Part shown: piece by piece, positions 1 to 64,000 of the stretch | Position numbering within the stretch: the stretch's first letter is position 1 | How the letters are laid out: the number at the start of each line of letters is the position of its first letter | Source of the DNA: Opitutus terrae PB90-1 | GTDB lineage: Bacteria; Verrucomicrobiota; Verrucomicrobiia; Opitutales; Opitutaceae | Direction of reading: 5' to 3' | Length of the DNA: 64,000 bases | NCBI RefSeq assembly: GCF_000019965.1 | Contig: NC_010571.1 | Coordinates: forward strand, 3,233,001 to 3,297,000 | Notes under the pieces: generated by a model | The model's input: the letters and a program-made list of their open reading frames with translations, nothing else | Told to the model about the DNA's origin: nothing | Database searches by the model: none | Position numbers and translations under genes: made by a program

Positions 1-613
1 CGCGCAGGCCGAGGCGCGTCGAGACCACGCCCTCGTTCATCACCGCGCCCTGGGTCATGGACGTGTCCTGGCAGTGATCCATGAGCGGCAGGTCGAACAT
101 CTTCGCGTATTCGCAGGCGCGGCGCATCACCTCGTTGCTCTGCACGCAGTCGCCGTCATCGGTGATCGCCACGACGCCCGCGCGCTGAAGCGAGCCGAAT
201 GGCGCGAGCGCCTGGCCCTTCATGCCCACGGTGATGCATCCGGTGGGATGCACCTTCACGACCGCGTCCCGGCGGATCGCGTCGTTGATGTATTGGATCG
301 TGCCGACGTTGTCGGCGGGCGGCGTGGTGTTGGGCATGCACACCACCGTGGTGAATCCGCCGGCGGCCGCGGCGCGGGATCCGGTCGCGATGGTCTCCTT
401 GTGCGACTGACCGGGCTCCCGGAAATGGACGTGGATGTCGACCAGTCCCGGGCAGGCGACGAGCCCGCGGGCGTCGATTTTCTTCGCGCGGCGCTTCGCG
501 TCGCGCGAGAGCGAGTCGACCAGGCGGCCGTCGGTGACGAAGAGGTCGCCGGTGGCGTCGCGCTTGCTGGCGGGATCGATGACCCGGGCGTTTTGGATCC
601 AGAGGGAGGGCAT
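1..613 (-). CDS. pyrC: Dihydroorotase, N-terminal part (cut by window edge)
   Basis: Cyclises carbamoyl aspartate to dihydroorotate, the third step of pyrimidine synthesis, in the cytoplasm. About 204 residues are visible, and the C-terminus lies beyond base 1. The metal-binding signature HVHFREPG starts at residue 61 (His61, His63), and a later MDHCQD segment matches the His-containing metal region of the class I (PyrC/PyrX) family. The ATG at 613 gives the usual N-terminal beta strand ([13 protein letters not shown]). It is the third gene of a pyrR-pyrB-pyrC operon, separated from pyrB by a repeat-filled gap of 96 bp. Since the end is missing, I cannot tell an active enzyme from an inactive PyrX-type partner of PyrB, but the HxH motif argues for an active one. 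Confidence 0.93.
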
Positions 614-620
614 GTTCAAT

Positions 621-707
621 CGTTCTCGTTATCGTTCTCTTTCTCGTTCTCCCCGATCGCCTCCGTTCGCTTGCGAGAACGAGAACGATTAAGAGAACGA
701 GAACGAT
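621..707. repeat. Inverted pair of degenerate hexamer arrays between pyrB and pyrC
   Basis: On the left, bases 621-651 are a run of 6-nt units of the form CGTTCT (CGTTCT, CGTTAT, CGTTCT, CTTTCT, CGTTCT). On the right, bases 676-707 are the complementary units GAGAAC GAGAAC GATTAA GAGAAC GAGAAC GAT. A loop of about 24 nt separates them. Transcribed with the operon, the two arms would form a long, purine/pyrimidine-biased hairpin between the PyrB and PyrC coding regions. It could be an mRNA-processing or attenuation element, or simply a mobile repeat. Confidence 0.85.
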
Positions 708-709
708 GG

Positions 710-1654
710 TTACTCGATCGGCGCGACGTTTTCCGGCTGGCCGCCGGCGCAGAGGTAGAGCGCGGCCATGCGGACCGCGATGCCGTTGTTCACCTGTTCC
801 AGGATCACGCTGTGGTCGCCGTCGGCGAGATCGCTGTCGATCTCCACGCCGCGGTTGATCGGGCCGGGGTGCATGATGATCGCCTTCGGGTTCAGCCAGC
901 TCGCGCGGGTCTTGTTCAATCCGAACATGCTGGTGTACTCGCCGAGCGACGGGAAATGGCCGCTCGACTGGCGCTCGTGCTGGATGCGCAGCAGCATCAC
1001 GACCTCGGCATCGGCGAGCGCCGTGCGCAGGTCGTGCGAGACCTCGACACCGAGATCGGTGAACCAGTGCGGCACGAGCGTCGCCGGGCCGACCAGCGTG
1101 ACGTTTGCACCGAGCTTCGTCAGCGCGTGAATGTTCGAGCGCGCCACGCGGCTGAAAAGAATATCGCCGAGGATCACGATTTTGCGGCCCTTCAGGCTGC
1201 CGAGGTGCTCCTTCATCGTGAACGTGTCGAGCAGCCCCTGCGTCGGATGCTCGTGCGCGCCGTCGCCGGCGTTGATCACGGGAATGTCCAGGATTCGCGA
1301 GAGATACAGCGGCGAGCCGGCGGCGGCGTGGCGGATGACGATCATGTCCGCGCCGAGCGCCTGGATGTTCTTGGCGGTGTCGTGCAGCGTTTCTCCTTTG
1401 GTCGTGCTGCTGCTGGCGGCGTCGAAGGAAATCACATCGGCGCTGAGCCGCTTGGCGGCCATGTCGAAGGCCATGCGCGTGCGCGTGCTCGGCTCGAGGA
1501 AAAGGTTGACGATGGTCTTGCCGCGAAGGGCGGGAACCTTTTTGACGCGGCGGGACAACGTGCGCTTGAAGGCTGCCGCCGTGGCGTGGATTTGGTCGAT
1601 TTCCTCGCGGGAAAGTTCCTCGAGGGTGAGAAGATGTCGGCGCGTCCAGGGCAT
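710..1654 (-). CDS. pyrB: Aspartate carbamoyltransferase catalytic subunit
   Basis: Condenses carbamoyl phosphate with aspartate, the committed step of pyrimidine synthesis. It has 314 residues, the normal length. The carbamoyl-phosphate loop EPSTRTR is at 54-60, the HPTQG motif at 136-140 and the aspartate-domain HPGP at 262-265. It follows pyrR by 13 bp, so the two are surely cotranscribed. No pyrI regulatory subunit is seen nearby, which fits the PyrR-controlled type of operon in which ATCase is not allosterically inhibited by CTP. Confidence 0.97.
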   Translation of the reverse strand: MPWTRRHLLTLEELSREEIDQIHATAAAFKRTLSRRVKKVPALRGKTIVNLFLEPSTRTRMAFDMAAKRLSADVISFDAASSSTTKGETLHDTAKNIQALGADMIVIRHAAAGSPLYLSRILDIPVINAGDGAHEHPTQGLLDTFTMKEHLGSLKGRKIVILGDILFSRVARSNIHALTKLGANVTLVGPATLVPHWFTDLGVEVSHDLRTALADAEVVMLLRIQHERQSSGHFPSLGEYTSMFGLNKTRASWLNPKAIIMHPGPINRGVEIDSDLADGDHSVILEQVNNGIAVRMAALYLCAGGQPENVAPIE

Positions 1655-1667
1655 GAGATTTTCGATT

Positions 1668-2231
1668 TCAGGTTGCCGCTTTTCGATTGGCCCCCGCGGG
1701 TTCCACGCGAAGCACGTCGGCCGCGGGATCGCGAGGATCGAGTCGGACGACGACTTTTTCGTCGGCGGAGGGCTCGAGCGTCAGCGCGCAGTAATCTGCG
1801 GCGAGGGGGAGCCGGCGGCCGCCGCGATCAACGAGGATGGCGAGTTCGACCAGGTCGGGCCGGCCGTGATCGAAGAGCTCATTGAGCGCGGCGTTCACGG
1901 TGCGGCCGGAGAACAGCACGTCATCGACGAGGACGACGGTAGCGCCGTTCACGTCGCCGGGGATGTGTGTGGGTGCGAATTCCTTCGGGATCGGATTGCG
2001 GCCGATGTCGTCGCGGTGAAACGAAATGTCGATCGTGCCGGACTGCACCGCCAGGCCGGGGCGCAGCTGCGCGAGTCGGACGGTGAGCCGGCGGGCGAGT
2101 TCGATGCCGCCGTTGGCGATGCCGAGCAGGAGGAGGCGGCGGGAATGGCCGTGGCGCTCGGCAATGGCGGCGGCGAGCCGCTCGATCGCGGCGTGAATTT
2201 CCCGGGCTCCGATCGTCTTGGGTTGGACCAC
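1668..2231 (-). CDS. pyrR: PyrR-type uracil phosphoribosyltransferase / pyr regulator
   Basis: This is a phosphoribosyltransferase-fold protein of 187 residues. The PRPP-binding signature VVLVDDVLFSGRT lies at 99-111, and the DISFHRDD segment near residue 70 is typical of PyrR. In characterised bacteria PyrR binds pyr mRNA when UMP is abundant and causes attenuation, and it also has uracil phosphoribosyltransferase activity. It heads the pyr operon here. I could not identify a convincing PyrR-binding stem-loop in the leader (2232-2345), so regulation by attenuation is inferred from the family. Confidence 0.93.
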   Translation of the reverse strand: MVQPKTIGAREIHAAIERLAAAIAERHGHSRRLLLLGIANGGIELARRLTVRLAQLRPGLAVQSGTIDISFHRDDIGRNPIPKEFAPTHIPGDVNGATVVLVDDVLFSGRTVNAALNELFDHGRPDLVELAILVDRGGRRLPLAADYCALTLEPSADEKVVVRLDPRDPAADVLRVEPAGANRKAAT

Positions 2232-2355
2232 GGGCCTTGGTTGTGACGCTGCGGTGGAGTCCGGTAAAGCGAAATGTCCGCGCGGAAATTGCGCTGGTTA
2301 GTGCGCCGCTCGTGGCAGCGGCGAGACGCTCGTGGAGGGACAACTAGCAACAGAC

Positions 2356-2376
2356 GGCCGGCGGCGAGCGCCGGCC
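2356..2376. repeat. GGCCGGCG palindrome in the pyrR leader region
   Basis: An 8-bp-arm perfect hairpin (GGCCGGCG, loop GCGAG, CGCCGGCC), followed by CTAC. It belongs to the same style as elements at 11037-11059 and 62478. It sits between the end of the subtilase gene and pyrR, both on the minus strand, so it could also serve as a terminator stem, although no T-tract follows. Nothing else recognisable lies in 2232-2418. Confidence 0.7.
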
Positions 2377-2418
2377 CTACGCTTGAAGGATCCGCGACAC
2401 CGGTGCCGCGTCGGGCGT

Positions 2419-5400
2419 TCAGGGGGCGGGGTTCACGACGAGCAGCGCGGTGACATCGGTGCCGTCCTGTTCCAGACGGGCGCGATTCGTCTGCGCCGGC
2501 AAGCGGACGTTGTGCGAGGTGGTGCCGTCGACGAACTGCAGCCGGGTAAGTCCGCTGACCCGGACCGGCTGGTTGTTCAACTGCAGCAGATCACCGCCGG
2601 TGATCTTGGTTTCACCGGCGGAGCCAAGCTGCAGCACGGGCATGGCATCGTCGGCGGCATTGATGTCGCCGACATAGACCGGACCGGTGACCCGCACGCC
2701 GGGCGCGTAGATGCCAGTGATGCCCTTGGCGGCGAGGTAACTCGCATTCGCCGTGCGGAGCGACGCGCATTGGCCGTCGGTGGACAACACGGCGAGGTAG
2801 GAGAGGTCGGCCGCGCCGTCGTAGGTGACGCCGGTTTTGAAGAGCGCCGGATTCACCGCGGTCAAGGTGCCGACGCTGAAGACGGTCAGATGCGTCGTTT
2901 CGTTCGCGCCGCTCAGCACGAGGTGGGCGTGCCCGCGGCGGTAGAGGATATTGGGTTGATCGTAGTTCACCGGCGCCGCGGGGCCGGTCGCGTTTTCCAA
3001 TACAACCGTCAGCGTGCCGGCGCCGGAGAATTCGACCTGCACGATGTCGTCGCTGAGATCGATGAAGGAGATGCGCGCGATCTGACCGGGATCGGCGGTG
3101 ATCGATGCGGCCGTTCCCTCGAGCAGGAACTGGTCGTAAGTGTTGCCGTTGGGGTGCTGGATGTCCGGCCCGACCTGCGAGGCGTTGCCGAGGACCCGGC
3201 TGGTGATGGTGACGCCGACGATGGCGGGTTGCGTCGTCAACGTGCTCTCGCTCGAGGCGCGCGCGGTGTAAACCCCCGCATCGGCCGGCTGGACGTTGGC
3301 CAGCGTCAGCGTCGCGCCGGTGGCGCCGGAGATCGCCGAACCGTCCTTGAACCACTGGTAATTCACGCTGCTGGCGCCGGAGGTGCCGACGGAGAGCGCG
3401 ATCGCGGAGCCGGCCACGGCGACCTGCGACTGCGGCTGGGCGGTGATCGAGAAACCCAGCGGCCGCGCGTGACCCGTGTGCGGCGCATCGTGCTGGAACA
3501 TCGGCCACGCGGAGTTGGCGGCGGATTGGCCGAGCTCGAACGCGTGCAGCTTGGCGTCGTTGCTGCCGAAGTAGAGCCGGTTGTTCGCGATCACCGGCGA
3601 GGAGCGAATCCGCCGCGCGGATGCGAACGTGCGCGCGAGCGTGCCGTCGGCGCGCACGCCGTAGACGAAGCCATCGTAGACGCCGACATACACCGTCCCA
3701 TCCGCGGCCACCGCCGGCGACGAAGCGCGGACCTCATCGCCGAGTTCGTAGGCCCATTTCGTCGCGCCGCTCTGCGGGTTCAAGGCGTAGAGTTTGTGAT
3801 CGTACGCCGCAAAATAGATTGTGCCGTCGGGTGCAAGCGCGGGGGAAGAGGAGATGCTGGTGTCCCCGCCCGCGAACGCCGGAATCTTGATCGTCCACTT
3901 GCTGATCGGCGCGGCGGCGCCCGGAGTGAGCGCGTAGAACGCCCCCTTGAGCGTGCCGAAGTAGAGCGTGCCATCGGCGCCAAACGCGGGCGTGGTGTAG
4001 ATGTCGCCATCGGCGGTGAACGTCCACCGCAAGGCCGCGGCGCTGCCCTGATCGGTCACCGCGTAGAGCTTGCCGCCGTTGCTGCCGACGTAGATCGCGC
4101 CGTCGAGCCCGATGACTGGGGAACAGTAGGTGCCGCCGGTTTCGACCGCATCGATCGTGTAGGTCCACTTCAACGCGCCCGCCGGGGTGAACGCGTAGAG
4201 CTTGGCACTGTCGCGGATGTACACGGTGCCATCGGCAGCGATGGCGGGCGCGCAAAGGATCTCCGATTCCGTGGTGTAGCTCCATCTGCTCACGCCCGTC
4301 GCGCCGTTAATCGCGTAGAATTTCTTGTCGTACGACCCGATGTAAACGGTGCCGTCCGCGGCCACCGCGGGCGAGCCGCCGATGATGCCCTGGCCGCTTG
4401 TGTTGAACCGCCATTTCCGCGTGCCGTCGCTGGCGACCGCGTAGACAGCGATGTCATGCTTGTCGGCCGAGCCGGCGCCAAAATAGACGGTGCCGTCGGC
4501 GCCCACGGCGGGCGAGGACGTGATCTCGTCGTTCGCGGGAAACTCCCACGCCGAGTCGGCCAGCGTCAGCGTGAACTCGGCGCCCGTCGCCGCATCGTCG
4601 GACGCGTGATCGATTTGGAAGTAGTACGTCGTGCCGGCGGTGGCGCTGAACTTCACCAGCGCGTCGGTGTTGGTGGTGGAGGAGTTGTTGTTCGAAGCGA
4701 CCAGCGTGAGCGCCGACACCGCACTGCCGGTATAGACCGCGGCGATCGTGTCGATCTGCGTCGCAAAGGCGCCGAGATGATAAACGCCCGAACTCGGGGC
4801 CACCCACGAATACCAGACCGTGCGACCTGCGCCGCCGCTGACGATCGGCTCAGTGGGTTCGGACGACGCGCCGAGATTGAGCGAGGTGACCTGCACGGCG
4901 TTGCCGCTGAGCGCGGCGGCGCGCGCGAATGAATCGTTGGCGGGCACGCTCGCGATCTTCAGCGCGGTCAGCCCGGCGCCGATCGTCCGGCTCGAGACGG
5001 CGATCTGATAAGCGGTGTTGGCCGTGGCGTTGATCACGACGCGGCTGCTCGTGCCGCCGGTGCTCGCGTTGTCGTTTGCGCCTACCTGTTGCAGGCCTCC
5101 GAGCGTCGTCCCCGTGTAGACGGCGAGCAAGGTGTCGTACGCGCTCCCGGTGGTGTCGAATGACACCTCCGTCGTTTCCGGCGCCGTCCACGTCCACCAC
5201 AGTGAGTTGTTGTTGCCCACGCCCGCATGTGCCGGCTCGCCCGTCTCGCTCGAGGCGCCGGTGTTGGAAGTCCGCACCGCGAGGTTGCGGCCGCTCAGCG
5301 GCGCGCGTTCGGCGAAGCGGTCGTTGAACGGCCGGTTGTCGGTCGAGGCGAGCGCTTGCGCGAGATTCAGCCGGCCGCCGGTCTGCACCTTGCCTTGCAG

Positions 5401-6597
5401 CGCCGGGAGCCGGGTGGTGGCGCGCAACAGCCGGTTGATCGTCTGCCGGTAGGTGTCCGAGGGAAACCGCGCCTTGAGCAGCGCGACCGCGCCGGTCACG
5501 TGCGGTGCGGCCATCGAGGTGCCGCTGAGCGTCTTGGTGGCGGAGTCGTTCGCGTTCGAGGTCGAGAGGATGCTGTCGCCGGGCGCGGCGAGATCGACCA
5601 TGCCGCCGTAGTTGGAGCTGTCCGCCAGCACGTCGGCGCGCGTGGTCGAGGCGACGGTCACGATGTTGTCGAGCAGGTAGCCGGCGGGATAAACGGAGAC
5701 GGAGTCGTTGTTGCTGCTGTCGTTGCCGGCGGCGGCGACGATGATGATCCCGGCGTCGCGCGCCTGGCGCATCGCGTCGAAGACGGCGGAGCTGTAGGTT
5801 TCTCCGCCGAAGCTGGCGTTGATCACCTGGGCGCCGTTCGCGATGGCGTAGTCGATGCATTCGATCTCGTCCGAAATGCTGCCGCCCTCTTCGTCGGGGA
5901 TGAACTTCAGTCCCATCAATTGCGCTCGCCAGGCGACGCCGGTGGTGCCGAGCCCGTTGTTGCCGACGGCGCCGACAATGCCGGCCACATGGGTGCCGTG
6001 CCCGCTGTTGTCGGTCGGCGTGTAGTAACTCGAACTGCTGGACGAAACCGTGGCGTCGATCCCGGGCGTGCCGCGGCTGTTGGACCAGAGATTGCCGGCG
6101 AAATCCTGATGCGTTTGACGCAGTCCGGAATCGATGATGGCCACCTTGATGTTCGCGGCGCTGCTGAGCGTATCCCACGCGGTGGTGGCGCTGATATCCG
6201 CTCCGGGCGTGGTCGTGTTGCGCAACGACCATTGCTCGCCGAAGGACGGATCGTTCGGAATCGCGAACGGCCGCACGAGATGGTCGGGCTCGACGTATTC
6301 GTAGCGGCCGGTGCCGCGCAGCCGGCGGATCGCCGCGGCCGCCGATTCACCGGGACCGAGTTCCAGCACGCGCAGATTGCCGATCCGCGAAAACGAGCGA
6401 CGCAGCCGCAGGCCGTTGCGCGATTCGATTTCGTCGGAGGCCTCGCGCAAGCCGGCCTTGGGTTTTGCCAGAATGCGATCGTCGCGAAAGCCTTGCGTGC
6501 GCTCTTTGGCGGTGAAGGCGGCAGCGGGGTGGGCGGCGGCGCAGGCTCCGATCAACGCCAGCCAAACCAAGACACGACGGAGAAAATGGGTTTTCAA
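2419..6597 (-). CDS. Secreted S8 subtilase with PPC-like, PQQ-propeller and Ig-like domains
   Basis: A very large exported serine protease of about 1,392 residues. A signal peptide (KTHFLRR, then a hydrophobic stretch ending AHPAAA) follows a TTG start at 6597; another TTG at 6633 would add 12 residues before the signal and is less likely. The subtilisin triad is complete: Asp156 in VAIIDSG, His200 in GHGTHVAG, Ser361 in GTSMAAPHV. After the protease come two PPC/beta-sandwich-like regions (roughly 420-680), then eight repeats of the form SPAxxADGTVYxG (roughly 690-1050) that predict a PQQ/BamB-like beta propeller. An Ig-like domain (about 1060-1150) and a C-terminal beta-rich region of unknown type follow. 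It is probably cell-surface or extracellular, and the substrate is unknown. Confidence 0.93.
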   Translation of the reverse strand: MKTHFLRRVLVWLALIGACAAAHPAAAFTAKERTQGFRDDRILAKPKAGLREASDEIESRNGLRLRRSFSRIGNLRVLELGPGESAAAAIRRLRGTGRYEYVEPDHLVRPFAIPNDPSFGEQWSLRNTTTPGADISATTAWDTLSSAANIKVAIIDSGLRQTHQDFAGNLWSNSRGTPGIDATVSSSSSSYYTPTDNSGHGTHVAGIVGAVGNNGLGTTGVAWRAQLMGLKFIPDEEGGSISDEIECIDYAIANGAQVINASFGGETYSSAVFDAMRQARDAGIIIVAAAGNDSSNNDSVSVYPAGYLLDNIVTVASTTRADVLADSSNYGGMVDLAAPGDSILSTSNANDSATKTLSGTSMAAPHVTGAVALLKARFPSDTYRQTINRLLRATTRLPALQGKVQTGGRLNLAQALASTDNRPFNDRFAERAPLSGRNLAVRTSNTGASSETGEPAHAGVGNNNSLWWTWTAPETTEVSFDTTGSAYDTLLAVYTGTTLGGLQQVGANDNASTGGTSSRVVINATANTAYQIAVSSRTIGAGLTALKIASVPANDSFARAAALSGNAVQVTSLNLGASSEPTEPIVSGGAGRTVWYSWVAPSSGVYHLGAFATQIDTIAAVYTGSAVSALTLVASNNNSSTTNTDALVKFSATAGTTYYFQIDHASDDAATGAEFTLTLADSAWEFPANDEITSSPAVGADGTVYFGAGSADKHDIAVYAVASDGTRKWRFNTSGQGIIGGSPAVAADGTVYIGSYDKKFYAINGATGVSRWSYTTESEILCAPAIAADGTVYIRDSAKLYAFTPAGALKWTYTIDAVETGGTYCSPVIGLDGAIYVGSNGGKLYAVTDQGSAAALRWTFTADGDIYTTPAFGADGTLYFGTLKGAFYALTPGAAAPISKWTIKIPAFAGGDTSISSSPALAPDGTIYFAAYDHKLYALNPQSGATKWAYELGDEVRASSPAVAADGTVYVGVYDGFVYGVRADGTLARTFASARRIRSSPVIANNRLYFGSNDAKLHAFELGQSAANSAWPMFQHDAPHTGHARPLGFSITAQPQSQVAVAGSAIALSVGTSGASSVNYQWFKDGSAISGATGATLTLANVQPADAGVYTARASSESTLTTQPAIVGVTITSRVLGNASQVGPDIQHPNGNTYDQFLLEGTAASITADPGQIARISFIDLSDDIVQVEFSGAGTLTVVLENATGPAAPVNYDQPNILYRRGHAHLVLSGANETTHLTVFSVGTLTAVNPALFKTGVTYDGAADLSYLAVLSTDGQCASLRTANASYLAAKGITGIYAPGVRVTGPVYVGDINAADDAMPVLQLGSAGETKITGGDLLQLNNQPVRVSGLTRLQFVDGTTSHNVRLPAQTNRARLEQDGTDVTALLVVNPAP

Positions 6598-6691
6598 GCA
6601 GGGTAAAGTTAGTCCTGTGACGGGCCCGGACAACGATAGTTTCGTATACGCTTCGTCAGAGCCCGAGCGCGCTTGCAGGTTTACGGGTTTA

Positions 6692-9445
6692 TCATGGCTG
6701 GACCGGGCGCGCCGGCGTGGCCGAACCCGCGAGCCACGCCGCGAGATCCGCGTCGCTCCGCAAGATCACGCCGTTCCGGTAGTCGGGCGCGAGCAGGCTG
6801 GCATAACTGGGCTCCACGAACCGGCGGCAGTGCAGCAGCACCTTGGCGTGCTGACCGGGCGCGCGGACCAGCCGGCCCAGCGCCTGGTTCACCTTGGTCA
6901 TGCCGGGAATCTGGTAAACGCGGCGGAACGCCGCGTCCCGCGAGAGCCCGGCGCGCGTCGCCTCGGCGAGCCGCGCATGCTGCACCGGATTCACCTCGGG
7001 CAGGGCAGGACCGACGACCAGCGCGTGCGACACGCGGCCGCCGAGCGCGTCGATGCTTTCGGCAAAGCTGGAGCCGAGCACGAGGAAGAGCGCCTGGCTG
7101 TCGCGCAACGATTCCTCGACCCACGCCGATTGCGCCGCGAGATCGCGGATCCGCGGCTGCAGCGCGACGCGCAGCTCCGGCGCGATCGTGGCGATCTCGC
7201 GCAGGATGGCGTCGGCGTAGGCGTAGGATGGGAAGAAGACGGCGACCGAGGGGCAAAGAAGCTGAGAGGCGAGAGTTGAGGGTTGAGAGCCGGACGACGG
7301 GACGGCAGCGGGAATGGATGCGGCGGAGGGCGTGGCCGGGCCCGCTGCGCGCGCCGCACGGTGCAGCGAGGCGATCGTGGCCGCGGTCGTGGTATAGTGG
7401 TGCGTGCGATGCTGAAACGTCGTGTCGACTCGCACGTCGCAGGCGATGTCGTAGCTGCCGTCGCGCCATGGCGTGTGGGCGCGCAGCAGCGTGGGCTGCG
7501 ATGCCTCGCGCGCTTCCTCGACGCGGAGCAACTCGGCCGCGCTGGTGAGCTGGCGAAAAAGTTTCTTGGTCGTGCGTTTGTTCAGTTCACCCAGCCGCTC
7601 GGGTGTGGTTGCCGCGGGGGGCGTTTTCTGCGGCGGCACGGGCGCCTCGCCCTGCAGGCCGCAGGCGGCGGCGAAGCCGTCGATCGGCGTGAGCGTGGCG
7701 CTTGCCAGCACGACGCCGCCGAATTCGCGCAGCGTCGCGCCGATCGCGGGCGCGGCATCGAGGCAGGTGAGCGCGAGCTCGCGGTCCTGCGGAGTCCACC
7801 ATAGCCGGGGCAGATCGGAGGCCGCGAGTTCGTCGACGAGCGAAGGAATCTGCCAGAGCAGATCCGCCACCTGCGGGCCGAGCGTCGCAAGATCGAGCGG
7901 CACGCTGGCCACCTGCTTCGCCACCTCGCCCAGCAGATCGCGCGCGTCGTCCTCCTGATCCGCGGTCAAACTGTGCGCGCTGCGGAGGTGGTCGAGGAAG
8001 TGGCACCAGTGGCCCCAGGCGTGCACGAGCGAGGCGTGCGGCCGGGTGCGATGCAACTCGTCGCGCACGGCGAACGCGTCGTTGGCCCTGAACGCGTGCG
8101 AATAGGCATCGGCGACGCGCGAGGGCAGGTTGTGCGCTTCGTCGAGCAGCAGCAGCGTGCGGGCGGGATCGAAGCCCGGCTGCTCGAAAAACAACCCGCG
8201 GTTGCGCGGCGCGAAGACGTAGTTGTAGTCGCCGATCCACACGTCGTTGAACGCCAGCGCCGCCCGCGTGATTTCGTAGGGGCAGATCCGCGCCGCGCGG
8301 CCGGCGGCGCGCAGCGTGTCGAGATCGCGCGGGTGCTTCTCGTCGAGGTAAAACCGCGCCAGTCCGCTCGTGGCCCAGCGGGCCTCCGCGTCGACGAGAT
8401 GGCTGCAGACGTCGCGCACGCAGTGGAACGTGGCGTTGATGCAGTGCTCGCTTTTGTTGCGCACGTGCCAGACCGCCACCGGGGTAGCGGCGGTCGCCGC
8501 CACGCCGGTGGCGGAGTTGAAGGGGGAAGTTGAAGTGGGAGGACCGGACGGGCTCCGGGCGTTGGGGCCTTCAACTTTACACGTTGCACGTTCAACGGCG
8601 GCTGACGGCGCTGCCGTCATGCCGCTGAGCGTGCGGACCACCTGGATCTGGCCGGTGGATTTGCTCGTGAGGTAAAGCGCGCGGTCGAAGTGTCCGCCGC
8701 GCAATTGGCCGAGCGCGAACTCCAGCAGCACGCCGGTCTTGCCGAAACCGGTTGGCGCTTCGAACAGCACCAGCGGATGGCGTTCGAACGTCGCGGTAAG
8801 ATCCGCCTGGGTGGTCTCCTGTCCCGGCCGCGGCACGGCAAAGGCCGGCCGGAACGTCAGGTGACGCAGCCGCTCGCGCGCGCGCAGCCGCAGATCGAGA
8901 AACTCGGCGACACGCGCGAGCTGAACGCGGAAAAACGTGTCGTCGGCGGGCGTGAGCGGAACGGTTTGCGCGAGTCCGCTGGCGACCTCGACGAAGACGA
9001 GCTCGCCGCGGACGGAATATTGATCATCGAGCAGGCGGCCCACCGGATTGGCGGGCGCGCGGGCGAGCACGAGGTAAGCAGCAAGTTGGGCGAAATAGTC
9101 CGGGTAGGCTGCACGCAGCTCGGTCTCGTCGGTGGGGAGGTCGCGCGTGACGGTTTTGATTTCGCGCAGCGTGATCGTTTCGCGCTCGCGCAGCAGTTGG
9201 TCGATGCGCCCGGTCAGTGTGAGGGTCCAGCCGTGGTGGACGATCCGCCCGGTGATGGGGATCTCGAATTCGGTTTCCGGCCGCTCGGCGGTGGCCTGCT
9301 CGCGCAAGGCGTTGTGCCAGTGCGTGCCGAGCTGGGCGCGCCAGAGCCCCTGCGCACCGCCGGTCGAATCCCGCGGCCCCGTGGTGAACGAGGAGAACTC
9401 ACCGACGCTCAGGCTGGCGGTGCGTTGGTCGAGATCGAAAAGCAT
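6692..9445 (-). CDS. DinG/Rad3-family DNA helicase with N-terminal PD-(D/E)XK nuclease-like domain
   Basis: A 917-residue predicted DNA repair enzyme. Residues 1-130 carry a RecB/Cas4-type nuclease signature: GRID (Asp82), REIK (Glu95, Lys97) and a QxxxY motif at 120-124. The superfamily-2 helicase follows, with Walker A APTGFGKT at 230-237, DEAH at 435-438, SATLTP, and a C-terminal motif VI-like QALGRLVR. Cysteines 335, 342, 347 and 388 (ICPY) lie between Walker A and DEAH, where XPD-like helicases hold a 4Fe-4S cluster, but the spacing is not canonical. Residues about 281-324 and 720-729 are encoded by intergenic-type repeats inserted in frame. It is the first gene of a minus-strand unit, and recO ends 78 bp upstream. 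Confidence 0.88.
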   Translation of the reverse strand: MLFDLDQRTASLSVGEFSSFTTGPRDSTGGAQGLWRAQLGTHWHNALREQATAERPETEFEIPITGRIVHHGWTLTLTGRIDQLLRERETITLREIKTVTRDLPTDETELRAAYPDYFAQLAAYLVLARAPANPVGRLLDDQYSVRGELVFVEVASGLAQTVPLTPADDTFFRVQLARVAEFLDLRLRARERLRHLTFRPAFAVPRPGQETTQADLTATFERHPLVLFEAPTGFGKTGVLLEFALGQLRGGHFDRALYLTSKSTGQIQVVRTLSGMTAAPSAAVERATCKVEGPNARSPSGPPTSTSPFNSATGVAATAATPVAVWHVRNKSEHCINATFHCVRDVCSHLVDAEARWATSGLARFYLDEKHPRDLDTLRAAGRAARICPYEITRAALAFNDVWIGDYNYVFAPRNRGLFFEQPGFDPARTLLLLDEAHNLPSRVADAYSHAFRANDAFAVRDELHRTRPHASLVHAWGHWCHFLDHLRSAHSLTADQEDDARDLLGEVAKQVASVPLDLATLGPQVADLLWQIPSLVDELAASDLPRLWWTPQDRELALTCLDAAPAIGATLREFGGVVLASATLTPIDGFAAACGLQGEAPVPPQKTPPAATTPERLGELNKRTTKKLFRQLTSAAELLRVEEAREASQPTLLRAHTPWRDGSYDIACDVRVDTTFQHRTHHYTTTAATIASLHRAARAAGPATPSAASIPAAVPSSGSQPSTLASQLLCPSVAVFFPSYAYADAILREIATIAPELRVALQPRIRDLAAQSAWVEESLRDSQALFLVLGSSFAESIDALGGRVSHALVVGPALPEVNPVQHARLAEATRAGLSRDAAFRRVYQIPGMTKVNQALGRLVRAPGQHAKVLLHCRRFVEPSYASLLAPDYRNGVILRSDADLAAWLAGSATPARPVQP
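7261..7288. repeat. Heptamer array inside the helicase gene
   Basis: Four 7-nt units, GCTGAGA GGCGAGA GTTGAGG GTTGAGA, match the array at 19204-19238 almost unit for unit. It encodes a low-complexity Ser/Pro/Gln/Leu stretch (about residues 720-729) between helicase motifs, so it is tolerated as a surface loop. Confidence 0.8.
8473..8596. repeat. Composite palindrome plus inverted heptamer arrays inside the helicase gene
   Basis: Bases 8473-8514 form a palindrome with 10-bp perfect outer arms (CCGCCACCGG / CCGGTGGCGG) and an inner GCGGCG/CGCCGC pair. Directly after it, 8515-8543 is a GTTGAAG-like array with a period close to 7. Bases 8569-8596 are four exact-length 7-mers of the complementary type (CTTCAAC TTTACAC GTTGCAC GTTCAAC). 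The block is in frame and encodes a Pro/Ser/Ala-rich loop at residues 281-324, including ATGVAATAATPVA. Confidence 0.85.
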
Positions 9446-9455
9446 GAGAGGGGAC

Positions 9456-9500
9456 CTACAGAACCTATAAGACTTACGAGACCGATGGGACTGGTGGGAC
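9456..9500. repeat. Five-unit 9-nt tandem repeat upstream of the helicase
   Basis: Five consecutive 9-mers end in AAC or GAC: CTACAGAAC, CTATAAGAC, TTACGAGAC, CGATGGGAC, TGGTGGGAC. The array lies 10 bp upstream of the helicase start, in the 78 bp between recO and the helicase. It may affect translation or serve as a protein-binding array; no ribosome-binding site is evident in it. Confidence 0.75.
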
Positions 9501-9523
9501 GGCGGGAAGTTGGGCGGAGTGGC

Positions 9524-10141
9524 TCAATCGAGCAAAATTTCAGTGTGGCCGCGCAAATACTCCTCGAGCCGGCGCGTGAGACGAGCCACGGCTTCCGGGC
9601 CGGCGGCTTGGTCGGCGAGCGGCTGGTTGAGCAGCGCGGCGACCGCGGTGCGATCCGCTGCAGGCAGCGTTGGGAACCATTCTTCCTTGAGCGGGTAGCC
9701 CTCGTCGCGCGCGAAACGGTAGAGGCTTTTGAACCACACGAGATCGGGCCGGGCGCCGCGGGCAAACGCGGCGAGCGCCTGCCGCAGCAGCGCGGCGACC
9801 GCGGCGCGGCCTTCCTCGGGCACGGCGTTGCGCGCGACCAAGGCGGCGAGCTCCGACGCGAGCCGCAGCGTTTCGTAGCTGCGGCCGAGTTCGGGATGAC
9901 GGGCGATGATCCGTGCTTCCTTCACGAACCACGTCTGCCCCTGGTTCGAACTCTCCAGGTCGAGCGACGCTTCGTCGAACAGGTCGAGCGGCACCGATTT
10001 CGTGGCGGCTTTTTTCGCGAGCCGCTGCAACACCACCATCGTGCCCTGGCTCGGCGAGAAAACCGTGAAGCTTTGAAACGCTTCGGTCGGCAAACGCTTC
10101 AGCAGGACAAAGGCGTCGGTTTGCAGCGGCAGGCCCGGCAT
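9524..10141 (-). CDS. recO: RecO-like DNA repair protein
   Basis: A 205-residue cytoplasmic protein. The N-terminus (QTDAFVLLKRLPTEAFQSF) followed by a segment reading like 'TVFSPSQGTMVVLQRLAKK' matches the OB-fold start of RecO, where the route 'extra route to early growth, then gene-product sugar' motif is VLxxRxxGExxxLxxxxTxxxG. The helical remainder also fits RecO architecture. RecO loads RecA onto SSB-coated DNA in the RecFOR pathway. The four-cysteine zinc motif of many RecO proteins is absent. It precedes the helicase on the same strand, which fits a repair role. The assignment rests on pattern similarity and is moderate. Confidence 0.6.
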   Translation of the reverse strand: MPGLPLQTDAFVLLKRLPTEAFQSFTVFSPSQGTMVVLQRLAKKAATKSVPLDLFDEASLDLESSNQGQTWFVKEARIIARHPELGRSYETLRLASELAALVARNAVPEEGRAAVAALLRQALAAFARGARPDLVWFKSLYRFARDEGYPLKEEWFPTLPAADRTAVAALLNQPLADQAAGPEAVARLTRRLEEYLRGHTEILLD

Positions 10142-10205
10142 GGAAGGAAGAAGTGCGCGACCCCAACCACGTCAGCCGGCGAGGAGGCGCTGGGCAGGCG
10201 AACGG

Positions 10206-10865
10206 CTATTTCGCCGGCAGCGCCGGAACCGGTGCCGGCCACGGTGGGACCACCGCGCCGCCGGAGATGATCAACTTCATGCCGTCGCCGACGGACATTT
10301 CGAGCTCCACCACATGTTCCCTCGGCACAATGATCAGGAAGCCGCTGGTGGGATTCGGCGTCGTGGGGACGAAGACGGTCCAAGCCTCACGACCGAGGTT
10401 CGCCTGCGGCTCGGCTTGTTGCTTGTTGGTGAGAAAGCCGATGGACCAGAGCCCTTCCCGCGGGAACTGGACCAGGACGACCTTGTTGAAGAGGTTTTTG
10501 TTCTGGGTACCGAAGGTGGCGACGATCTGTTTGACGGAGTTGTAGACCGTACCGATGCCGGGGATCCGCCGGATGAATCGCTCGATGACGCTGAGGAAGA
10601 ACTTGCCGAAGACGTAGTTGGAGAGGTAGCCGAGGATCGTGACCAGCAGCAGCACCGCGATCGTGGCGAGGAGGTCCCAGAAGAAGGGGATCCGCTGGAG
10701 CGAATTGGGCAGATAGTGCTCATAAAGCGGGCGAAAGGTGCCCCCGACCAGATCGATGATCTTGCTGAACGCCCAGACCGTGACGACCAACGGTGCGAGG
10801 AGCAGTAGGCCCGAGAAAAAGGCGGTGCGGAACGTGACGATTTTCGACGTCGAGCGGTCGGACAT
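10206..10865 (-). CDS. DUF502 family membrane protein
   Basis: A 219-residue protein with two hydrophobic segments (about 12-40 and 62-85). They are followed by the family-typical RFIRRIPGIGTVYNSVKQI region at about 96-115 and a soluble beta-rich part (SGFLIIVPREHVVELEMSV). These match DUF502, a widespread family of inner-membrane proteins without a settled function. It ends 64 bp before the recO start and is likely cotranscribed. The proline-rich C-terminus (PPWPAPVPALPAK) is normal for a cytoplasmic tail. Confidence 0.88.
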   Translation of the reverse strand: MSDRSTSKIVTFRTAFFSGLLLLAPLVVTVWAFSKIIDLVGGTFRPLYEHYLPNSLQRIPFFWDLLATIAVLLLVTILGYLSNYVFGKFFLSVIERFIRRIPGIGTVYNSVKQIVATFGTQNKNLFNKVVLVQFPREGLWSIGFLTNKQQAEPQANLGREAWTVFVPTTPNPTSGFLIIVPREHVVELEMSVGDGMKLIISGGAVVPPWPAPVPALPAK

Positions 10866-10972
10866 GGTGTGGGTGTCCAGTTAGCCGCGACCGCGGTCGG
10901 AAAGCCACGGAAAAAGTGCGTGGCATGAGCGTCGCGCCGATGTTTGCGCCGCGGAGCGTGCCACCTGCACTC

Positions 10973-11066
10973 TTGTAGGGCGGGGTCTCCCGACCCCGCC
11001 CAACGTCCACGGGCGGGATGCCTGTGCCGCGGTCGCGGGCCGCCGGTGAGCGGCGGCCCTACGACA
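10973..11066. repeat. GTAGGGC...GCCCTAC composite palindrome
   Basis: It contains two perfect hairpins: 10978-11001 (GGGCGGGGTC / GACCCCGCCC, 10-bp arms) and 11037-11059 (GGGCCGCCG / CGGCGGCCC, loop GTGAG). Both are enclosed by the outer inverted pair TTGTAGGGC and GCCCTACGACAA. It fills most of the 216 bp between the DUF502 gene and the Ig-domain gene. This is a REP/BIME-like structure. Confidence 0.85.
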
Positions 11067-11081
11067 AGCCCCAAAGCGCGT

Positions 11082-12029
11082 TTAGCTTTTCGGCGGCGTC
11101 GGCGTTTCCTCGCCGAAGACGGGAATCAGTTCGGCTGGCACCTCGTAGACCTCGAACAGCACGTCACCCGAACCCCCGTCGCGGCTGGAGACATGGGCCG
11201 TGTAGGCACCGGGAGCGAGCGAGTAGAGAATGGCGAAATCCTGCGCTCCCGGCAGCAGCGGCATGGCGCCGATGATGGGCGCGACGACGCTCGCCAGACG
11301 ATACGGATCCCATTCCGGAATCCACACATCCGGCCACTCGATCTTCTGCCCGCGGGCGTCATACAACGTGACTTGTGGTGCCGCCAAGGTCTGAGGCACG
11401 CCCACTCCTACCAAGCTCGGACCGACGGCGCGGATCAGCAGGTGTTTTAAGGGCGTGATCCGGTCGGAGCCGCCCACCACGAAACCGACGATCAGCGTCG
11501 GATTGGCGGGGCTGATCGTCGTGCGGCTCGAAATGTTGACCAGCTTGCACGAGGTGGGATTACCCACTTCGAGGCGAATCGTCTCGAATGCTGACGAGTA
11601 GGGCATCGGCGACTCGACCGTGCGCTGGACCGTGGCCGTGTAGAGTCCGGAGTCGGTCGCTTTGAGCTTCGTCAGGGCCAGGGTGCGACCCGTAGCGGCG
11701 AGTCGCTCGCCGTCCTTGAACCACGACACGGCAGCGATCTCCCTGTCATCGAGCGGCACGGACAAGTTGACCGAGCCGGTGACGGGCACCGTGATGGTTG
11801 CCGGCGGGGGCGCGGCGTCGTACACGCCGATCACGGAGCGCAGCACGACGCTAGTGGCGACGTTCGGGTCGCCGACGGGATGCGGTTGAGGAAAGTCCCA
11901 AATCGGCGCGGCGGGCGCGGTGCCGGTGAACAGGCCGGACGCGGTGACGGCGAGAACGAGCCACCGACGGACGCGGGGCAAAGGGGAGCGGGGATGAAAG
12001 TGCTTAAGCATGGAGACGGTGTGTTGCAT
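11082..12029 (-). CDS. Secreted Ig-like domain protein with 'IRAVGPSL' C-terminal domain
   Basis: A 315-residue exported protein of unknown function. The signal peptide is PRVRRWLVLAVTASGLFTGTAP followed by AAP; an internal ATG at 12011 would give a shorter, equally plausible N-terminus. Residues about 75-150 look like an Ig domain (VSWFKDGERL ... DSGLYTATVQ). Residues about 158-300 contain LVNISSRTTISP, then LLIRAVGPSL, a domain I recognise as common at the C-terminus of secreted verrucomicrobial proteins. It stands alone between repeat-rich spacers. A surface role, perhaps in adhesion or matrix, is inferred. Confidence 0.75.
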   Translation of the reverse strand: MQHTVSMLKHFHPRSPLPRVRRWLVLAVTASGLFTGTAPAAPIWDFPQPHPVGDPNVATSVVLRSVIGVYDAAPPPATITVPVTGSVNLSVPLDDREIAAVSWFKDGERLAATGRTLALTKLKATDSGLYTATVQRTVESPMPYSSAFETIRLEVGNPTSCKLVNISSRTTISPANPTLIVGFVVGGSDRITPLKHLLIRAVGPSLVGVGVPQTLAAPQVTLYDARGQKIEWPDVWIPEWDPYRLASVVAPIIGAMPLLPGAQDFAILYSLAPGAYTAHVSSRDGGSGDVLFEVYEVPAELIPVFGEETPTPPKS

Positions 12030-12086
12030 CGCAGGTAGATACGCCTGCGGTGCCGCGGCGGAGTCACCGCGCCGGCATTTTCCGGA

Positions 12087-12620
12087 TCAAGCCAGGGTAA
12101 ACTGCGGAATCCCCGCGGGTCCCGTGCGCAGGATCCGCATGGCGCGCGCTTCGGCGCGGCGCATCGCACGCTTTTTCATCGGCTGAAGATCGTCGTAGCC
12201 GGCGAGATGCAGCCACCCGTGGACGAGATAAAGCGTCACCTCGGCGGAAAACAACCGCTGCTGCGCGACCGAGAGCCGGCGGGCGGCGCGCGACTTCGTT
12301 CCGCGTGCGGGATCGATCCCAATCTGCCGCAGCGCGGCATCGGCGGACACACACACCTCTCCGGCCGTGCCGAGGCTGGGGTTCCCTTCGAACGTGATCA
12401 CGTCGGTGATGGTCGGATCGTCGAGAAAGCTGGCGTGGAGCTGCGCCAGCGCGACATCGGTCAGGAACACCAGCGAGAGTTCGCCCTCGAGAAACGCCGG
12501 TTGCGGCACGCGAACCTCGGCGGCGTGCGCCTCGAGCCACCGCAGCGCGCGCAGCACTTCGCGCCGATCGAACCGGAGTCGGGGATGGTGGTTGGCGAGG
12601 GAGAAGGTGCGATGGGCCAC
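12087..12620 (-). CDS. ybeY: Endoribonuclease YbeY
   Basis: A single-strand-specific metal-dependent RNase acting in 16S rRNA 3' maturation and ribosome quality control. The core FEGNPSLGTAGEVCVS and HGWLHLAGYDD identify it. The family motif is HGxLHLxGYDH, and here the third ligand His is replaced by Asp. The frame is open up to 12875, but the extra upstream part looks non-coding, so a GTG at 12620 (177 residues) gives the normal family length. No ribosome-binding site supports any one start. It is next to the Mo-hydroxylase operon but divergent from it. Confidence 0.88.
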   Translation of the reverse strand: MAHRTFSLANHHPRLRFDRREVLRALRWLEAHAAEVRVPQPAFLEGELSLVFLTDVALAQLHASFLDDPTITDVITFEGNPSLGTAGEVCVSADAALRQIGIDPARGTKSRAARRLSVAQQRLFSAEVTLYLVHGWLHLAGYDDLQPMKKRAMRRAEARAMRILRTGPAGIPQFTLA

Positions 12621-12865
12621 GGGCAACCGTGGTGTTGTCGCGAATGGGCCGTGCCGGCAAGGCGGAAGCCAGCCGCGCAAACAGCGCGACCGCCGGGTTG
12701 GAAGGAGCAGGACGAATCGGCGCAGGAAACGATGCTCGCTGATGAGCGTAATCAGCGCGCGTGTTACTGCGCTGTTGCATTTGGAATAAACATCGCCGCG
12801 CCGGGGATTCCCTTGGCGGGCGGTTTTCAGCGGAGCATGCTCGCGCGATCCCAACCCCGCTGGAG
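12621..12865. other. Divergent intergenic region between ybeY and the Mo-hydroxylase operon
   Basis: These 245 bp hold both promoters. The middle part (12740-12800) is AT-richer than its surroundings, with TTGCATTTGGAATAAACAT resembling a promoter area for the rightward operon. I see no clear operator palindrome or riboswitch. Confidence 0.4.
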
Positions 12866-13552
12866 ATGAAATCACCCCCTGACGGCCCCTCTGCGCACGA
12901 AGGCCCCGCCCGTTCGGGCGTCTCGCGCCGAACGTTCTTCAAACTGCTCGGCACCTCGGCCGTCACCACGGCCACGCTCGGCGCCAGCAACATCGCCAAA
13001 GGTCTCGCCGAGGCCAATGCCGAGCGCGTGCACGGGCCCGGCGCGGTGCCGGTCACGCTAAAGGTGAACGGCCAGCCGATGACGCTGCAGCTCGAGCCGC
13101 GCACGACGCTGCTGGAGGCGTTGCGCACGCACGCGGGGCTCACCGGCGCGAAGGAATCCTGTGACCGCGCGACGTGCGGCGCCTGCACGGTGCTGTTGAA
13201 CGGCGATCCCGTCTACGCGTGTTCGCTGCTGGCGATCGAGGCGCAAGGCGCGGAGATCGAGACGATCGAGGGGCTGGCCGCGACCGGTCAGCTGACGGAA
13301 TTGCAGCAGGCGTTTGTCACGCACGACGGGCTGCAGTGCGGCTACTGCTCGCCCGGCATGGTGATGACGCTCACCGCGCTATTGCGCAAGAACCCGCATC
13401 CGACCGAGGCGGACATCCGCCGCGCGGTCGCCGGCAATCTCTGCCGCTGCGGTTCGTACCCGCGGATCTTTGCCGCGACGCTGGCCGCGAGCGGCCAGCA
13501 GCCCACCGCGAAACTCAACGTCATTCCTCCGCACGAACATGCCCTGGCCTAA
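12866..13552 (+). CDS. Tat-exported [2Fe-2S] subunit of a molybdenum hydroxylase (PaoA/YagT-like)
   Basis: The small electron-transfer subunit (228 residues) of a xanthine dehydrogenase-family enzyme. A twin-arginine signal with SRRTFFKLL (Arg21-Arg22) predicts folded export to the periplasm. The plant-type 2Fe-2S cluster cysteines are at 99, 104, 107 and 119, and the second cluster cysteines at 158, 161, 193 and 195 (CGYCSPGM ... CRCG). The ATG at 12866 is chosen because it places the Tat motif about 20 residues in, although the GGAG is too close to it to be an ideal ribosome site. It overlaps the next gene by 14 bp. Confidence 0.94.
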   Translation: MKSPPDGPSAHEGPARSGVSRRTFFKLLGTSAVTTATLGASNIAKGLAEANAERVHGPGAVPVTLKVNGQPMTLQLEPRTTLLEALRTHAGLTGAKESCDRATCGACTVLLNGDPVYACSLLAIEAQGAEIETIEGLAATGQLTELQQAFVTHDGLQCGYCSPGMVMTLTALLRKNPHPTEADIRRAVAGNLCRCGSYPRIFAATLAASGQQPTAKLNVIPPHEHALA

Positions 13553-15707
13553 GAACACTCGCTATCTGGGAAAGAACACGCCGCGGGTGGAAGCTCCCGC
13601 GAAGCTCAGTGGACGCGCCAAGTACACCAGTGATGTGGCGCCGGCCGGCGTGCTGTACGGCGCGATCGTCCGCTCCAAGCTGCCGGCCGCGCACGTGCGG
13701 TCCGTTGATCTCACCAAGGTCAAAGCCGCGCCCGGCATCCGCGCCGCGATTCTGGCGAATGACGGCGAGTTTGACGTGCGGTATTACGGCCAGGAAATCG
13801 CCGCGATCGCCGGCACGAGCAAACAGGCGGTGCTGGACGCGCTCGAACTCGTCACGATGGACGCCGAAGCGCGGCCGTTCGTGGTGAATGAACTCGATGC
13901 GGTGAAGGCGGACGCGCCGCGCGTGTTCGCGGACAAGCCAAATCTCGGCGAGGGTGCGGAAAAACACGAGGGCGATGTCGACGCGGCGTTCGCGTCGTCC
14001 GCGGCCGTCGTGGAAGCCGAGTTTCACACCTCGATACAGCTGCACCAAACGATGGAGCCGCACGGCAATCTCGTGCAGTGGGAGGGCGAGGATCTCAACG
14101 CCTGGTGTTCGACGCAGGCGGTGTTCATCTGCCGCGAGTCGCTCGCGGGCGCGTTGCGCGTGCCGCAGAATCGCGTCCGCGTGGTATGCGAGCACATGGG
14201 CGGCGGGTTCGGCTCGAAGTTTTGGGTTGGTCAGGAAGGGCTGCTTTGCGCGCGGCTCGCGAAAGCAGCGGGCGCGCCAGTGAAGCTGATGCTGACGCGG
14301 TTCGAGGAAGCGCTGGCGGTGGGCAACCGCCCGTCGTCGTATCAGAAGATCAAGCTCGCCGGGAACAAGGACGGCACGCTGACCGCCTTCGAGATGCACT
14401 CGTTCGGCACGCCGGGTTACGAATCCGGCATGGATCAGGGCGGCGGCAGCGGCGGCGCTGGTTTTCCGAGTCCCTACATCTACAAGCCGGCCACGACCCG
14501 CGTGAAGCAGGGCAGTGTGGCGGTGAACGCCGGCCAGTCTTGCGCGATGCGTGCACCGGGGCATCCGGTGGCGTCGGTCGGCATGGAGGGCATCCTGGAC
14601 GAACTGGCGGTGAAGCTGGAGATCGATCCGGTGGAAATGCGGATCAAGAACGATCCGTTCGAGGTGCGGCGGCGCGAATACGAGCTGGGTGCCGAGCGGT
14701 TCGGCTGGAAACAGAAGTACCGGAAACCCGGCACGTCACCCGGCCCGATCAAGACGGGCGTCGGCTGCGGCGGCGCCGCTTGGATGAGCGGCGGCGAAGG
14801 CACGCAGGCGGAGATCCAGATCAACCGCGACGGCACCGTCGAGGTGAAGGTCGGCACGCAGGACCTGGGCACCGGTTCACGGACCGTCGTGCAGGTCGTC
14901 GCCGCCGAGATGCTGGGCATCGAGCGCGAACTCGTCGCCGCGACAATCGGCGACACGCGTTTCCCGCCCAGCGGCGCGAGCGGCGGCAGCCAGACGACGG
15001 CGTCGGTTTCTCCGGCGGTCTACGACTGCTGCGAAAAAGCGCTGGCCGAACTGAAGCAGGCTAGCGGCATGGAGGACGTGAGCGGCGCCAACTGGAAGCA
15101 GGCGTGCGGCAAGCTGCGCGCACCGCTGCAGGTCCGCGGCAAGTGGCGACCGGGGCTTTCCACCGGCGGCGCCGGCGGCGTGCAGTTTGCCGAGGTCGAG
15201 GTCGATACGGAGACCGGTTTCGTGAAATTGAAGAAGATGCTCGTCGTGCAGGACTGCGGCCTGGTGGTGAATAAACTCACGTGCGAAAGCCAGATCAACG
15301 GCGGCGTGATCATGGGCATCGGTTACGCGCTCTATGAACAGCGCGTGATGGACGCACGCACCGGCGTGGTGCTGAACGCGAGTCTCGAAACCTACAAGGT
15401 GCCCGGTGCGGCTGACATGCCGGACATCGAGATCATGCTGCTCGACATGCCGGAGCGCGGCGTGATCGGCGTCGGCGAGCCGTGCACGGTACCGACGGCG
15501 GCCGCGATCGCGAACGCGGTTTCGAATGCGCTCGGCGTCCGGATGGGCGATTTGCCCATCACGCCGGACAAGGTGCTCGCGGCGCTCGGCAAGCTGCCGA
15601 AGCGCGACACCGCCGCGACCGCGGAACATCTCGACGGTGCGTTCGCCAAGCTGGCGGCCGTGCCGAGCACGGCCTGGGTTGAACCTCAATCGGAATGCCA
15701 CGCATGA
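13539..15707 (+). CDS. Molybdopterin-binding subunit of xanthine dehydrogenase/aldehyde oxidoreductase family
   Basis: The catalytic subunit (722 residues) of the hydroxylase. It has the aldehyde-oxidase/xanthine-dehydrogenase hammerhead domain (about 14-130), then MoCo-binding segments CEHMGGGFGSK (near 220) and AMRAPGHP (near 335). The conserved catalytic glutamate is in GVGEP (Glu647). Overlap with both neighbours indicates translational coupling. By analogy with PaoC and YagR it would oxidise aldehydes or N-heterocycles in the periplasm. The AMRAPGHP segment differs from the Arg/Glu pairs typical of purine-oxidising enzymes, so an aldehyde substrate is favoured, but this is not proved. 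Confidence 0.93.
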   Translation: MPWPKNTRYLGKNTPRVEAPAKLSGRAKYTSDVAPAGVLYGAIVRSKLPAAHVRSVDLTKVKAAPGIRAAILANDGEFDVRYYGQEIAAIAGTSKQAVLDALELVTMDAEARPFVVNELDAVKADAPRVFADKPNLGEGAEKHEGDVDAAFASSAAVVEAEFHTSIQLHQTMEPHGNLVQWEGEDLNAWCSTQAVFICRESLAGALRVPQNRVRVVCEHMGGGFGSKFWVGQEGLLCARLAKAAGAPVKLMLTRFEEALAVGNRPSSYQKIKLAGNKDGTLTAFEMHSFGTPGYESGMDQGGGSGGAGFPSPYIYKPATTRVKQGSVAVNAGQSCAMRAPGHPVASVGMEGILDELAVKLEIDPVEMRIKNDPFEVRRREYELGAERFGWKQKYRKPGTSPGPIKTGVGCGGAAWMSGGEGTQAEIQINRDGTVEVKVGTQDLGTGSRTVVQVVAAEMLGIERELVAATIGDTRFPPSGASGGSQTTASVSPAVYDCCEKALAELKQASGMEDVSGANWKQACGKLRAPLQVRGKWRPGLSTGGAGGVQFAEVEVDTETGFVKLKKMLVVQDCGLVVNKLTCESQINGGVIMGIGYALYEQRVMDARTGVVLNASLETYKVPGAADMPDIEIMLLDMPERGVIGVGEPCTVPTAAAIANAVSNALGVRMGDLPITPDKVLAALGKLPKRDTAATAEHLDGAFAKLAAVPSTAWVEPQSECHA

Positions 15708-16669
15708 AAGCTTTTGCCTACGCCACTGCCCACGCCGTCGATTCGGCGCTCGAGATGGTTCGTCCGAAAGGGCGTTTTCTTGCCGGCGGCATCGACCTCC
15801 TCGGGGAAATGAAGGAAGGGCTCGCCGAGCCCGACGTGCTGGTGAACATCAAGCAACTGCCCGGCACGCGCGAGATCTCCTCCGGCGCCGATCGCTGGAC
15901 GATCGGAGCGAACGTGACGCTCGCCACGCTGGCGGAACATGCGGAGCTGCGCCGCGCGTTTCCAGGACTCGCGGAAGCCTGCGAGGACGTTGGTTCGCCG
16001 CAGATGCGAAATGTCGCCACGGTCGGCGGCAATCTCGCGCAGCACTCGCGCTGCTGGTATTACCGGCAGCGGGATCTGCGCTGCCTCAAGAAAGGCGCGC
16101 CGCGCTGCCTCGCGCGCGGCGGCGAAAACAAATATCACAGCCTCTTCGCCAAGACGCGCTGCCTGAGCCCGTGCGTCTCGAATCTCGCGATTGCGCTGGC
16201 GGCGTTGAACGCGTCGGTCGTTGTGCAGCGGGGCGACAAGCCCGTGACGATGACGATCGCCGAGCTCTACCAGGGCGCGTGGGAAAACGCCCGCGTGCAC
16301 CACTCGCTCGGTGCGGCGGACCTGATCCTGCGCCTCGAGGTGCCGGTCGTCGCCGGCGCGCGCAGCACCTACGTGCAGATGGGCGAGAAAAACGACTTCG
16401 ACTGGGCGCTCGTGAGCTGCGCAGCCGCGGGCCGGCTGGACGGCGGAAAGCTGCGCGGCGTGCGAATTGCGCTCGGCTGTGTCGCCCCGGTGCCGTGGCA
16501 GGTCGAGGCGGCAAATGCCGCGCTCGAAGGCCAGGAGCCCACCGAAGCCAATGCGCTCGCCGCGGCCGAACTGCTGCTGAAAGACGCCGAGCCCCTCGAG
16601 CACAACGGCTACAAGGTGCCGCTGGCGAAAGCGCTGGTGAAGCGGGCGATTCTCAAGCTGGCAGTGTAG
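15704..16669 (+). CDS. FAD-binding subunit with extra Fe-S cysteines (PaoB/YagS-like)
   Basis: The FAD subunit (321 residues) of the same hydroxylase. It has the FAD-binding region (FLAGGIDLL, about 25-33), IGANVTLATL and VATVGGNLAQ. A cysteine-rich insertion (Cys117, 127, 135, 153, 157) matches the extra 4Fe-4S region seen in PaoB-type aldehyde oxidoreductases and in 4-hydroxybenzoyl-CoA reductase. The start at 15704 overlaps the upstream stop as ATGA; another ATG nine bases earlier is possible. No MoCo maturation chaperone (XdhC/PaoD) follows in the window. Confidence 0.93.
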   Translation: MKAFAYATAHAVDSALEMVRPKGRFLAGGIDLLGEMKEGLAEPDVLVNIKQLPGTREISSGADRWTIGANVTLATLAEHAELRRAFPGLAEACEDVGSPQMRNVATVGGNLAQHSRCWYYRQRDLRCLKKGAPRCLARGGENKYHSLFAKTRCLSPCVSNLAIALAALNASVVVQRGDKPVTMTIAELYQGAWENARVHHSLGAADLILRLEVPVVAGARSTYVQMGEKNDFDWALVSCAAAGRLDGGKLRGVRIALGCVAPVPWQVEAANAALEGQEPTEANALAAAELLLKDAEPLEHNGYKVPLAKALVKRAILKLAV

Positions 16670-16682
16670 CGGCGGAGCGGGT

Positions 16683-16756
16683 GTAGCCGGGGCCGGTGAC
16701 GCCGGTGGAGCGCGCTGGGCTGTCGGGCGAGTGCCGGGCTCGACGAGCCCGGCTAC
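16683..16756. repeat. GTAGCCGG...CCGGCTAC palindromic element
   Basis: The outer arms GTAGCCGG (16683) and CCGGCTAC (16749) enclose a perfect 21-bp hairpin, GCCGGGCTC GAC GAGCCCGGC (16733-16753). It lies between the converging FAD-subunit and PgpH-type genes, so it may also act as a bidirectional terminator. Related elements occur at about 25764 and 51907. Confidence 0.85.
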
Positions 16757-16768
16757 AGAGCCGCGGCG

Positions 16769-19192
16769 CTACGCTTTCGCCTGCGCCGAGGGCGGCGTCT
16801 CGGCAACGGGCGGATACGACACGCGGCCGTGCAGCATGTTGAGCAGCGTGAACTGAAAACTGTTTTTGATCCGCGTGATCTCGACCAGGCTGAGCGGCGC
16901 TTCGTCGAGCTGCCCGTCCTCGATGCGTTCGCCGACGATGCGGTCGATCAGCTCGCTGAGCTGGGCGGGAGTGGTCTGCCGGAGCGAACGCGACGCGGCT
17001 TCCACGGCATCGGCGAGCGAGATGATCGCGCTCTCCTTGGTGTGCGGCTTGGGGCCGTCGTAGCGGAAGCTGGCTTCGTCGATCGCGGCGGGCGCGGCGC
17101 TGGGGAAGGGAATCGCGCTCTGCGGCTTGGCGGCGTCGTTCGCGGTGGGCTTGGCGGGGAAGGGCGCGCGGGACCGGTCCAGCGCACGTTGATAAAAATA
17201 ACGCACGAGCGTGGTGCCGTGATGCTGCTGGATCACGTCGATCACCGCGTTTGGCAAGTGATGCTTGTGGGCCAGTTCGGCGCCGTCGGCGACGTGCTGC
17301 TTGATGATGCGCGCGGAAACAGCGGGGTCCTCGTGCTGGTGCGGATTCACCCCGTCGCGCTGGTTTTCGCTGAAAAACGCCGCGTGTGCCGTCTTGCCGA
17401 CGTCGTGGAAAAGCGAGCACACGCGCGCAAGCAGCGGATTGGCGCCGATGGCGTTGGCCGCGTATTCGGCGAGCTGCGCGACGATGAGCGAGTGATGATA
17501 GGTGCCCGGCGCCTCGAGCTGCATGCGCCGCAGCAGCGGGTGGTTGTAGTCGGTGAGCTCGAGGAGGGTGATGTCCGTGGTCCGCTTGAACAACGACTCC
17601 AGCACCGGCAGCAGCCCGACGACGATCACACCGGTCACGAGACCGGTGATCAGTCCGGCGACGATCTGGCGGGAAATGGTTTCCCACGGGGTCTGGTCGG
17701 CGATGCCGATCAACGTGGCGAAGGCTGCCACCGTCAGGCCGCCGGCACAGGCGGCGCGAACGACCTTGCCGCGCTGACGCGCGTCGCGGCAGAAGAAGAT
17801 CGCCACCAGCGACGAGAGGAAGGTGAGCACCAGCAGGTCGAGCCGGTTGCCATAGATCACGCCGGTGAAGATCGAGATCAGCAGCGCCATGAAGATCGCG
17901 GAGCCCGCGTCGATCAGGATGGCCAGCAGCAGCGGTGCGATCACCGTCGGCGCCACGTAGGGCAGGGTCGAGGCCCAGGAGCCGTCGCGCACGAAGAAAT
18001 CGGCGCCACCGAACGAGTAGACCGCCCGCACCACGGCGAGATTGAAGATGACCACGAGCGCGAGCAGCCCGAGCCGGACGTTGCTGAGCAGGGTTTCGGG
18101 ATCCTCGATGCGGATGTAGATGATCGAGGCGAGCACCATGGCCAGCACCAGCAGCACGCGGCCGAAGAGCGTGAGATTCTCGTCGAGCTGCGTGTCGGTG
18201 TGCTCGCGCACGTATTTTCGGTGCGCCATCAGCATCTCGTATTGCTCGGGGGTCACCCGGTCGCCGGGCTCGATGATCGTCTGGCCGCGCACGACGCCGA
18301 TGGTGATCGGCGGCACCTGGGCGACGGCGGCCTCCTCGCGCTGCTGCGTGGCTTCGCGATCGAAGACCACGTTCGCCACGAGCCCGTTGCGGAACAGCCG
18401 GAACAACGCGAGCGAGGCGCTGCGCGAAAGCCCCTCGGCGGCGAGGTTCACGCGGAGAAACGTGAGCGCCTGTTCGAGCGTCTGCACCGGCCGCGGCGTC
18501 ACCTGCCCGTCAGGACGTGCGATCTGGAAAACCGTGATTCCGCCCGGCACGCTGCCCGCCAGCGTGCCGTCCTGCACGCCTTGCGCGTAGAGGTCGCGGA
18601 GCGCGGCAAAACCGTTTTCGAATAGCGCGGCGCGCGTCTTCGCGTCGCCGGCGTTCACGACGGCGGCGACATCGTCGAGATTCGCGGAGTAGGGCCCGCG
18701 GGTGTTGAAGGCCTCGACGATCGTGGCGAGTTCCTGCCGCTCCTCGGGCGTCGCCGTCCCGAGATTGAAGCCGCCCGGGCTGGTGGGATGCTTACGTTGG
18801 TCGAAGAGCTCCAATTGCGACAACAGGTCGAGCGCCGCCGCTTCGAAGCGCTGCAGCGGCTCGGCATCGAGCCGGTAAACCGGCGGCACGCGATCGCGCA
18901 CCTGCTCCCGCGCCACCCGCGTGCGCTCAGCGCTTTCGAAGGAGAACGAGCCGCTGGCGGTGACCCGCACCGTGGCGACTTGGTTGGGCATGACCGGCAG
19001 CATCGTGGTCGTGATGCCGGCTGAGCTGATGAGCAGAATCGTGGCGACGGTGAACAGGAAGATCAGCGCGGAGACGAAGCGGCTGCGGTCGAGAAATTCG
19101 CTGAAGGCGGACTGCGCCTGCGAACTCGGCGGGTGCGTGCGGCGTGCGTTGAGGCCGCCGACGAGGAGCTTGAACTGGTCGCGAACGGACAT
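16769..19192 (-). CDS. 7TM-HD family membrane phosphodiesterase (PgpH-like)
   Basis: An 807-residue inner-membrane protein. It has one N-terminal TM segment, an extracytoplasmic domain of about 370 residues (7TM receptor, HD-associated), seven TM segments (roughly 345-545) and a cytoplasmic HD domain with the metal motif HDVGKT (His596-Asp597). HHSLIV precedes that motif and HHG follows it. Characterised PgpH proteins hydrolyse cyclic di-AMP. It is directly upstream of phoH and HIT reading leftward elsewhere in bacteria, and the order HIT-phoH-pgpH on this strand, near ybeY, reproduces the common phoH-pgpH-ybeY neighbourhood. Confidence 0.92.
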   Translation of the reverse strand: MSVRDQFKLLVGGLNARRTHPPSSQAQSAFSEFLDRSRFVSALIFLFTVATILLISSAGITTTMLPVMPNQVATVRVTASGSFSFESAERTRVAREQVRDRVPPVYRLDAEPLQRFEAAALDLLSQLELFDQRKHPTSPGGFNLGTATPEERQELATIVEAFNTRGPYSANLDDVAAVVNAGDAKTRAALFENGFAALRDLYAQGVQDGTLAGSVPGGITVFQIARPDGQVTPRPVQTLEQALTFLRVNLAAEGLSRSASLALFRLFRNGLVANVVFDREATQQREEAAVAQVPPITIGVVRGQTIIEPGDRVTPEQYEMLMAHRKYVREHTDTQLDENLTLFGRVLLVLAMVLASIIYIRIEDPETLLSNVRLGLLALVVIFNLAVVRAVYSFGGADFFVRDGSWASTLPYVAPTVIAPLLLAILIDAGSAIFMALLISIFTGVIYGNRLDLLVLTFLSSLVAIFFCRDARQRGKVVRAACAGGLTVAAFATLIGIADQTPWETISRQIVAGLITGLVTGVIVVGLLPVLESLFKRTTDITLLELTDYNHPLLRRMQLEAPGTYHHSLIVAQLAEYAANAIGANPLLARVCSLFHDVGKTAHAAFFSENQRDGVNPHQHEDPAVSARIIKQHVADGAELAHKHHLPNAVIDVIQQHHGTTLVRYFYQRALDRSRAPFPAKPTANDAAKPQSAIPFPSAAPAAIDEASFRYDGPKPHTKESAIISLADAVEAASRSLRQTTPAQLSELIDRIVGERIEDGQLDEAPLSLVEITRIKNSFQFTLLNMLHGRVSYPPVAETPPSAQAKA

Positions 19193-19203
19193 GGGATCAG
19201 CTA

Positions 19204-19238
19204 GTTGAGAGCTGAGAGTTGAGAGCTGAGAGCCCGAG
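19204..19238. repeat. Heptamer tandem array between phoH and the PgpH-like gene
   Basis: Five 7-nt units: GTTGAGA GCTGAGA GTTGAGA GCTGAGA GCCCGAG. The array is immediately upstream of the PgpH-like start codon at 19192. The same unit type appears inside the helicase gene at 7261-7288. Confidence 0.85.
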
Positions 19239-19286
19239 GACCGGAAGCAGCCGCGTCGTCATGGAGATTGAGGTGCGCATCGCCCG

Positions 19287-20273
19287 TCAGCCTTTGGCTT
19301 CAGGCTCCGCCGCGCCGCTCATCGGGTTGCGGTAGTTGTCGTAAGCTTCGATGATCCGCTGGACGAGCGGATGCCGCACCACGTCCGCGCCGCTGAAGGT
19401 ATGGAACTCGATCCCGGGAATGTCGCGCAGGATGTGCCGGACCTCGAGTAATCCGGACTGCTTGGATCGCGGCAAGTCGATCTGCGTGACGTCGCCGGTG
19501 ACCACCATCCTCGATTCCTCGCCGAGCCGCGTGAGGAACATCATCATCTGCTCGGGCGTCGTGTTCTGGGCTTCGTCGAGGACAACGAACGCGTGCGACA
19601 GCGTCCGGCCGCGCATGTAGGCGAGGGGGGCGATCTCGATCACGCCTTTTTCCGTCAGCCGGGCGACATCCTCAGGATCGAGCATGTCGTGCAGCGCGTC
19701 GTAAAGCGGGCGCAGGTAAGGGAGGATTTTTTCGCGCAGGTCGCCGGGCAGGAAGCCGAGCGCTTCGCCGGCCTCCACCGCCGGGCGCGTGAGGATGATT
19801 CGCTGCACTTGGTTCTTGAGCAGCGCCGAAACCGCGGCGGCCATCGCGAGATAGGTCTTGCCGGTGCCGGCTGGGCCGATGCCGATCACGATCGGGTTGG
19901 CCAGGATCGTTTTCAGGTAGAACTTCTGCCCGAGCGTCTTCGGGATGATGCTCTTCCGATTCGTCGCGATCACCAACGGCTCGGCGAAGAGCTCGCGAAG
20001 CTGGTCGCCCTCGCCGCGGGCGAACGCATCGGTGATCCGATGAAAATCCGGGGTGCGGATTGACATGCCTTGGGTACGCGCATCGCTCAGGAACGTGAAC
20101 AACGCCTCCGTGCGGCCGAGGGCCTCGGCGGGCGCGTCGATCTTGAGGGCCGTGTCGCGCGACACGAGCTTCGCGCCCAGCGCGCGTTCCGCATACGCGA
20201 GGTTTTCGTCCCGGCCCGCGTAAAGCGCGTGCAAGTGGCGAGGCGAGGGGAAATGCAGGGTCTTGGTCGACAA
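19287..20273 (-). CDS. phoH: PhoH-family ATPase
   Basis: A cytoplasmic P-loop ATPase of 328 residues. The N-terminal KH-like region is followed by Walker A GPAGTGKT at 133-140, a VVLDEAQN Walker B region, and VTGDVTQID. PhoH/YbeZ proteins work with YbeY in RNA metabolism, and ybeY is about 7 kb away on the same strand. The TTG at 20273 is preferred: it is 2 bases past the HIT stop codon and gives the family-typical N-terminus (STKTLHFPS). Upstream in-frame sequence encodes the HIT C-terminus in another frame. Confidence 0.93.
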   Translation of the reverse strand: MSTKTLHFPSPRHLHALYAGRDENLAYAERALGAKLVSRDTALKIDAPAEALGRTEALFTFLSDARTQGMSIRTPDFHRITDAFARGEGDQLRELFAEPLVIATNRKSIIPKTLGQKFYLKTILANPIVIGIGPAGTGKTYLAMAAAVSALLKNQVQRIILTRPAVEAGEALGFLPGDLREKILPYLRPLYDALHDMLDPEDVARLTEKGVIEIAPLAYMRGRTLSHAFVVLDEAQNTTPEQMMMFLTRLGEESRMVVTGDVTQIDLPRSKQSGLLEVRHILRDIPGIEFHTFSGADVVRHPLVQRIIEAYDNYRNPMSGAAEPEAKG

Positions 20274-20275
20274 GG

Positions 20276-20821
20276 CTATTTCTTGCGGCGGGCGGGGCTG
20301 GCGCGGCGCTGCGGGGCGGGGCGGCCGCCGGCCCGCAGCTCGCGCGCCACGGCGGCCAGCCGTTCCCACGTGGCGTCGAGCGACTGTGGCAGCGTCCGGG
20401 TCTGGCCGATAACCGGCATGAAGTTGGTGTCACCGTTCCACCGCGGAACCACGTGGGCGTGCAGATGCGGGATGCTGCCGCCGGCGGCAGAGCCGAGGTT
20501 GAATCCGACGTTAAAACCGTCCGGCGAAAGCGCGGCGGTGAGCAGTCGCTTGGCAAAAATGATCTCGGCCATCAGTCCGGCAGCCTCCGCTGGCGTCAGG
20601 GCTTCGAGTTCGTTCACCTCCCGAAACGGCACGGCCAGCAGGTGGCCGGGGTTGTAGGGAAACCGGTTCATCACGAGGTAGGCATGGCGGGCCCGATGCA
20701 CGATGAGCGCCGCGCGGTCATCGCCGAGCGCCGGCAGCTCAGTAAACGGGCGCTTCATCCGGGCGGGATAGCGCGGCGCCTGGATGTATTCCATACGCCA
20801 GTAAGCATGAAGCTGCTGCAT
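20276..20821 (-). CDS. HIT-domain nucleotide hydrolase/phosphorylase
   Basis: A 181-residue protein with the histidine triad H119-L-H121-A-H123 in PHLHAHVVPRW. The N-terminus (YWRMEYI) resembles the bacterial Ap4A phosphorylase-like/HIT-like branch. Enzymes of this family cleave dinucleoside polyphosphates or nucleotide adducts through a nucleotidyl-histidine intermediate. The C-terminal tail is Arg/Lys-rich (PAPQRRASPARRKK), possibly nucleic-acid binding. It is translationally close to phoH (2 bp gap), so it belongs to the same operon. Confidence 0.92.
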   Translation of the reverse strand: MQQLHAYWRMEYIQAPRYPARMKRPFTELPALGDDRAALIVHRARHAYLVMNRFPYNPGHLLAVPFREVNELEALTPAEAAGLMAEIIFAKRLLTAALSPDGFNVGFNLGSAAGGSIPHLHAHVVPRWNGDTNFMPVIGQTRTLPQSLDATWERLAAVARELRAGGRPAPQRRASPARRKK

Positions 20822-20886
20822 GTCGTGAAGGGGTCAGGAAAAACGCTCGCTGGAGCAAAGTCAAAGCCCGGGTGGGCGGGAGGTCC

Positions 20887-20987
20887 GGCCGGGCGCATCT
20901 CACGTTTCTGACATGGGCGGGACGCCCATGCCACGTGGCACGGGCGTCTCGCCCGTGGGTTTGCAGGAAAATGAGGTACGCCCGGCC
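20887..20987. mobile_element. 89-bp MITE-like composite repeat, copy 1
   Basis: The core 20893-20981 contains two palindromes (CATGGGCGGGACGCCCATG at 20912-20930 and ACGGGCGTCTCGCCCGT at 20939-20955). The ends are inverted: 20887-20903 and 20971-20987 match at 14 of 17 positions. A second copy of the same length lies at 62541-62629 in the opposite orientation. The rest of the gap (20822-20886 and 20988-21170) shows nothing I can name. Confidence 0.8.
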
Positions 20988-21172
20988 CGGCCGTGAGCGC
21001 CGCGATCGAAAAGATCGAGGTGGAGCCCGCCGTCGCCGGCGGGCTGATCGATGGGCGCTGTCGGCACGCCGCCGCCGCGACCGCGGTTGCCTGAACGAGT
21101 GCCAAGCGGCGGAGGAAATCTCGTTCAAATCCCTCCGGGACAGCGAACTGTGCTTTCCGCTTGCGTGATTGT

Positions 21173-21186
21173 ATGACGATCGTCAT
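21173..21186. promoter_or_regulatory. Palindromic operator ATGACGATCGTCAT in front of the TetR gene
   Basis: A perfect 14-bp palindrome 12 bp upstream of the TetR-family start codon, overlapping the expected promoter (TTGCGT at 21162). Its position and symmetry are what is expected for autoregulation by a dimeric TetR protein. No second copy is seen elsewhere in the window, so other targets are unknown. Confidence 0.75.
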
Positions 21187-21198
21187 TCCAACGAGGGC

Positions 21199-21957
21199 AT
21201 GCGCTACTCTGCGACCCACAAAGCCGCCACCCGCCGCCGGATCCTGGCGGCGGCGAGCCAGGCTTTTCGCGAGCGCGGTGTCGCGGAAACCGGGGTGGAC
21301 GAGGTCATGCGACGCGCAGGGCTGACGCATGGCGGTTTCTATGCGCACTTCGCCGACAAGTCCGAACTGGTCGCGGAAGCCTGCGCCGTCGGCTTCGCGG
21401 AAGCGGTGCCGAATCTGGCGAGGATCGCTGCGCAACTCACGCCGGCCGCCCGCGCCCGGCTGTTGATCGACAGTTATCTGGCGGTGCGTCACCGCGACAA
21501 CCGCAGTTCGGGCTGCCTGATCGTGGCGGTCGCGGCGGACATGGCCCGGCTGAAAGGCGCCGCCCGCACGGGCTACTCGCGGTCGTTTACCGGCCACCTC
21601 GATCGGCTGGCGGACGCCTTGCGCTTGTTGCCCGACGCGCAGGCGAATCACGAACGCGTGACCCAGCTCATGAGTTCGCTGGTCGGGGCGCTGCTGTTCG
21701 CCCGCGCGATCGAGGATCCGGCTCAGAGCGAGCGGCTGCTGCAGGCGATGCGCCGCCGGCTGAAAGCCGAATTCTGCCGGGAATCTTCGCCCGCCACCTC
21801 CACCGCAGTTGGGTCGACGGCGTCGCTGGCGCACGATCAGCCGCCAAGAGCACTCTCGACGAGGTCGAAGGCGGCACCGAGGTGCGCCCCGACGGCAGGT
21901 GCGGTAGGACAAGAGAAGGAATTTTCACCCTCGCACGGTCTTCTTCGGGTCTTTTAG
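21199..21957 (+). CDS. TetR/AcrR-family transcriptional regulator
   Basis: Residues about 1-60 form the DNA-binding domain (KAATRRRILAAASQAFRERG, then a segment with GVDEVMRRAGLTHGGFYAHF), with the recognition helix in THGGFYAHF. The rest is a ligand-binding helical domain like the TetR_C family that often controls efflux or detoxification genes. The ATG at 21199 is chosen over an upstream in-frame start because it begins the HTH region and is preceded by GAGGG. The last 60 or so residues, after RRRLKAEF, are low in predicted structure and may be a late extension from a frameshift or lost stop. The stop is only 13 bp from fabF. Confidence 0.9.
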   Translation: MRYSATHKAATRRRILAAASQAFRERGVAETGVDEVMRRAGLTHGGFYAHFADKSELVAEACAVGFAEAVPNLARIAAQLTPAARARLLIDSYLAVRHRDNRSSGCLIVAVAADMARLKGAARTGYSRSFTGHLDRLADALRLLPDAQANHERVTQLMSSLVGALLFARAIEDPAQSERLLQAMRRRLKAEFCRESSPATSTAVGSTASLAHDQPPRALSTRSKAAPRCAPTAGAVGQEKEFSPSHGLLRVF

Positions 21958-21970
21958 TTGCCCCTTTTGC

Positions 21971-23296
<1,326 letters not shown>

Positions 23297-23314
23297 GGAG
23301 AACAACGCGAACGG

Positions 23315-23336
23315 GACGCGACGAGGGCGTCGCGTC
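23315..23336. repeat. GACGCGAC...GTCGCGTC palindrome
   Basis: 8-bp perfect arms with a 6-nt loop, downstream of fabF. Related GACGCGACG-type palindromes occur at about 32150 and 40661. It could act as the fabF terminator. Confidence 0.75.
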
Positions 23337-23411
23337 TCCAAAAGCTCTGACTGGCGCCACCGCCGGCCGGATCCGACTCGCATTTGCGCGCCGATTTCCT
23401 TCGCTCGTGCC

Positions 23412-24488
23412 GTGCCCGCTTCGTTCCAGCAGTTGCGTGCAACTCTCTCCAGTCCGCTGCTCGCCGCGTTCGCGCTCTCGGCTGGATTCCTTGCGTTCGT
23501 CGCATGGGATCAGTCGCATTGGTGGCGGGTGAAGGAGGATTACGCGTTCGGCTGGCTCGTCCCGGCGTTGGTGGTGTTTGTGATCTCTGACCGTTGGTCG
23601 CGGATCGTCTCAGCGGTGCAGGGCTGCATGGCTGCCGGCAGCGCCCGGGCTGGGGGCTGGTCGAAATGGCTGCTCCGCGGCGTGGCGGCCGGATCGCTGA
23701 TCTGCGGCGTGCTGCTGTTCCTGCTGGGCGCGTTCTATCGCGCGGGCGCAGGCACGTCGCAACCGGGCACGCTCGCGATCACGCTCGGCGCCGTCGGCAT
23801 CGTGCTTCCGCTGATCTTCCTGAACGCGCCGGTGCCCGGAGACCCTGCCCCGGCAAACAGCGACGAGGGTTCAGGCGGTGGCACGGGCGTTTCGCCCGTG
23901 GTCAGGCCGCTGATTCAGCCGGAACCCGGGTGGGACGCCCCTGCCATGCGGTGCGGACTCTTCAGCGACGCGCGCGTCCGATTGACGGCGCTGTTTTTGT
24001 TTCCCGTGCTGGTGTGGCTGGTTTCTGCTCCGATGGTTTCGGCGATCGAGTCGCAGCTCAGTCTGTTTTTGCTCCGCAAAGTCGTGACGGTGGTCTCGTT
24101 CGTGTTCGACCTGCTCGGGCTGCCGATCGAGCAGCAGGGCAACGTGCTCGTGCTGCCAACCGGCAAAGTCGGCGTGGAGGATGCGTGCTCCGGGATTCGT
24201 TCGCTGACCGGCTGCCTGTTCGCCGGATCGTTTCTCGCGGCCGTGTTCGTGGAACGGCTGGGCCAGAAAATCCTGCTGGTCGTCGCCGCGCTGGGACTCG
24301 CATTTTTGACCAACATGGTGCGCGGGTTGTTTTTGACCGGCTGGGCCTACCACTACGGGCCGGAGGCGATCGGCGGGAAGGTGCACGATATCGCCGGCTA
24401 CAGTGTGCTTGGACTCACGGTTCTCGGGCTGCTGGGTTTGCTGCCACTGTTCAAGTGGGCGACGGGGGAGTCGGAGAAACAAGCCTGA
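23412..24488 (+). CDS. Exosortase (XrtA/EpsH family)
   Basis: An integral-membrane cysteine transpeptidase-like enzyme that processes PEP-CTERM-type sorting signals. It has 358 residues, about eight hydrophobic segments and the complete catalytic set: Cys259 (VEDACSG), Arg304 (NMVRG) and His325 (HDIAGY). It starts at a GTG. Residues about 143-180 (GGTGVSPVVRPLI ... PGWDAPAM) are encoded by an intergenic-type palindromic repeat inserted in frame in a loop. No PEP-CTERM substrate is found in the window, and no EpsI-like domain is attached. Confidence 0.9.
   Translation: MPASFQQLRATLSSPLLAAFALSAGFLAFVAWDQSHWWRVKEDYAFGWLVPALVVFVISDRWSRIVSAVQGCMAAGSARAGGWSKWLLRGVAAGSLICGVLLFLLGAFYRAGAGTSQPGTLAITLGAVGIVLPLIFLNAPVPGDPAPANSDEGSGGGTGVSPVVRPLIQPEPGWDAPAMRCGLFSDARVRLTALFLFPVLVWLVSAPMVSAIESQLSLFLLRKVVTVVSFVFDLLGLPIEQQGNVLVLPTGKVGVEDACSGIRSLTGCLFAGSFLAAVFVERLGQKILLVVAALGLAFLTNMVRGLFLTGWAYHYGPEAIGGKVHDIAGYSVLGLTVLGLLGLLPLFKWATGESEKQA
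23879..23957. repeat. CGGGCGTTTCGCCCG composite repeat inside the exosortase gene
   Basis: A palindrome ACGGGCGTTTCGCCCGT (23883-23899) followed by a partner GGGTGGGACGCCCCTGCCATG near 23928-23948. This is the same pair structure seen in the intergenic copies at 20912-20955 and 41253-41312. The reading frame is maintained, giving the peptide GTGVSPV. Confidence 0.85.
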
Positions 24489-24525
24489 CCACGCCAAGCG
24501 GCGGCGGTCGCGCACACTTCCAGTT

Positions 24526-24603
24526 GTAGCGTGGGGAATTCCGCTTCGCGCCACGAGCGCCTCTGGTCATCGCGGGCGGCCAGGGGACTCGCCGCCCTAC
24601 CTT
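24526..24603. repeat. GTAG...CTAC palindromic element
   Basis: Between the convergent exosortase and GH43 genes lies a GTAGCG...GCCGCCCTAC element with an inner GGGCGGC / GCCGCCC pair (24574-24600). It is a likely bidirectional transcription barrier or REP-like repeat. Confidence 0.65.
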
Positions 24604-24611
24604 GGCCGTCG

Positions 24612-25679
24612 TTAGGCGCTGCGGGCGAGCGGCGGGAAGTTGACGACCGGACGCGCTTCGGCGCGCGGCGCGAGATCCACCGCGGGACGCGGCTGCGCGA
24701 GCGTGCGCGCAACGGGTTCGCCGAACACGGGCTCGCCCACGCTGCTCCAGGTGAACCGCTGCGCGCGCACCTCACGGTCGATCCAGCCCGGCTGACGCGA
24801 GGTCTTGGCGTGGTAGAGGAGCCAGTGCTCGTTACCGTCCGGCGTTGTGGCGAATCCGCAGTGGCCGACGCCCCACGCGTGCGCGGTTTTGTGAAACACC
24901 GGCCCGCGCTTGCGCCACGAACGCGGATCGAGCACGTCGAAACCCTCGAGACTGAGCAGCCCGAGACAGTAGTCTTCCGTCCACGAACCGCTCGCCGAAT
25001 AGACGAGAAACGTGCGACCGTGATGCTGCAACACCTGTGGCCCTTCGCACAGCGGCAGCCCGCGCCGCTCCCAAGGCTGGTCGGGCGTGGTGAGAAGGAC
25101 GCGCGGTCCCTCGAGCGCGAGCGGGCTGCGCATCCGCGCGAGGTAGAGGTTTTGTTGTCCGTTGCGGCGACCCGGCCAGCCCGACCACACGAAATACCGT
25201 TCGCCGTGCAGCGGAAACACCGTGCCGTCGATGGCCCAACCGCCCGTTTCGAGTTGGCCGACAAGCAAAAAGGGTCCGCCCAGATCGCTGGCCGAGAGCA
25301 CCCACATCCGATGATTCGCGTTCCGACCGTCGTCCGCGGCGAAGTAAATGTAGAACCGCCCGTCCAGCTGATGCAGTTCCGGCGCCCAGAGGTTCTTCGC
25401 CATCAGACCGCGCGCCGGCGGCGTCCAGACCCATCGCCGCGGGGCACGCGCAAGGTCGACGAAATTGGCCGCCGAGCGCAGAAAGATACCGGCGGGGGTC
25501 GACTCGCAGTAGTGGTAGAGCCCGTCGTGGAAAAGCACGTGCGGATCCTGCGCGGGGGCCGGCAAGATGGGATTGAGAAAGGTCTGAGGCGCCAGCGCGG
25601 ACCGGAACGGCGCGAGTGTCCCGCGCCGCCCACCCGGCAGAGTTCCATCACCGGTATAAGAAAATGCCCGATGCTCCAC
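24612..25679 (-). CDS. Glycoside hydrolase family 43 protein
   Basis: A 355-residue five-bladed propeller glycosidase. The first blade holds the catalytic base Asp in PAPAQDPHVLFHDGLYHYC (about 36-54). The pKa-modulating Asp is probably in GWAIDGTVF, and the acid Glu in CEGPQVL; LWAPELH is the typical GH43 motif. Family members act on arabinan or xylan (arabinofuranosidase or xylosidase). No signal peptide is evident, so it may be cytoplasmic and act on imported oligosaccharides. It starts at a GTG, the only usable start before the first blade. Confidence 0.9.
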   Translation of the reverse strand: MEHRAFSYTGDGTLPGGRRGTLAPFRSALAPQTFLNPILPAPAQDPHVLFHDGLYHYCESTPAGIFLRSAANFVDLARAPRRWVWTPPARGLMAKNLWAPELHQLDGRFYIYFAADDGRNANHRMWVLSASDLGGPFLLVGQLETGGWAIDGTVFPLHGERYFVWSGWPGRRNGQQNLYLARMRSPLALEGPRVLLTTPDQPWERRGLPLCEGPQVLQHHGRTFLVYSASGSWTEDYCLGLLSLEGFDVLDPRSWRKRGPVFHKTAHAWGVGHCGFATTPDGNEHWLLYHAKTSRQPGWIDREVRAQRFTWSSVGEPVFGEPVARTLAQPRPAVDLAPRAEARPVVNFPPLARSA

Positions 25680-26008
25680 GTGCGCTATTGCGGCGGGAGA
25701 ACCGCCGGGGCGCTACACTGCGGTGGGGAAAATCCGGTGAAAATGGCGGAGCGGATTTCGCCCTGTAGGCGGGCTCGTTGAACCCGGCTCCGGACCATCG
25801 GCCCCGGCTACGCCTGGCCGATCCGCCGCATCCGGGATGCTCATCCGCACGGCGAACCCGTGGGGCTACAATCGTTTGGCGTCGGAGCGATCCCGCCTAG
25901 CCGCGCCGGTGACGGCGCGGATGGAGTGCCTCCCGCTCCTCACGCAGCAGACCACACTGATTGGCGTGGCCCTGTGCGCGCGTGTGTGGGGGCGCGTGGC
26001 GCAGACAA
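25680..26008. repeat. Repeat-filled spacer between GH43 and M16 genes
   Basis: This 329-bp gap holds no gene. It contains pieces of the GTAGCCGG family: CTGTAGGCGGGCTCGTTGAA at about 25763, CCCCGGCTACG at about 25801 and a GTGGGGCTACAA near 25860. It lies upstream of GH43 but downstream of the leftward M16 gene. Confidence 0.6.
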
Positions 26009-28948
26009 CTATTTCGAACCCGACTCGAGCAGCGGTGGTGTTGCCGGCTTCGGCGCTGCCGCCGTCGGCAGCACGGCGACGCGCGAAGCGCGGGCCTGAC
26101 CGAGATAGGTCTTCGCCAGCGCGGCCACTTCCGCGACCGTAATCGACTCGAGATCGCTCAGCCGCGAGCGCGACCAGTCGAGCACCTCGGGTTTTTCCTG
26201 CGCGCGGGCGAGCACGCTGCCGAGCCAGTAGCCGTTGTTGCGAACCGATTCGCGCACGGCGGTGAGCAGCGGCAGCTTCGCCCGCGCGAGCTCGTCTTCC
26301 GTCGGACCTTGGCGCGCCAGATCGTCCGCCAACTCGATCACCGTCGAGGCGGTTTTGTCAGCCATGGCGGGATCGACGTCGATGCCGGCCGAGAGGTAAC
26401 CGTAACCCGGAAACGTTTCGCTCGTGAGGCTGCCGGCGTTCGGCGAGTAGGTGCCGCCGAGTTCCTCGCGCAGTTTCACGCGCAGCCGGTCCTCGAGAAT
26501 GTTGGCGAGCACGCTGAGCCGGCGGGTGCGTTGAATGTTCGATTGATCCGTCGTGGGCCAGTAGACGACCACCAGACCTTTCGGAATTTCGGACTCGATC
26601 CGGTACTCTTTCGTGAACGGCTCCGCCGGGAAAGTGACGTGCCGGAGTTCCTCGAGCAGCGGCTTCGGCTCGCGGGCGGGCAGGGCGCCGATCGTCTGCG
26701 CGACGGCGGCGATTGTGGCGTCGACGTCGAGATCGCCCACGATCGAGAGCTCGAGTGCGCTCGCGCCGAATTGCGGGGTGAGCCACGCGCGCACTTCCTC
26801 CAACGTCCGCGCCAGCAGCACGTCTTTCGGCGGCAAGCCAAACCGCGGATCGCCACTCGCGAGCAGGTTGGCGACTTCGGTGGCCAGCGGGCCGTTCGCA
26901 GTGTGTTGAAAACTCAGGTACAGCTGCTCGATGCCCTTGTGCACCTGTCGCATCGCTTCGGCGCGGTAGCCGGCGTCGGTGAGCTTCGCGGCGAGCAGCT
27001 GCAGGTCGAGCTGGAGGTCACCGGGAGTCGTGGCGCTGCGAAACACGAAGGCGTCGCTGTCGACGGCGAACTGCACGCCGACGTTTTTCCCCGCGAGAAT
27101 CCGGCGGAGATCGTCGACACTGTGCCGACCGAGACCGCCGGCGTCGAACGTTGCGCTCGCCATGGAAGCGAGTCCGCGCTGCGAGCGCGGCTCGGTCAGC
27201 AGCCCAGTGCCGACGCGGGCGAGCATCCGGATCACGCCCGCTTCGAACGGCGTTTTCTTGAGATTCAGCCGGACGCCGTTGGAAAACGTGACGAGGTCGA
27301 GGTCGAGATCGGCGACGTGCTCGCGCGACGTCACCACGCCCGGGGCGCCGAAGTTCGTGTAGGCCCACGCCAACTCGTTTTCGTTCGCCGGCGCCGCGAC
27401 AGCCACTCCGCGCGAACGCTCATACGCCGCGGCGATGAGCGCTTCGGGCGAGTTTGGCTGAGCGACCGGCGCTGGTGAGCTGGCAGCTACCGCAGCGTGG
27501 GCGGCCGCCGAGTCGATCGTCGGTACGGGCGGTGGCGGGCCGATCACGGCGTTGCCCGCGACGATGAGGGCGCGGTGCGGCTCGGCCCAGGCATCGCGCA
27601 ATCCGGCGAGACATTGTTCAACGGTGATCTGATCGAGGACGGGCCGGAACAGCGCGAGGTCGTCCGCGGGCGCGGTGAGCACCTCGCGCTGGTTAAGCCC
27701 CTCGGCGATCTCGTCCGCCAGCGCGGGCGAACGTCGCGTGGGCGCCGTCTTTACGGCTTGCTCGAGATCGTTGCGCAGGTTGGCGGCGGCCTCCTGCAAC
27801 TCCCCGGGCTGAAATCCGTGCTCGAGCGCGCGACGCAATTCCTGATCGGCGACGGCGAGGGCCGCGCTCCATTGCCCAGCCTTGCAGGTGAGATCGATCG
27901 ATGCTTCGCGGAACAGGTCGAAACCCTCGTTCACGCTGATGCTGCCGCGGATGAACGGAGCGTTCTCCTGTTTGGCCAGGATCGACAGCCGGCGGTTGAC
28001 GATCGCGAGCGCAAGATCACGGGGAAGATACTTGAGCCGGTTCGCCGCTGTGTCGGGCTCGTAGCCATGCGGCGTGACGCACGAGATCGAGACGGTGGTG
28101 GCCGGCGCCTCCGGTTCGAAATGGTAGAGCGTGCGGAGTGGCGCGGCGGCGTCGATCTGGCCGCGGTCGAGCGCGGGCCGCGCGGGCGCGCGGGGTGCCA
28201 AGCCTGATATCGCGGTGACGATCTGCCTCTCCACGACGAGGGGATCGATGTCGCCCACCACGACGACCGACATCAGGTCCGGCCGATACCAGGTGTTGTA
28301 GAAATCCAAAAACCGTGCGCGGTCGGCGTACTCGATGACGGCAGGGTCGCCGATCGGAATCCGCTGCGGCAGCAGCGTGCCGTGGAGCAGGAACTCGAAT
28401 TGCGCGACAAACGTGCGGAAGCCGACGGAGTCGCGCGCGCGCCGCTCGCTGAGGATCACACCGCGTTCGCGATCGATCTCCTTCGTCTCGAGCAGCAAGC
28501 CGCCGGCATAGTCGCCGAAGACCCGCAGCCCCTCCGCGATCGTCGCTTCCTTCGTGTCCGGCAGTTCCAGCAGGTAGAGGGTGCGATCGAAGCTGGTGCT
28601 TGCGTTGCTGTCGCCACCGAAGCTCATGCCCATCCGCTGGAAAAACTCCACGATCGTGCCCGGCGGATAATGCTGGCTGCCGTTGAAGGCCATGTGCTCG
28701 AGAAAATGCGCGAGTCCCCGCTGGTCCTCGGTTTCGTTGAGCGAGCCCGCCTCGATCAGCAGCCGCAGCGAAGCGCGGCCCTTGGGCTCCTGATTTGGAT
28801 ACAGCACGTGGCGGATGCCGTTAGGCAGACGGCCGAACCGCGCGGCGGGATCCGGTTTCAAATCACTCTGCTCATGCGGGAACGGCTGTGCGGCGTCTAT
28901 GCCGCTGAAGAGGAGGACGAAGCAAATCAGGCGCCTGAGCAGAGTCAT
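26009..28948 (-). CDS. M16-family (insulinase-like) zinc metallopeptidase, exported
   Basis: A 979-residue two-half M16 peptidase. A signal peptide (LLRRLICFVLLFSGIDA) precedes the N-terminal half with the inverted zinc motif HFLEH at 81-85, and a downstream glutamate lies in the ERGVILSE region. The second M16 half (about residues 530-960) lacks this motif, as usual. It is probably periplasmic or outer-membrane associated, degrading peptides. The full length equals that of typical PqqL/zinc protease proteins, so it is intact. It stands alone, with no clear operon partner. Confidence 0.93.
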   Translation of the reverse strand: MTLLRRLICFVLLFSGIDAAQPFPHEQSDLKPDPAARFGRLPNGIRHVLYPNQEPKGRASLRLLIEAGSLNETEDQRGLAHFLEHMAFNGSQHYPPGTIVEFFQRMGMSFGGDSNASTSFDRTLYLLELPDTKEATIAEGLRVFGDYAGGLLLETKEIDRERGVILSERRARDSVGFRTFVAQFEFLLHGTLLPQRIPIGDPAVIEYADRARFLDFYNTWYRPDLMSVVVVGDIDPLVVERQIVTAISGLAPRAPARPALDRGQIDAAAPLRTLYHFEPEAPATTVSISCVTPHGYEPDTAANRLKYLPRDLALAIVNRRLSILAKQENAPFIRGSISVNEGFDLFREASIDLTCKAGQWSAALAVADQELRRALEHGFQPGELQEAAANLRNDLEQAVKTAPTRRSPALADEIAEGLNQREVLTAPADDLALFRPVLDQITVEQCLAGLRDAWAEPHRALIVAGNAVIGPPPPVPTIDSAAAHAAVAASSPAPVAQPNSPEALIAAAYERSRGVAVAAPANENELAWAYTNFGAPGVVTSREHVADLDLDLVTFSNGVRLNLKKTPFEAGVIRMLARVGTGLLTEPRSQRGLASMASATFDAGGLGRHSVDDLRRILAGKNVGVQFAVDSDAFVFRSATTPGDLQLDLQLLAAKLTDAGYRAEAMRQVHKGIEQLYLSFQHTANGPLATEVANLLASGDPRFGLPPKDVLLARTLEEVRAWLTPQFGASALELSIVGDLDVDATIAAVAQTIGALPAREPKPLLEELRHVTFPAEPFTKEYRIESEIPKGLVVVYWPTTDQSNIQRTRRLSVLANILEDRLRVKLREELGGTYSPNAGSLTSETFPGYGYLSAGIDVDPAMADKTASTVIELADDLARQGPTEDELARAKLPLLTAVRESVRNNGYWLGSVLARAQEKPEVLDWSRSRLSDLESITVAEVAALAKTYLGQARASRVAVLPTAAAPKPATPPLLESGSK

Positions 28949-29144
28949 GGCGGGAAAGTGGGGCGCAGGCCTGGACGCGCAACTTGAAAGAAAATGATCG
29001 AGGAGAGAACTGGCACATTCAGCGCCCCTCGTTGCGCACAGGGGGTGCGGGGGGTGTGAGAATCAACCCACCCAAGTGCTAATCATCTATTGGACGCGTT
29101 TGGTCTTCCGAGTTGCGGTCGGAGGCGACCTGATGAGGCGGTGA

Positions 29145-30326
29145 TTACGGCGTCGTGGCCGAGATGGTGGACAACCGTTTCGCGTACGCGCCAGGGAGCT
29201 CCTGCCCGAATGTGTCGATTGCGAGTTCAGGGAGAAAAAGTCGGATGATCCGCTTTTCCGCATCGGTTCCCCGCACGTAGAGACGATCGTGCACTTCATG
29301 GGCAAACTCCTTAGACATGTATTTCCGCTTATCCCATAGCCACAAGGTCTCTAGCAGGACGGGATGGGGTCCGATGTCGTTGAAGTACCCTGCCCACGTC
29401 TCGTATTCAGAATATTCGATGATCCCCTCGGGTACGTCGTCGTGTGCGCTGTGGAGCAAATTCAGGATGAGGGTGCAGTGCAGCAGCATCCTGCGGAGCT
29501 GTGCGATGTCCGATCGTTCTGGTTGCGTCGGCCCGGTGTAGGACGAATGGCCAAACGTCCGCTCATAGAGTTCCGCCGCATCATGCACACCGCAGATCAT
29601 CGGATCATCCGTCACCATCCCAAGCATCCGTGAGATATAGGCGCGAGCCTCCTCGTCTGTGGCACAATGAGGATTTGGCATGGCGTAGATCGCTTGTAGT
29701 TTTGTATCTGAACCGATCGCCTCGGCCTGCGTGATTGCGTTGTCCCCTTCATAAAGCTGCGCCCTGGCAGCGGTACGGTTGCTGGCGGCACTGTGCATCA
29801 GCGCCGCGGCGGCTGTCTGGTTGCTGTTCGCGGTCAGCCGCATGGAAACCGCAGCGTTGCGGTTGCTCTCTGCGCTAAGTTGAAGCGATGCCAACCCCGT
29901 CCGGGCCGCATGAACCGCAAAGACGACACCCACGATCAAAACAGTACATTCGGCGAACTTGAAGGTGAGTTCAGCGTTTTCCCGCCGTTCCTTGCGCGAA
30001 ACCGTGGTCTGGCACGAGAGGAGCCACCACAGTGCCAGCGAGTAAATGATTCCTGCGAGTGGTACCACCACGTACTGGACTATCGGCGCCCAGGGCAATT
30101 GCCTGCCGACGAGCAGAAACAGCAGGTCGGCACTGCTCGCGCCGACTACCGTTAGTGCTACGGCCCAGCCTCGCATCCGGTATGGTGGAGTGCTGCAGCT
30201 GGTAAGAATGACAGGCGATTGGTCAGGTGCAGTATCGACAACGTACGCACCTACCGTGCAGAGGAACGCGAGCACAGCCGCGGCATACGGGGCCAAAAGA
30301 GGCCAAAAATCCGGGATATCGTTCAT
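29145..30326 (-). CDS. Unrecognised membrane protein with 14-residue repeats
   Basis: A 393-residue protein I cannot assign. It has four hydrophobic segments (about 10-30, 52-74, 80-104 and 124-142). Three consecutive 14-residue repeats at 150-191 follow (LSAESNRNAAVSMR, LTANSNQTAAAALM, HSAASNRTAARAQL), predicting a short coiled-coil or helical spacer. The C-terminal half is soluble, with AYISRMLGMVTDDPMICGVHDAAEL and several tryptophans and histidines. The base composition is lower in GC than that of the neighbours, suggesting recent acquisition. A sensor-like architecture (membrane, helical stalk, soluble domain) is inferred only from the layout. Confidence 0.75.
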   Translation of the reverse strand: MNDIPDFWPLLAPYAAAVLAFLCTVGAYVVDTAPDQSPVILTSCSTPPYRMRGWAVALTVVGASSADLLFLLVGRQLPWAPIVQYVVVPLAGIIYSLALWWLLSCQTTVSRKERRENAELTFKFAECTVLIVGVVFAVHAARTGLASLQLSAESNRNAAVSMRLTANSNQTAAAALMHSAASNRTAARAQLYEGDNAITQAEAIGSDTKLQAIYAMPNPHCATDEEARAYISRMLGMVTDDPMICGVHDAAELYERTFGHSSYTGPTQPERSDIAQLRRMLLHCTLILNLLHSAHDDVPEGIIEYSEYETWAGYFNDIGPHPVLLETLWLWDKRKYMSKEFAHEVHDRLYVRGTDAEKRIIRLFLPELAIDTFGQELPGAYAKRLSTISATTP

Positions 30327-30796
30327 GGGTCAAAGAAAGCTGGAGCTGGAACGATTCGGGCATGGCGCGCCCGAGGATCTCCGCTGCATAACCTATATGA
30401 TCCCGAAAGCGATCGTGAATGTCGCCGATGACCCCCACGACTAGAGGTGAATGATAGCATCTCGCATGCGTCACCGCGAGACAAGGTGGACGGGACGCGT
30501 CCCGGCCAGTTGATTGCCAAACGGCGCCCCATAGAACCATCGGGGCGCAGTCACGCCGCGGCGGCCATCCTGGATTGCTGACTGCGAGGAACGGTGGTTG
30601 GAGCGATGCCGGCATGTCTGGAATGTCGAACAAACCACCCGGTCGACCGGAGGGCTCGGGCACACCTGCCCGACATCACCGGTCTCGGAACAGATGGCTT
30701 TAAGGGCGCGTGCGCCATTTCGTGCTTCAGGGACGTGAGCGAACCGACCGATTTGCTTTGCGCCGCCCCGGTCTTTGCGGGCGTATATCGCGAACG
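30327..30796. other. 470-bp spacer without a credible gene
   Basis: Short open frames exist on both strands, but none has a start, length or composition that convinces me. The region holds a perfect palindrome CCGGTCGACCGG at 30639-30650 and a GGGACGCGTCCC palindrome near 30490-30501. The waaA promoter should lie in the last 100 bases. Confidence 0.4.
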
Positions 30797-32083
30797 ATGT
30801 TTTGGTTCTACCGAATCGTTTTTCTTCCGGCGCTGCTCGTGCTCGCTCCGCGCTACCTCTGGCGGATGCGACGGCGGGGCGGCTACAGGCAGAAGTTTCA
30901 GCACCGGTTCGGCCGCGGGCACGACCTGCCGCCCAAACGACCCGGTGTGCGGCGGATCTGGTTGCAGGCGGTCAGCGTCGGCGAGGTGCTGGCGATCGCG
31001 CCGTTGCTGGAAGCGCTGATCAAGAGCGGCGAGGCCGAGGTGTATCTCACCACGACCACCAGCACCGGCCATCGGCTGGCGGACGAACGTTACTTCGGCT
31101 TCGTGATTGGGCTCGGCTATTTTCCGATCGACTGGTGGCTGTTCTCGCGCCGCGCGTGGCGCGACATCGATCCCGACATGGTGATCTTGATGGAAGGCGA
31201 GCGCTGGCCGGAGCACATTCACCAAGCCAATCTGCGACAGGTGCCGGTGATCAGCATCAACGCGCGGACATCCGACCGCAGCTTCCGGCGGCTGCGCAAC
31301 TTTGGCTTCGCGAACCGGCTGCTGTTCGGCGGGATCGACCGGCTGCTGCCGTGTTCCGCGCAGGACGAGGCGCGGTTTCGCCAACTCGGCGTGCCGGCGG
31401 AAAAAATTTTCACGACGGGCAACATCAAGCTGGACCTGCGGATTCCGCGGCTGACGCAGGCGGAACGCACCACGCTGCGCACGGAGCTAGGCGGATGCGA
31501 AGGCTTCGTGCTGCTGGGTTCGTCGACCTGGCCCGGCGAGGAGGCGGCGTTGCTGGAGGCGTGGCAGGCGGCGCGCAACCGCGGCGTCGAGTGCACGCTG
31601 CTGCTGGTGCCGCGGCATGCGGAGCGGCGTGGCGAGCTCGAGCGGCTGCTGCGCGAGGCGCAGGTGGGGCATCATTTCCGCTCGCGCGGGCCGGCGCCCT
31701 GCCGCGTGGCGGTGACGGTCGCCGACACCACGGGCGAGTTGCGCACGCTCACGCAGCTCGCGGATCTCGTGTTCATTGGCAAGAGCCTGCCGCCGAACGA
31801 AGGCGGTCAGACGCCGGTGGAGGCAGCGGCGTTGGAAAAGCCGATCCTGTTTGGGCCGGAGATGAGCAATTTTCGGACGATCGCGCGGGAACTGGTGGCC
31901 GCAGGCGCGGCGCGGCAGGTGACGGACCAACAGGCGCTGACGGAGGTGGTGTGCGAGTTGCTGGCTGATCCCGCGCGACGCGAGCGGATGGCGGGCGCCG
32001 CGGGCGAGTGGCAGCGCAACAACGCCGGTGCGGTGGAGCGCACGCTCGCCGTCATTCGCGAGGAACTCGCGAGACTGAAGTAG
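30797..32083 (+). CDS. waaA: 3-deoxy-D-manno-octulosonic acid (Kdo) transferase
   Basis: Transfers Kdo from CMP-Kdo to lipid A precursor at the inner membrane, showing that this organism makes lipopolysaccharide. It has 428 residues. An N-terminal membrane anchor (MFWFYRIVFLPALLVLAP) is followed by a GT30 domain with the catalytic glutamate in VSVGEVLA (Glu63), LMEGERWPE, and a nucleotide-binding half with FIGKSLPPNEGGQTPVEA. The ATG at 30797 gives the standard N-terminus. Other lipid A genes are not adjacent. Confidence 0.95.
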   Translation: MFWFYRIVFLPALLVLAPRYLWRMRRRGGYRQKFQHRFGRGHDLPPKRPGVRRIWLQAVSVGEVLAIAPLLEALIKSGEAEVYLTTTTSTGHRLADERYFGFVIGLGYFPIDWWLFSRRAWRDIDPDMVILMEGERWPEHIHQANLRQVPVISINARTSDRSFRRLRNFGFANRLLFGGIDRLLPCSAQDEARFRQLGVPAEKIFTTGNIKLDLRIPRLTQAERTTLRTELGGCEGFVLLGSSTWPGEEAALLEAWQAARNRGVECTLLLVPRHAERRGELERLLREAQVGHHFRSRGPAPCRVAVTVADTTGELRTLTQLADLVFIGKSLPPNEGGQTPVEAAALEKPILFGPEMSNFRTIARELVAAGAARQVTDQQALTEVVCELLADPARRERMAGAAGEWQRNNAGAVERTLAVIREELARLK

Positions 32084-32104
32084 GCGGGCGGCACAGGGCT
32101 GGAA

Positions 32105-32295
32105 CCGACCACGGATCACCCGGATTGCCACGGATCCGCCCTGTCTTGGTGGGGACGCGACGCCCTCGTCGCGTTCGATCGAATCGGGGGAACTGGATCG
32201 CTGCAAAACGCGCGGAAGGCGCGGCCGCCAACGCGGGAAGGGACCAAGACCCATCCACCGCGGATTCCGCGGATGACCACGGATCCAATATGCAC
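32105..32295. repeat. ACCACGGAT-type and GACGCGACG-type repeats downstream of waaA
   Basis: Two segments of a CCACGGAT / CACGGATCAC pattern occur at 32108-32135 and 32258-32288, the second with GCGGATTCCGCGGATGACCACGG. Between them, near 32153-32180, is a GGGACGCGACGCCCTCGTCGCG palindrome. The whole gap 32084-32474 has no gene I can support. Confidence 0.6.
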
Positions 32296-32474
32296 GCGAT
32301 CCATTCACCCGATTCGCCGAGTACCTTGGCGCGGTGCTCGCGGCGCGATCGGAGCGCGGGGGCGCTCCCAGGACGAAACCGCCTCGCGCAGTGAAGAGGG
32401 AGAGCGTTGCGGCACCGCGGCTCTTGCGGCGATTCTCTCCCGCTCATCCAGCCGCTGTGGAGCGCCGGCGGCCG

Positions 32475-32852
32475 TTAGGTGTTTGGGCGAGATTTCGCCG
32501 GGCGAACTTCCACGATCATGTGGTAGTCCAGTCCCGGGCACGCGCGGGCGATGGTCACTGCTTCTTCCAGCGTGGAAGGATTCAGCAGCACATAGCCACC
32601 TACGACCTCTTTGCCTTCCGCGAAGGGGCCGTCGGTGATCGTCGTCTGGCTGATGGGTCCGCGCAGGACCTTGCCGGTGAATTCAAGGCCATGCGTTTCT
32701 GCCACGCGTCCTTGATCATAGAGTCCGCGCATCCACTGGTCGAAGCGGGCCATGATCGTCTTCATTTCCTCGGAGGTGGGCGGAGTCGCGCCACTCGAAT
32801 ACCTCAGCAGAATCAGGTGGCGGCGTTGGTCGGGGGATGATTCCAGTTTCAT
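32475..32852 (-). CDS. YCII/DGPF-domain protein
   Basis: A 125-residue dimeric alpha-beta barrel protein. It carries the family hallmark TDGPFAEGKEVVGGY (about 71-85), which is typical of the DGPF group that often accompanies ECF sigma factors. No sigma factor is adjacent here. Function is unknown, and the family has been linked to small-molecule or antibiotic-related catalysis without firm evidence. The ATG at 32852 gives the conserved MRYxLLxY-like strand (RRHLILLRY). Confidence 0.88.
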   Translation of the reverse strand: MKLESSPDQRRHLILLRYSSGATPPTSEEMKTIMARFDQWMRGLYDQGRVAETHGLEFTGKVLRGPISQTTITDGPFAEGKEVVGGYVLLNPSTLEEAVTIARACPGLDYHMIVEVRPAKSRPNT

Positions 32853-32869
32853 AGGGGTTCGATCTATAA

Positions 32870-33109
32870 CGAATGAGAACTCGCGCGGCGGACATTTTTC
32901 GCGCTCGGATTGTAAGCTTGGGCGTGAGCGGGCAGGTGGTTGCTTTTCTGTCTCGGGCGGCCAGGAGGCCGTTGACCTCGAGCCATCGCGTGCAGGTCGT
33001 TCGCCCCGGCCCCGTAGAGCCGCACGTTGCCGGTTCGGCTGGTTTCGGCGATGGCCACCTGCGTGTCTACCAGATGGACATCGAGCCCGACATCCTTATT
33101 CGTCTTCAC
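32870..33109 (-). pseudogene. IS110-like transposase N-terminal remnant
   Basis: Reading from a GTG at 33109, the peptide KTNKDVGLDVHLVDTQVAIA followed by ETSRTGNVRLYG matches the start of IS110-family DEDD transposases (xGLDVHKxxxxVAVxxxG). After about 40 residues the match fades, and the rest looks frameshifted and truncated. No terminal repeats are recognised, which is normal for IS110. It marks past insertion activity in this accessory stretch. Confidence 0.45.
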
Positions 33110-33253
33110 GTGCTGGTCCTCGCTTTTGGTTGGCTGGTTGAACGCCAGTTCCCTGTGGATAGGCTCCACTCCGGTGGAGTAACCCACGTCGACGAGGGCG
33201 ATCATCTCTCCTTTCCGCTACGCGGCACGCAGCTATAGTGTCTGGGCATAACG

Positions 33254-33566
33254 GTGAAAAGAATACTGTGGGCAATCTTGGTCGCCGTTAGCATGCTTGA
33301 TGGCGCCGGTGCTGAGTACGTCAGCCCGCTTGCGACCTTGAGGTTGCCAGACGGTTGGAAGCAGGTGGAGAGCGGAGTTGAAGATACCCTGATCTTTACT
33401 TCGGAGTCGGGACGGGAACAGATCGTGGTGGTGGTCGAAAAGCTACCGCGGCAGCGCAGAGGCAACGGCTGACCGGCGGAGGTTTGTCGCGGTTTACGAT
33501 GCCACCGGAAAAACCGAAACGGAGTTCCAATGTTGGGCGACAGGCTTGATGGAGGCGATCAGGTGA
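33254..33566 (+). pseudogene. Small secreted protein broken by a frameshift
   Basis: A signal peptide (MKRILWAILVAVSMLDGAGA) leads into LRLPDGWKQVESGVEDTLIF and ends prematurely at 33472. A +1 shift at about 33445 (CTACCGCGGC) would restore a frame reading EATADRRRFVAVYDATGKTE and ending at 33566, with a plausible C-terminus (CWATGLMEAIR). About 104 residues would be expected if the frame were repaired. Function is unknown. It could be a sequencing or assembly error rather than a true mutation. Confidence 0.55.
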
Positions 33567-33692
33567 GACGGCCGATGCAGCCGCCCCAACCCAACACGGG
33601 CAGCTGTCCGTCTTCAGACGATTCACCTGCCTCCAGGCCTCCGCCCTGGCTCGGCCCGCGTGGCTGATCTCCGGTCGTTAACCAAAATCAAC

Positions 33693-34283
33693 ATGCGAAT
33701 CCTCAGTATCGTTCTGGCTATCGCGATGTGCTGCGATGCCGTTGCACAGAAGGACGCCGAGCTCGCTCGCTTCGAGAAGCTCGCAAGCGAAGGCGATGCC
33801 CGAGCGATGACCGAGCTCGGACTACGTTACCATGAAGGTCGGGGAGTCAGACAAGACTACGCGGTCGCTTACGACTGGTATATGAAAGCGATCGAGAAGG
33901 GCGATGGCGATGCGTTCAACAATCTCGGAGTGTTGCATCGCGACGGTCTAGGTGTTCCGAAGAATCAGAAAATCGCCTACCTCATTTTTCTCGCGATCCA
34001 CATGGAAGGGATGGGAGATGACGAGACGCAAATTCGCGCCGGCAGAAACCTTCAACGGCTCGTGGACCAGCTGCCTAAGGCAGACGTCTACGAAGCGCTG
34101 TCTTACACCTGGCCATATGTGGTGCAGATACTGAAAAGTCGCGGCGAAGACCTTAAGGCCGGACCTGATGTCTTGCCGTCGAAGGACCGCCCGCGCATCC
34201 GGGACAACGGTTGGTGGCTCGACAGCGAACGTGCGAAGATGACGTTCGAATCGCCATCCCCCTGGAACGAGAAGAAAAGCTGA
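33693..34283 (+). CDS. Exported Sel1-repeat protein
   Basis: A 196-residue protein with a signal peptide (MRILSIVLAIAMCCDAVAQ). Two Sel1-like repeats follow: one at about 34-66 (ARAMTELGLRYHEGRGVRQD) and one at about 70-102 (GDAFNNLGVLHRDGLGVPKN). Sel1 repeats are protein-protein interaction scaffolds of the TPR-like kind. The rest (about 105-196) is helical and unassigned. It is followed by a convergent metallophosphoesterase gene 51 bp away. GC content is lower than average, suggesting accessory origin. Confidence 0.82.
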   Translation: MRILSIVLAIAMCCDAVAQKDAELARFEKLASEGDARAMTELGLRYHEGRGVRQDYAVAYDWYMKAIEKGDGDAFNNLGVLHRDGLGVPKNQKIAYLIFLAIHMEGMGDDETQIRAGRNLQRLVDQLPKADVYEALSYTWPYVVQILKSRGEDLKAGPDVLPSKDRPRIRDNGWWLDSERAKMTFESPSPWNEKKS

Positions 34284-34334
34284 CCGGATGCTAACCGCGG
34301 GCTAAGTCACGCCACGCCCCGACAACGAGCCCTC

Positions 34335-35144
34335 TTACGCCGCGGCGGCGAGGGAGTCGGCGGTGGCCGCGTCGCTGCTTTCAGCGCGGGGGAAGAGCCG
34401 GATGAAATCGGCGAAGGTGACGAGCTCGTAGCGGCCGTCCCAGTGCTCGACGATCGCGGTGAGCGACTCGACCCAGTCGCCGGAATTGAGATAGTGAACG
34501 TCGCCGACGCGCTTGTCGGCGGCGGAGTGGATGTGGCCGCACATGACGCCGATGCAGCCGCGCTCGCGGGCGAGTTGCGCGAGGTGCGTCTCGAATTTCG
34601 ACACATGGCTCACCGCGGACTTCACGCGGGCCTTGATCGCCTTGCTGAGCGACCAGGTGTCGAGTCCGCGCCAGGCCCGCCAAGCGTTGTAGATCCGATT
34701 CAGTCGCAGCAGCGCGCGATAGCCCCAGTCGCCGAGGTGCGCGAGAAAAACGAAATCGCGCGTCACCACGTCGAATACGTCGCCGTGCAGCACGAGATAC
34801 GGACCGCGCAGCCCGTGGTGAACGTGGTCCTCGACGATCTGCAGGTTCTCGAACTGCAGCGGCAGAAACGAGGTGAGGACGTCGTCGTGGTTGCCGCGGA
34901 GATAGACAATCTCCGTGTCCCGTTTCTCGAGCTTCTTGAGCACGATCCGAACGAAGCGGGTGTGCGCCTTGGTCCATCGGCCCGAGCGCGTAAGTTGCCA
35001 GCCGTCGATGATGTCGCCGTTGAGGATCAGCTTCGCGCAGCGGACGTGCCGGAGAAAATGATTCACCTCGTCGATCTTGCAGTCGGGCGTGCCGAGGTGG
35101 ACGTCGGAGAGGATGACGGTGCGGACATCGAGGCGTGGTTTCAT
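34335..35144 (-). CDS. UDP-2,3-diacylglucosamine hydrolase-like metallophosphoesterase
   Basis: A 269-residue calcineurin-fold phosphoesterase. The metal ligands are visible: DVH at 14-16, GDIIDGW with Asp44, GNHDD with Asn85-His86, and GHIH near 198-200. This type resembles LpxH/LpxI-like hydrolases of lipid A synthesis, but it matches best the branch found beside glycolipid glycosyltransferases. It starts at the ATG at 35144, 20 bp after the upstream glycosyltransferase stop, so it is the third gene of that operon. Substrate is uncertain. Confidence 0.85.
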   Translation of the reverse strand: MKPRLDVRTVILSDVHLGTPDCKIDEVNHFLRHVRCAKLILNGDIIDGWQLTRSGRWTKAHTRFVRIVLKKLEKRDTEIVYLRGNHDDVLTSFLPLQFENLQIVEDHVHHGLRGPYLVLHGDVFDVVTRDFVFLAHLGDWGYRALLRLNRIYNAWRAWRGLDTWSLSKAIKARVKSAVSHVSKFETHLAQLARERGCIGVMCGHIHSAADKRVGDVHYLNSGDWVESLTAIVEHWDGRYELVTFADFIRLFPRAESSDAATADSLAAAA

Positions 35145-35163
35145 GGGCGGAGAGAAACGGTGA

Positions 35164-36351
35164 TTACGCGGCGGCACGTGCGAGACGCGGCACCGGCGAT
35201 GGTTCAGGCGCATCTGGTGAGAGCGGCTGCAGCGTGCTCACGGCGGGAAAGTGTCCCAGCACGTGGCGCGCGATGTCGTCGGCGGCGTCGGGCCGCGCGA
35301 GTGGCCACAGCGCGGCGCGCCATTGCGCCCAGACGCGACCGCGATCGGCGAAGGCGGCGCGTAGCGAGCCAAGGACCGCGGCGGGCGAGGTGGCGAGCGC
35401 GCCCACGCCGTAGCGGCGCAACAGCTCGTAGTTGCCCTCCTCCTGGCCAGGCACGATCTGGCTGACGATCATCGGGCAGAGCGCGGCGATCGCTTCCTGC
35501 GTGGTGGCGCCGCCGGCTTTGCTGATCACGGCATGATGCGTCATCAACAGCCGCGGAATCTGATCGGTCCAGCCGAGCACGCGGGTTGGAAAGGGTCGGC
35601 GAGCTGCGAGTCGCGTCAACCGCGCGCGCAGCGCACGATCGCGACCGACGGCGCAGGTGAGATCCCAGTCAGTTTCCTTCATCAACGCGTGGTCGGTGGC
35701 TTCCGCGTGGCGGGTGCCGGAATGCACGAGGTGCAGCACGCGTGGCCGTGCGAAGTGGGCGAGATCCGGCGGAGCGAGTTGGCGGCCGGCATCGCGAAAC
35801 GCCGCGTCGACAGGAAAACCGCTGACGTGCACCAACGTGGGTGGAAGCCCCGCGCGGAGCAGCACGTCGGCGGAATCGGCGTTGGGCAGAAACCAGCCGT
35901 CGCACGCGGCGCGCCACCACAGCGAGTGGATGCTGATCGAATCGGTGACGACGTTATAGACCGGCGGCAGCCGGACGCCGCGCGCGCGGATCGCCTGCAG
36001 GAAAAACGCATACAGTGGATAAGTGCAGCAGATCGCGGCCGGCGGATCGCGTCGCAGTCGCTCCGCCAGCACGCCGATTTCCCGGTGGAAGAGCCAGAGC
36101 CGGCGCTGGATGAACTCGGAGTCGTCAATCCAGGCGTAGAACCGGCTCCAGACGCGCGGCGCGCCGTTGATCAAGCTGAGATAGAGCTGTCGCGAAGCGG
36201 CGTTGAGTCGCGGGGAGGCGGCGGCGAAGGCGTCGAACACCGCGACGCGGGCCGGTGGGTCGCAGCGCTCGAACGCGGCGGCGAGCGCGCGAGCGGCGGC
36301 GTTGTGGCCTTCGCCGAAGCCGGCGGTGAGAATCAGGATGCGAGGAGTCAT
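35164..36351 (-). CDS. MGDG synthase-like glycosyltransferase (GT28 family)
   Basis: A 395-residue GT-B fold enzyme. The N-terminal glycine-rich acceptor loop LTAGFGEGHN is at about 7-16, and the C-terminal sugar-nucleotide region reads VISKAGGATTQEAIAA, then IVPGQEEGNYELL. These are typical of diacylglycerol glucosyl/galactosyltransferases and MurG relatives. The start ATG at 36351 overlaps the upstream stop (ATGA), showing translational coupling with the GT4 gene. It is predicted to make a membrane glycolipid; the donor sugar is not readable from sequence. Confidence 0.88.
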   Translation of the reverse strand: MTPRILILTAGFGEGHNAAARALAAAFERCDPPARVAVFDAFAAASPRLNAASRQLYLSLINGAPRVWSRFYAWIDDSEFIQRRLWLFHREIGVLAERLRRDPPAAICCTYPLYAFFLQAIRARGVRLPPVYNVVTDSISIHSLWWRAACDGWFLPNADSADVLLRAGLPPTLVHVSGFPVDAAFRDAGRQLAPPDLAHFARPRVLHLVHSGTRHAEATDHALMKETDWDLTCAVGRDRALRARLTRLAARRPFPTRVLGWTDQIPRLLMTHHAVISKAGGATTQEAIAALCPMIVSQIVPGQEEGNYELLRRYGVGALATSPAAVLGSLRAAFADRGRVWAQWRAALWPLARPDAADDIARHVLGHFPAVSTLQPLSPDAPEPSPVPRLARAAA

Positions 36352-37544
36352 GGCGAGGATTCTGCGGTGGGCGAAGCTCGGACCGAAAAAGCGAGGGGCG
36401 TGCGGGCGGCGGCCGGCTGGGCTTCGGCGATCACCTCCAGCAGGTCGGCCTCGAAGCGCGCGATGACGCGCGGCCATGATTGCTCCGCCAGCGCGGCGCG
36501 CGCGGCCGTGCGCAGTCGCTCACGCAGGCCGGCGCTGCTCGCGAGCGCCACGGCGGCATCGACCAAAGCATCGGGCGCAGCGCATGGGACGTTGAGTCCA
36601 TTGACGCCGGAACGGATGAACAGCCGCGCGGAGGCGTAGTCGAACGCCGCGACCGCGAGTCCGCTGGCCATCGCCTCGGTGAGCACATTGCCGAACGTCT
36701 CGGTCAGGCTCGCGTGAACGTAGATGTCGGCCGAGGCGTAGTACTGCGCGAGTTCGTCGCGCGAGACGAATCCGGTGAAACGAAACTCCGGGTGCGCGCG
36801 CTCAAGCGATGCACGCAACGGGCCGTCGCCGACCAGCACGAACCGGCAGTGCGGCTGCGCGGAGCGCATCGCGGCGAAGGTGGCGAGGAGCAGGGGATAG
36901 TTCTTCTCGGCGGCCATCCGGCCCACATGCAGCACCACGGGATCGTCGGGGCCGGCGCCCCAGCGGGCGCGCAGCGGGGCGGAGCGCCGTGCGGGCGTGA
37001 ACTGCGCGGTGTCCACGCCGCGCGAAAACAGCCGAAGATTCGCGAACCCGAGCTGCGCGAGTTCCTCGCGCAGCTCCAGCGTCGGCACGAACGTGCAACG
37101 CGTGCGGTTGTGCACGCGCCGCAGCCAGCCCAGCGCGATGCGCTCGAGCGGCGCACAGCGGTAGTGGCGCATGTAGCGGTGAAAGTTGGTGTGGAAGCTC
37201 GACGTCACCGGGATCCGCAGCGCCCGCGCGGCGCGAATGGCCGAGGCGCCGAGCGGTCCTTCGGTGACGACGTGGACGAGATCCGGGCGCTCGGTCCGCC
37301 AGTAGCGTCGGAGCGCGAGCGGCGCGGGCAGGCCGACCCGGAGCAACGGGTAGCCGGGGATCGGCACGCCCGGCAGCGGCACTTCGCGGTAGGGCTCGCC
37401 GATTAGAAACCGGTCGCGGCGAGCGGGGCGAAAAACCGTGACGGCGTGATTTCGCCGGCTGAGTTCGCGGGCGACGTGGCCGAAGGTCAGCGCGACCCCG
37501 TTGATCTCGGGGGGGAAGGTTTCAGTGACGATGCTCAGCTTCAT
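36348..37544 (-). CDS. GT4-family glycosyltransferase
   Basis: A 398-residue GT-B enzyme close to GDP-mannose-dependent and diacylglycerol-glucuronate-type mannosyltransferases. The N-terminus TETFPPEINGVA and SFHTNFHRYMRHY are typical. The EX7E motif is in ETFGNVLTEAMASG (about 294-307), with HVGRMAAEKN at the start of the C-terminal domain. It is first in the operon GT4-GT28-phosphoesterase. The three genes probably build a phosphate-free glycolipid, an inference from the family pairings. Confidence 0.9.
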   Translation of the reverse strand: MKLSIVTETFPPEINGVALTFGHVARELSRRNHAVTVFRPARRDRFLIGEPYREVPLPGVPIPGYPLLRVGLPAPLALRRYWRTERPDLVHVVTEGPLGASAIRAARALRIPVTSSFHTNFHRYMRHYRCAPLERIALGWLRRVHNRTRCTFVPTLELREELAQLGFANLRLFSRGVDTAQFTPARRSAPLRARWGAGPDDPVVLHVGRMAAEKNYPLLLATFAAMRSAQPHCRFVLVGDGPLRASLERAHPEFRFTGFVSRDELAQYYASADIYVHASLTETFGNVLTEAMASGLAVAAFDYASARLFIRSGVNGLNVPCAAPDALVDAAVALASSAGLRERLRTAARAALAEQSWPRVIARFEADLLEVIAEAQPAAARTPLAFSVRASPTAESSP

Positions 37545-37713
37545 GGCCGACGGTGGCCGGAGCGGTTCCGGCGCGGCCCGAAGATGGCGTGGATGTGAGG
37601 CAGTTAGGGGGCGAATCCGTTACGTTTTTGTGAAGCTCAAGCCTGGCCCAAAATTGACGAAGTTCGGGATTGCACAGGTTTTCTTGGTTTCTAGCGTCAG
37701 CTCTTTTACGTGA
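37545..37713. promoter_or_regulatory. Divergent promoter region between the glycolipid operon and the SNF2 gene
   Basis: This 169-bp spacer is AT-richer on its right side (37612-37700) than the surroundings. It must carry promoters for both directions. I see TTGACG near 37653 and a TTTTACGTGAAT stretch before the SNF2 start, but no symmetrical operator. Confidence 0.4.
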
Positions 37714-40482
37714 ATGCAGTCGCACGGCCCTAAGCGCGTATACACACCCCAGTCGCTAGAGTTTTGGTTCGACCGCCTGGAGCGGGATTGGGCGGACGCA
37801 TTCTCGGCCGAAGAGCTCGAAGAGGGGCGCCGGATTTACCGGGACGGGGAGGTGCGGGAGCTGGAACTGACGCCGAAGGACGCGATCATTCACCGGCGGG
37901 TCGAGAAAAAGGATGAATACGCCGTAATTGAATGGGGCACCGAGGGTTTGGCGGTGCGGTCGTCGACGACGGACCGGTCGCTGGCCCACGCGTTGGCGGT
38001 CGCCGGACTGCACGAGATCGAGGAGTTGGTGGCGGACGAGATTTCGCCGCTGCCGGGCGAGACCAAGCCGGCCGTGGACGCGGATCCGGCGGGCAACGGA
38101 CATGGGACGCTCAACGGAAAAGACGGAAATGCGCCCGCCAACGGCGGCGGCAATGGGCATGGTCTCGCGCCCAACGGTCACGGCACTGCCACGAACGGCC
38201 ATGGGAACGGGAACGGCCAGGGGAAATTGGCGGCCGGCGGGACCTTGGCGGCAGGGCAGGGTGACGGCGCGTCGGGGGCAGCCACCGGTCCTTCACGCAC
38301 GCTCGTCCTCGTGTTCAAGACGAAGACGGCGGGATTGACTTTCCAAGCGTTCTGGGCCGAGGCCGAGGGGAAGGCGCGCGTGCCCGCGTTGGGCACTCCG
38401 GCGCATGCCAATGGCAACGGCCACGTGACCAGTGCGGAGCGCGCCAAGCTCATCGGGCTCGCGGCTTACGCGCGGAAGGCGCACTTCCAATATCATCAGG
38501 AGACCGGGGTGTACCTGATGGAGTCGCTGGTAGAGATCCCGAACTTCCTGAAGACCGTGCTTCCGGCGTGGCGGAAGTTGTTCGTGATCGATCTCGACGA
38601 CAAGGCGGCGAACCTGCTGAAGGGCACGCGCACCGTGGAAATCGAAGCGGTGGCGGAAATGGTGGCACCCGCGAGCGGCTCGGCCGGTGAGGCGATGGGC
38701 AGCGGCACCGCGACGGGGGGAGCGGGGAGCGGCGCGCGCGGGATGGGCCTCGACCTGCGCTGGATTTTCCGGGCGGGAGAGCGGATGCTGACCGAGACCG
38801 AGGTGAACGCGTTGCTGAAGAAGGGCGGCGCGCCGGTGATCCTGCCGAACCTCGGGATCGTTTCGCTGCCGACCGAAAAATGGGAGTCGTTCCGCGCCTG
38901 GCGCGAGAACCTGGAGCAGACTCAGGCGGCGGGCGCGGCTTCGCCGTATCTTGTCTTTTCGCTGTTCAACGACGCGCGGCTGAAGCTGACGCTTTCGCCC
39001 GAAATCGACGCGTGGCGGCAGCGCGTGTTGAGCGCGCCCGAGGCGCCGCCGGAGCTGCCGGAGGTGTTGCGCCCTTACCAGCGGCGCGGCGTCGAGTGGC
39101 TGGCGCATCTCTGCAACGTGGGTTGCCACGGGCTGCTGGCGGACGAAATGGGTTTGGGCAAGACGCTGCAGGTGATCACGCTGCTGGCGACGCGACCGGA
39201 GGCCGACCGGCCGAGCCTGGTGGTGTGCCCGGCGAGCGTGGTGCCGGTGTGGCGCGAGGAAATCGCGCGGTTCCAGCCGGACCTGGCGGTTGACGTGCTG
39301 AAGACGGGCAACGATTTCACCAAACCGTCGAACGGACCGGTGCTGTGGCTCGCGAGCTACACGCAGCTGCGCAAGCATCGCGAACTGCTCGCGGCGCACG
39401 AGTTCGGCTACGTCATTCTCGACGAGGGGCAGTTCATCAAGAATCCGGACGCGAAGGTCACGCAGGCGTGCTTCGCGATTCGCGCGCGGCACCGGATCGT
39501 GTTGACCGGCACGCCGCTGGAGAACCGTCAGCTCGATCTTTGGAGCATTTTCCGTTTCCTGCTGCCGGGGCTGCTGGGCTCGCGGTCGAGTTTCGAGAGT
39601 GCGCTGCTCGTCGACCGGGCGGGCACGCTGGAGCGGCTGCGCGTGCAGCTGGCGCCGTTCATCCTTCGCCGGACCAAGAAGGAAGTGGCGCAGGAACTGC
39701 CGGAGAAGATCGAGATGGATCTGCTCTGCCCGCTGACCGACGTGCAACGCGCAGAATACGCGCGGATCTGCACGGAAGGCCTGCAGCGGTTGGGGGACGA
39801 CGTCGGCGCGGCGATGCGCGAAAAATCGTTTGGGTTCCTCGCGCTGCTCACACGGCTGCGCCAGACCTGCTGCGACCCGGACATGCTGCCGTGGCTCAAG
39901 TCGCCGCTGGCCGACTCGGGCAAGATCGCGCTGCTGATGGAGAAACTCGCTGAAGTGGTAAGCAGCGGGCACAAGGTCGTGATCTTTTCGCAGTTCGTGA
40001 TGTTCCTCGACCGCGTGCGCGCGGCGTTGAACGAGCGGTTCCCAGAGCTGCCGCATTTCGAACTCACCGGCATGACGCTGGACCGGTTGAAGCCGGTGCA
40101 GCAGTTCCAGAACGCGCCCGGCGCGGCGGTAATGCTCGTGTCGCTCAAGGCGGCGGGCACCGGGATCACGTTGCACGCGGCGGATTACGTTTTCCTGCTC
40201 GACCCGTGGTGGAATCCGGCGGTGGAGGCGCAGGCGGTCGATCGCGTGCACCGGATCGGTCAGACCAACACGGTGTTCGTGTATCGCATGGTGACCGCGG
40301 GCACGATCGAGGAGCGGATCCAGGCGCTGAAGGAAGAAAAGCGGGATCTGTTCGAGAAGCTCGTTGGCGGGCTCGGCGGCGACTTCGATCTCGGCCAGCA
40401 TTTCACTTCGCTGCGCGGGTTGGTGCAGCTGACGTCGCAGGTCGAGCCGGAGCCGGAGCTCGCGGCGTATACGGTCGACTGA
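37714..40482 (+). CDS. SNF2-family DEAD/H ATPase with Asn-Gly-His-rich linker
   Basis: A 922-residue Swi2/Snf2-type DNA-dependent ATPase. The Walker A lies in LADEMGLGKT (Lys483) and the Walker B is DEGQ at 570-573 (DEAH/DEGQ type). TGTPLENRQLDLWSIF and the C-terminal helicase region, with SLKAAGTGITLHAADYV and VDRVHRIGQT, follow. The N-terminal third is a SNF2_Rad54-like accessory region. It is interrupted at about 117-192 by a low-complexity linker rich in NGHG repeats. Its role is probably in chromosome or transcription remodelling like RapA/HepA relatives; the partner is unknown. Confidence 0.9.
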   Translation: MQSHGPKRVYTPQSLEFWFDRLERDWADAFSAEELEEGRRIYRDGEVRELELTPKDAIIHRRVEKKDEYAVIEWGTEGLAVRSSTTDRSLAHALAVAGLHEIEELVADEISPLPGETKPAVDADPAGNGHGTLNGKDGNAPANGGGNGHGLAPNGHGTATNGHGNGNGQGKLAAGGTLAAGQGDGASGAATGPSRTLVLVFKTKTAGLTFQAFWAEAEGKARVPALGTPAHANGNGHVTSAERAKLIGLAAYARKAHFQYHQETGVYLMESLVEIPNFLKTVLPAWRKLFVIDLDDKAANLLKGTRTVEIEAVAEMVAPASGSAGEAMGSGTATGGAGSGARGMGLDLRWIFRAGERMLTETEVNALLKKGGAPVILPNLGIVSLPTEKWESFRAWRENLEQTQAAGAASPYLVFSLFNDARLKLTLSPEIDAWRQRVLSAPEAPPELPEVLRPYQRRGVEWLAHLCNVGCHGLLADEMGLGKTLQVITLLATRPEADRPSLVVCPASVVPVWREEIARFQPDLAVDVLKTGNDFTKPSNGPVLWLASYTQLRKHRELLAAHEFGYVILDEGQFIKNPDAKVTQACFAIRARHRIVLTGTPLENRQLDLWSIFRFLLPGLLGSRSSFESALLVDRAGTLERLRVQLAPFILRRTKKEVAQELPEKIEMDLLCPLTDVQRAEYARICTEGLQRLGDDVGAAMREKSFGFLALLTRLRQTCCDPDMLPWLKSPLADSGKIALLMEKLAEVVSSGHKVVIFSQFVMFLDRVRAALNERFPELPHFELTGMTLDRLKPVQQFQNAPGAAVMLVSLKAAGTGITLHAADYVFLLDPWWNPAVEAQAVDRVHRIGQTNTVFVYRMVTAGTIEERIQALKEEKRDLFEKLVGGLGGDFDLGQHFTSLRGLVQLTSQVEPEPELAAYTVD

Positions 40483-40499
40483 GCGCCGCGTTGCGCGCG

Positions 40500-40685
40500 G
40501 CGCAGTGGAAGTTTGAAGTGTAAAGTTTAAGGGGGCGGCGCAAGCACCGCTGTGCGGTGCAGCGAAAGTGAAAAGTTTAAGAGGGAGCCGTTACGGACCG
40601 CGGCGCGGCCGTTCCTTAAACTTCAACTTCAAATCTTAAGTTCGCGTCGCGTCCCGGCGCAACGCGCCGGGACGCGACGCGAAGC
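40500..40685. repeat. Inverted heptamer arrays plus palindromes downstream of the SNF2 gene
   Basis: Rightward units GAAGTTT GAAGTGT AAAGTTT at about 40508-40530 are repeated as AAAGTGA AAAGTTT at 40564-40579. Complementary units CTTAAA CTTCAAC TTCAAAT CTTAAG lie at 40615-40640. A GCGTCCCGGCG CAA CGCCGGGACGC palindrome ends the block (about 40650-40678). The arrangement predicts a large fold-back structure after the stop codon. The gap holds no gene. Confidence 0.8.
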
Positions 40686-40732
40686 GAGAGAGCTTGTTTC
40701 CGCGGCAGGTGGCGCTAGGTTGCGGTTCGCAC

Positions 40733-41200
40733 GTGGAACCCCCGACGGACCTCATTGCCCAGCCTGACGTAATCATGCTCGACCTGACGGCGAGTTCGCG
40801 GGAAGCGACCCTGCGCGCCCTGCATGCTCGGCTATGCAGCGCGACCGACGCGGTCAGCGATCCCGATCGTTTCCTGCTCGATCTGCTGGAGCGTGCGATG
40901 GTGGCGCCGGTCTGCATCAGCGCGGACGTGGCGACACCGCATGCGCGCACGACGGCGGTCGAGCGGATCGTGCTCGGCGTGGCGCGGACCGCCGCGCCAG
41001 GCGTTGGGTTCGACGGCGAGCATCCCGCGGTACGGCTGATTTTCATGATCGGGACGCCGAAACAGCAGGTGACGGAATATCTCGAGTTGGTGGCGACGAT
41101 CTCGCGAGTGCTGAAAGTTGCCGGGGCGCGGGAGGCGTTGCTCGAGGCGGAGAGTGAAGCGAAATTCCGCGCTGCCTTGTCCCGCGCGGCGGCGACATGA
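40733..41200 (+). CDS. ptsN: PTS IIA (PtsN/EIIA-Ntr-type) phosphocarrier
   Basis: A 155-residue EIIA-fructose/Ntr domain alone. The phosphorylatable histidine is His70 in ATPHART, with the usual LDLTASSREATLRAL N-terminal region. A GTG at 40733 gives the standard family N-terminus; a TTG at 40694 with GAGAGAG upstream is an alternative. No sugar-specific IIB/IIC is near, favouring a regulatory nitrogen-PTS role. HPr and EI-Ntr are not in this window. Its neighbour is a ClC channel, 145 bp downstream. Confidence 0.88.
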   Translation: MEPPTDLIAQPDVIMLDLTASSREATLRALHARLCSATDAVSDPDRFLLDLLERAMVAPVCISADVATPHARTTAVERIVLGVARTAAPGVGFDGEHPAVRLIFMIGTPKQQVTEYLELVATISRVLKVAGAREALLEAESEAKFRAALSRAAAT

Positions 41201-41250
41201 GCGACGGCGTGCTCAGGGGCGGGGCCGAGTTTTCGGGTGGCCTGAACGTG

Positions 41251-41314
41251 GCACGGGCGTCTCGCCCGTGGACGCCACGCCGTTCGACCAGAACACGGGC
41301 GGGACGCCCGTGTC
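41251..41314. repeat. Paired CGGGCG palindromes between ptsN and the ClC gene
   Basis: Two palindromes: GGCACGGGCGTCTCGCCCGT at 41250-41269 and ACACGGGCGGGACGCCCGTG at 41293-41312. The frame upstream of the ClC start is open through this block and would encode GTGVSPV, then NTGGTPV, but the repeat is best taken as non-coding leader. Confidence 0.85.
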
Positions 41315-41345
41315 GCGCCGGTTCAGCGATCGGAGGCAGGCAGCG

Positions 41346-43121
41346 ATGAAAGGCGTGCGTGATCCGGCGGTTCAGTTGCTGCAGCGGTTGATCCGGCTGT
41401 TGCGCTGGCGCGTCTGGATCCAGGAGAAACTGCAGCCCACGGAGTGGCAGATCACGCTGTGGTGGGCGGCGCTGGCGGGCTTTGTCGGCGCGTTGTCCTC
41501 GCTGCTGTTCAGCGTGCTGACGGAGGGTATTCACGAACTGCTGACCGGCCGCAGCGACGGTGTCGTGGAGACGATGCGCCAGCTGCCGTGGTGGGCCTGC
41601 GTGGCGGTGCCGGCGACGGGCGGGTTGCTGGCGGGCGCCACGCTGCTGCTGGGCAAACGGCTCTCGCAGGGACAAAGCTCGACCGACTACATGGAGGCGA
41701 TCGCGATCGGCTCCGGCCGAATTCCGGTGCGCTCGAGCCTGCTCAAGAGCGCGGCCGCGTTGTTCTCGATCGGTTCGGGTGGTTCGATCGGACGCGAGGG
41801 TCCGATGGTGCAGCTCGCGGCGTTGCAGGCGTCGATGCTGGGACGCTGGCGCCGGTTTTCGCCGCCGCAGCTGCGATTGCTCGTGGCGTGCGGCGCGGCG
41901 TCGGGCATCGCCTCGGCCTACAACGCGCCGATTGCCGGATCGTTCTTCGTGGCGGAAATCATCCTCGGCACCATCGCGATGGAGAGCCTGGGGCCGCTCG
42001 CGGTCTCCGCCGTGGCGGCGGCGCTGACCGTGCGCGTGCTGACGGATGCGCAACATCTTTATCAGGTGCCGGCCTTCCGGCTGGATTCACCGTGGGAGAT
42101 GCTGCCGTATGTCATGCTCGGCTTCATCGAGGGCACGTTGGCGCCGTGGTTCCTGCGTTCGCTGCGTCGCGCGGAAAAGCTGTTCGTGGTCACGACGATT
42201 CCGCCGATCGCGCGGCTCGTGCTCGGCGGCATGCTCGTGGGCGGTATCGCGATTTTTTTCCCGCAGGTGGCGGGCAACGGCTACACTGTCGTGCTGGAAA
42301 TCCTGAACGGCCAGGTCGTGTGGCTCGCGCTGGTCGGCATCATGATCGCGAAGTGGCTCGCGACCGCGTCGTCGTTCGGCTCGGGGGCGCCGGGCGGCGT
42401 GTTCACGCCGTCGCTGTTCATGGGGGCGAGCGCCGGTTATCTGTTCGGCACGGCCGTGCACTCGTTCTGGCCGGCGGGCGCGCCGGACCCGCAGGCCTGC
42501 GCGCTGGTGGGGATGGGCGCATTCCTGTCGGCGGCGAGCTACGCGCCGGTGATGGCGATCATCATGCTGTTCGAAATGACGCTGAGCTACGACATCATCC
42601 TGCCGTTGATGCTGTGCAACGTGATCGCTTATTACACGGCCAAGGGGCTGCAGGGCGAGTCGCTCTACAGTGAATCGCTGCGGCGGAAGGCCGCGGAGAC
42701 GCCCTCCGCGGTGATGCCGATGGGCAAGGTGCGCGATCTGTTGAAGACCAAGCCGCCGGTCGTCTCGAGCACGGCGCGGTTCGCGGAAATCGCGCGGCTG
42801 TTCCTGTCGGTGCGCGTGAACAACATTTACGTGGTGGGTGAGGACCAGCGGTTTTTCGGCGTGGTGTCGCTGCACGACATCAAGCCGTACCTCGGCGATC
42901 CCGATCTTGCGAGCCTGGTGATCGCGAACGACATCATGCGCGAGGAGTTCCCGCGGATCGGGCCCGACCAGTCGCTCAGCGAGGCGCTGGGCGCGTTCTT
43001 GGGCCATCCGATCGAGCGCGTGCCGGTGATCGATCCGGAGAGCAGCCGCCTGCTCGGCAGTTTGTCGAAGACGGACCTGCTCCTCGCGCTGGTGGAAAAA
43101 CGCCAGCAGCCGACGGGCTAA
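41346..43121 (+). CDS. ClC-family chloride channel/antiporter with CBS domains
   Basis: A 591-residue membrane protein with about 10-12 helices (33-420). The ClC signatures are GSGGSIGREGP (Glu151 is the gating/proton glutamate) and GSGAPGGVFTPSLF. The C-terminal part (about 430-588) contains two CBS motifs (VVSSTARFAEIARLF and IMREEFPRIGPDQSL) that usually bind nucleotides to regulate transport. The ATG at 41346 is chosen because the upstream open frame is a repeat. It follows a PTS IIA gene and may be in the same transcript. Confidence 0.93.
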   Translation: MKGVRDPAVQLLQRLIRLLRWRVWIQEKLQPTEWQITLWWAALAGFVGALSSLLFSVLTEGIHELLTGRSDGVVETMRQLPWWACVAVPATGGLLAGATLLLGKRLSQGQSSTDYMEAIAIGSGRIPVRSSLLKSAAALFSIGSGGSIGREGPMVQLAALQASMLGRWRRFSPPQLRLLVACGAASGIASAYNAPIAGSFFVAEIILGTIAMESLGPLAVSAVAAALTVRVLTDAQHLYQVPAFRLDSPWEMLPYVMLGFIEGTLAPWFLRSLRRAEKLFVVTTIPPIARLVLGGMLVGGIAIFFPQVAGNGYTVVLEILNGQVVWLALVGIMIAKWLATASSFGSGAPGGVFTPSLFMGASAGYLFGTAVHSFWPAGAPDPQACALVGMGAFLSAASYAPVMAIIMLFEMTLSYDIILPLMLCNVIAYYTAKGLQGESLYSESLRRKAAETPSAVMPMGKVRDLLKTKPPVVSSTARFAEIARLFLSVRVNNIYVVGEDQRFFGVVSLHDIKPYLGDPDLASLVIANDIMREEFPRIGPDQSLSEALGAFLGHPIERVPVIDPESSRLLGSLSKTDLLLALVEKRQQPTG

Positions 43122-43170
43122 TCCCGGTGCCGGCGGGCCCCGGGCGTCACGCTGCAGCGCATCTGCCTGC

Positions 43171-43275
43171 GACCAATCCGGTGTTACACCTGTAACCCCG
43201 GATCGGTCATCGCTCCAGAGGGGCGGGATCTCTCCACGACCGATGTGGGGCTACACCTGTAACACGGGATTGGTC
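43171..43275. repeat. Two tandem 38-bp palindromes (GTTACACCTGTAAC core) before the porin
   Basis: Copy A, 43171-43208, is a palindrome centred on GTTACACCTGTAAC. Its outer arms are GACCAATCCGG and CCGGATCGGTC. Copy B, 43238-43275, repeats it with changes (GCTACACCTGTAAC core), and GCTCCAGAGG follows both copies. The period is 67 bp. They lie in the 297-bp gap between the ClC and porin genes, so they could terminate clc or bind a regulator of the porin. Confidence 0.8.
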
Positions 43276-43312
43276 GCTGCTCCAGAGGCAGCCGGCGCGT
43301 GAAACAGCGTTC

Positions 43313-43347
43313 GTGACAAACCGACAGCCGTTTTGCGGCGTTGTCAC
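43313..43347. promoter_or_regulatory. Inverted GTGACAA/TTGTCAC pair upstream of the porin (candidate control site)
   Basis: GTGACAA at 43313-43319 and TTGTCAC at 43341-43347 are exact inverted 7-mers, about 75-105 bp upstream of the porin start. A further GACA lies between them. TGTCA is the half-site of proteobacterial Pho boxes, but the spacing here is not the 11-bp direct repeat, so a PhoB site is only a possibility. The region 43361-43418 should hold the promoter. Confidence 0.4.
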
Positions 43348-43418
43348 ACGGCCGCCACGGGATCGTAACAAAGGGCGGGCATAGTCGTGGCGTTCTGCAA
43401 TCCACCCACCACGCACTT

Positions 43419-44750
43419 ATGCTCCCACTGAAATCAACCTGGCTCCGCTGCTTGGGCGGCGGGCTGCTGGCGCTCACGTTGACCGGCTCCGCTCTGCGCG
43501 CGCAAGACAGCGGACCGCTGCTCGACCTGCTTGTGAAAAAAGGAATCGTGACCGACCAGGAAGCGGAGGAACTCCGCGCCGAACTGGTCAAGGACTTCGC
43601 GACCAGCTCGCCCGCGGGCAAACTGAACCTCAGCTCCGGGCTCACCGAGCTGAAAATCTCGGGCGACGCTCGCGTGCGTTACGAACACCGCACCGGTGAG
43701 AACGCCGCCGGTGACAACATCGATCGCGGTCGCTGGCGCTATCGGCTGCGGCCGGCGATCACCGGCACGCTCGGCAGCCAGTGGTTCTTCGGGCTGCGCA
43801 TCGAGAACGGCGGCGGCAACCGCTCCTCCAATGTGACGTTCGGCGACGACGGCGGTCCTTGGGCGAAAACCAACGACGGCTTCTACGCCGGCCAGGTTTA
43901 TATCGGCTTCAAGCCGACGAACGCCTGGACGCTCTACGCCGGCCGGATCCCGAATCCGTTCGTGACCACGTCGATGGTCTGGGACGGCGACATTAATCCG
44001 GAAGGCTTCGCGGAGAAGTTCACCTACGCCGCGGGCCCGGTCAGCTACTTCGTCAACCTGGGTCAGTTCATCTATGACTCGGCGAACCCGCAGAACGCGC
44101 TCGCTCCGGCGGTGAACCGGAAGGACCAATACATGCTCGGCTGGCAGGCCGGCGCCACGGTCAAGTTCGACGAGCGCAACAGCCTCACGGTGGCGCCGAC
44201 GCTCTATCACTACGTGAACAACGAGCGGAACGCGAAGACCTTCGCCGGCTCGTTCAGCCCCGGCACGCAGAATGCCATCAACAATCTCATGATTGCCGAG
44301 GTGCCGTTCACGTTGGCCACGACGCTGCCGAACGGTGCCGCGGCCAGCGTATTTGGCGACGTCGCCTACAACTTCGACGGCGACGATCGCGCCCGGAAAT
44401 ACGGCCGGCCCGACCTCGATAGCGAGGCGTTGGCCTGGCAGCTCGGCGCGCAGTACGGCAAGGCCAAGAATCGCGGCGAGTGGGACCTCAAGGCCTTCTA
44501 TCAGGCCACCGGTCTGTTCGCGCTCGATCCGAACCTCGTCGATTCCGACCTCTTCGACAGCCGGGTGAACACGAAGGGATGGGTCGTCGGTCTCAACTAC
44601 CTGTTGTCCGACGCCGTCACCTTCACGGTCACCTATGCGGACGCGAAGACCAAGGACACGTCGGCCATCTCGGCCGGTTCGGGTGACATCGGTATTCCCA
44701 GCCTCCGCAGCTTCGGCCTGCTGCAGTTCGACATCGTCGCGAAATTCTAA
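43419..44750 (+). CDS. Outer-membrane porin of the phosphate locus
   Basis: A 443-residue outer-membrane beta barrel. A signal peptide ([20 protein letters not shown]) precedes a short helical N-terminus ([23 protein letters not shown], likely trimer-forming coiled coil or periplasmic tether). The rest is a repeated beta-strand pattern ([42 protein letters not shown]) ending in a C-terminal phenylalanine (DIVAKF), typical of the BAM signal. It matches the putative-porin family. Placed directly before pstS, it is expected to admit phosphate or phosphate esters. Confidence 0.9.
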
Positions 44751-44756
44751 ACCCGC

Positions 44757-44777
44757 GCCCGGCGGCACTCGCCGGGC
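44757..44777 (+). terminator. GC hairpin between porin and pstS
   Basis: A perfect 8-bp stem (GCCCGGCG, loop GCACT, CGCCGGGC) 7 bp after the porin stop. A CATCTTTCATTT stretch follows but no U-run, so it may be a partial terminator or an mRNA-stability stem that lowers expression of pstSCAB relative to the porin. Confidence 0.5.
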
Positions 44778-44793
44778 CTCATCTTTCATTTCC

Positions 44794-45600
44794 ATGAACA
44801 AAACATTCGTGCTGCTCACCGCGGTGCTCGCCGCGACTCCGGTCTTCGCCCAAAAACTCGTCATCAAAGGCTCCGACACGCTCGGCGCCAAACTCGTCCC
44901 ACAACTCGCGGAAGAATACAAGGCCCGCCACCCCGGCGTGGCGTTCGAAATCGCCGCGGAAGGTTCGACCACCGGCATCGCGGCCATCATCGACGGCACG
45001 GCGCAGATCGGCATGTCGTCCCGCCGCGCCAAACCCACCGAAATGTCCGCGGCGCAAGCCAAGGGCGTGTCGATGAAGCCGACGATCGTCGCTTACGACG
45101 GCATCGCGGTGATCGTGAATGAAAACAATCCGCTCTCCTCGCTCAGCAAGCGGCAAATCGAGCAGATCTTCACCGGCGATGTGACCGACTGGTCGGCGGT
45201 CGGCGGACAGCCGGGCCGGATCTCGATCTACACGCGCAACACCTCGTCCGGCACGTATTCCGACTTCAAGGATCTCGCGATGAAGAAACGCGATTACGCG
45301 TCCTCGTCGCAGAAGATGGCCGGCAACGAACAGATCGCGGCCGAGGTCGGTCGTAATCCGAATGGCATTGGCTACGTCGGGCTGGCCTACGATCAGGCGC
45401 CCGGCATCAAGGTCATCGCGATCGACGGCGCCACGCCGAGCAAGGAGTCGGTGCTGGCGAAGAAGTATCCGTATGCGCGTCCGACGTTCTACTACACGAA
45501 CGGCGAGCCTTCGGGCGAAGCCGCCAAGTTCGTCGAGTTCACCCTGAGCGACGACGGACAGCGGATCGCGTCGCAGGTCGGGTTCGTGCCCGTCCGGTGA
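44794..45600 (+). CDS. pstS: Phosphate ABC transporter substrate-binding protein
   Basis: A periplasmic phosphate-binding protein of 268 residues. The signal peptide is [20 protein letters not shown]. The phosphate-binding signature segments are present: [10 protein letters not shown] (about 25-34), [11 protein letters not shown] (about 58), [10 protein letters not shown] (about 77) and [11 protein letters not shown] (about 150). It delivers phosphate to PstCA. It is first of the pst operon after the porin. Confidence 0.95.
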
Positions 45601-45612
45601 GGTCGCGGGATT

Positions 45613-45628
45613 GTTACGCAAACGTAAC
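45613..45628. promoter_or_regulatory. Inverted repeat GTTACG-CAAA-CGTAAC between pstS and pstC
   Basis: 6-bp perfect arms around a 4-nt spacer in the 77-bp pstS-pstC gap. The GTTAC/GTAAC half-sites echo those of the palindromes at 43183-43196 and 43250-43263 and a CGTAACA at 43364. It could be a shared regulator site in the phosphate locus or a short RNA hairpin. The identity of the binder is unknown. Confidence 0.45.
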
Positions 45629-45677
45629 CTGGCGCCGTTGACGGACCGTGGCGGCGCCAGTTGCCCTTGAAGCACAC

Positions 45678-47285
45678 ATGCCTCCCGCGAGTTCCACCGC
45701 CGCCACCCCTGCTCGATTCGCGATCGAGCGGCGGCGGATTCGCTTTCTCGGATTGAGTCTGGACGACGCGATCCGGGTGTTTTTTGGCGGCAACGCGTTC
45801 GTGGCCGTTGTGGTGCTGACGCTGATCACCGTGTTCCTGGCGCGCGAGGGCGGGGGCTTCTTTGGCCAAAACCTGGAGAATCTGCGGATCTATCGCCAGG
45901 CGGGACTCGAGTATGTCGATTACATCCGTCGGGCCGAGAGCGAGCACACCGCGCTCACGCGGGCGCTGGCGCGGCTCCGGCAGGATGCGCTGGTGCACGA
46001 GCTACAGGTCGAAAAACTGCCGATCGCCGAGGCCAACGCCCGGCTGACGGACTACGATGCGTTTGCCGGCGGATTCAGTGACGCGATCGAGCCGCTGCGC
46101 GGATTCGTCTCCGATCTCGGCGAACAGGCGAGCGCGATCAAGACGAAGTTCACTGTCTCGCAGGATCAGCGCGAGCACCGCGCGCAGCTGCTCGCGGAGG
46201 GCCGGACGGAGGAAGCGGCGGCGGTGAAGATCGACGAAGTGGATTTCGGCGCCGAGGTCCAGGTGCTTACGGGCACGTTGCCGTTGTATCGCGAAACCAG
46301 CGCGGAGGTTCAGCGCCAGCTCGCCGCCGCGATCGCCACGCTTCCGGCGATGCCGACGGCGGAACTGCGGGGAGAGTTGGCAGATTTTCAGCGCGCAGCG
46401 CGGACCTACATCGCGGGGTTGCCGCAGGTCGAACAGGAGCTCGCGCAGTGGGACTGGCAGGCGCCGGTGCCGCGGTGGCAGGCGTTCACGCGGTTCCTTT
46501 TCGGACGCGAGTGGCTGACCGCGAGTTTCTGGCAGGACCGCTTCGGCGTATTGCCGCTGCTGACGGGATCGTTGCTCGTGTCCGGGATCGCGCTGGCTCT
46601 GGCGGTTCCGCTGGGCGTGGGCGCGGCGATCTACGTGAACCAGCTCGCATCGACGAGCGAGCAGCGGCTGATCAAGCCGGGGATCGAGTTCATCTCGGCC
46701 TTTCCGTCGGTGGTGCTGGGATTTTTCGGCATCGTGTTTCTCGGCGAACACCTGCGGACGCTCTCGCAGCTGCCCTGGCTATCGTGGGTGCCCGGATTCC
46801 CCATCGCCGAACGGCTGAACGCGCTGACGGCGGGATGCCTGCTCGGGCTGATTGCGGTGCCGACGATTTTCACGCTGGCGGAGGACGCGCTCAACAACGT
46901 GCCGCGATCCTTCCGCGAGGCGTCCCTGGCTCTCGGTGCCACGCGGCTGCAGACGATCGTGCGGATCACGGTGCCCGCTGCGCTCTCCGGCATCGTCTCG
47001 GCGGTGCTGCTCGGGTTCGGCCGCGTGATCGGTGAAACCATGGTCGTGCTGTTGTGCGCGGGCAATCGGATCGCGATTCCGGATTTTTCGGAAGGCCTCG
47101 GCGTCATCACCCAGCCGGTGCACACGATGACGGGCATCATTGCCCAGGAAATGGGCGAGGTGGTCCGCGGCAGCATGCACTACCGCGCCTTGTTCGTCGT
47201 CGGGCTGCTGCTGTTCGTGCTGTCGCTCGCGATCAATTATGCGGCGCAGAAGATCGTGCGTCGCTATCGGATCAACGCCGGATGA
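45678..47285 (+). CDS. pstC: Phosphate ABC permease PstC with large periplasmic insertion
   Basis: A permease of 535 residues, whereas most PstC proteins are about 300-330. TM1 lies at about 37-55. Residues about 59-290 form an extra polar, strongly helical domain (many Ala/Glu/Arg/Leu, AEANARLTDYDAF, AQLLAEGRTEEAAAV) that should face the periplasm. The canonical five TM segments and the EAA-type loop (FREASLALGATRLQTIVRIT) follow at about 291-530. The ATG at 45678 is preferred. It overlaps pstA by ATGA. Confidence 0.93.
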   Translation: MPPASSTAATPARFAIERRRIRFLGLSLDDAIRVFFGGNAFVAVVVLTLITVFLAREGGGFFGQNLENLRIYRQAGLEYVDYIRRAESEHTALTRALARLRQDALVHELQVEKLPIAEANARLTDYDAFAGGFSDAIEPLRGFVSDLGEQASAIKTKFTVSQDQREHRAQLLAEGRTEEAAAVKIDEVDFGAEVQVLTGTLPLYRETSAEVQRQLAAAIATLPAMPTAELRGELADFQRAARTYIAGLPQVEQELAQWDWQAPVPRWQAFTRFLFGREWLTASFWQDRFGVLPLLTGSLLVSGIALALAVPLGVGAAIYVNQLASTSEQRLIKPGIEFISAFPSVVLGFFGIVFLGEHLRTLSQLPWLSWVPGFPIAERLNALTAGCLLGLIAVPTIFTLAEDALNNVPRSFREASLALGATRLQTIVRITVPAALSGIVSAVLLGFGRVIGETMVVLLCAGNRIAIPDFSEGLGVITQPVHTMTGIIAQEMGEVVRGSMHYRALFVVGLLLFVLSLAINYAAQKIVRRYRINAG

Positions 47286-48322
47286 GCACGACCCTGACCA
47301 ATCCGTTTGCGGCGCGACCGAACCGGACCCGGGTGGGGGAGGCGGCGGTGCGTTGGGTGCTGCGGCTGTGTGCATACCTCGTGCTGGGCTGCGGGGCCGC
47401 GGTGCTGGCCAACATCGTATGGAAGGGGGCGGGCACGGTGTTCCAGACCGAGCCACCCTTCGTGAACGTGCGCTTTTTCACGCAAGCGCCGGAATCGCTG
47501 TATGTGTTCGACTACGAGGGCCGGCACTACGAGCTGGGGGACCGGGAGTACCGGGCGTTTCGCGCGGAGCGCGGGAATCCCACGATCGCAGCGGAGAGCT
47601 ACGTCTACTCGGCGGGCGGGATTTTCCCCGCGATCGCGGGCACGGTGCTCCTCGTCGTCGGATCGATGACGATCGCGCTGGCGCTCGGCGTGTGCGCCGC
47701 GATCTACCTCAACGAATATGCGCGCGACAGCCGGCGGATTCGGTTTGTGCGGCTCGCCATCGTCAATCTCGCCGGCGTGCCGTCGATCGTGTTCGGCCTT
47801 TTCGGCTTCGGCCTGTTCGTGATCTTTTTGGGCTGGAACGTCTCGCTGCTGGCGGGGTGGTTCACGCTCGCCTTCATGGTCCTGCCCGTCGTGATCACCG
47901 CGAGCGAAGAGTCGCTGAAGGCGGTGCCGAAAGGTTTTCGCGAGGGCGCGCTGGCGCTGGGCGCGACCAAGTGGCAGACGATCCGCAAGAACGTGCTGCC
48001 GTATGCGCTGCCGGGAATTCTCACGTCGTCGATTCTCGGGATCGCGCGCGTCGCCGGCGAAACCGCGCCGATCATGTTCACGGCGGCCTACGTGATCCGT
48101 GACAAGCTGCCGTGGGACGTCGAGCACGCCGCCGACTTCGTTTTCCAAGGCGTGATGGCGCTGCCGTATCACATCTACGTCGTGAGTTCGAAGATCCCGC
48201 AAAACGCCTACACGGAGCGGGTGCAATACGGCACGGCGCTGGTCTTTCTCCTCGTGGTCGCCGCCACGGCAGCCGCGGCGATCGTCCTGCGCAACCGGCT
48301 GCGCCACCGCTACCGATGGTGA
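47282..48322 (+). CDS. pstA: Phosphate ABC permease PstA
   Basis: The partner permease (346 residues). TM1 is at about 26-47 and a periplasmic insertion of about 60 residues (48-110, containing [13 protein letters not shown]) is present, smaller than in PstC. The remaining TM segments carry the ABC-interaction loop [20 protein letters not shown]. The start overlaps the pstC stop (ATGA). PstC and PstA together form the transmembrane channel energised by PstB. Confidence 0.95.
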
Positions 48323-48326
48323 AACC

Positions 48327-49205
48327 ATGACCTTGATGGAATCCACTCGCCCGTCGTCCTCGTCCTCGGCCGCGGCTCTCGCTGCGGGGCCGGCCGCCTC
48401 ACGGCCGGCCTCGGCGCTCGTTGCCGCCCATGCCCGCGTGATCGTGCCGAATCCGATCATCGACATTCAGGGGCTCGATTTTTCCTACGGATCGCACCGT
48501 GCGCTGCACGAGATTTCGCTGCAGATCGAGGCGAAGCGCGTCACGGCGTTCATCGGCCCTTCCGGTTGCGGCAAGTCGACGCTGCTGCGCTGTCTGAACC
48601 GGATGAACGACCTGATCGACGGTGCGCGGGTGACCGGCGGCTCGATCCGGATCCACGGGGCCGACATCAACGCGCCGGCCGTCGACGTGATCGAACTGCG
48701 CAAGCGCGTGGGCATGGTGTTTCAGAAATCGAATCCGTTCCCGAAGAGCATTTACGAGAACATCGCGTTCGGGCTGCGGCTGCAGGGGATCAAGGATCGC
48801 GGGCGACTCGATGAGATCGTGGAAAAATCACTCCGCGGCGCGGCGCTGTGGGACGAGGTGAAGGACCGGCTGCACCTCAGCGGGCTCGGCCTCTCCGGCG
48901 GTCAGCAGCAGCGGCTGTGCATCGCGCGCGCGATTGCGGTCGAACCGGAGATCATCCTGATGGACGAACCGTGCTCGGCGCTGGATCCGCTCGCCACGGC
49001 CAAGATCGAGGAGTTGATCCAGGAACTGCGCGCGCGCTACACGATCGTGATCGTCACGCACAACATGCAGCAAGCGGCGCGCGTCTCCGATCACACGGCG
49101 TTCTTTTACCTGGGACGGCTGATCGAGTTTGGGGTGACCCGCGACCTGTTCACCAACCCCGCCAACGCCCAGACGGAGGCCTACGTGTCGGGGCGGTTTG
49201 GATGA
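48327..49205 (+). CDS. pstB: Phosphate ABC transporter ATP-binding protein PstB
   Basis: The ATPase subunit (292 residues). It has Walker [10 protein letters not shown] at 77-85, signature [10 protein letters not shown] at 189-198, and the Walker B region [11 protein letters not shown] near 211. The first 40 or so residues are Ser/Ala-rich and unlike normal PstB. They contain a palindrome (GGCCGGCCGC ... CGGCCGGCC at 48388-48410), so the N-terminal extension is probably repeat-derived. It is followed by a 114-bp gap before phoU. Confidence 0.95.
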
Positions 49206-49206
49206 C

Positions 49207-49312
49207 CAGCAAAGTCCAGAGCCAAGAGTCCAGAGCCCAGAGAATGAGCCATCTTCCCACCGACGACCTCCAAGTTATGTCTCTAGACTCTCAGCTCTAG
49301 CCTCTCGACTCA
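49207..49312. repeat. Inverted heptamer arrays between pstB and phoU
   Basis: On the left, AAGTCCA GAGCCAA GAGTCCA GAGCCCA GAG at about 49210-49241. On the right, complementary units CTCTAGA CTCTCAG CTCTAGC CTCTCGA CTCAC at about 49281-49312. The spacer is about 40 nt. In the transcript this would be a long imperfect hairpin that could reduce readthrough into phoU or stabilise the upstream message. Confidence 0.85.
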
Positions 49313-49319
49313 CTTTCCC

Positions 49320-50000
49320 ATGACCCACTTCGAAGACGAGAAGAACAAGCTGAAGGAGACGCTGCTCGCGATGGCGAGCCACGCGGAGTCCGCCGTGGCC
49401 CGCGCCATACGCGCGTTGGTCGAACGCGACGACTCGCTCGCCGCACAGGTCGACGAGGACGACAACATCCTCGATCAGTTTGAAATCGAGGTGGACGATC
49501 TCGCGATTCACCTCCTGGCGAAGGCGCCACTGGCGACGGACCTTCGCTCGATCACGGTGGCGATGAAAATTTCCCAGAACCTGGAGCGAGTCGGTGATGA
49601 GGCGGTGTCGATTGCGCGGCGTGTCGTCGAGCTCAACCGCGAGCCGCAACTGAAACCGTATGTCGATTTGCCGCGGATGGCGGCGATGTCGCTGGAGATG
49701 CTGCGCGACGCGATCACCGCCTTCATCGAGCGGCAGCCGGAAAAAGCCCGGGCGGTGGTCCCGCGCGACCAGGCGGTGGACGAATTGAACCGGCAGCTCT
49801 ACCGCGAGCTCTCCAGCTTCATGATCGAGCGCCCCGCCACGATTTCGCGCTGTCTGGGTCTGATGGCCGTGTCGAAGCGGCTGGAGCGGATCGCCGACCA
49901 CGCGACGAATATCGCCGAGGAAATCGTCTACCTTTACGAGGCGCGAGATATCCGGCATACTGGGTTGAAGGCGAATGAAATCGAAAATCCTGCTCGTTGA
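49320..50000 (+). CDS. phoU: Phosphate signalling protein PhoU
   Basis: A 226-residue two-domain three-helix-bundle protein. The metal-binding motifs appear twice, around EVDDLAIHLLAKAP with DLRSITVAMKISQNLERVGDEA, and around RCLGLMAVSKRLERIADHATNIAEE. It connects Pst transport status to PhoR, keeping the regulon off when phosphate is plentiful. It overlaps phoB by 26 bp. Confidence 0.96.
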   Translation: MTHFEDEKNKLKETLLAMASHAESAVARAIRALVERDDSLAAQVDEDDNILDQFEIEVDDLAIHLLAKAPLATDLRSITVAMKISQNLERVGDEAVSIARRVVELNREPQLKPYVDLPRMAAMSLEMLRDAITAFIERQPEKARAVVPRDQAVDELNRQLYRELSSFMIERPATISRCLGLMAVSKRLERIADHATNIAEEIVYLYEARDIRHTGLKANEIENPAR

Positions 50001-50661
50001 CGACGAGCCCGACGCGCTGGAGGTGCTGGGCTTCAAGCTGCGCGAGGCCGGCTTCGCACCGTCCTTCGCCGCTGACGGCGCCAAGGCGCTGGCGGCCGTC
50101 CGCGCCGCCCCACCGGATCTGATCGTGCTCGATCTGATGCTGCCGGCGGTGGACGGGCTGGAGGTCTGCAAAATCCTGCGGCGCGATCCGGCGACGGCGG
50201 CGATCCCGATCCTGATGCTCACGGCGAAAGCCGCGGAAATGGATCGCGTGCTCGGGCTCGAGCTCGGCGCCGACGATTACGTGACGAAACCCTACAGCCC
50301 GCGCGAGCTCGTGCTGCGGATCAAGAAGCTGCTGACCCGCACCAAGGCGAGCGATGACCCGCTGGCGCAATTGCGGATCGGCGGGCTCGAGATCGACGTG
50401 CCGCGACATCAGGTGACCGTGGACGGCGCGCCGGTGACGCTGACCGCGACGGAGTTCAAGCTGCTGGAAATCCTCGCGCGGCGGCGCGGCCGGGTGCAGA
50501 CGCGCGACCGCTTGCTGCAGGACGTCTGGGGTTACGATAACCCAATCGACAGCCGGACCGTGGATACGCATATGCGGCGGTTGCGGGAAAAACTCGGCGA
50601 AACGGCGTCCCTGCTGGAAACGATTCGGGGCGTGGGCTACCGGTTTACGGCGGAAAAATGA
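49975..50661 (+). CDS. phoB: Phosphate response regulator PhoB (OmpR/PhoB family)
   Basis: A 228-residue response regulator. The receiver domain has the acidic pocket (Asp9-Asp10), the phosphoacceptor Asp53 (LIVLDLMLP), Thr83 and Lys105. The C-terminal winged helix (about 130-226) has the OmpR-type pattern SRTVDTHMRRLREKL. It should bind Pho-box-like sites and activate the porin and pst genes. The start ATG at 49975 overlaps the phoU end. Confidence 0.93.
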   Translation: MKSKILLVDDEPDALEVLGFKLREAGFAPSFAADGAKALAAVRAAPPDLIVLDLMLPAVDGLEVCKILRRDPATAAIPILMLTAKAAEMDRVLGLELGADDYVTKPYSPRELVLRIKKLLTRTKASDDPLAQLRIGGLEIDVPRHQVTVDGAPVTLTATEFKLLEILARRRGRVQTRDRLLQDVWGYDNPIDSRTVDTHMRRLREKLGETASLLETIRGVGYRFTAEK

Positions 50662-50686
50662 CTGACCTGGCTCGGCCCGCACGCCC

Positions 50687-51892
50687 ATGACGATCGCCTT
50701 GACCCTCGCGTGCTTGGCCCTGGCTGCTCTGGCGTGGTGGCTGCAGGCCCGGCGCCGGGAAGAGGTGGCGCGGCATGCCCGCGAGGTGGCGGAGTTGAAA
50801 GAACGATTTGAGGAGACGGAACACGCGCAGACGGCGCGGATGGAAGCGATGCTCGACAGCATGATCGAAGGCCTGATCGTGCTCGATGCCACTGGCCGGA
50901 TCGCCCGCGTGAACGAAGCGGCGGAAACGATGTTCGGGATGTCGCGGATGATGGCGGGCGGCACGCTGCTCGAGGCGGTGCGGCACCACGAAGTCGCGGC
51001 GCTGGCGGCGCGGGCGGCCAAAGAGGCGAAGGCAATCGAGCAGGAGATTCGCATTGAACGGCCGCAGCCGCGCGTGCTGCAGGTGAGCGTGGTGGCGTTG
51101 CGTTCGCCCACCGGCGCGGAGGTCGGCACGGTGCTGGTGTTTCACGACGTCACTCGGCTGCAGCAACTCGAGGCGATCCGGCAGGATTTCGTGGCGAACG
51201 TGAGTCACGAGTTGCGCACGCCGCTTTCGTTGATCAAGAGCGCGGCGGAGACGCTGCTCGACGGCGGCAAGAACGATCCGGCGGTGAACGCGCGCTTCCT
51301 CGAGATCATCGACAAGCACGCCAACCGGCTCAGCTTGCTCATCGACGATTTGCTGACGCTCTCGAAGCTCGATGCCGAGCGGGTGGAGTTGGACATCCGG
51401 TCCGTGGGCCTGCGTGCCGCGGTGCAGGACGCGCTGGATGATGCGCTGACGCTGGCGCAGCCGCGCGCGATCGCGCTGGAAAACCAGGTGCCCGTCGGGC
51501 TGAGCGCAAAGGTCGACGCCGCGAAACTGCGTCAGGTGTTGGGCAACCTGATCGAGAACGCGATCAAGTATGGCCGCGAGCGCGGACGCGTGGTGGTGCA
51601 GGGCCGCGCGACCGGCGCTGCGATGGTGGAGATCGCGGTGTGCGACGACGGGCCGGGAATTCCCGCGGAGGCACGTTCGCGCGTGTTCGAGCGGTTCTAT
51701 CGTGTCGACAAGGCGCGGTCGCGCGAGCAGGGCGGCACCGGGCTGGGACTTTCGATCGTCAAGAATCTGGTGCAGGCCCACGGCGGCGAGGTACGCGTGG
51801 AAAGCGAACTCGGTCGCGGCGCGCGGTTCTTTTTCACGCTGCCGGAGGCCGAAGCCAATGGGAACGGCACCGCGCCGAGCGCGCGCGGATAG
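50687..51892 (+). CDS. phoR: Phosphate sensor histidine kinase PhoR
   Basis: A 401-residue kinase. There is one N-terminal TM helix (about 3-20), then a short coiled region (about 28-55), a PAS domain (about 55-155), an HisKA domain with phospho-His174 (SHELRTPL) and an HATPase with N-box [11 protein letters not shown]1 DDGPGIP and GTGLGLSIV. As in other PhoR proteins there is no large periplasmic sensor, consistent with sensing through PhoU/Pst. It lies 25 bp after phoB. Confidence 0.95.
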
Positions 51893-51903
51893 GCCGCACA
51901 GTC

Positions 51904-51988
51904 CTGATGTAGCCGGGGTCACCGACCCCGGGCGGTTGGTCCAGACTCAACACTCGCCGCCAGGGTCATCGACCCCGGCCACCAACCG
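51904..51988. repeat. GTAGCCGGGGTC palindromic elements between phoR and pit
   Basis: CCGGGGTCACCGACCCCGG (51913-51931) is a near-perfect palindrome. A second copy, CAGGGTCATCGACCCCGG, lies at about 51961-51978. They fill the 99 bp between the convergent phoR and pit genes, so they probably also serve as terminators for both. Confidence 0.75.
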
Positions 51989-51991
51989 AGC

Positions 51992-53056
51992 TCACGCCCC
52001 CGCGGCGCGGAGCAGCTTCAGCAACCAGTAGCCGGTCAGGCCGGTGACCGGCAGCGTCAGCACCCACGCCCAGACGATGCGGCCGACGACGCCCCACTTG
52101 ACCGCGCTGAACCGTTTCGCGGCGCCCACCCCCATGATCGACGTCGAGATGACGTGCGTCGTGGAGACCGGCATGCCGACGCTCGTGGCCGTGTGGATGA
52201 TCAACGCCGCGGTGGTTTCCGCGGCGAAGCCGTGGACCGGCTGCAGTTTCACCATCTTGTGGCCCATGGTACGGATGATCCGCCAGCCGCCCGCCGACGT
52301 GCCGGCCGCGAGCGTCAGCGCGCACGTGATGATCACCCAGTTGGGAATGGAGAATTCCGGCGTATGCAGGAAGCCCAGCCAGGAGGGCAGCTGGTTGAAG
52401 GCGCCGGACGTCGTCCCGGTGAACAGCGCGAGCGTGATGATGCCCATCGTTTTTTGCGCGTCGTTGGCGCCGTGGCTGATGCCCATGAATCCCGCGCTGG
52501 CGAGCTGCGCCTTGCCGAAGATCTGATTCACCCGCCGCGGGGTGACCCGGTGCAGTGCGATCAGCAGCAGCAGCATCAGCAGTCCGCCGCCGATGAAACC
52601 GACCGTCGGCGAGGTGATCATCGGCAGGACGATCTTCGGCCAGAGTCCGACATGGGCGCCCTGCGCATCGAACGCGGACCATTTGAGCACGCTCCAATTT
52701 CCGTGCGCCGTGGCGAGCGCGGATCCGCACAGTCCGCCGACCAGCGCGTGGCTGGAGCTGGACGGCAGGCCGAGCCACCACGTGAGCAGGCCCCACAGGA
52801 TCGCGGCGATGAGCGCGCAGAGGACGGTCAGCATCGTGACCACGCCCGTGTCGACGATGCCTTTGCCGATCGTGGTGGCGACCGCGGTGCCCAGGAATGC
52901 CCCGAGCATGTCGCAGACCGCCGCCATCGTGATGGCCTGGCGCGGCGTGAGCACCTTGGTCGAAACGACCGTGGCGATCGCGTTGGCGGCGTCGTGAAAG
53001 CCGTTGATGTACTCGAAGACGAGTGCGGCGAGCAGGACGAAAAGGAACAGCGTCAT
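51992..53056 (-). CDS. pit: Inorganic phosphate transporter, Pit family
   Basis: A 354-residue secondary phosphate importer (PF01384) with about 10 TM segments. The family repeat motif GFHDAANAIA is near the start (about 20-29), and its second copy FMGISHGANDAQKTMGI is near 193-209. It is low affinity and driven by protons or cations. It follows the DUF47 gene on the minus strand and faces phoR. The high-affinity Pst system lies next door, so the locus covers both affinity classes. Confidence 0.94.
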   Translation of the reverse strand: MTLFLFVLLAALVFEYINGFHDAANAIATVVSTKVLTPRQAITMAAVCDMLGAFLGTAVATTIGKGIVDTGVVTMLTVLCALIAAILWGLLTWWLGLPSSSSHALVGGLCGSALATAHGNWSVLKWSAFDAQGAHVGLWPKIVLPMITSPTVGFIGGGLLMLLLLIALHRVTPRRVNQIFGKAQLASAGFMGISHGANDAQKTMGIITLALFTGTTSGAFNQLPSWLGFLHTPEFSIPNWVIITCALTLAAGTSAGGWRIIRTMGHKMVKLQPVHGFAAETTAALIIHTATSVGMPVSTTHVISTSIMGVGAAKRFSAVKWGVVGRIVWAWVLTLPVTGLTGYWLLKLLRAAGA

Positions 53057-53164
53057 GGCATCCGTGCGCTGGCCGACCCGATCCGTAGCGGACGCCGAGC
53101 GTCGCTGACGGCGAGGGGGAGTGCCTGCGATCCGTGGCTGGCAGCCCGAGAGCGCGGCGACATC

Positions 53165-53803
53165 TTAGGAATACTTCAGGACGATCTGGACCACGATGTT
53201 GCCGGCGTTGCGGCAGCGGTCGACGGTCTGTTCCACCATCTCGTAAAGTTCCTGCAGAATGACGAGCTCCTTGGGTTCGTAGGGGCCGTGGTAGAGGTCC
53301 TTGAGCAGCCCGAGCATCACCTTGTCGGCTTCGCCCTCGGCATACTGCAGCCGGTCGTTGGCTTCGCGGATTTTCTCGATGTGCGTGCCGCGCCGCAGCT
53401 GTTTGACCATGAACACCACCGCCTCGCAGGCGAGGTTGAGCAACTCGGTCTGGCGCTGAAAAGCGGTGTGTGGCACGCGACCGGGATAGATGGAAAGCCG
53501 CTCCACGATCTTCTCGATGGCCTTGGGAATCCGGTACAGGGCGAAGGAAAGCGCCTCGATGTCCTCGCGCTCAAGTGGGGTGACGAAGGTCTTGCTAAGC
53601 TCCTCCTGCATCCCGTAGCGGATCCGCTTCTCCTTGCGCCGGGTTTGCACGAAATCGTCGAGATTGGGCTGCGGACCGCCGGCGGCCAGCGCCTGCAGGT
53701 AACGCGCCAGGAGGTTCACGCTGGTCTTCGCCTCCTCGGCTCCGGCCTCGAGCAAATCAAAGAATTTGTCCTCTTTGCCGAAGATTCTTTTGAACCACTG
53801 CAT
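53165..53803 (-). CDS. DUF47 (PhoU-like) Pit accessory protein
   Basis: A 212-residue helical protein of the DUF47/PhoU-like family, which is usually encoded before pit and modulates it. The first residues (MQWFKRIFGKEDKFFDLL) and ALYRIPKAIEKIVERL are typical. The ATG at 53803 is used; an open frame continues upstream but the extra part looks non-coding. The 108-bp gap before pit contains small GC palindromes but no clear site. Confidence 0.92.
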   Translation of the reverse strand: MQWFKRIFGKEDKFFDLLEAGAEEAKTSVNLLARYLQALAAGGPQPNLDDFVQTRRKEKRIRYGMQEELSKTFVTPLEREDIEALSFALYRIPKAIEKIVERLSIYPGRVPHTAFQRQTELLNLACEAVVFMVKQLRRGTHIEKIREANDRLQYAEGEADKVMLGLLKDLYHGPYEPKELVILQELYEMVEQTVDRCRNAGNIVVQIVLKYS

Positions 53804-53892
53804 AGGTATGCGCCTGAGTAATGCTGGGGGTGAAGATTGCGAAACAAATCGTCCGTTTCGGCGGGGCTTAGCAGCCGCCGGCACGGCGCGAA

Positions 53893-54687
53893 TCAAGCAG
53901 TCTTTCGGCGCAGGGCCGACCAGACGTAGCCGAGCCGTTCGCGAATCGCCTTGGTGCTGCGATCGAGTCCGTCGAGCCCGCAGAGCAGATCCAGCCATTC
54001 GAACGGGGCGCCGGGTTTCCCCGCGAAATTGGCGGGGCAGGGGACGGGCCGCAGGCCGGCGCCGCGCATCAGCGCCGTCGCCCGCGGCAGGTGCCACGCG
54101 GAGGTCACCAGCGCGAACGGCGTGTCGCGACCGAGCAGCTCGCGCAGCTGCGCCGCTTCGTCTTCGGTGTCGCGCGGCGTGTCGAGTCGCACGATCCGGT
54201 GTGGGGAAACGCCGAGTGACGTCGCGGCCTGGGCGAGCACGGACGCATGACTCGGGCGGTTGGGTCCGCCGCGACCGCAGACGATCAGCCGCGCCTCCGG
54301 CGGGAGCGCGCGCAGGATGCGATAGGCTTCGAGCAGCCGGCCTTGGGCGGACTCGCTGAGCTGGTTGACCGCGGAGAGTGTCGGCGAGTCGCTGTGTCCG
54401 CCGCCGAGTACCACGACGGCTTGGCAGCCGGCGAGATTCGGCGGTAGAGCGGTGGCCGGCGCAAACTCCGGAATGGCCGGATAAGTTGTCTCCAGGGGCC
54501 GGATGAGCCAGAGGCTGACCGCGCGGTTGCTAGCGAGCAGGAGAAAAGCCAGCGCGCCGAGGATCAGCCATCGGCCGAGTCGCGGCCGCCGCCGTGCGGA
54601 AAGCAGCCAGAGCCCGACGAGCAGCAGGGTGAGGCTCAGCGGCACGGGCATCAGCCAGAACGACACGAACTTCTTCAGCAGGAACAT
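53893..54687 (-). CDS. YdcF/ElyC-family (DUF218) membrane protein
   Basis: A 264-residue protein with two N-terminal TM helices (about 9-28 and 36-53) and a periplasmic DUF218 domain. That domain has VVVLGGG (about 92), VCGRGG (about 138), and SAWHLPRATALMRGAGL (about 195). ElyC affects envelope carrier-lipid use, and other DUF218 proteins include vancomycin-resistance SanA. Exact function is not known. It ends 89 bp from DUF47. The start codon at 54687 is preferred over longer possibilities that would run into the tRNA. Confidence 0.9.
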   Translation of the reverse strand: MFLLKKFVSFWLMPVPLSLTLLLVGLWLLSARRRPRLGRWLILGALAFLLLASNRAVSLWLIRPLETTYPAIPEFAPATALPPNLAGCQAVVVLGGGHSDSPTLSAVNQLSESAQGRLLEAYRILRALPPEARLIVCGRGGPNRPSHASVLAQAATSLGVSPHRIVRLDTPRDTEDEAAQLRELLGRDTPFALVTSAWHLPRATALMRGAGLRPVPCPANFAGKPGAPFEWLDLLCGLDGLDRSTKAIRERLGYVWSALRRKTA

Positions 54688-54768
54688 CGCTGCTCGTTCT
54701 GACGGGAGCCGCGTCGGTTCAAAAGCTTTTCCTGGCGCGCGCTCGCGGGTGGACGCCGCGGGCGGAAA

Positions 54769-54846
54769 TGGGGCGGCCAACGGGACTTGAACCCGCGACC
54801 CCAAGATCCACAATCTTGTGCTCTAACCAACTGAGCTATGGCCGCC
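54769..54846 (-). tRNA. tRNA-His (anticodon GTG), CCA encoded
   Basis: All arms can be drawn. The extra G at -1 pairs with C73, the hallmark of tRNA-His, and the acceptor stem is GCGGCCA / TGGCCGC. The D arm is GCTCAGTTGGTTAGAGC, the anticodon stem-loop CAAGA TTGTGGA TCTTG with GTG at 34-36, and the T arm has GTTCAAG. The genomic CCA (54769-54771) is present. It is transcribed leftward towards the DUF218 gene. Confidence 0.95.
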
Positions 54847-54951
54847 GTGAGGGTTGGGGAAATTCAGAGGTAGGCGGACGGCTGTCAACCCCTAGTTCGG
54901 AGTCGTCGCCCCGGCCTCGCAACTTTGACCGGATCTGCTTTCATTGCCGGC

Positions 54952-55725
54952 ATGTCCCGGGTACGGCTCGTCACCTTCAACATCGCGCATGGTCGCGGGC
55001 TGGCGCCGATCCAGGGCCTGACCACGCCGCAGAAGCTGAAGGCCAACCTGCGGAAGATCGCGCGTTTGATCGGCGAGTTGAAACCCGACGTGGTGGCGCT
55101 GCAGGAGGTCGACGAGCGCTCGCTGTGGGCAGGCAACTTCGACCACCTCGAATATCTCCGGCTGCACGCGGGATTCGAGCACGCGGTGTTCGGCATCCAT
55201 AACCGCCGCGCGGGCTTGCTCAACCTCAGCTACGGCAACGCGCTGTTGTCGCGTTACCCGATCTCCTACAGCGAGACGGTGGTGTTTGGGCAGCGGCGGG
55301 TCGGCGAAAAAGGATTTCTGTTCGCCGAGATCGACGTCGCGGGCCGGGTCATGCCGCTGGTCAACGTGCACCTGCATTTCAGCTCGCGCGAGCACCGGAT
55401 CCGCCAGATCGGCCGGCTGCTGGCCTGGCTGAGGGAAAAACAGGAACACTCGCGGGGCCGCTGGCGCGTGCCGGCGATCGTGTGCGGCGACCTCAACAAT
55501 CCGGGCACGAGCGCGGACGCCACGGCGGCGTTGCTGAGTCACCTCTCGGATTACGGCGAGTATGTGCTGCACCCCACGAAAGGCCGTACGTTTCCCTCCC
55601 CGCTGCCGGGGCGGCTGCTGGATTTCGTGTTCCTGCCGGGCGCGTGCAATGCGAGCCACTGCGAGATCGTGCGCTGCTTCCTCTCGGATCACCGGCCCGT
55701 GGCGGTGGACTTCACGCTGCCGTAA
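54952..55725 (+). CDS. Endonuclease/exonuclease/phosphatase (EEP) family protein
   Basis: A 257-residue metal-dependent hydrolase with the EEP fold. Motifs: RLVTFNIAHG (about 5-14), ALQEVDE with the metal Glu (about 48), VCGDLNNPG (about 182) and SDHRPV at the end. The family acts on nucleic acids, inositol phosphates or sphingolipids, so the substrate cannot be read. No signal peptide, so it is cytoplasmic. The ATG at 54952 is 106 bp from the tRNA. Confidence 0.9.
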   Translation: MSRVRLVTFNIAHGRGLAPIQGLTTPQKLKANLRKIARLIGELKPDVVALQEVDERSLWAGNFDHLEYLRLHAGFEHAVFGIHNRRAGLLNLSYGNALLSRYPISYSETVVFGQRRVGEKGFLFAEIDVAGRVMPLVNVHLHFSSREHRIRQIGRLLAWLREKQEHSRGRWRVPAIVCGDLNNPGTSADATAALLSHLSDYGEYVLHPTKGRTFPSPLPGRLLDFVFLPGACNASHCEIVRCFLSDHRPVAVDFTLP

Positions 55726-55729
55726 GGGA

Positions 55730-55790
55730 GGAAAGTGCGAAGTGGGAAGTAACAAAGGGAGGAGCGTACACGGGCGAGACGCCCGTGGCA
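55730..55790. repeat. Purine heptamers and a CGGGCGAGACGCCCG palindrome
   Basis: AAAGTGC GAAGTGG GAAGTAA (55734-55754) resembles the heptamer family. A perfect ACGGGCG-AGA-CGCCCGT palindrome follows at 55770-55786. Both lie between the EEP gene and trpA. Confidence 0.75.
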
Positions 55791-55896
55791 CCGGCGCCGC
55801 GCTGCGGCTGTCCTGCGCGAAAGCGGCTGCGACTGTCTGACGTCAGCCGATTTTCCCTTTGCGCCCCGGACCGGATTTTGCGCCGATCAAGGGCAC

Positions 55897-56697
55897 ATGT
55901 CCCGCATCGCCCAAGCCTTCCAGCGCGCGCAAGCGCAGAACCGCGCCGCCTTCATCGCCTATCTCTGCGCGGGTGATCCGAATTTCGACACCTCGCTTGC
56001 GGCGTGCCGCGCCGTGATCACCAGCGGCGTGGATCTGCTCGAACTCGGCGTGCCGTTTTCGGATCCGCTGGCGGACGGGTTGACCAACCAGCTGGCCGCG
56101 CAGCGCGCGTTGGAGAGCGGAATGACCGCGGCCGACGTGTTCCGGCTCGTGCGGCGAATCCGCGAATTCAGCGAGGTGCCGATCGTTTTCTACACTTACT
56201 ACAATCTGGTTTTCGCGCACGGGATCGACGCCTACGTGCGCGCCGCGAAAGAGGCGGGCGTCGACGGACTGCTTACGCTGGACCTGCCGCCGGAGGAGTC
56301 CGACGAGGTTTCCGCCGCGTGCCGCGCGCACGGCGTGCAGAGCGTGTATATCGTGGCGCCGACCTCGCCGGCGGAACGCATCGCGAAGATCGCGCAGGCG
56401 GCAACCGGTTTCATCTACTATGTGTCGCGCGAGGGCGTGACCGGCGTGCAGGAGCGGGTCGCCGCCAACATTCCGGAGGCGGTGGCGGCCATCCGGCGGC
56501 ACACGGCGCTGCCGGTGGTTGTGGGTTTTGGGATTTCGAACCGTGAGCAGGTGCGGCAGGTCGCGGCCGTCGCCGACGGGGTGGTCGTGGGCAGCGCGCT
56601 CGTGAACTGCATTCGCGAGAACCTGGGCTCGCCCGAGCGGATCACCGCGAAGCTCGCGGCGGTGGCAGGCGATCTCGTCGCCGGCACGAAGCGCTGA
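55897..56697 (+). CDS. trpA: Tryptophan synthase alpha chain
   Basis: Cleaves indole-3-glycerol phosphate to indole and glyceraldehyde phosphate. It has 266 residues. Catalytic Glu49 (LLELGVPFSD) and Asp60 (PLADG) match the Salmonella/E. coli numbering. The following loop reads GLTNQLAAQ where most TrpA have GPTIQxA. The phosphate-binding region VVGFGISN is intact. It stands without trpB, so the trp genes are split in this genome or trpB lies outside the window. Confidence 0.95.
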   Translation: MSRIAQAFQRAQAQNRAAFIAYLCAGDPNFDTSLAACRAVITSGVDLLELGVPFSDPLADGLTNQLAAQRALESGMTAADVFRLVRRIREFSEVPIVFYTYYNLVFAHGIDAYVRAAKEAGVDGLLTLDLPPEESDEVSAACRAHGVQSVYIVAPTSPAERIAKIAQAATGFIYYVSREGVTGVQERVAANIPEAVAAIRRHTALPVVVGFGISNREQVRQVAAVADGVVVGSALVNCIRENLGSPERITAKLAAVAGDLVAGTKR

Positions 56698-56854
56698 CGG
56701 CGATCGGCTGCGGGCTGGAAAAGCGCGTTGAGAGCAATGCGCTCCACCTGTTGGGCGGTTCGCTCTTCCGGTCTCGTGTCGGCCTAATCTGCGGCTTGCG
56801 CGCGGCGCACGCCGGTTCTTAGGATCAAACGCCCCTGAAACCCAGACTCCGCGG

Positions 56855-57757
56855 ATGACCCGGAAAATTCTCCTGATCGACGACGACCGCCTGCAATACC
56901 GACTCGCGCAGGCGCACTTTGGAAAGTTTCAGGGCGAGCGTTTCGAGCTGCACTGGGCCGAGACCTTCGACGCCGGGCTGGCGGAGTTGCTCACGGGCGG
57001 GTTCGCCGCGTGCCTGCTCGATTATCAGCTGGGCCCGCGCAATGGACTCGAGCTGATCCGACAAGCCGTCGCGGCGGGGTGCCGGACGCCGATCATCTTT
57101 CTGACGGCGGAATCGTCGCCGGAGGTCGACATCGAGGCGATGAACGCGGGCGCGCTCGACTATCTGGTGAAGGGCGAAATTTCGTCACGTTCCCTGGAGC
57201 GGTCGTTGCGTTACGCGCTGAAACTCGGCGAAACGCTTGAGGCGATGCGGCAGCTGGCGACGCACGATCAGCTCACGGGGCTGCTCAATCGCCGCGAGTT
57301 CGACCGCGAACTGGCGGAGGAACGGGATCGCGCGCGGCGTTTCGAGCATCCGATCGGGCTGGTGATGGTGGACATCGACCATTTCAAGGCGATCAACGAC
57401 ACGCACGGTCATCCGGCAGGCGATACGGTGCTGCGCGAGGTGGCGCGGCGGATGAGTGCGGAAGCCCGCAGCGTCGACCGGCTGGCCCGGTTCGGCGGCG
57501 AGGAGTTCGCGCTGATCGTCGTCGAGTCCGACCGCGCGGCGGCGCTCGAAGCGGCGCAGCGGATGTGGGCGGCGGTGCGGCGCACGCCGATCGCGCTCGG
57601 CAACGGTGTGCAGCTGGTGGTCACGGTGAGTGCAGGTGCCGCGGCGCTGCCGCACGATGCCGACTCCGAGGAGACGCTGATCGCGGCGGCCGATCGCGCG
57701 CTCTACGCGGCGAAAGCGGCCGGTCGGGACCGGGTGTGGGCGGCCGGGTCGTCGTGA
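56855..57757 (+). CDS. Diguanylate cyclase response regulator (REC-GGDEF)
   Basis: A 300-residue two-domain signalling protein. The receiver has the acidic pair Asp9-Asp10 and phosphoacceptor Asp56 (CLLDYQLG). The GGDEF domain carries GGEEF at 214-218. The inhibitory I-site RxxD is Arg205-Asp208, five residues before it, suggesting product inhibition. It makes cyclic di-GMP when phosphorylated. Its partner kinase is not encoded here. The stop overlaps the miaA start (GTGA). Confidence 0.93.
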   Translation: MTRKILLIDDDRLQYRLAQAHFGKFQGERFELHWAETFDAGLAELLTGGFAACLLDYQLGPRNGLELIRQAVAAGCRTPIIFLTAESSPEVDIEAMNAGALDYLVKGEISSRSLERSLRYALKLGETLEAMRQLATHDQLTGLLNRREFDRELAEERDRARRFEHPIGLVMVDIDHFKAINDTHGHPAGDTVLREVARRMSAEARSVDRLARFGGEEFALIVVESDRAAALEAAQRMWAAVRRTPIALGNGVQLVVTVSAGAAALPHDADSEETLIAAADRALYAAKAAGRDRVWAAGSS

Positions 57758-58677
57758 ACGCCGCGTCCACGGACAAGCCGCGGCTGCGCGTGCTCGCGGG
57801 CTGCACCGCGGTCGGCAAGACCGAATGGGCCCTGCGCTGGGCTGAGGCGCACAACGCGGAGATCGTCTCGTGCGATTCGCTGCTGTTCTACCGCGGGATG
57901 GATATCGGCACCGCGAAGCCGACGGCGGGCGAGTTGGCGCGCGTGCCGCATCACCTCGTCGACGTGTGCGACGTGCGCGAAGCGATGAACATCGCCGGCT
58001 ACGTGGCCGCGGCGCGGCGCGCGTTGACGGAGATCGCGGCGCGCGGCCGGGAGGCGTTGGTGGTCGGCGGCAGCGGGTTTTATCTGAAGGCATTTTTCGG
58101 TCCCGTGGCCGACGACGTCGAGGTCAGCGCGGCGGTCCGAGCGGAAGTGGCGGCGCTCACACCGGCGGCGGCCGTGGAGCGGTTGCGGCAGCTGAATCCA
58201 CCCGGGCTGGGCGCGCTGGACACGGCGAATCCGCGGCGGGTGGTGCGCGCACTGGAGCGCTGCCTCGCTTCGGGTCGCACGCTCGCGGAGCTGAGCGCGG
58301 CGTTCGCGCGACAGCCGGGGCCGTTTGCGGATTGGGACGCGCGGCTGACCGTGCTCGACCGGGATCCGGTGGAGTTGAACCAGCGGATCGCGGCGCGCGT
58401 GGCAGCGATGCTGGCCGCCGGACTGGTCGATGAAGTGAAGCGCCTGCTCCCGGCCGGATTGAAGGAGAATCCGAGCGCCGCTCGCGCGATCGGCTACCGG
58501 GAGGTGATCGACCTGCTCGAGGGACGTCTGCCGGCAGCGAGTCTCGCGGCCGAGATCGAGAAGAACACGCGGGCGCTGGTGAAAAAACAGCGCACGTGGT
58601 TCCGCACGCAGTTGCCCGATCATCGACGAGTCGACGCGGCGGTGCTGCGGGACGCGGGCGGGTTGTTCGACTTTTGA
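57754..58677 (+). CDS. miaA: tRNA dimethylallyltransferase
   Basis: Adds the isopentenyl group to A37 of tRNAs reading UNN codons. It has 307 residues from a GTG at 57754. Walker A is GCTAVGKT at 16-23; the usual GPTAVGKT proline is replaced by Cys17. DSLLFYRGMDIGTAKP (about 41) is the typical switch/substrate region. Coupling with the diguanylate cyclase by overlap is unusual for this housekeeping gene. Confidence 0.95.
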   Translation: MNAASTDKPRLRVLAGCTAVGKTEWALRWAEAHNAEIVSCDSLLFYRGMDIGTAKPTAGELARVPHHLVDVCDVREAMNIAGYVAAARRALTEIAARGREALVVGGSGFYLKAFFGPVADDVEVSAAVRAEVAALTPAAAVERLRQLNPPGLGALDTANPRRVVRALERCLASGRTLAELSAAFARQPGPFADWDARLTVLDRDPVELNQRIAARVAAMLAAGLVDEVKRLLPAGLKENPSAARAIGYREVIDLLEGRLPAASLAAEIEKNTRALVKKQRTWFRTQLPDHRRVDAAVLRDAGGLFDF

Positions 58678-58710
58678 CGGCGGTGTTCGGGCGCGTCGCC
58701 GCAAAGCGCC

Positions 58711-58771
58711 TGGGAGCGCGGGCGTCTCGCCCGCATCTTCGGCCCGGAGCAGGCGGGACGACCACGCTCCC
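58711..58771. repeat. Nested palindrome TGGGAGCG...CGCTCCCA
   Basis: The outer arms TGGGAGCG / CGCTCCCA enclose an inner palindrome GCGGGCGTCTCGCCCGC (58717-58733) and AGGCGGGACG. It lies in the gap between the convergent miaA and the next minus-strand gene. Confidence 0.8.
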
Positions 58772-58786
58772 AGCAGGCCGCTGGCT

Positions 58787-59266
58787 TCACGGCTGCCGGC
58801 GATAGACGTCGTTGTAGTAGACGATCGTATCGATGTTCCGGATCTCGATGACGCCGTGACGTGGCGTCGCCAGGCAGACCGCGCCGGAGTCGATGCGGCC
58901 GATCCGGTAAGAATCCTCGCCGAGGATCCGTTCGCCGGAGCCGACGACGCGCGCAAACTGGAGGCGTCCGTCGGCGCGAATCTCGATGCGTCGGTCGCCC
59001 GGCGTGCTGCCGGTCGCGTACCGGCCCGCGGCCGAATGCCGCTGCGCGTTCAGTTCATCGGCGTCGGTGAGGAAGTGCACGAGCGGACGCGCATTGAGTT
59101 CCGTGTGCCGGGTCGCGACGAGGAACGTGTAGGCGTTGAGCAGCACGCAGCCGGCGAGAAGGGCGAACGCGAGGGTGCGGCGCCGCGCGGACGAGCGACG
59201 TGGCTTGGTCGGCCCGCCGGGCGGCGACGGGTCTGGGCTGAGGTTAACGGGGGGGCCGTCGGACAT
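58787..59266 (-). CDS. Small membrane-anchored protein of unknown function
   Basis: A 159-residue protein I do not recognise. The N-terminal 28 residues are Pro/Arg-rich and probably cytoplasmic, and one TM helix is at about 31-49 (TLAFALLAGCVLLNAYTFLV). The rest is likely periplasmic with beta character (RRIEIRADGRLQFARVVG). It is the last gene of a minus-strand group with a pilin-like protein and a multi-TM protein, 9 bp after the pilin-like gene, suggesting a common function. Confidence 0.7.
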   Translation of the reverse strand: MSDGPPVNLSPDPSPPGGPTKPRRSSARRRTLAFALLAGCVLLNAYTFLVATRHTELNARPLVHFLTDADELNAQRHSAAGRYATGSTPGDRRIEIRADGRLQFARVVGSGERILGEDSYRIGRIDSGAVCLATPRHGVIEIRNIDTIVYYNDVYRRQP

Positions 59267-59275
59267 GATGGCGAA

Positions 59276-59782
59276 TCAGCGTTCCAGCACGAATGTCGGC
59301 TGGTTGCCGTAACCGAGGAAAAAATTGCCCGTCGCGAGATCGCCGTCGTCGAGTCCGCGATCGATGGCGGCAAGTTGGTCGCGATGGTCCAGCACGGGGC
59401 TGTCGGGGGTGGAGGCGATCACGATCACGGCGCGATAGCGTGTGCCTTGGTGGCGACTGTCGGTTTCCCACGCGTAGTGGCCGCCGATCGGCGAGCGGCG
59501 CGGCCAGTCGCTCTCGCGCAGTTCGTCTTCCATCCCCGGCGGGATGGCTGCCGGTGTGCCGTCACCGACCGGCCAGTCGCCCTGGCGCAGGGCGTAGTTC
59601 TGGAAGGCGGCGGCGAAGGACTTCAGGTCCTTTTCCAGGGCGCGGGTCCGGGCGCGGTCGAGCAGCAGGCCGGCTGCGGGTACGGCGAGGGCCAGCACGA
59701 CGCTGACCGCCGCGAACGCGACTGCCAATGCGAGCAGCGTGAAACCGCGGCGGCGAGTGGAGTTGACGGCGAGCAGGCGCAC
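59276..59782 (-). CDS. Type II pseudopilin/pilin-like protein lacking Glu5
   Basis: A 168-residue protein with the N-terminal prepilin pattern RRRGFTLLALAVAF (cleavage after Gly). Position 5 of the mature protein is Ala instead of the usual Glu. The hydrophobic helix is about 22 residues, followed by DRARTRALEKDLKSFAAAF. The C-terminus is a globular beta region (YRAVIVIASTP). The start GTG at 59782 is chosen to put the leader in front of the cleavage site; the frame is open further upstream. It is likely a minor pilin or secretion pseudopilin, but no T2SS or T4P machinery is in the window. Confidence 0.72.
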   Translation of the reverse strand: MRLLAVNSTRRRGFTLLALAVAFAAVSVVLALAVPAAGLLLDRARTRALEKDLKSFAAAFQNYALRQGDWPVGDGTPAAIPPGMEDELRESDWPRRSPIGGHYAWETDSRHQGTRYRAVIVIASTPDSPVLDHRDQLAAIDRGLDDGDLATGNFFLGYGNQPTFVLER

Positions 59783-59819
59783 GGGCGAAGACGCAGACTT
59801 CCCATCCGGCAGGGCCGCG

Positions 59820-60392
59820 TCAGCGAGGCGCGCGCGCGAGCCGCGCGAACACGGCCACATGAACGGCCAACAGGAGCGGATACAAAAACGTTGGCAGCAG
59901 GCTCAGCGGCAGGTGGGTGAACGGCTGCAGCGAGCCGGGGGCGGCGAGTTCCAACCGCACGGCGCTGACCACCACCCACACGAGATCGGCACAGCCGGCG
60001 ACATTCCAGATCGCGATCGCGCGCCGTCGCGTCGGCTCGGCCAAGGGCAGCGCGGTGAGGAGGATTGCGAAGAGCGCAACCGTGCAATCGCCAAGTCCGC
60101 CGGGCACGGCGATCCGGGCCGGGAGGTCGCCCCGTTGTTGCAGGACCAGGAAGTAAAAGCCGACGAAGCGCGTGGCGTGCAGCAACACCAGCATCCGCAG
60201 GCCGGCGCCGTCGACCCAGGTGTGAAAAGGCGGGACGAGCCGGTAGGCGAGCACGAGCAGGCCGGCGAGGATGAAGAGCGTGGCGGGCAGAGCCAGCGCG
60301 GGGGCTTGCTGCCACAGCGCGAACCGCCCGGCGGCGAGCGCGGCAAAAAACCATGTCCAGATCGCGATCCGGATGCCGAGTGGGGTATTCAT
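59820..60392 (-). CDS. Multi-TM membrane protein of unknown function
   Basis: A 190-residue integral membrane protein with about five TM segments (MNTPLGIRIAIWTWFFAALA, LPATLFILAGLLVLAYRLV, and others). A conserved-looking HATRFVGFYFLVLQQRG segment lies at about 72-88. It ends 38 bp before the pilin-like gene on the same strand. I do not recognise a named family. The start ATG at 60392 precedes the first hydrophobic segment; the longer open frame upstream is repeat sequence. Confidence 0.7.
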   Translation of the reverse strand: MNTPLGIRIAIWTWFFAALAAGRFALWQQAPALALPATLFILAGLLVLAYRLVPPFHTWVDGAGLRMLVLLHATRFVGFYFLVLQQRGDLPARIAVPGGLGDCTVALFAILLTALPLAEPTRRRAIAIWNVAGCADLVWVVVSAVRLELAAPGSLQPFTHLPLSLLPTFLYPLLLAVHVAVFARLARAPR

Positions 60393-60479
60393 CGCCGCCC
60401 GTCGTATTGGCGGGAAACGGGCGGGTTGACGAGGCACAAACGATCGCGACGGTGCGAGCGGGCGCAGCGCGCGTTTCCG

Positions 60480-60541
60480 ACACGGGCAAGATGCCCACGA
60501 GGCTCGCTCAGACGGACACGGGCAAGATGCCCGTGCCACGA
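60480..60541. repeat. Tandem ACACGGGCAAGATGCCC palindromes
   Basis: Two copies of a CACGGGCAAGATGCCC(G/A) hairpin (60481-60497 and 60517-60535), followed by GTGCCACG, in the 199-bp gap between the TolC-family gene and the membrane protein gene. Confidence 0.8.
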
Positions 60542-60591
60542 AGCCGCGGGGGTGGCGACCGCGCCTCCACCCAAACGGCGGGCGTGGCGGG

Positions 60592-62094
60592 TTACTGGCC
60601 GACGGCCACGTGATAGCGCTGCAGCGAGCTGGCCTCGAGCTGATGAAGATTCGCGATGGCGATGCGCAGATTGACGCGCGCGAGCAACTCGTTCACGCGG
60701 GTCGTCTCGAGGTCGTCCTGGATCTGGAGCACCTGGCGGCTGGTGGAGAGGCCGGCCTTGAAGCGGGCGAGCTCGAGTTCGTATTGGCGCGTCGCCAGCT
60801 CGGTGGCCTTGGCGTTGATCTCGACGCTCTGCTGATTGGTTTCGACGGCGCGCACGGCGGTGCGCACCTGCACGAGCAGATTCTGGTCGAGCTGGCGCAG
60901 CCGCGTTTCCTGCTGACGGAGCGACGCGAGCGCGGCGCGATAGCGCGCACGATCGGCGTGCAGCCCCCAAGGCACGGAGACCGAAAGGCCGAGCTGCCAG
61001 TTTTCGGCTTCGCCGTTGGAGGTGCGGTCGACCGCGCCCCGATAGGAACGATCGACGCCACTGTAGCCCACGGCGCCGTCGAGATCGAGGGTGGGCAGCC
61101 GGGAGTTGCGCGCGTTGCGAGCATCAATCTCCAGCTGGCGGATGACGGTCTGCGTCGCGAGGAAGTCGGGTTGATTGTCGCGCGCGAGCTTGTAGGACAG
61201 GTCGAAGGACGGCGTGGGCTCGTGATACGGCGTCAGCCCGACGGTGCCGAGGGAGCTGTCGAACTCGAACTGGCCGATCAGCGCGAGCAATTCGTCCTCG
61301 CGGTTGTGCACGCCCTGCTCGGCGACGACCACGCCGTTGCGCGCGTTGGCGATGCCGACTTCGGCGGTGAGCACGTCGAGATCCGTCGCGACGCCGGTGA
61401 GCTTGCGGGTCTTGTTCTCCTCGTAGAGCCGTTCGGCCAGCCGCAGGCTGTGCTGTTTCACCGCGAGCTGTTCGCGGGCGAAGACCAAATTGAAGTAGGC
61501 GGCTTCGGTGTCGCGGATCACCTGGAGCACCTGGCCCTGCAGATCGAGGTGGGCGATTTCGACGCCGAGTTTGGTGCGCTCGATGGCGGCGCGGTTGACC
61601 GCGAGTCCGGCGCCGCGAAGCAGCGGCTGCGTGACGGTGAGGACGACGTCGTTGCCGTAGATCGGATTGAACGGCCCGGAGGTGTAGCGGCCGGTGCCGG
61701 ACGTGAAGCTGCCGGCGTTGCGATCGAGATTGGTGCTGACGTTGAGGCGGGCGCCGGTGGGGACGAGTTGGGAGACGCCGAGCCGGGCGCTGGAGTAGTC
61801 GTTGCGCGCGCCGCCGAGGACGAGCGCGTCCTGCGTGAACCGGCGGTCGAGGCTCGCGGTGAACGTGGGCTCGAATGCCGCCTGGGCGACAGCGAGTGAT
61901 TCGCGCGCGACATCGGAGGAGAACGACTGCACCTTGATGGAAAAATTCTTCTCCAGCGCCCGGACGATGCATTCCTCGACGGTGAGGGTCGGCGCGGTGG
62001 CGAGCGGCGGCGGAGCGGCGGGCTCCTCGGCGCAAACGAAGCCGGTGAAAGCGGCGAGGATCAGGGCGAACACACGAGCGGTGAAGCGGGACAT
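60592..62094 (-). CDS. TolC-family outer-membrane efflux protein
   Basis: A 500-residue outer membrane channel of the OEP family. A signal peptide (FTARVFALILAAFTGFVCA) is followed by two OEP repeats, each with long coiled-coil helices (QVIRDTEAAYFNLVFAREQL, and LDQNLLVQVRTAVRAVETNQ). Typical TolC motifs TLxEAI-like (TVEECIVRALEKNF) start the mature part. An ATG at 62094 is used. No membrane-fusion protein or RND pump is adjacent in the window. Confidence 0.92.
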   Translation of the reverse strand: MSRFTARVFALILAAFTGFVCAEEPAAPPPLATAPTLTVEECIVRALEKNFSIKVQSFSSDVARESLAVAQAAFEPTFTASLDRRFTQDALVLGGARNDYSSARLGVSQLVPTGARLNVSTNLDRNAGSFTSGTGRYTSGPFNPIYGNDVVLTVTQPLLRGAGLAVNRAAIERTKLGVEIAHLDLQGQVLQVIRDTEAAYFNLVFAREQLAVKQHSLRLAERLYEENKTRKLTGVATDLDVLTAEVGIANARNGVVVAEQGVHNREDELLALIGQFEFDSSLGTVGLTPYHEPTPSFDLSYKLARDNQPDFLATQTVIRQLEIDARNARNSRLPTLDLDGAVGYSGVDRSYRGAVDRTSNGEAENWQLGLSVSVPWGLHADRARYRAALASLRQQETRLRQLDQNLLVQVRTAVRAVETNQQSVEINAKATELATRQYELELARFKAGLSTSRQVLQIQDDLETTRVNELLARVNLRIAIANLHQLEASSLQRYHVAVGQ

Positions 62095-62112
62095 GAGAGG
62101 AAGAGCCGTCAA

Positions 62113-62653
62113 AGTGAGGGGGAGAACACGAGCGGTGTCGAAAAGTTACTCGCTGGCGGCGCCGTGATGACGCCAATGACCCGATCCGGGAACTCGCTCG
62201 ACATGGCGCGTGAGACGGGGCGCGGGGCAGAAAGTTTCACCGGCGAAAGTCGGACCGCACGGGCCGTTGGCGCAGGAGCGACCTAGCGCGGGGACGAGAC
62301 GATGCGGGTGCCTCGGCTCAAAATGCGAGAAAGGTGTACGGGCCGGGCTCATGAGGCCGCAAAATCTCGGGGGAACGCGCGGCGGATTCGAGAGCAAACG
62401 TGGTGAACGGTCCGGCCCTCAGATGAACGGCGCGACGCTTGGCGCAGCGGCGCGCTCGGGCGCACCGAAAACAAAGGGCCGGCAGAGGCCGGCCCTGAGC
62501 TGAACGGATAATGCCCGGGCGGAAATCCGCGGGCATGAGGGCGCATCTCGCTTCCTGCAAACCCACGGGCGAGACGCCCGTCCCACGTGGCATGGGCGTT
62601 CCGCCCAGGTCGGAAAAATGAGATGCTCCGCGGGCGTGGCAGAGGGTCGCGGT
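62113..62653. repeat. 541-bp repeat-rich spacer
   Basis: No gene. From left to right: an unremarkable 365-bp part, then GGGCCGGC AGAG GCCGGCCC (62476-62495), an ATGCCCG ... CGGGCAT inverted pair (62511-62536), and the MITE-like element reported separately. Confidence 0.65.
62541..62629. mobile_element. 89-bp MITE-like composite repeat, copy 2 (inverted)
   Basis: The reverse complement of this element is nearly the same as 20893-20981: the same two palindromes (ACGGGCGAGACGCCCGT at 62564-62580 and TGGGCGTTCCGCCCA at 62593-62607), the CCACGTGG linker, GTTTGCAGGAA and terminal inverted repeats (GCGCATCTCG / GAGATGCTCC). The length is exactly equal to that of copy 1. Confidence 0.8.
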
Positions 62654-64000
62654 TTACTGCGGGGTCGGCTCGGATTTCTTGAGCTCCTCGGTGACCACCT
62701 CGTTCAGATATGCGCTGGCGCCGACGCGGCCGGTGGCCATGGCGAGCTGGGTGCGCGCCGCGGCAAACTGAGGATTGGCCTCCGACGCCTCGGGCACCTT
62801 TTTGTCGGCCGCGTAGACGATCAGCCCGTGTTCGCGCGCGATCATCATGTCCAAAACTTGGCCCTTATCGAGCCGCTCGAGGGCACCGTAAACCGTGTAG
62901 TCGAGATCCTGCGGCGGCTGCCGGCGCGTGAAGGGTGCGAGCATCTTCGCCTCGATCTTCACGGTGTTCGCGCTGGCGGCGGCGGCCACCGCATCGGTGA
63001 AGTTGGCGCCGGCCTTGACCCGGCTCTCGATCGCGCTGCGGATCGTGCGGCCGAGTTCGACGAAGCGCTTGCGCTTCTCACTCTCGCGGTAATCGGCGAG
63101 GACCTGCTCGCGTACCTCGACGAAGGCGGGTTTGCGGGAGGGTTGCAGGTCCTGCCAGAAGAGCACGACAGAACCCGTCGGAGCCGTGAGCGCATCGGAG
63201 ATCCTATGGTTGGGACCGAGCTTGAACGCTTCGCCGGCGATTTCCTGGCTGCCGCCGAATTCGGCGGGACCGGCTTCGCGCGTGAACGGCGCGAGCGACT
63301 TCAGCGTGATGCCCTGCGCGGCGAGGTAGCTGGTGAACTCGGGGATGCCGGGCTTCAGCTTTTTCTCGAACAGCGAGTAGGCGAAGTCAGAGGCGTTCTT
63401 CGCCGCGATCCGGCGGGCGCGTTCCTGCTTGAGCGCGGCTTCCACCTGGGGCCGCACGGCGGCGTAATCCACGGCGGGATCGGTCTTGGCGGGCGCCTTG
63501 GCGTCGGCGGCCGGCTTGGGGAAACGCGCCGGGTTCGCGTCGTAGAAGGCGCGCACCTCGGCCTCGGTCACCTGGATCGTCGGCAAAATGGCCTGCAGCG
63601 AAAACTCGGCATAATCGACGACGACGCGCGGCGGGATCTCGTAGCGAAACGCGTTCTCCTCGTAAAACTTGGTCAGGAGCTCGTCGGTCGCGGGAATCGT
63701 GGGATTGAAGCCCGCATAGTCGATCGTGGCGACGCCGAGCGTCCAGCTCGCGTCGGCCTGTTCGAGCTGCATCCGGACCTCGGCCGGCAGCACGTAGCCA
63801 GGCCCGGCGATCAGCCGCTGCACTTTGTTGATGCGCACGTCGTCGGAGAGGACGCGGGTGACACTGGCTTCGTTGAAACCGGCGCGGTTCGATTTCAGGG
63901 AATCACGGAACGTGGCGTAACGCTGCGCGTCGAACTGGCCGTCGGCGCCCGCGAAGATGCGCAGCGACTTGATCGCGTCAGTGATCTCCTGCTGGGTCGC
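62654..64000 (-). CDS. PpiD/SurA-like periplasmic foldase, C-terminal part
   Basis: About 449 residues are visible; the gene continues beyond the right edge. The rightmost visible part (IKSLRIFAGADGQFDAQRYA, then TFRDSLK) matches the SurA_N_3 domain of PpiD-type chaperones (FxxNGQFDxxxYxxxL). A PPIC-type rotamase region is not strongly conserved in the visible part. Many helical segments (LEQADASWTLGVATIDYA) follow. The N-terminal TM anchor, expected in PpiD, lies outside. It probably assists folding of exported proteins. Confidence 0.85.
   Translation of the reverse strand, partial: ATQQEITDAIKSLRIFAGADGQFDAQRYATFRDSLKSNRAGFNEASVTRVLSDDVRINKVQRLIAGPGYVLPAEVRMQLEQADASWTLGVATIDYAGFNPTIPATDELLTKFYEENAFRYEIPPRVVVDYAEFSLQAILPTIQVTEAEVRAFYDANPARFPKPAADAKAPAKTDPAVDYAAVRPQVEAALKQERARRIAAKNASDFAYSLFEKKLKPGIPEFTSYLAAQGITLKSLAPFTREAGPAEFGGSQEIAGEAFKLGPNHRISDALTAPTGSVVLFWQDLQPSRKPAFVEVREQVLADYRESEKRKRFVELGRTIRSAIESRVKAGANFTDAVAAAASANTVKIEAKMLAPFTRRQPPQDLDYTVYGALERLDKGQVLDMMIAREHGLIVYAADKKVPEASEANPQFAAARTQLAMATGRVGASAYLNEVVTEELKKSEPTPQ

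Follow-up and report, generated by a model that had tools for sequence, protein, structure and literature searches.

Several short arrays with a repeat period of 7 nt lie scattered over one stretch of the Opitutus terrae PB90-1 chromosome, some with a complementary array close by, and the locus raises the question of what such arrays are, why they face each other and how they arise. The window, that is, the whole stretch of DNA analyzed, is 64,000 nt long (positions 3233001-3297000 of the single 5,957,605-base contig that constitutes the genome). The original prediction listed six sites, and all six contain period-7 sequence, though its quality varies, being short or degenerate at 7263-7289, 8515-8541, 40508-40531 and 55733-55750. 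The arrays and arms in the window, with their strands, are as follows.

19203-19235 (+), the array first cited, clear and unpaired, of AGTTGAG/AGCTGAG units, in the gap between the predicted genes 19287-20273 (-) and 16769-19192 (-).
49213-49242 (+), left arm, a clear array of AGTCCAG/AGCCAAG units, 7 nt past the stop of 48438-49205 (+).
49281-49306 (-), right arm, CTCTAGACTCTCAGCTCTAG..., 13 nt ahead of the start of 49320-50000 (+), with a loop of 38 nt.
40508-40531 (+), left arm of AAGTTTG/AAGTGTA/AAGTTTA units, downstream of the stop of 37714-40482 (+).
40564-40583 (+), the units of the left arm present once more in direct orientation, AAGTGAAAAGTTTAAGAGG.
40615-40641 (-), right arm, CTTAAACTTCAACTTCAAATCTTAAGT, partner of 40508-40531.
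8515-8541 (+), arm of a degenerate inverted pair in the helicase gene 6692-9445 (-), at about residues 302-310.
8568-8597 (-), its partner arm, CTTCAACTTTACACGTTGCACGTTCAACG, at about residues 283-293 of the helicase, in a linker that varies in length among relatives, ahead of a DEAD_2 match (residues 329-453).
7263-7289 (+), unpaired array, CTCTCAACCCTCAACTCTCGCC in the sense reading, at about residues 719-728 of the helicase, in a second variable linker just ahead of a Helicase_C_2 match (residues 734-886).
55733-55750 (+), short unpaired array, AAGTGCGAAGTGGGAAGT, 7 nt past the stop of 54952-55725 (+).
616-651 (+), period-6 arm of CGTTCT units in the junction 614-709.
675-707 (-), partner arm of the period-6 pair in the same junction.

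Complementary arrays had been proposed at 8515-8596, 40508-40640 and 49210-49312, and an inverted partner better than chance was present at all three. Pairs were scored as ungapped inverted matches inside the 110-nt flank of an array and compared with shuffled flanks, of which 0/100 were as good as 49213-49242 with 49281-49298, 0/100 as good as 40508-40531 with 40615-40623, and 1/100 as good as 8515-8541 with 8568-8576. A fourth pair, absent from the prediction, joined 616-651 to 675-707 with a period of 6 (0/100 shuffled flanks as good). For the arrays at 7263, 19203 and 55734 no convincing inverted partner was found within 110 nt on the right-hand side, and unpaired arrays such as these may have decayed partners. 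The array at 19203-19235 reads CTCTCAGCTCTCAACTC in the transcribed sense, about 10 nt ahead of the start codon. Those at 8515-8596 and 7263-7289 are situated within the predicted gene 6692-9445 (minus strand), not in intergenic DNA, and the stretch 8515-8540 was read by Tandem Repeats Finder as having a 13-nt period. An Rfam search of the window returned a single match, a tRNA at 54772-54845 (-), far from the arrays.

Since the intergenic excess within the window is small (at a score of at least 9, lag 7 gave 2 arrays and lag 6 gave 4) and the sites are few, the case for above-chance occurrence is carried by a genome sample, comprising 140 stretches of 20 kb spread evenly across the first 5.19 Mb (2.8 Mb, of which 5 kb were masked). 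Across 1482 intergenic stretches totaling 357 kb, 113 arrays scored at least 9 at lag 7, as against 4 in dinucleotide-preserving shuffles, and among the lags tried (2-24) those that were not multiples of 7 gave at most 38 arrays each. Lag 7 was also the top lag of 1-30 in the whole sampled sequence when at least 18 of 24 positions had to match. With at least 19 matches, 103 segments of 24 positions were recovered at lag 7 and 44 at lag 14, compared with at most 10 per lag at those lags of 1-30 that are multiples of neither 3 nor 7, and no more than 34 at lags divisible by 3. Period-7 arrays therefore exceed random frequency genome-wide, as judged from the 2.8 of 5.96 Mb scanned, and 7 is the commonest short intergenic tandem period. 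The proposal that unit sequence drifts while unit length stays constant held in part: the unit length stayed at 7 as the sequence changed, but the length is not strict, because the same paired layout was found with periods 6, 9 and 10. Inverted pairs with an arm period of about 9 were seen at L155 15282, L046 2054 and L123 11249, with ACACGAAA-, AACGAAGGG- and CACGCGAAT-like units. An ATGAGAG array of about 33 units in L093 (genome position 2318469) was much longer than others in the sample, and at about 4.46-4.52 Mb of the genome (L151, L152) long intergenic gaps were densely filled by heptamer arrays and further periodic sequence, for example CCACAGATGAACACGGAT and CCACGGAACACACGGA.

The tendency toward inverted pairs was examined in the genome sample together with 80 loci of related genomes, named mostly Opitutaceae, Opitutae or Verrucomicrobia and centred on homologues of the helicase gene 6692-9445. 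The 335 arrays have at most 670 flanks, and one pair can count from both arms; on this basis 56 flanks contained an inverted partner scoring at least 10, vs 1 shuffled flank, and 45 vs 0 did so at a score of at least 12. Arrays thus come as inverted pairs well above chance, as originally proposed, and 54 distinct pairs scored at least 9. Two early counts were set aside as too coarse, since pieces of one interrupted array score as direct partners: a within-gap count of 77 pairs, 44 of them similar (20 inverted, 24 direct), and a partner count in which 37 of 157 arrays had an inverted and 47 a direct partner, with about 5 expected by chance.

The pairs were localized with respect to genes, which were called with a simple purpose-written coding-score caller, such that start codons and distances are approximate. 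At a score of at least 10, there were 42 inverted pairs, of which 29 lay at co-directional junctions, 3 at convergent junctions (two of them being one locus), 1 at a divergent junction and 9 in predicted genes, some of these nine being plain GC-rich repeats. Co-directional genes hence flanked 29 of the 33 non-coding pairs, while intergenic length alone would lead one to expect 61% co-directional, 13.5% convergent and 25% divergent placement. Likewise, an inverted match scoring at least 10 was present in 101 of 463 co-directional gaps in the O. terrae genome, with 10.2 expected from shuffles, and in 5 of 83 divergent gaps, with 2.5 expected. The pairs filled gaps of 60-180 nt, beginning a median of 7 nt past the upstream stop and ending a median of 10 nt ahead of the downstream start, and the 26 period-7 pairs in co-directional gaps of this size had a median stem of 25 nt and a median loop of 44 nt. 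Arrays of the main family also had a fixed orientation. Read in the sense direction, they were AG-rich near stops (9 vs 5 CT-rich) and CT-rich near starts (25 vs 2 AG-rich; p = 0.0002), although, given the approximate start calls, some arrays scored as lying before a start may partly be coding. Other families leaned to the same polarity without reaching significance (p = 0.14). Within genes, CTCA was present in the sense reading of 45 of 161 arrays and TGAG in none, as expected since TGAG arrays contain stop codons.

The two arms of a pair have a common unit family and polarity. Arrays were present close to both ends in 22 co-directional junctions measuring 60-200 nt. Of these, 19 had inverted arms of the same family, one had direct arms and two had unrelated ones, and when arms were re-paired among these junctions an average of 9.1, and a maximum of 14 in 300 trials, were inverted. 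Moreover, among pairs scoring at least 10, the leading arm was the GAG arm in all 14 GAG pairs and the GATT arm in 10 of 13 GATT pairs, with the three exceptions located in L039, L102 and L220. The order of units, in contrast, was not mirrored between arms. With array bounds set independently of the partner, permuting the units of one arm left the scores of 68 flanks essentially as they were, with 48 observed vs 49.4 permuted at a score of at least 10, and 24 vs 23.3 at a score of at least 16. A first test had pointed the other way (of 22 pairs, 15 scored above and 3 below their permuted versions; p = 0.002), but choosing the register from the observed order had introduced a bias, and the signal was gone on retest, where re-choosing the register gave 0.731 vs 0.725. 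A small number of very good pairs (L231, L208) do look mirrored.

These relations bear directly on the main rival to the reading that we prefer below, namely that the pairs are functional hairpins of operon mRNAs, which would bring a stop near the next start or stabilize the upstream message. The concentration of non-coding pairs between co-directional genes, along with the fact that they span nearly the whole 60-180 nt junction, accords with such a role, and the RNA folds of two of the four window pairs were far better than those of shuffles (z -3.67 for 40505-40645 and -5.55 for the junction 614-709), with that at 49213-49242/49281-49298 moderately so (z -1.94). However, the in-gene pair at 8515-8597 folded no better than shuffles (z only -0.79), and the same was true of the unpaired array at 19203-19235 (z 0.09). 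Stems of at least 20 pairs that spanned the spacer were slightly commoner in 463 co-directional gaps of the genome than in shuffles (0.253 vs 0.203), but those of at least 12 pairs were as common in shuffles (0.441 vs 0.434). Minimum-free-energy folding was dropped as a general test, the 463 gaps hardly differing from shuffles (0.350 vs 0.312 at 16 pairs or more), and was replaced by the ungapped inverted matches, which do differ. The sense-strand mismatches in the 26 co-directional period-7 stems comprised 10 G-U and 27 A-C (p = 0.008), opposite to the expectation from RNA pairing. As G-U pairs were not favored and unit order was not mirrored, the selection on helical structure that had been suggested for the arrays finds no support at the RNA level, and we regard the mRNA-hairpin explanation as unlikely.

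Several unrelated unit families coexist in the genome, including AGTTGAG/AGCTGAG/AGTCCAG, GATTTTC, CGGTGGA, GGAGTTC and AAGTTTA, and variation is concentrated at particular unit positions. In 70 arrays of the first of these families (TGAG/AGAG arrays), neighboring units mismatched at frequencies of 0.33 and 0.25 at two positions and 0.03-0.08 at the other five. Across all families, 64 of 68 arrays with at least 3 mismatches used fewer unit positions than random placement would, a figure inflated by the double counting of each changed unit and by possible shared descent of arrays, which affect the across-array position bias less. The consensus units AGTTGAG, GATTTTC and AAGTGAC lack GGG and, by eye, the main consensus units do not have the four runs of at least three G of a potential G-quadruplex; TGAGGGT variants and GATGGGT units do carry GGG. 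Conserved core positions, and the fixed polarity of the main family relative to gene ends, would be expected if the arrays were multi-site docking tracts for a putative DNA- or RNA-binding protein that reads the core of each unit. Nevertheless, the coexistence of several unrelated cores in one genome, and of different cores at the same junction in different relatives, makes this explanation highly improbable.

The unit families recur across genera, even in Nostoc. In a search of 288 genomes with fixed-tetramer patterns, intended as a phylum census, the GATT pattern occurred in 106 (15 matches in the O. terrae genome vs 0 in its reversed control, although some genomes scored higher in the control). 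The AGAG pattern occurred in 76, but it matches its reversed control so often (139 vs 62 in the O. terrae genome) that it serves poorly as a phylum census. For close GATT pairs on opposite strands, the plus-strand match came first in 7 of 7 among the matches listed (by eye; gaps of 5-54 nt). The plasmid match that initially pointed to Nostoc was not significant (E 0.8). Searched with the GATT pattern, a Nostoc plasmid gave 25 matches vs 8 reversed, and its GATT pairs were convergent in 3 of 3 cases, with the same arm order and gaps of 139, 139 and 58 nt.

Matching junctions in relatives, identified through one-way protein BLAST, were bare in some relatives and filled in others. For the junction 614-709, 11 of the 19 relatives with the same gene pair had 3-12 nt and 8 had 69-375 nt; arrays were present in 5 of these 8 long junctions, made of AAATCCG, GTGACGA, CAAGTTC, TTTGGAG and AAGTNNC-like units. 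For the junction 9446-9523, 26 of 61 relatives had at most 18 nt, overlaps included. Arrays occurred in only 4 of the 61, indicating that most long versions of this junction are without a detectable period-7 array, and in L206 and L261 they formed pairs of other units. In the window, the junction 9446-9523 itself, which is bare in many relatives, has a repeat of about 10 nt (GGTCCCAT-, GGTTCTGTAGGTCCC-like). A paired junction of 118 nt in L231 corresponded to 3 nt in L270 (helicase 81% identical), and these two have another array in common that is nearly unchanged. Between L228 and L240 (helicase 91%), which like all compared relatives are different species, one junction measured 200 vs 121 nt, many whole TCATTAG-type units apart, and a second differed by 50 nt of array.

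A similar picture emerged inside the gene 6692-9445, which Pfam matches (DEAD_2, Helicase_C_2 and a PD-(D/E)XK nuclease) identify as a helicase. Its arrays occupy two linkers of variable length, and protein matches in many relatives break at these two positions. The first linker reached at least 24 residues in 28 of 81 sequences, 15 of which had marked period-7 DNA of various units, not counting the window's own degenerate pair; in the second linker, 3 of 7 had marked period-7 DNA. Other palindromes, for instance GTGTCAC...GTGACAC, repeated in L212, were seen in the first linker of L210, L212, L249 and L255. Rickettsia palindromic elements are a single conserved palindrome inserted in-frame in many genes. 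The helicase inserts are likewise in-frame, but they are of many unrelated units and so fall outside that definition.

That junctions are bare in many relatives could also reflect the insertion of small mobile elements moved by a transposase, as REP elements are by RAYTs. The genome contains Y1 transposase-like genes (4 PF01797 matches, 3 of them over the cut-off) and many families of non-periodic hairpins, some with dozens of copies, and O. terrae has been reported as highly enriched in GTAG repeats in the portion of PMC3733652 consulted. REPs resemble the arrays in being short, palindromic, intergenic and abundant in O. terrae, but are described there as tagged copies of whole elements, while heptamer pairs share arm units and often not the loop. 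In 10 of 18 heptamer pairs of the genome no other site covered the loop, which counts for tolerated tracts and against mobility, whereas in the remaining 8 of 18 the loop was covered by 1-8 other sites, which counts the other way; in a search of the sampled half genome, no convincing source of copied loops was evident among the matches listed. Further, only 2 of 54 pairs had GTAG in or beside their arms, and the same junction had differing unit families among relatives. A REP-like element is thus less likely, notwithstanding the eight covered loops, and we consider it rather doubtful as the source of the pairs. Non-periodic hairpins such as GTAGGGC...GCCCTAC were observed at L031 2260, L165 17734, L081 1884 and elsewhere, and for some of them the sample contained about 20 or more full copies.

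Instead, we put at about an even chance that the arrays are hairpin-seeded, slippage-grown and mostly tolerated tracts. A short inverted repeat would first arise or insert where extra DNA is tolerated, either in tight junctions of co-directional genes or in linkers between protein domains. Each arm would then grow and turn over during replication as whole units, mostly 7 nt long, were gained and lost. Independent growth of the arms, as proposed here, would account for arms that agree in unit family and in the way they face while differing in unit order, and 7 nt was proposed as the preferred slippage step by Mrazek and colleagues (2007), as reported in PMC4679880 and PMC4692102. The bare junctions of relatives, the shared arm family, the independent unit order and the differences in unit number all fit the tolerated-tract reading. 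We infer that the filled junction is the gained state, that a hairpin was the seed, that replication slippage is the growth step and that the arrays have no dedicated function. Some observations go against this reading: slippage alone does not predict variation at fixed unit positions, and it explains neither the recurrence of unit families across genera and in Nostoc nor their polarity relative to gene ends. A quite improbable alternative is that convergent heptamer pairs with a fixed core and free positions are written into junctions by an enzyme or an RNA-guided process dedicated to this task, which would draw on a few cores (GATT, TGAG, AAGT and others) common across phyla, such that a junction could be rewritten with another core in another lineage.

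The inverted form had been thought to set these arrays apart from known heptamer repeats, a distinction that falls away given published inverted heptamers in Xanthomonas (PMC4692102) and in the Nostoc trnL intron (PMC4476775, PMC3488679), all described here from parts of those articles. In Xanthomonas, GGGAATC-type units, mostly four per array, form 70 and 75 convergent pairs in two genomes (Rehm et al. 2015, PMC4692102). They are intergenic, with few between divergent genes, and lie downstream on the coding or upstream on the non-coding strand; GGGGA(C/T)T repeats of Nostoc are treated alongside them. Common to that type and to ours are the 7-nt unit of fixed and variable positions, the convergent pairs, the scarcity at divergent genes and the polarity. 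As far as the excerpted text of PMC4692102 goes, however, that type has one G-rich unit per genome, with which a G-quadruplex idea is connected, whereas O. terrae has many units and a main consensus free of GGG. Also distinct from the type as described in that text are the pairs that fill junctions left bare in relatives, the variety of units at a single junction, and the arrays inside protein linkers. In the Nostoc trnL intron, Class I (TDNGATT) and Class II (NNTGAGT) heptamers of the P6b stem pair as a hairpin; their copy number changes, and one class has repeatedly been replaced by the other (PMC4476775, PMC3488679). Degenerate heptamers pairing as two arms are common to both systems, and the cores GATT and TGAG recur in two families here, but the Nostoc repeats lie inside one group I intron and ours outside the trnL intron, at numerous gene junctions as well as within protein linkers.

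Direct heptamer repeats offer a further comparison. The TAACTGA repeats of Beggiatoaceae are intergenic, occur at many loci, mostly near start codons, and are patchy across phyla; in the part of PMC4679880 consulted, unlike here, almost all are direct (169 sets, one indirect) and a single unit is favored. Borg tandem repeats, as the excerpt of PMC9879509 presents them, also arise anew between and inside genes, the in-gene ones giving disordered stretches, but are perfect head-to-tail copies, unlike our arrays. Among the entries listed by a literature search there was no report of these arrays in Verrucomicrobiota. With the Xanthomonas and Nostoc precedents, the kind of repeat was already known, and what is added is the variety of units that a single genome carries, the way the pairs fill junctions, the comparison with bare junctions and the occurrence of different units at one place, together with negative tests for mirrored unit order and for G-U pairing.

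For annotation, the comparison means that peptides such as LNSQLST in the helicase linkers of Opitutaceae are translated repeat DNA. More broadly, the arrays raise the questions of what fixes the length at 7, what makes the arms face each other, and whether junctions and linkers merely tolerate such DNA. Heptamer repeats have been noted for decades in separate bacteria, with a different unit and a different suggested role in each case. The single layout found here, which recurs with many units in one genome and with units that differ among relatives at a given junction or linker, argues for a general process over a function specific to any one unit.
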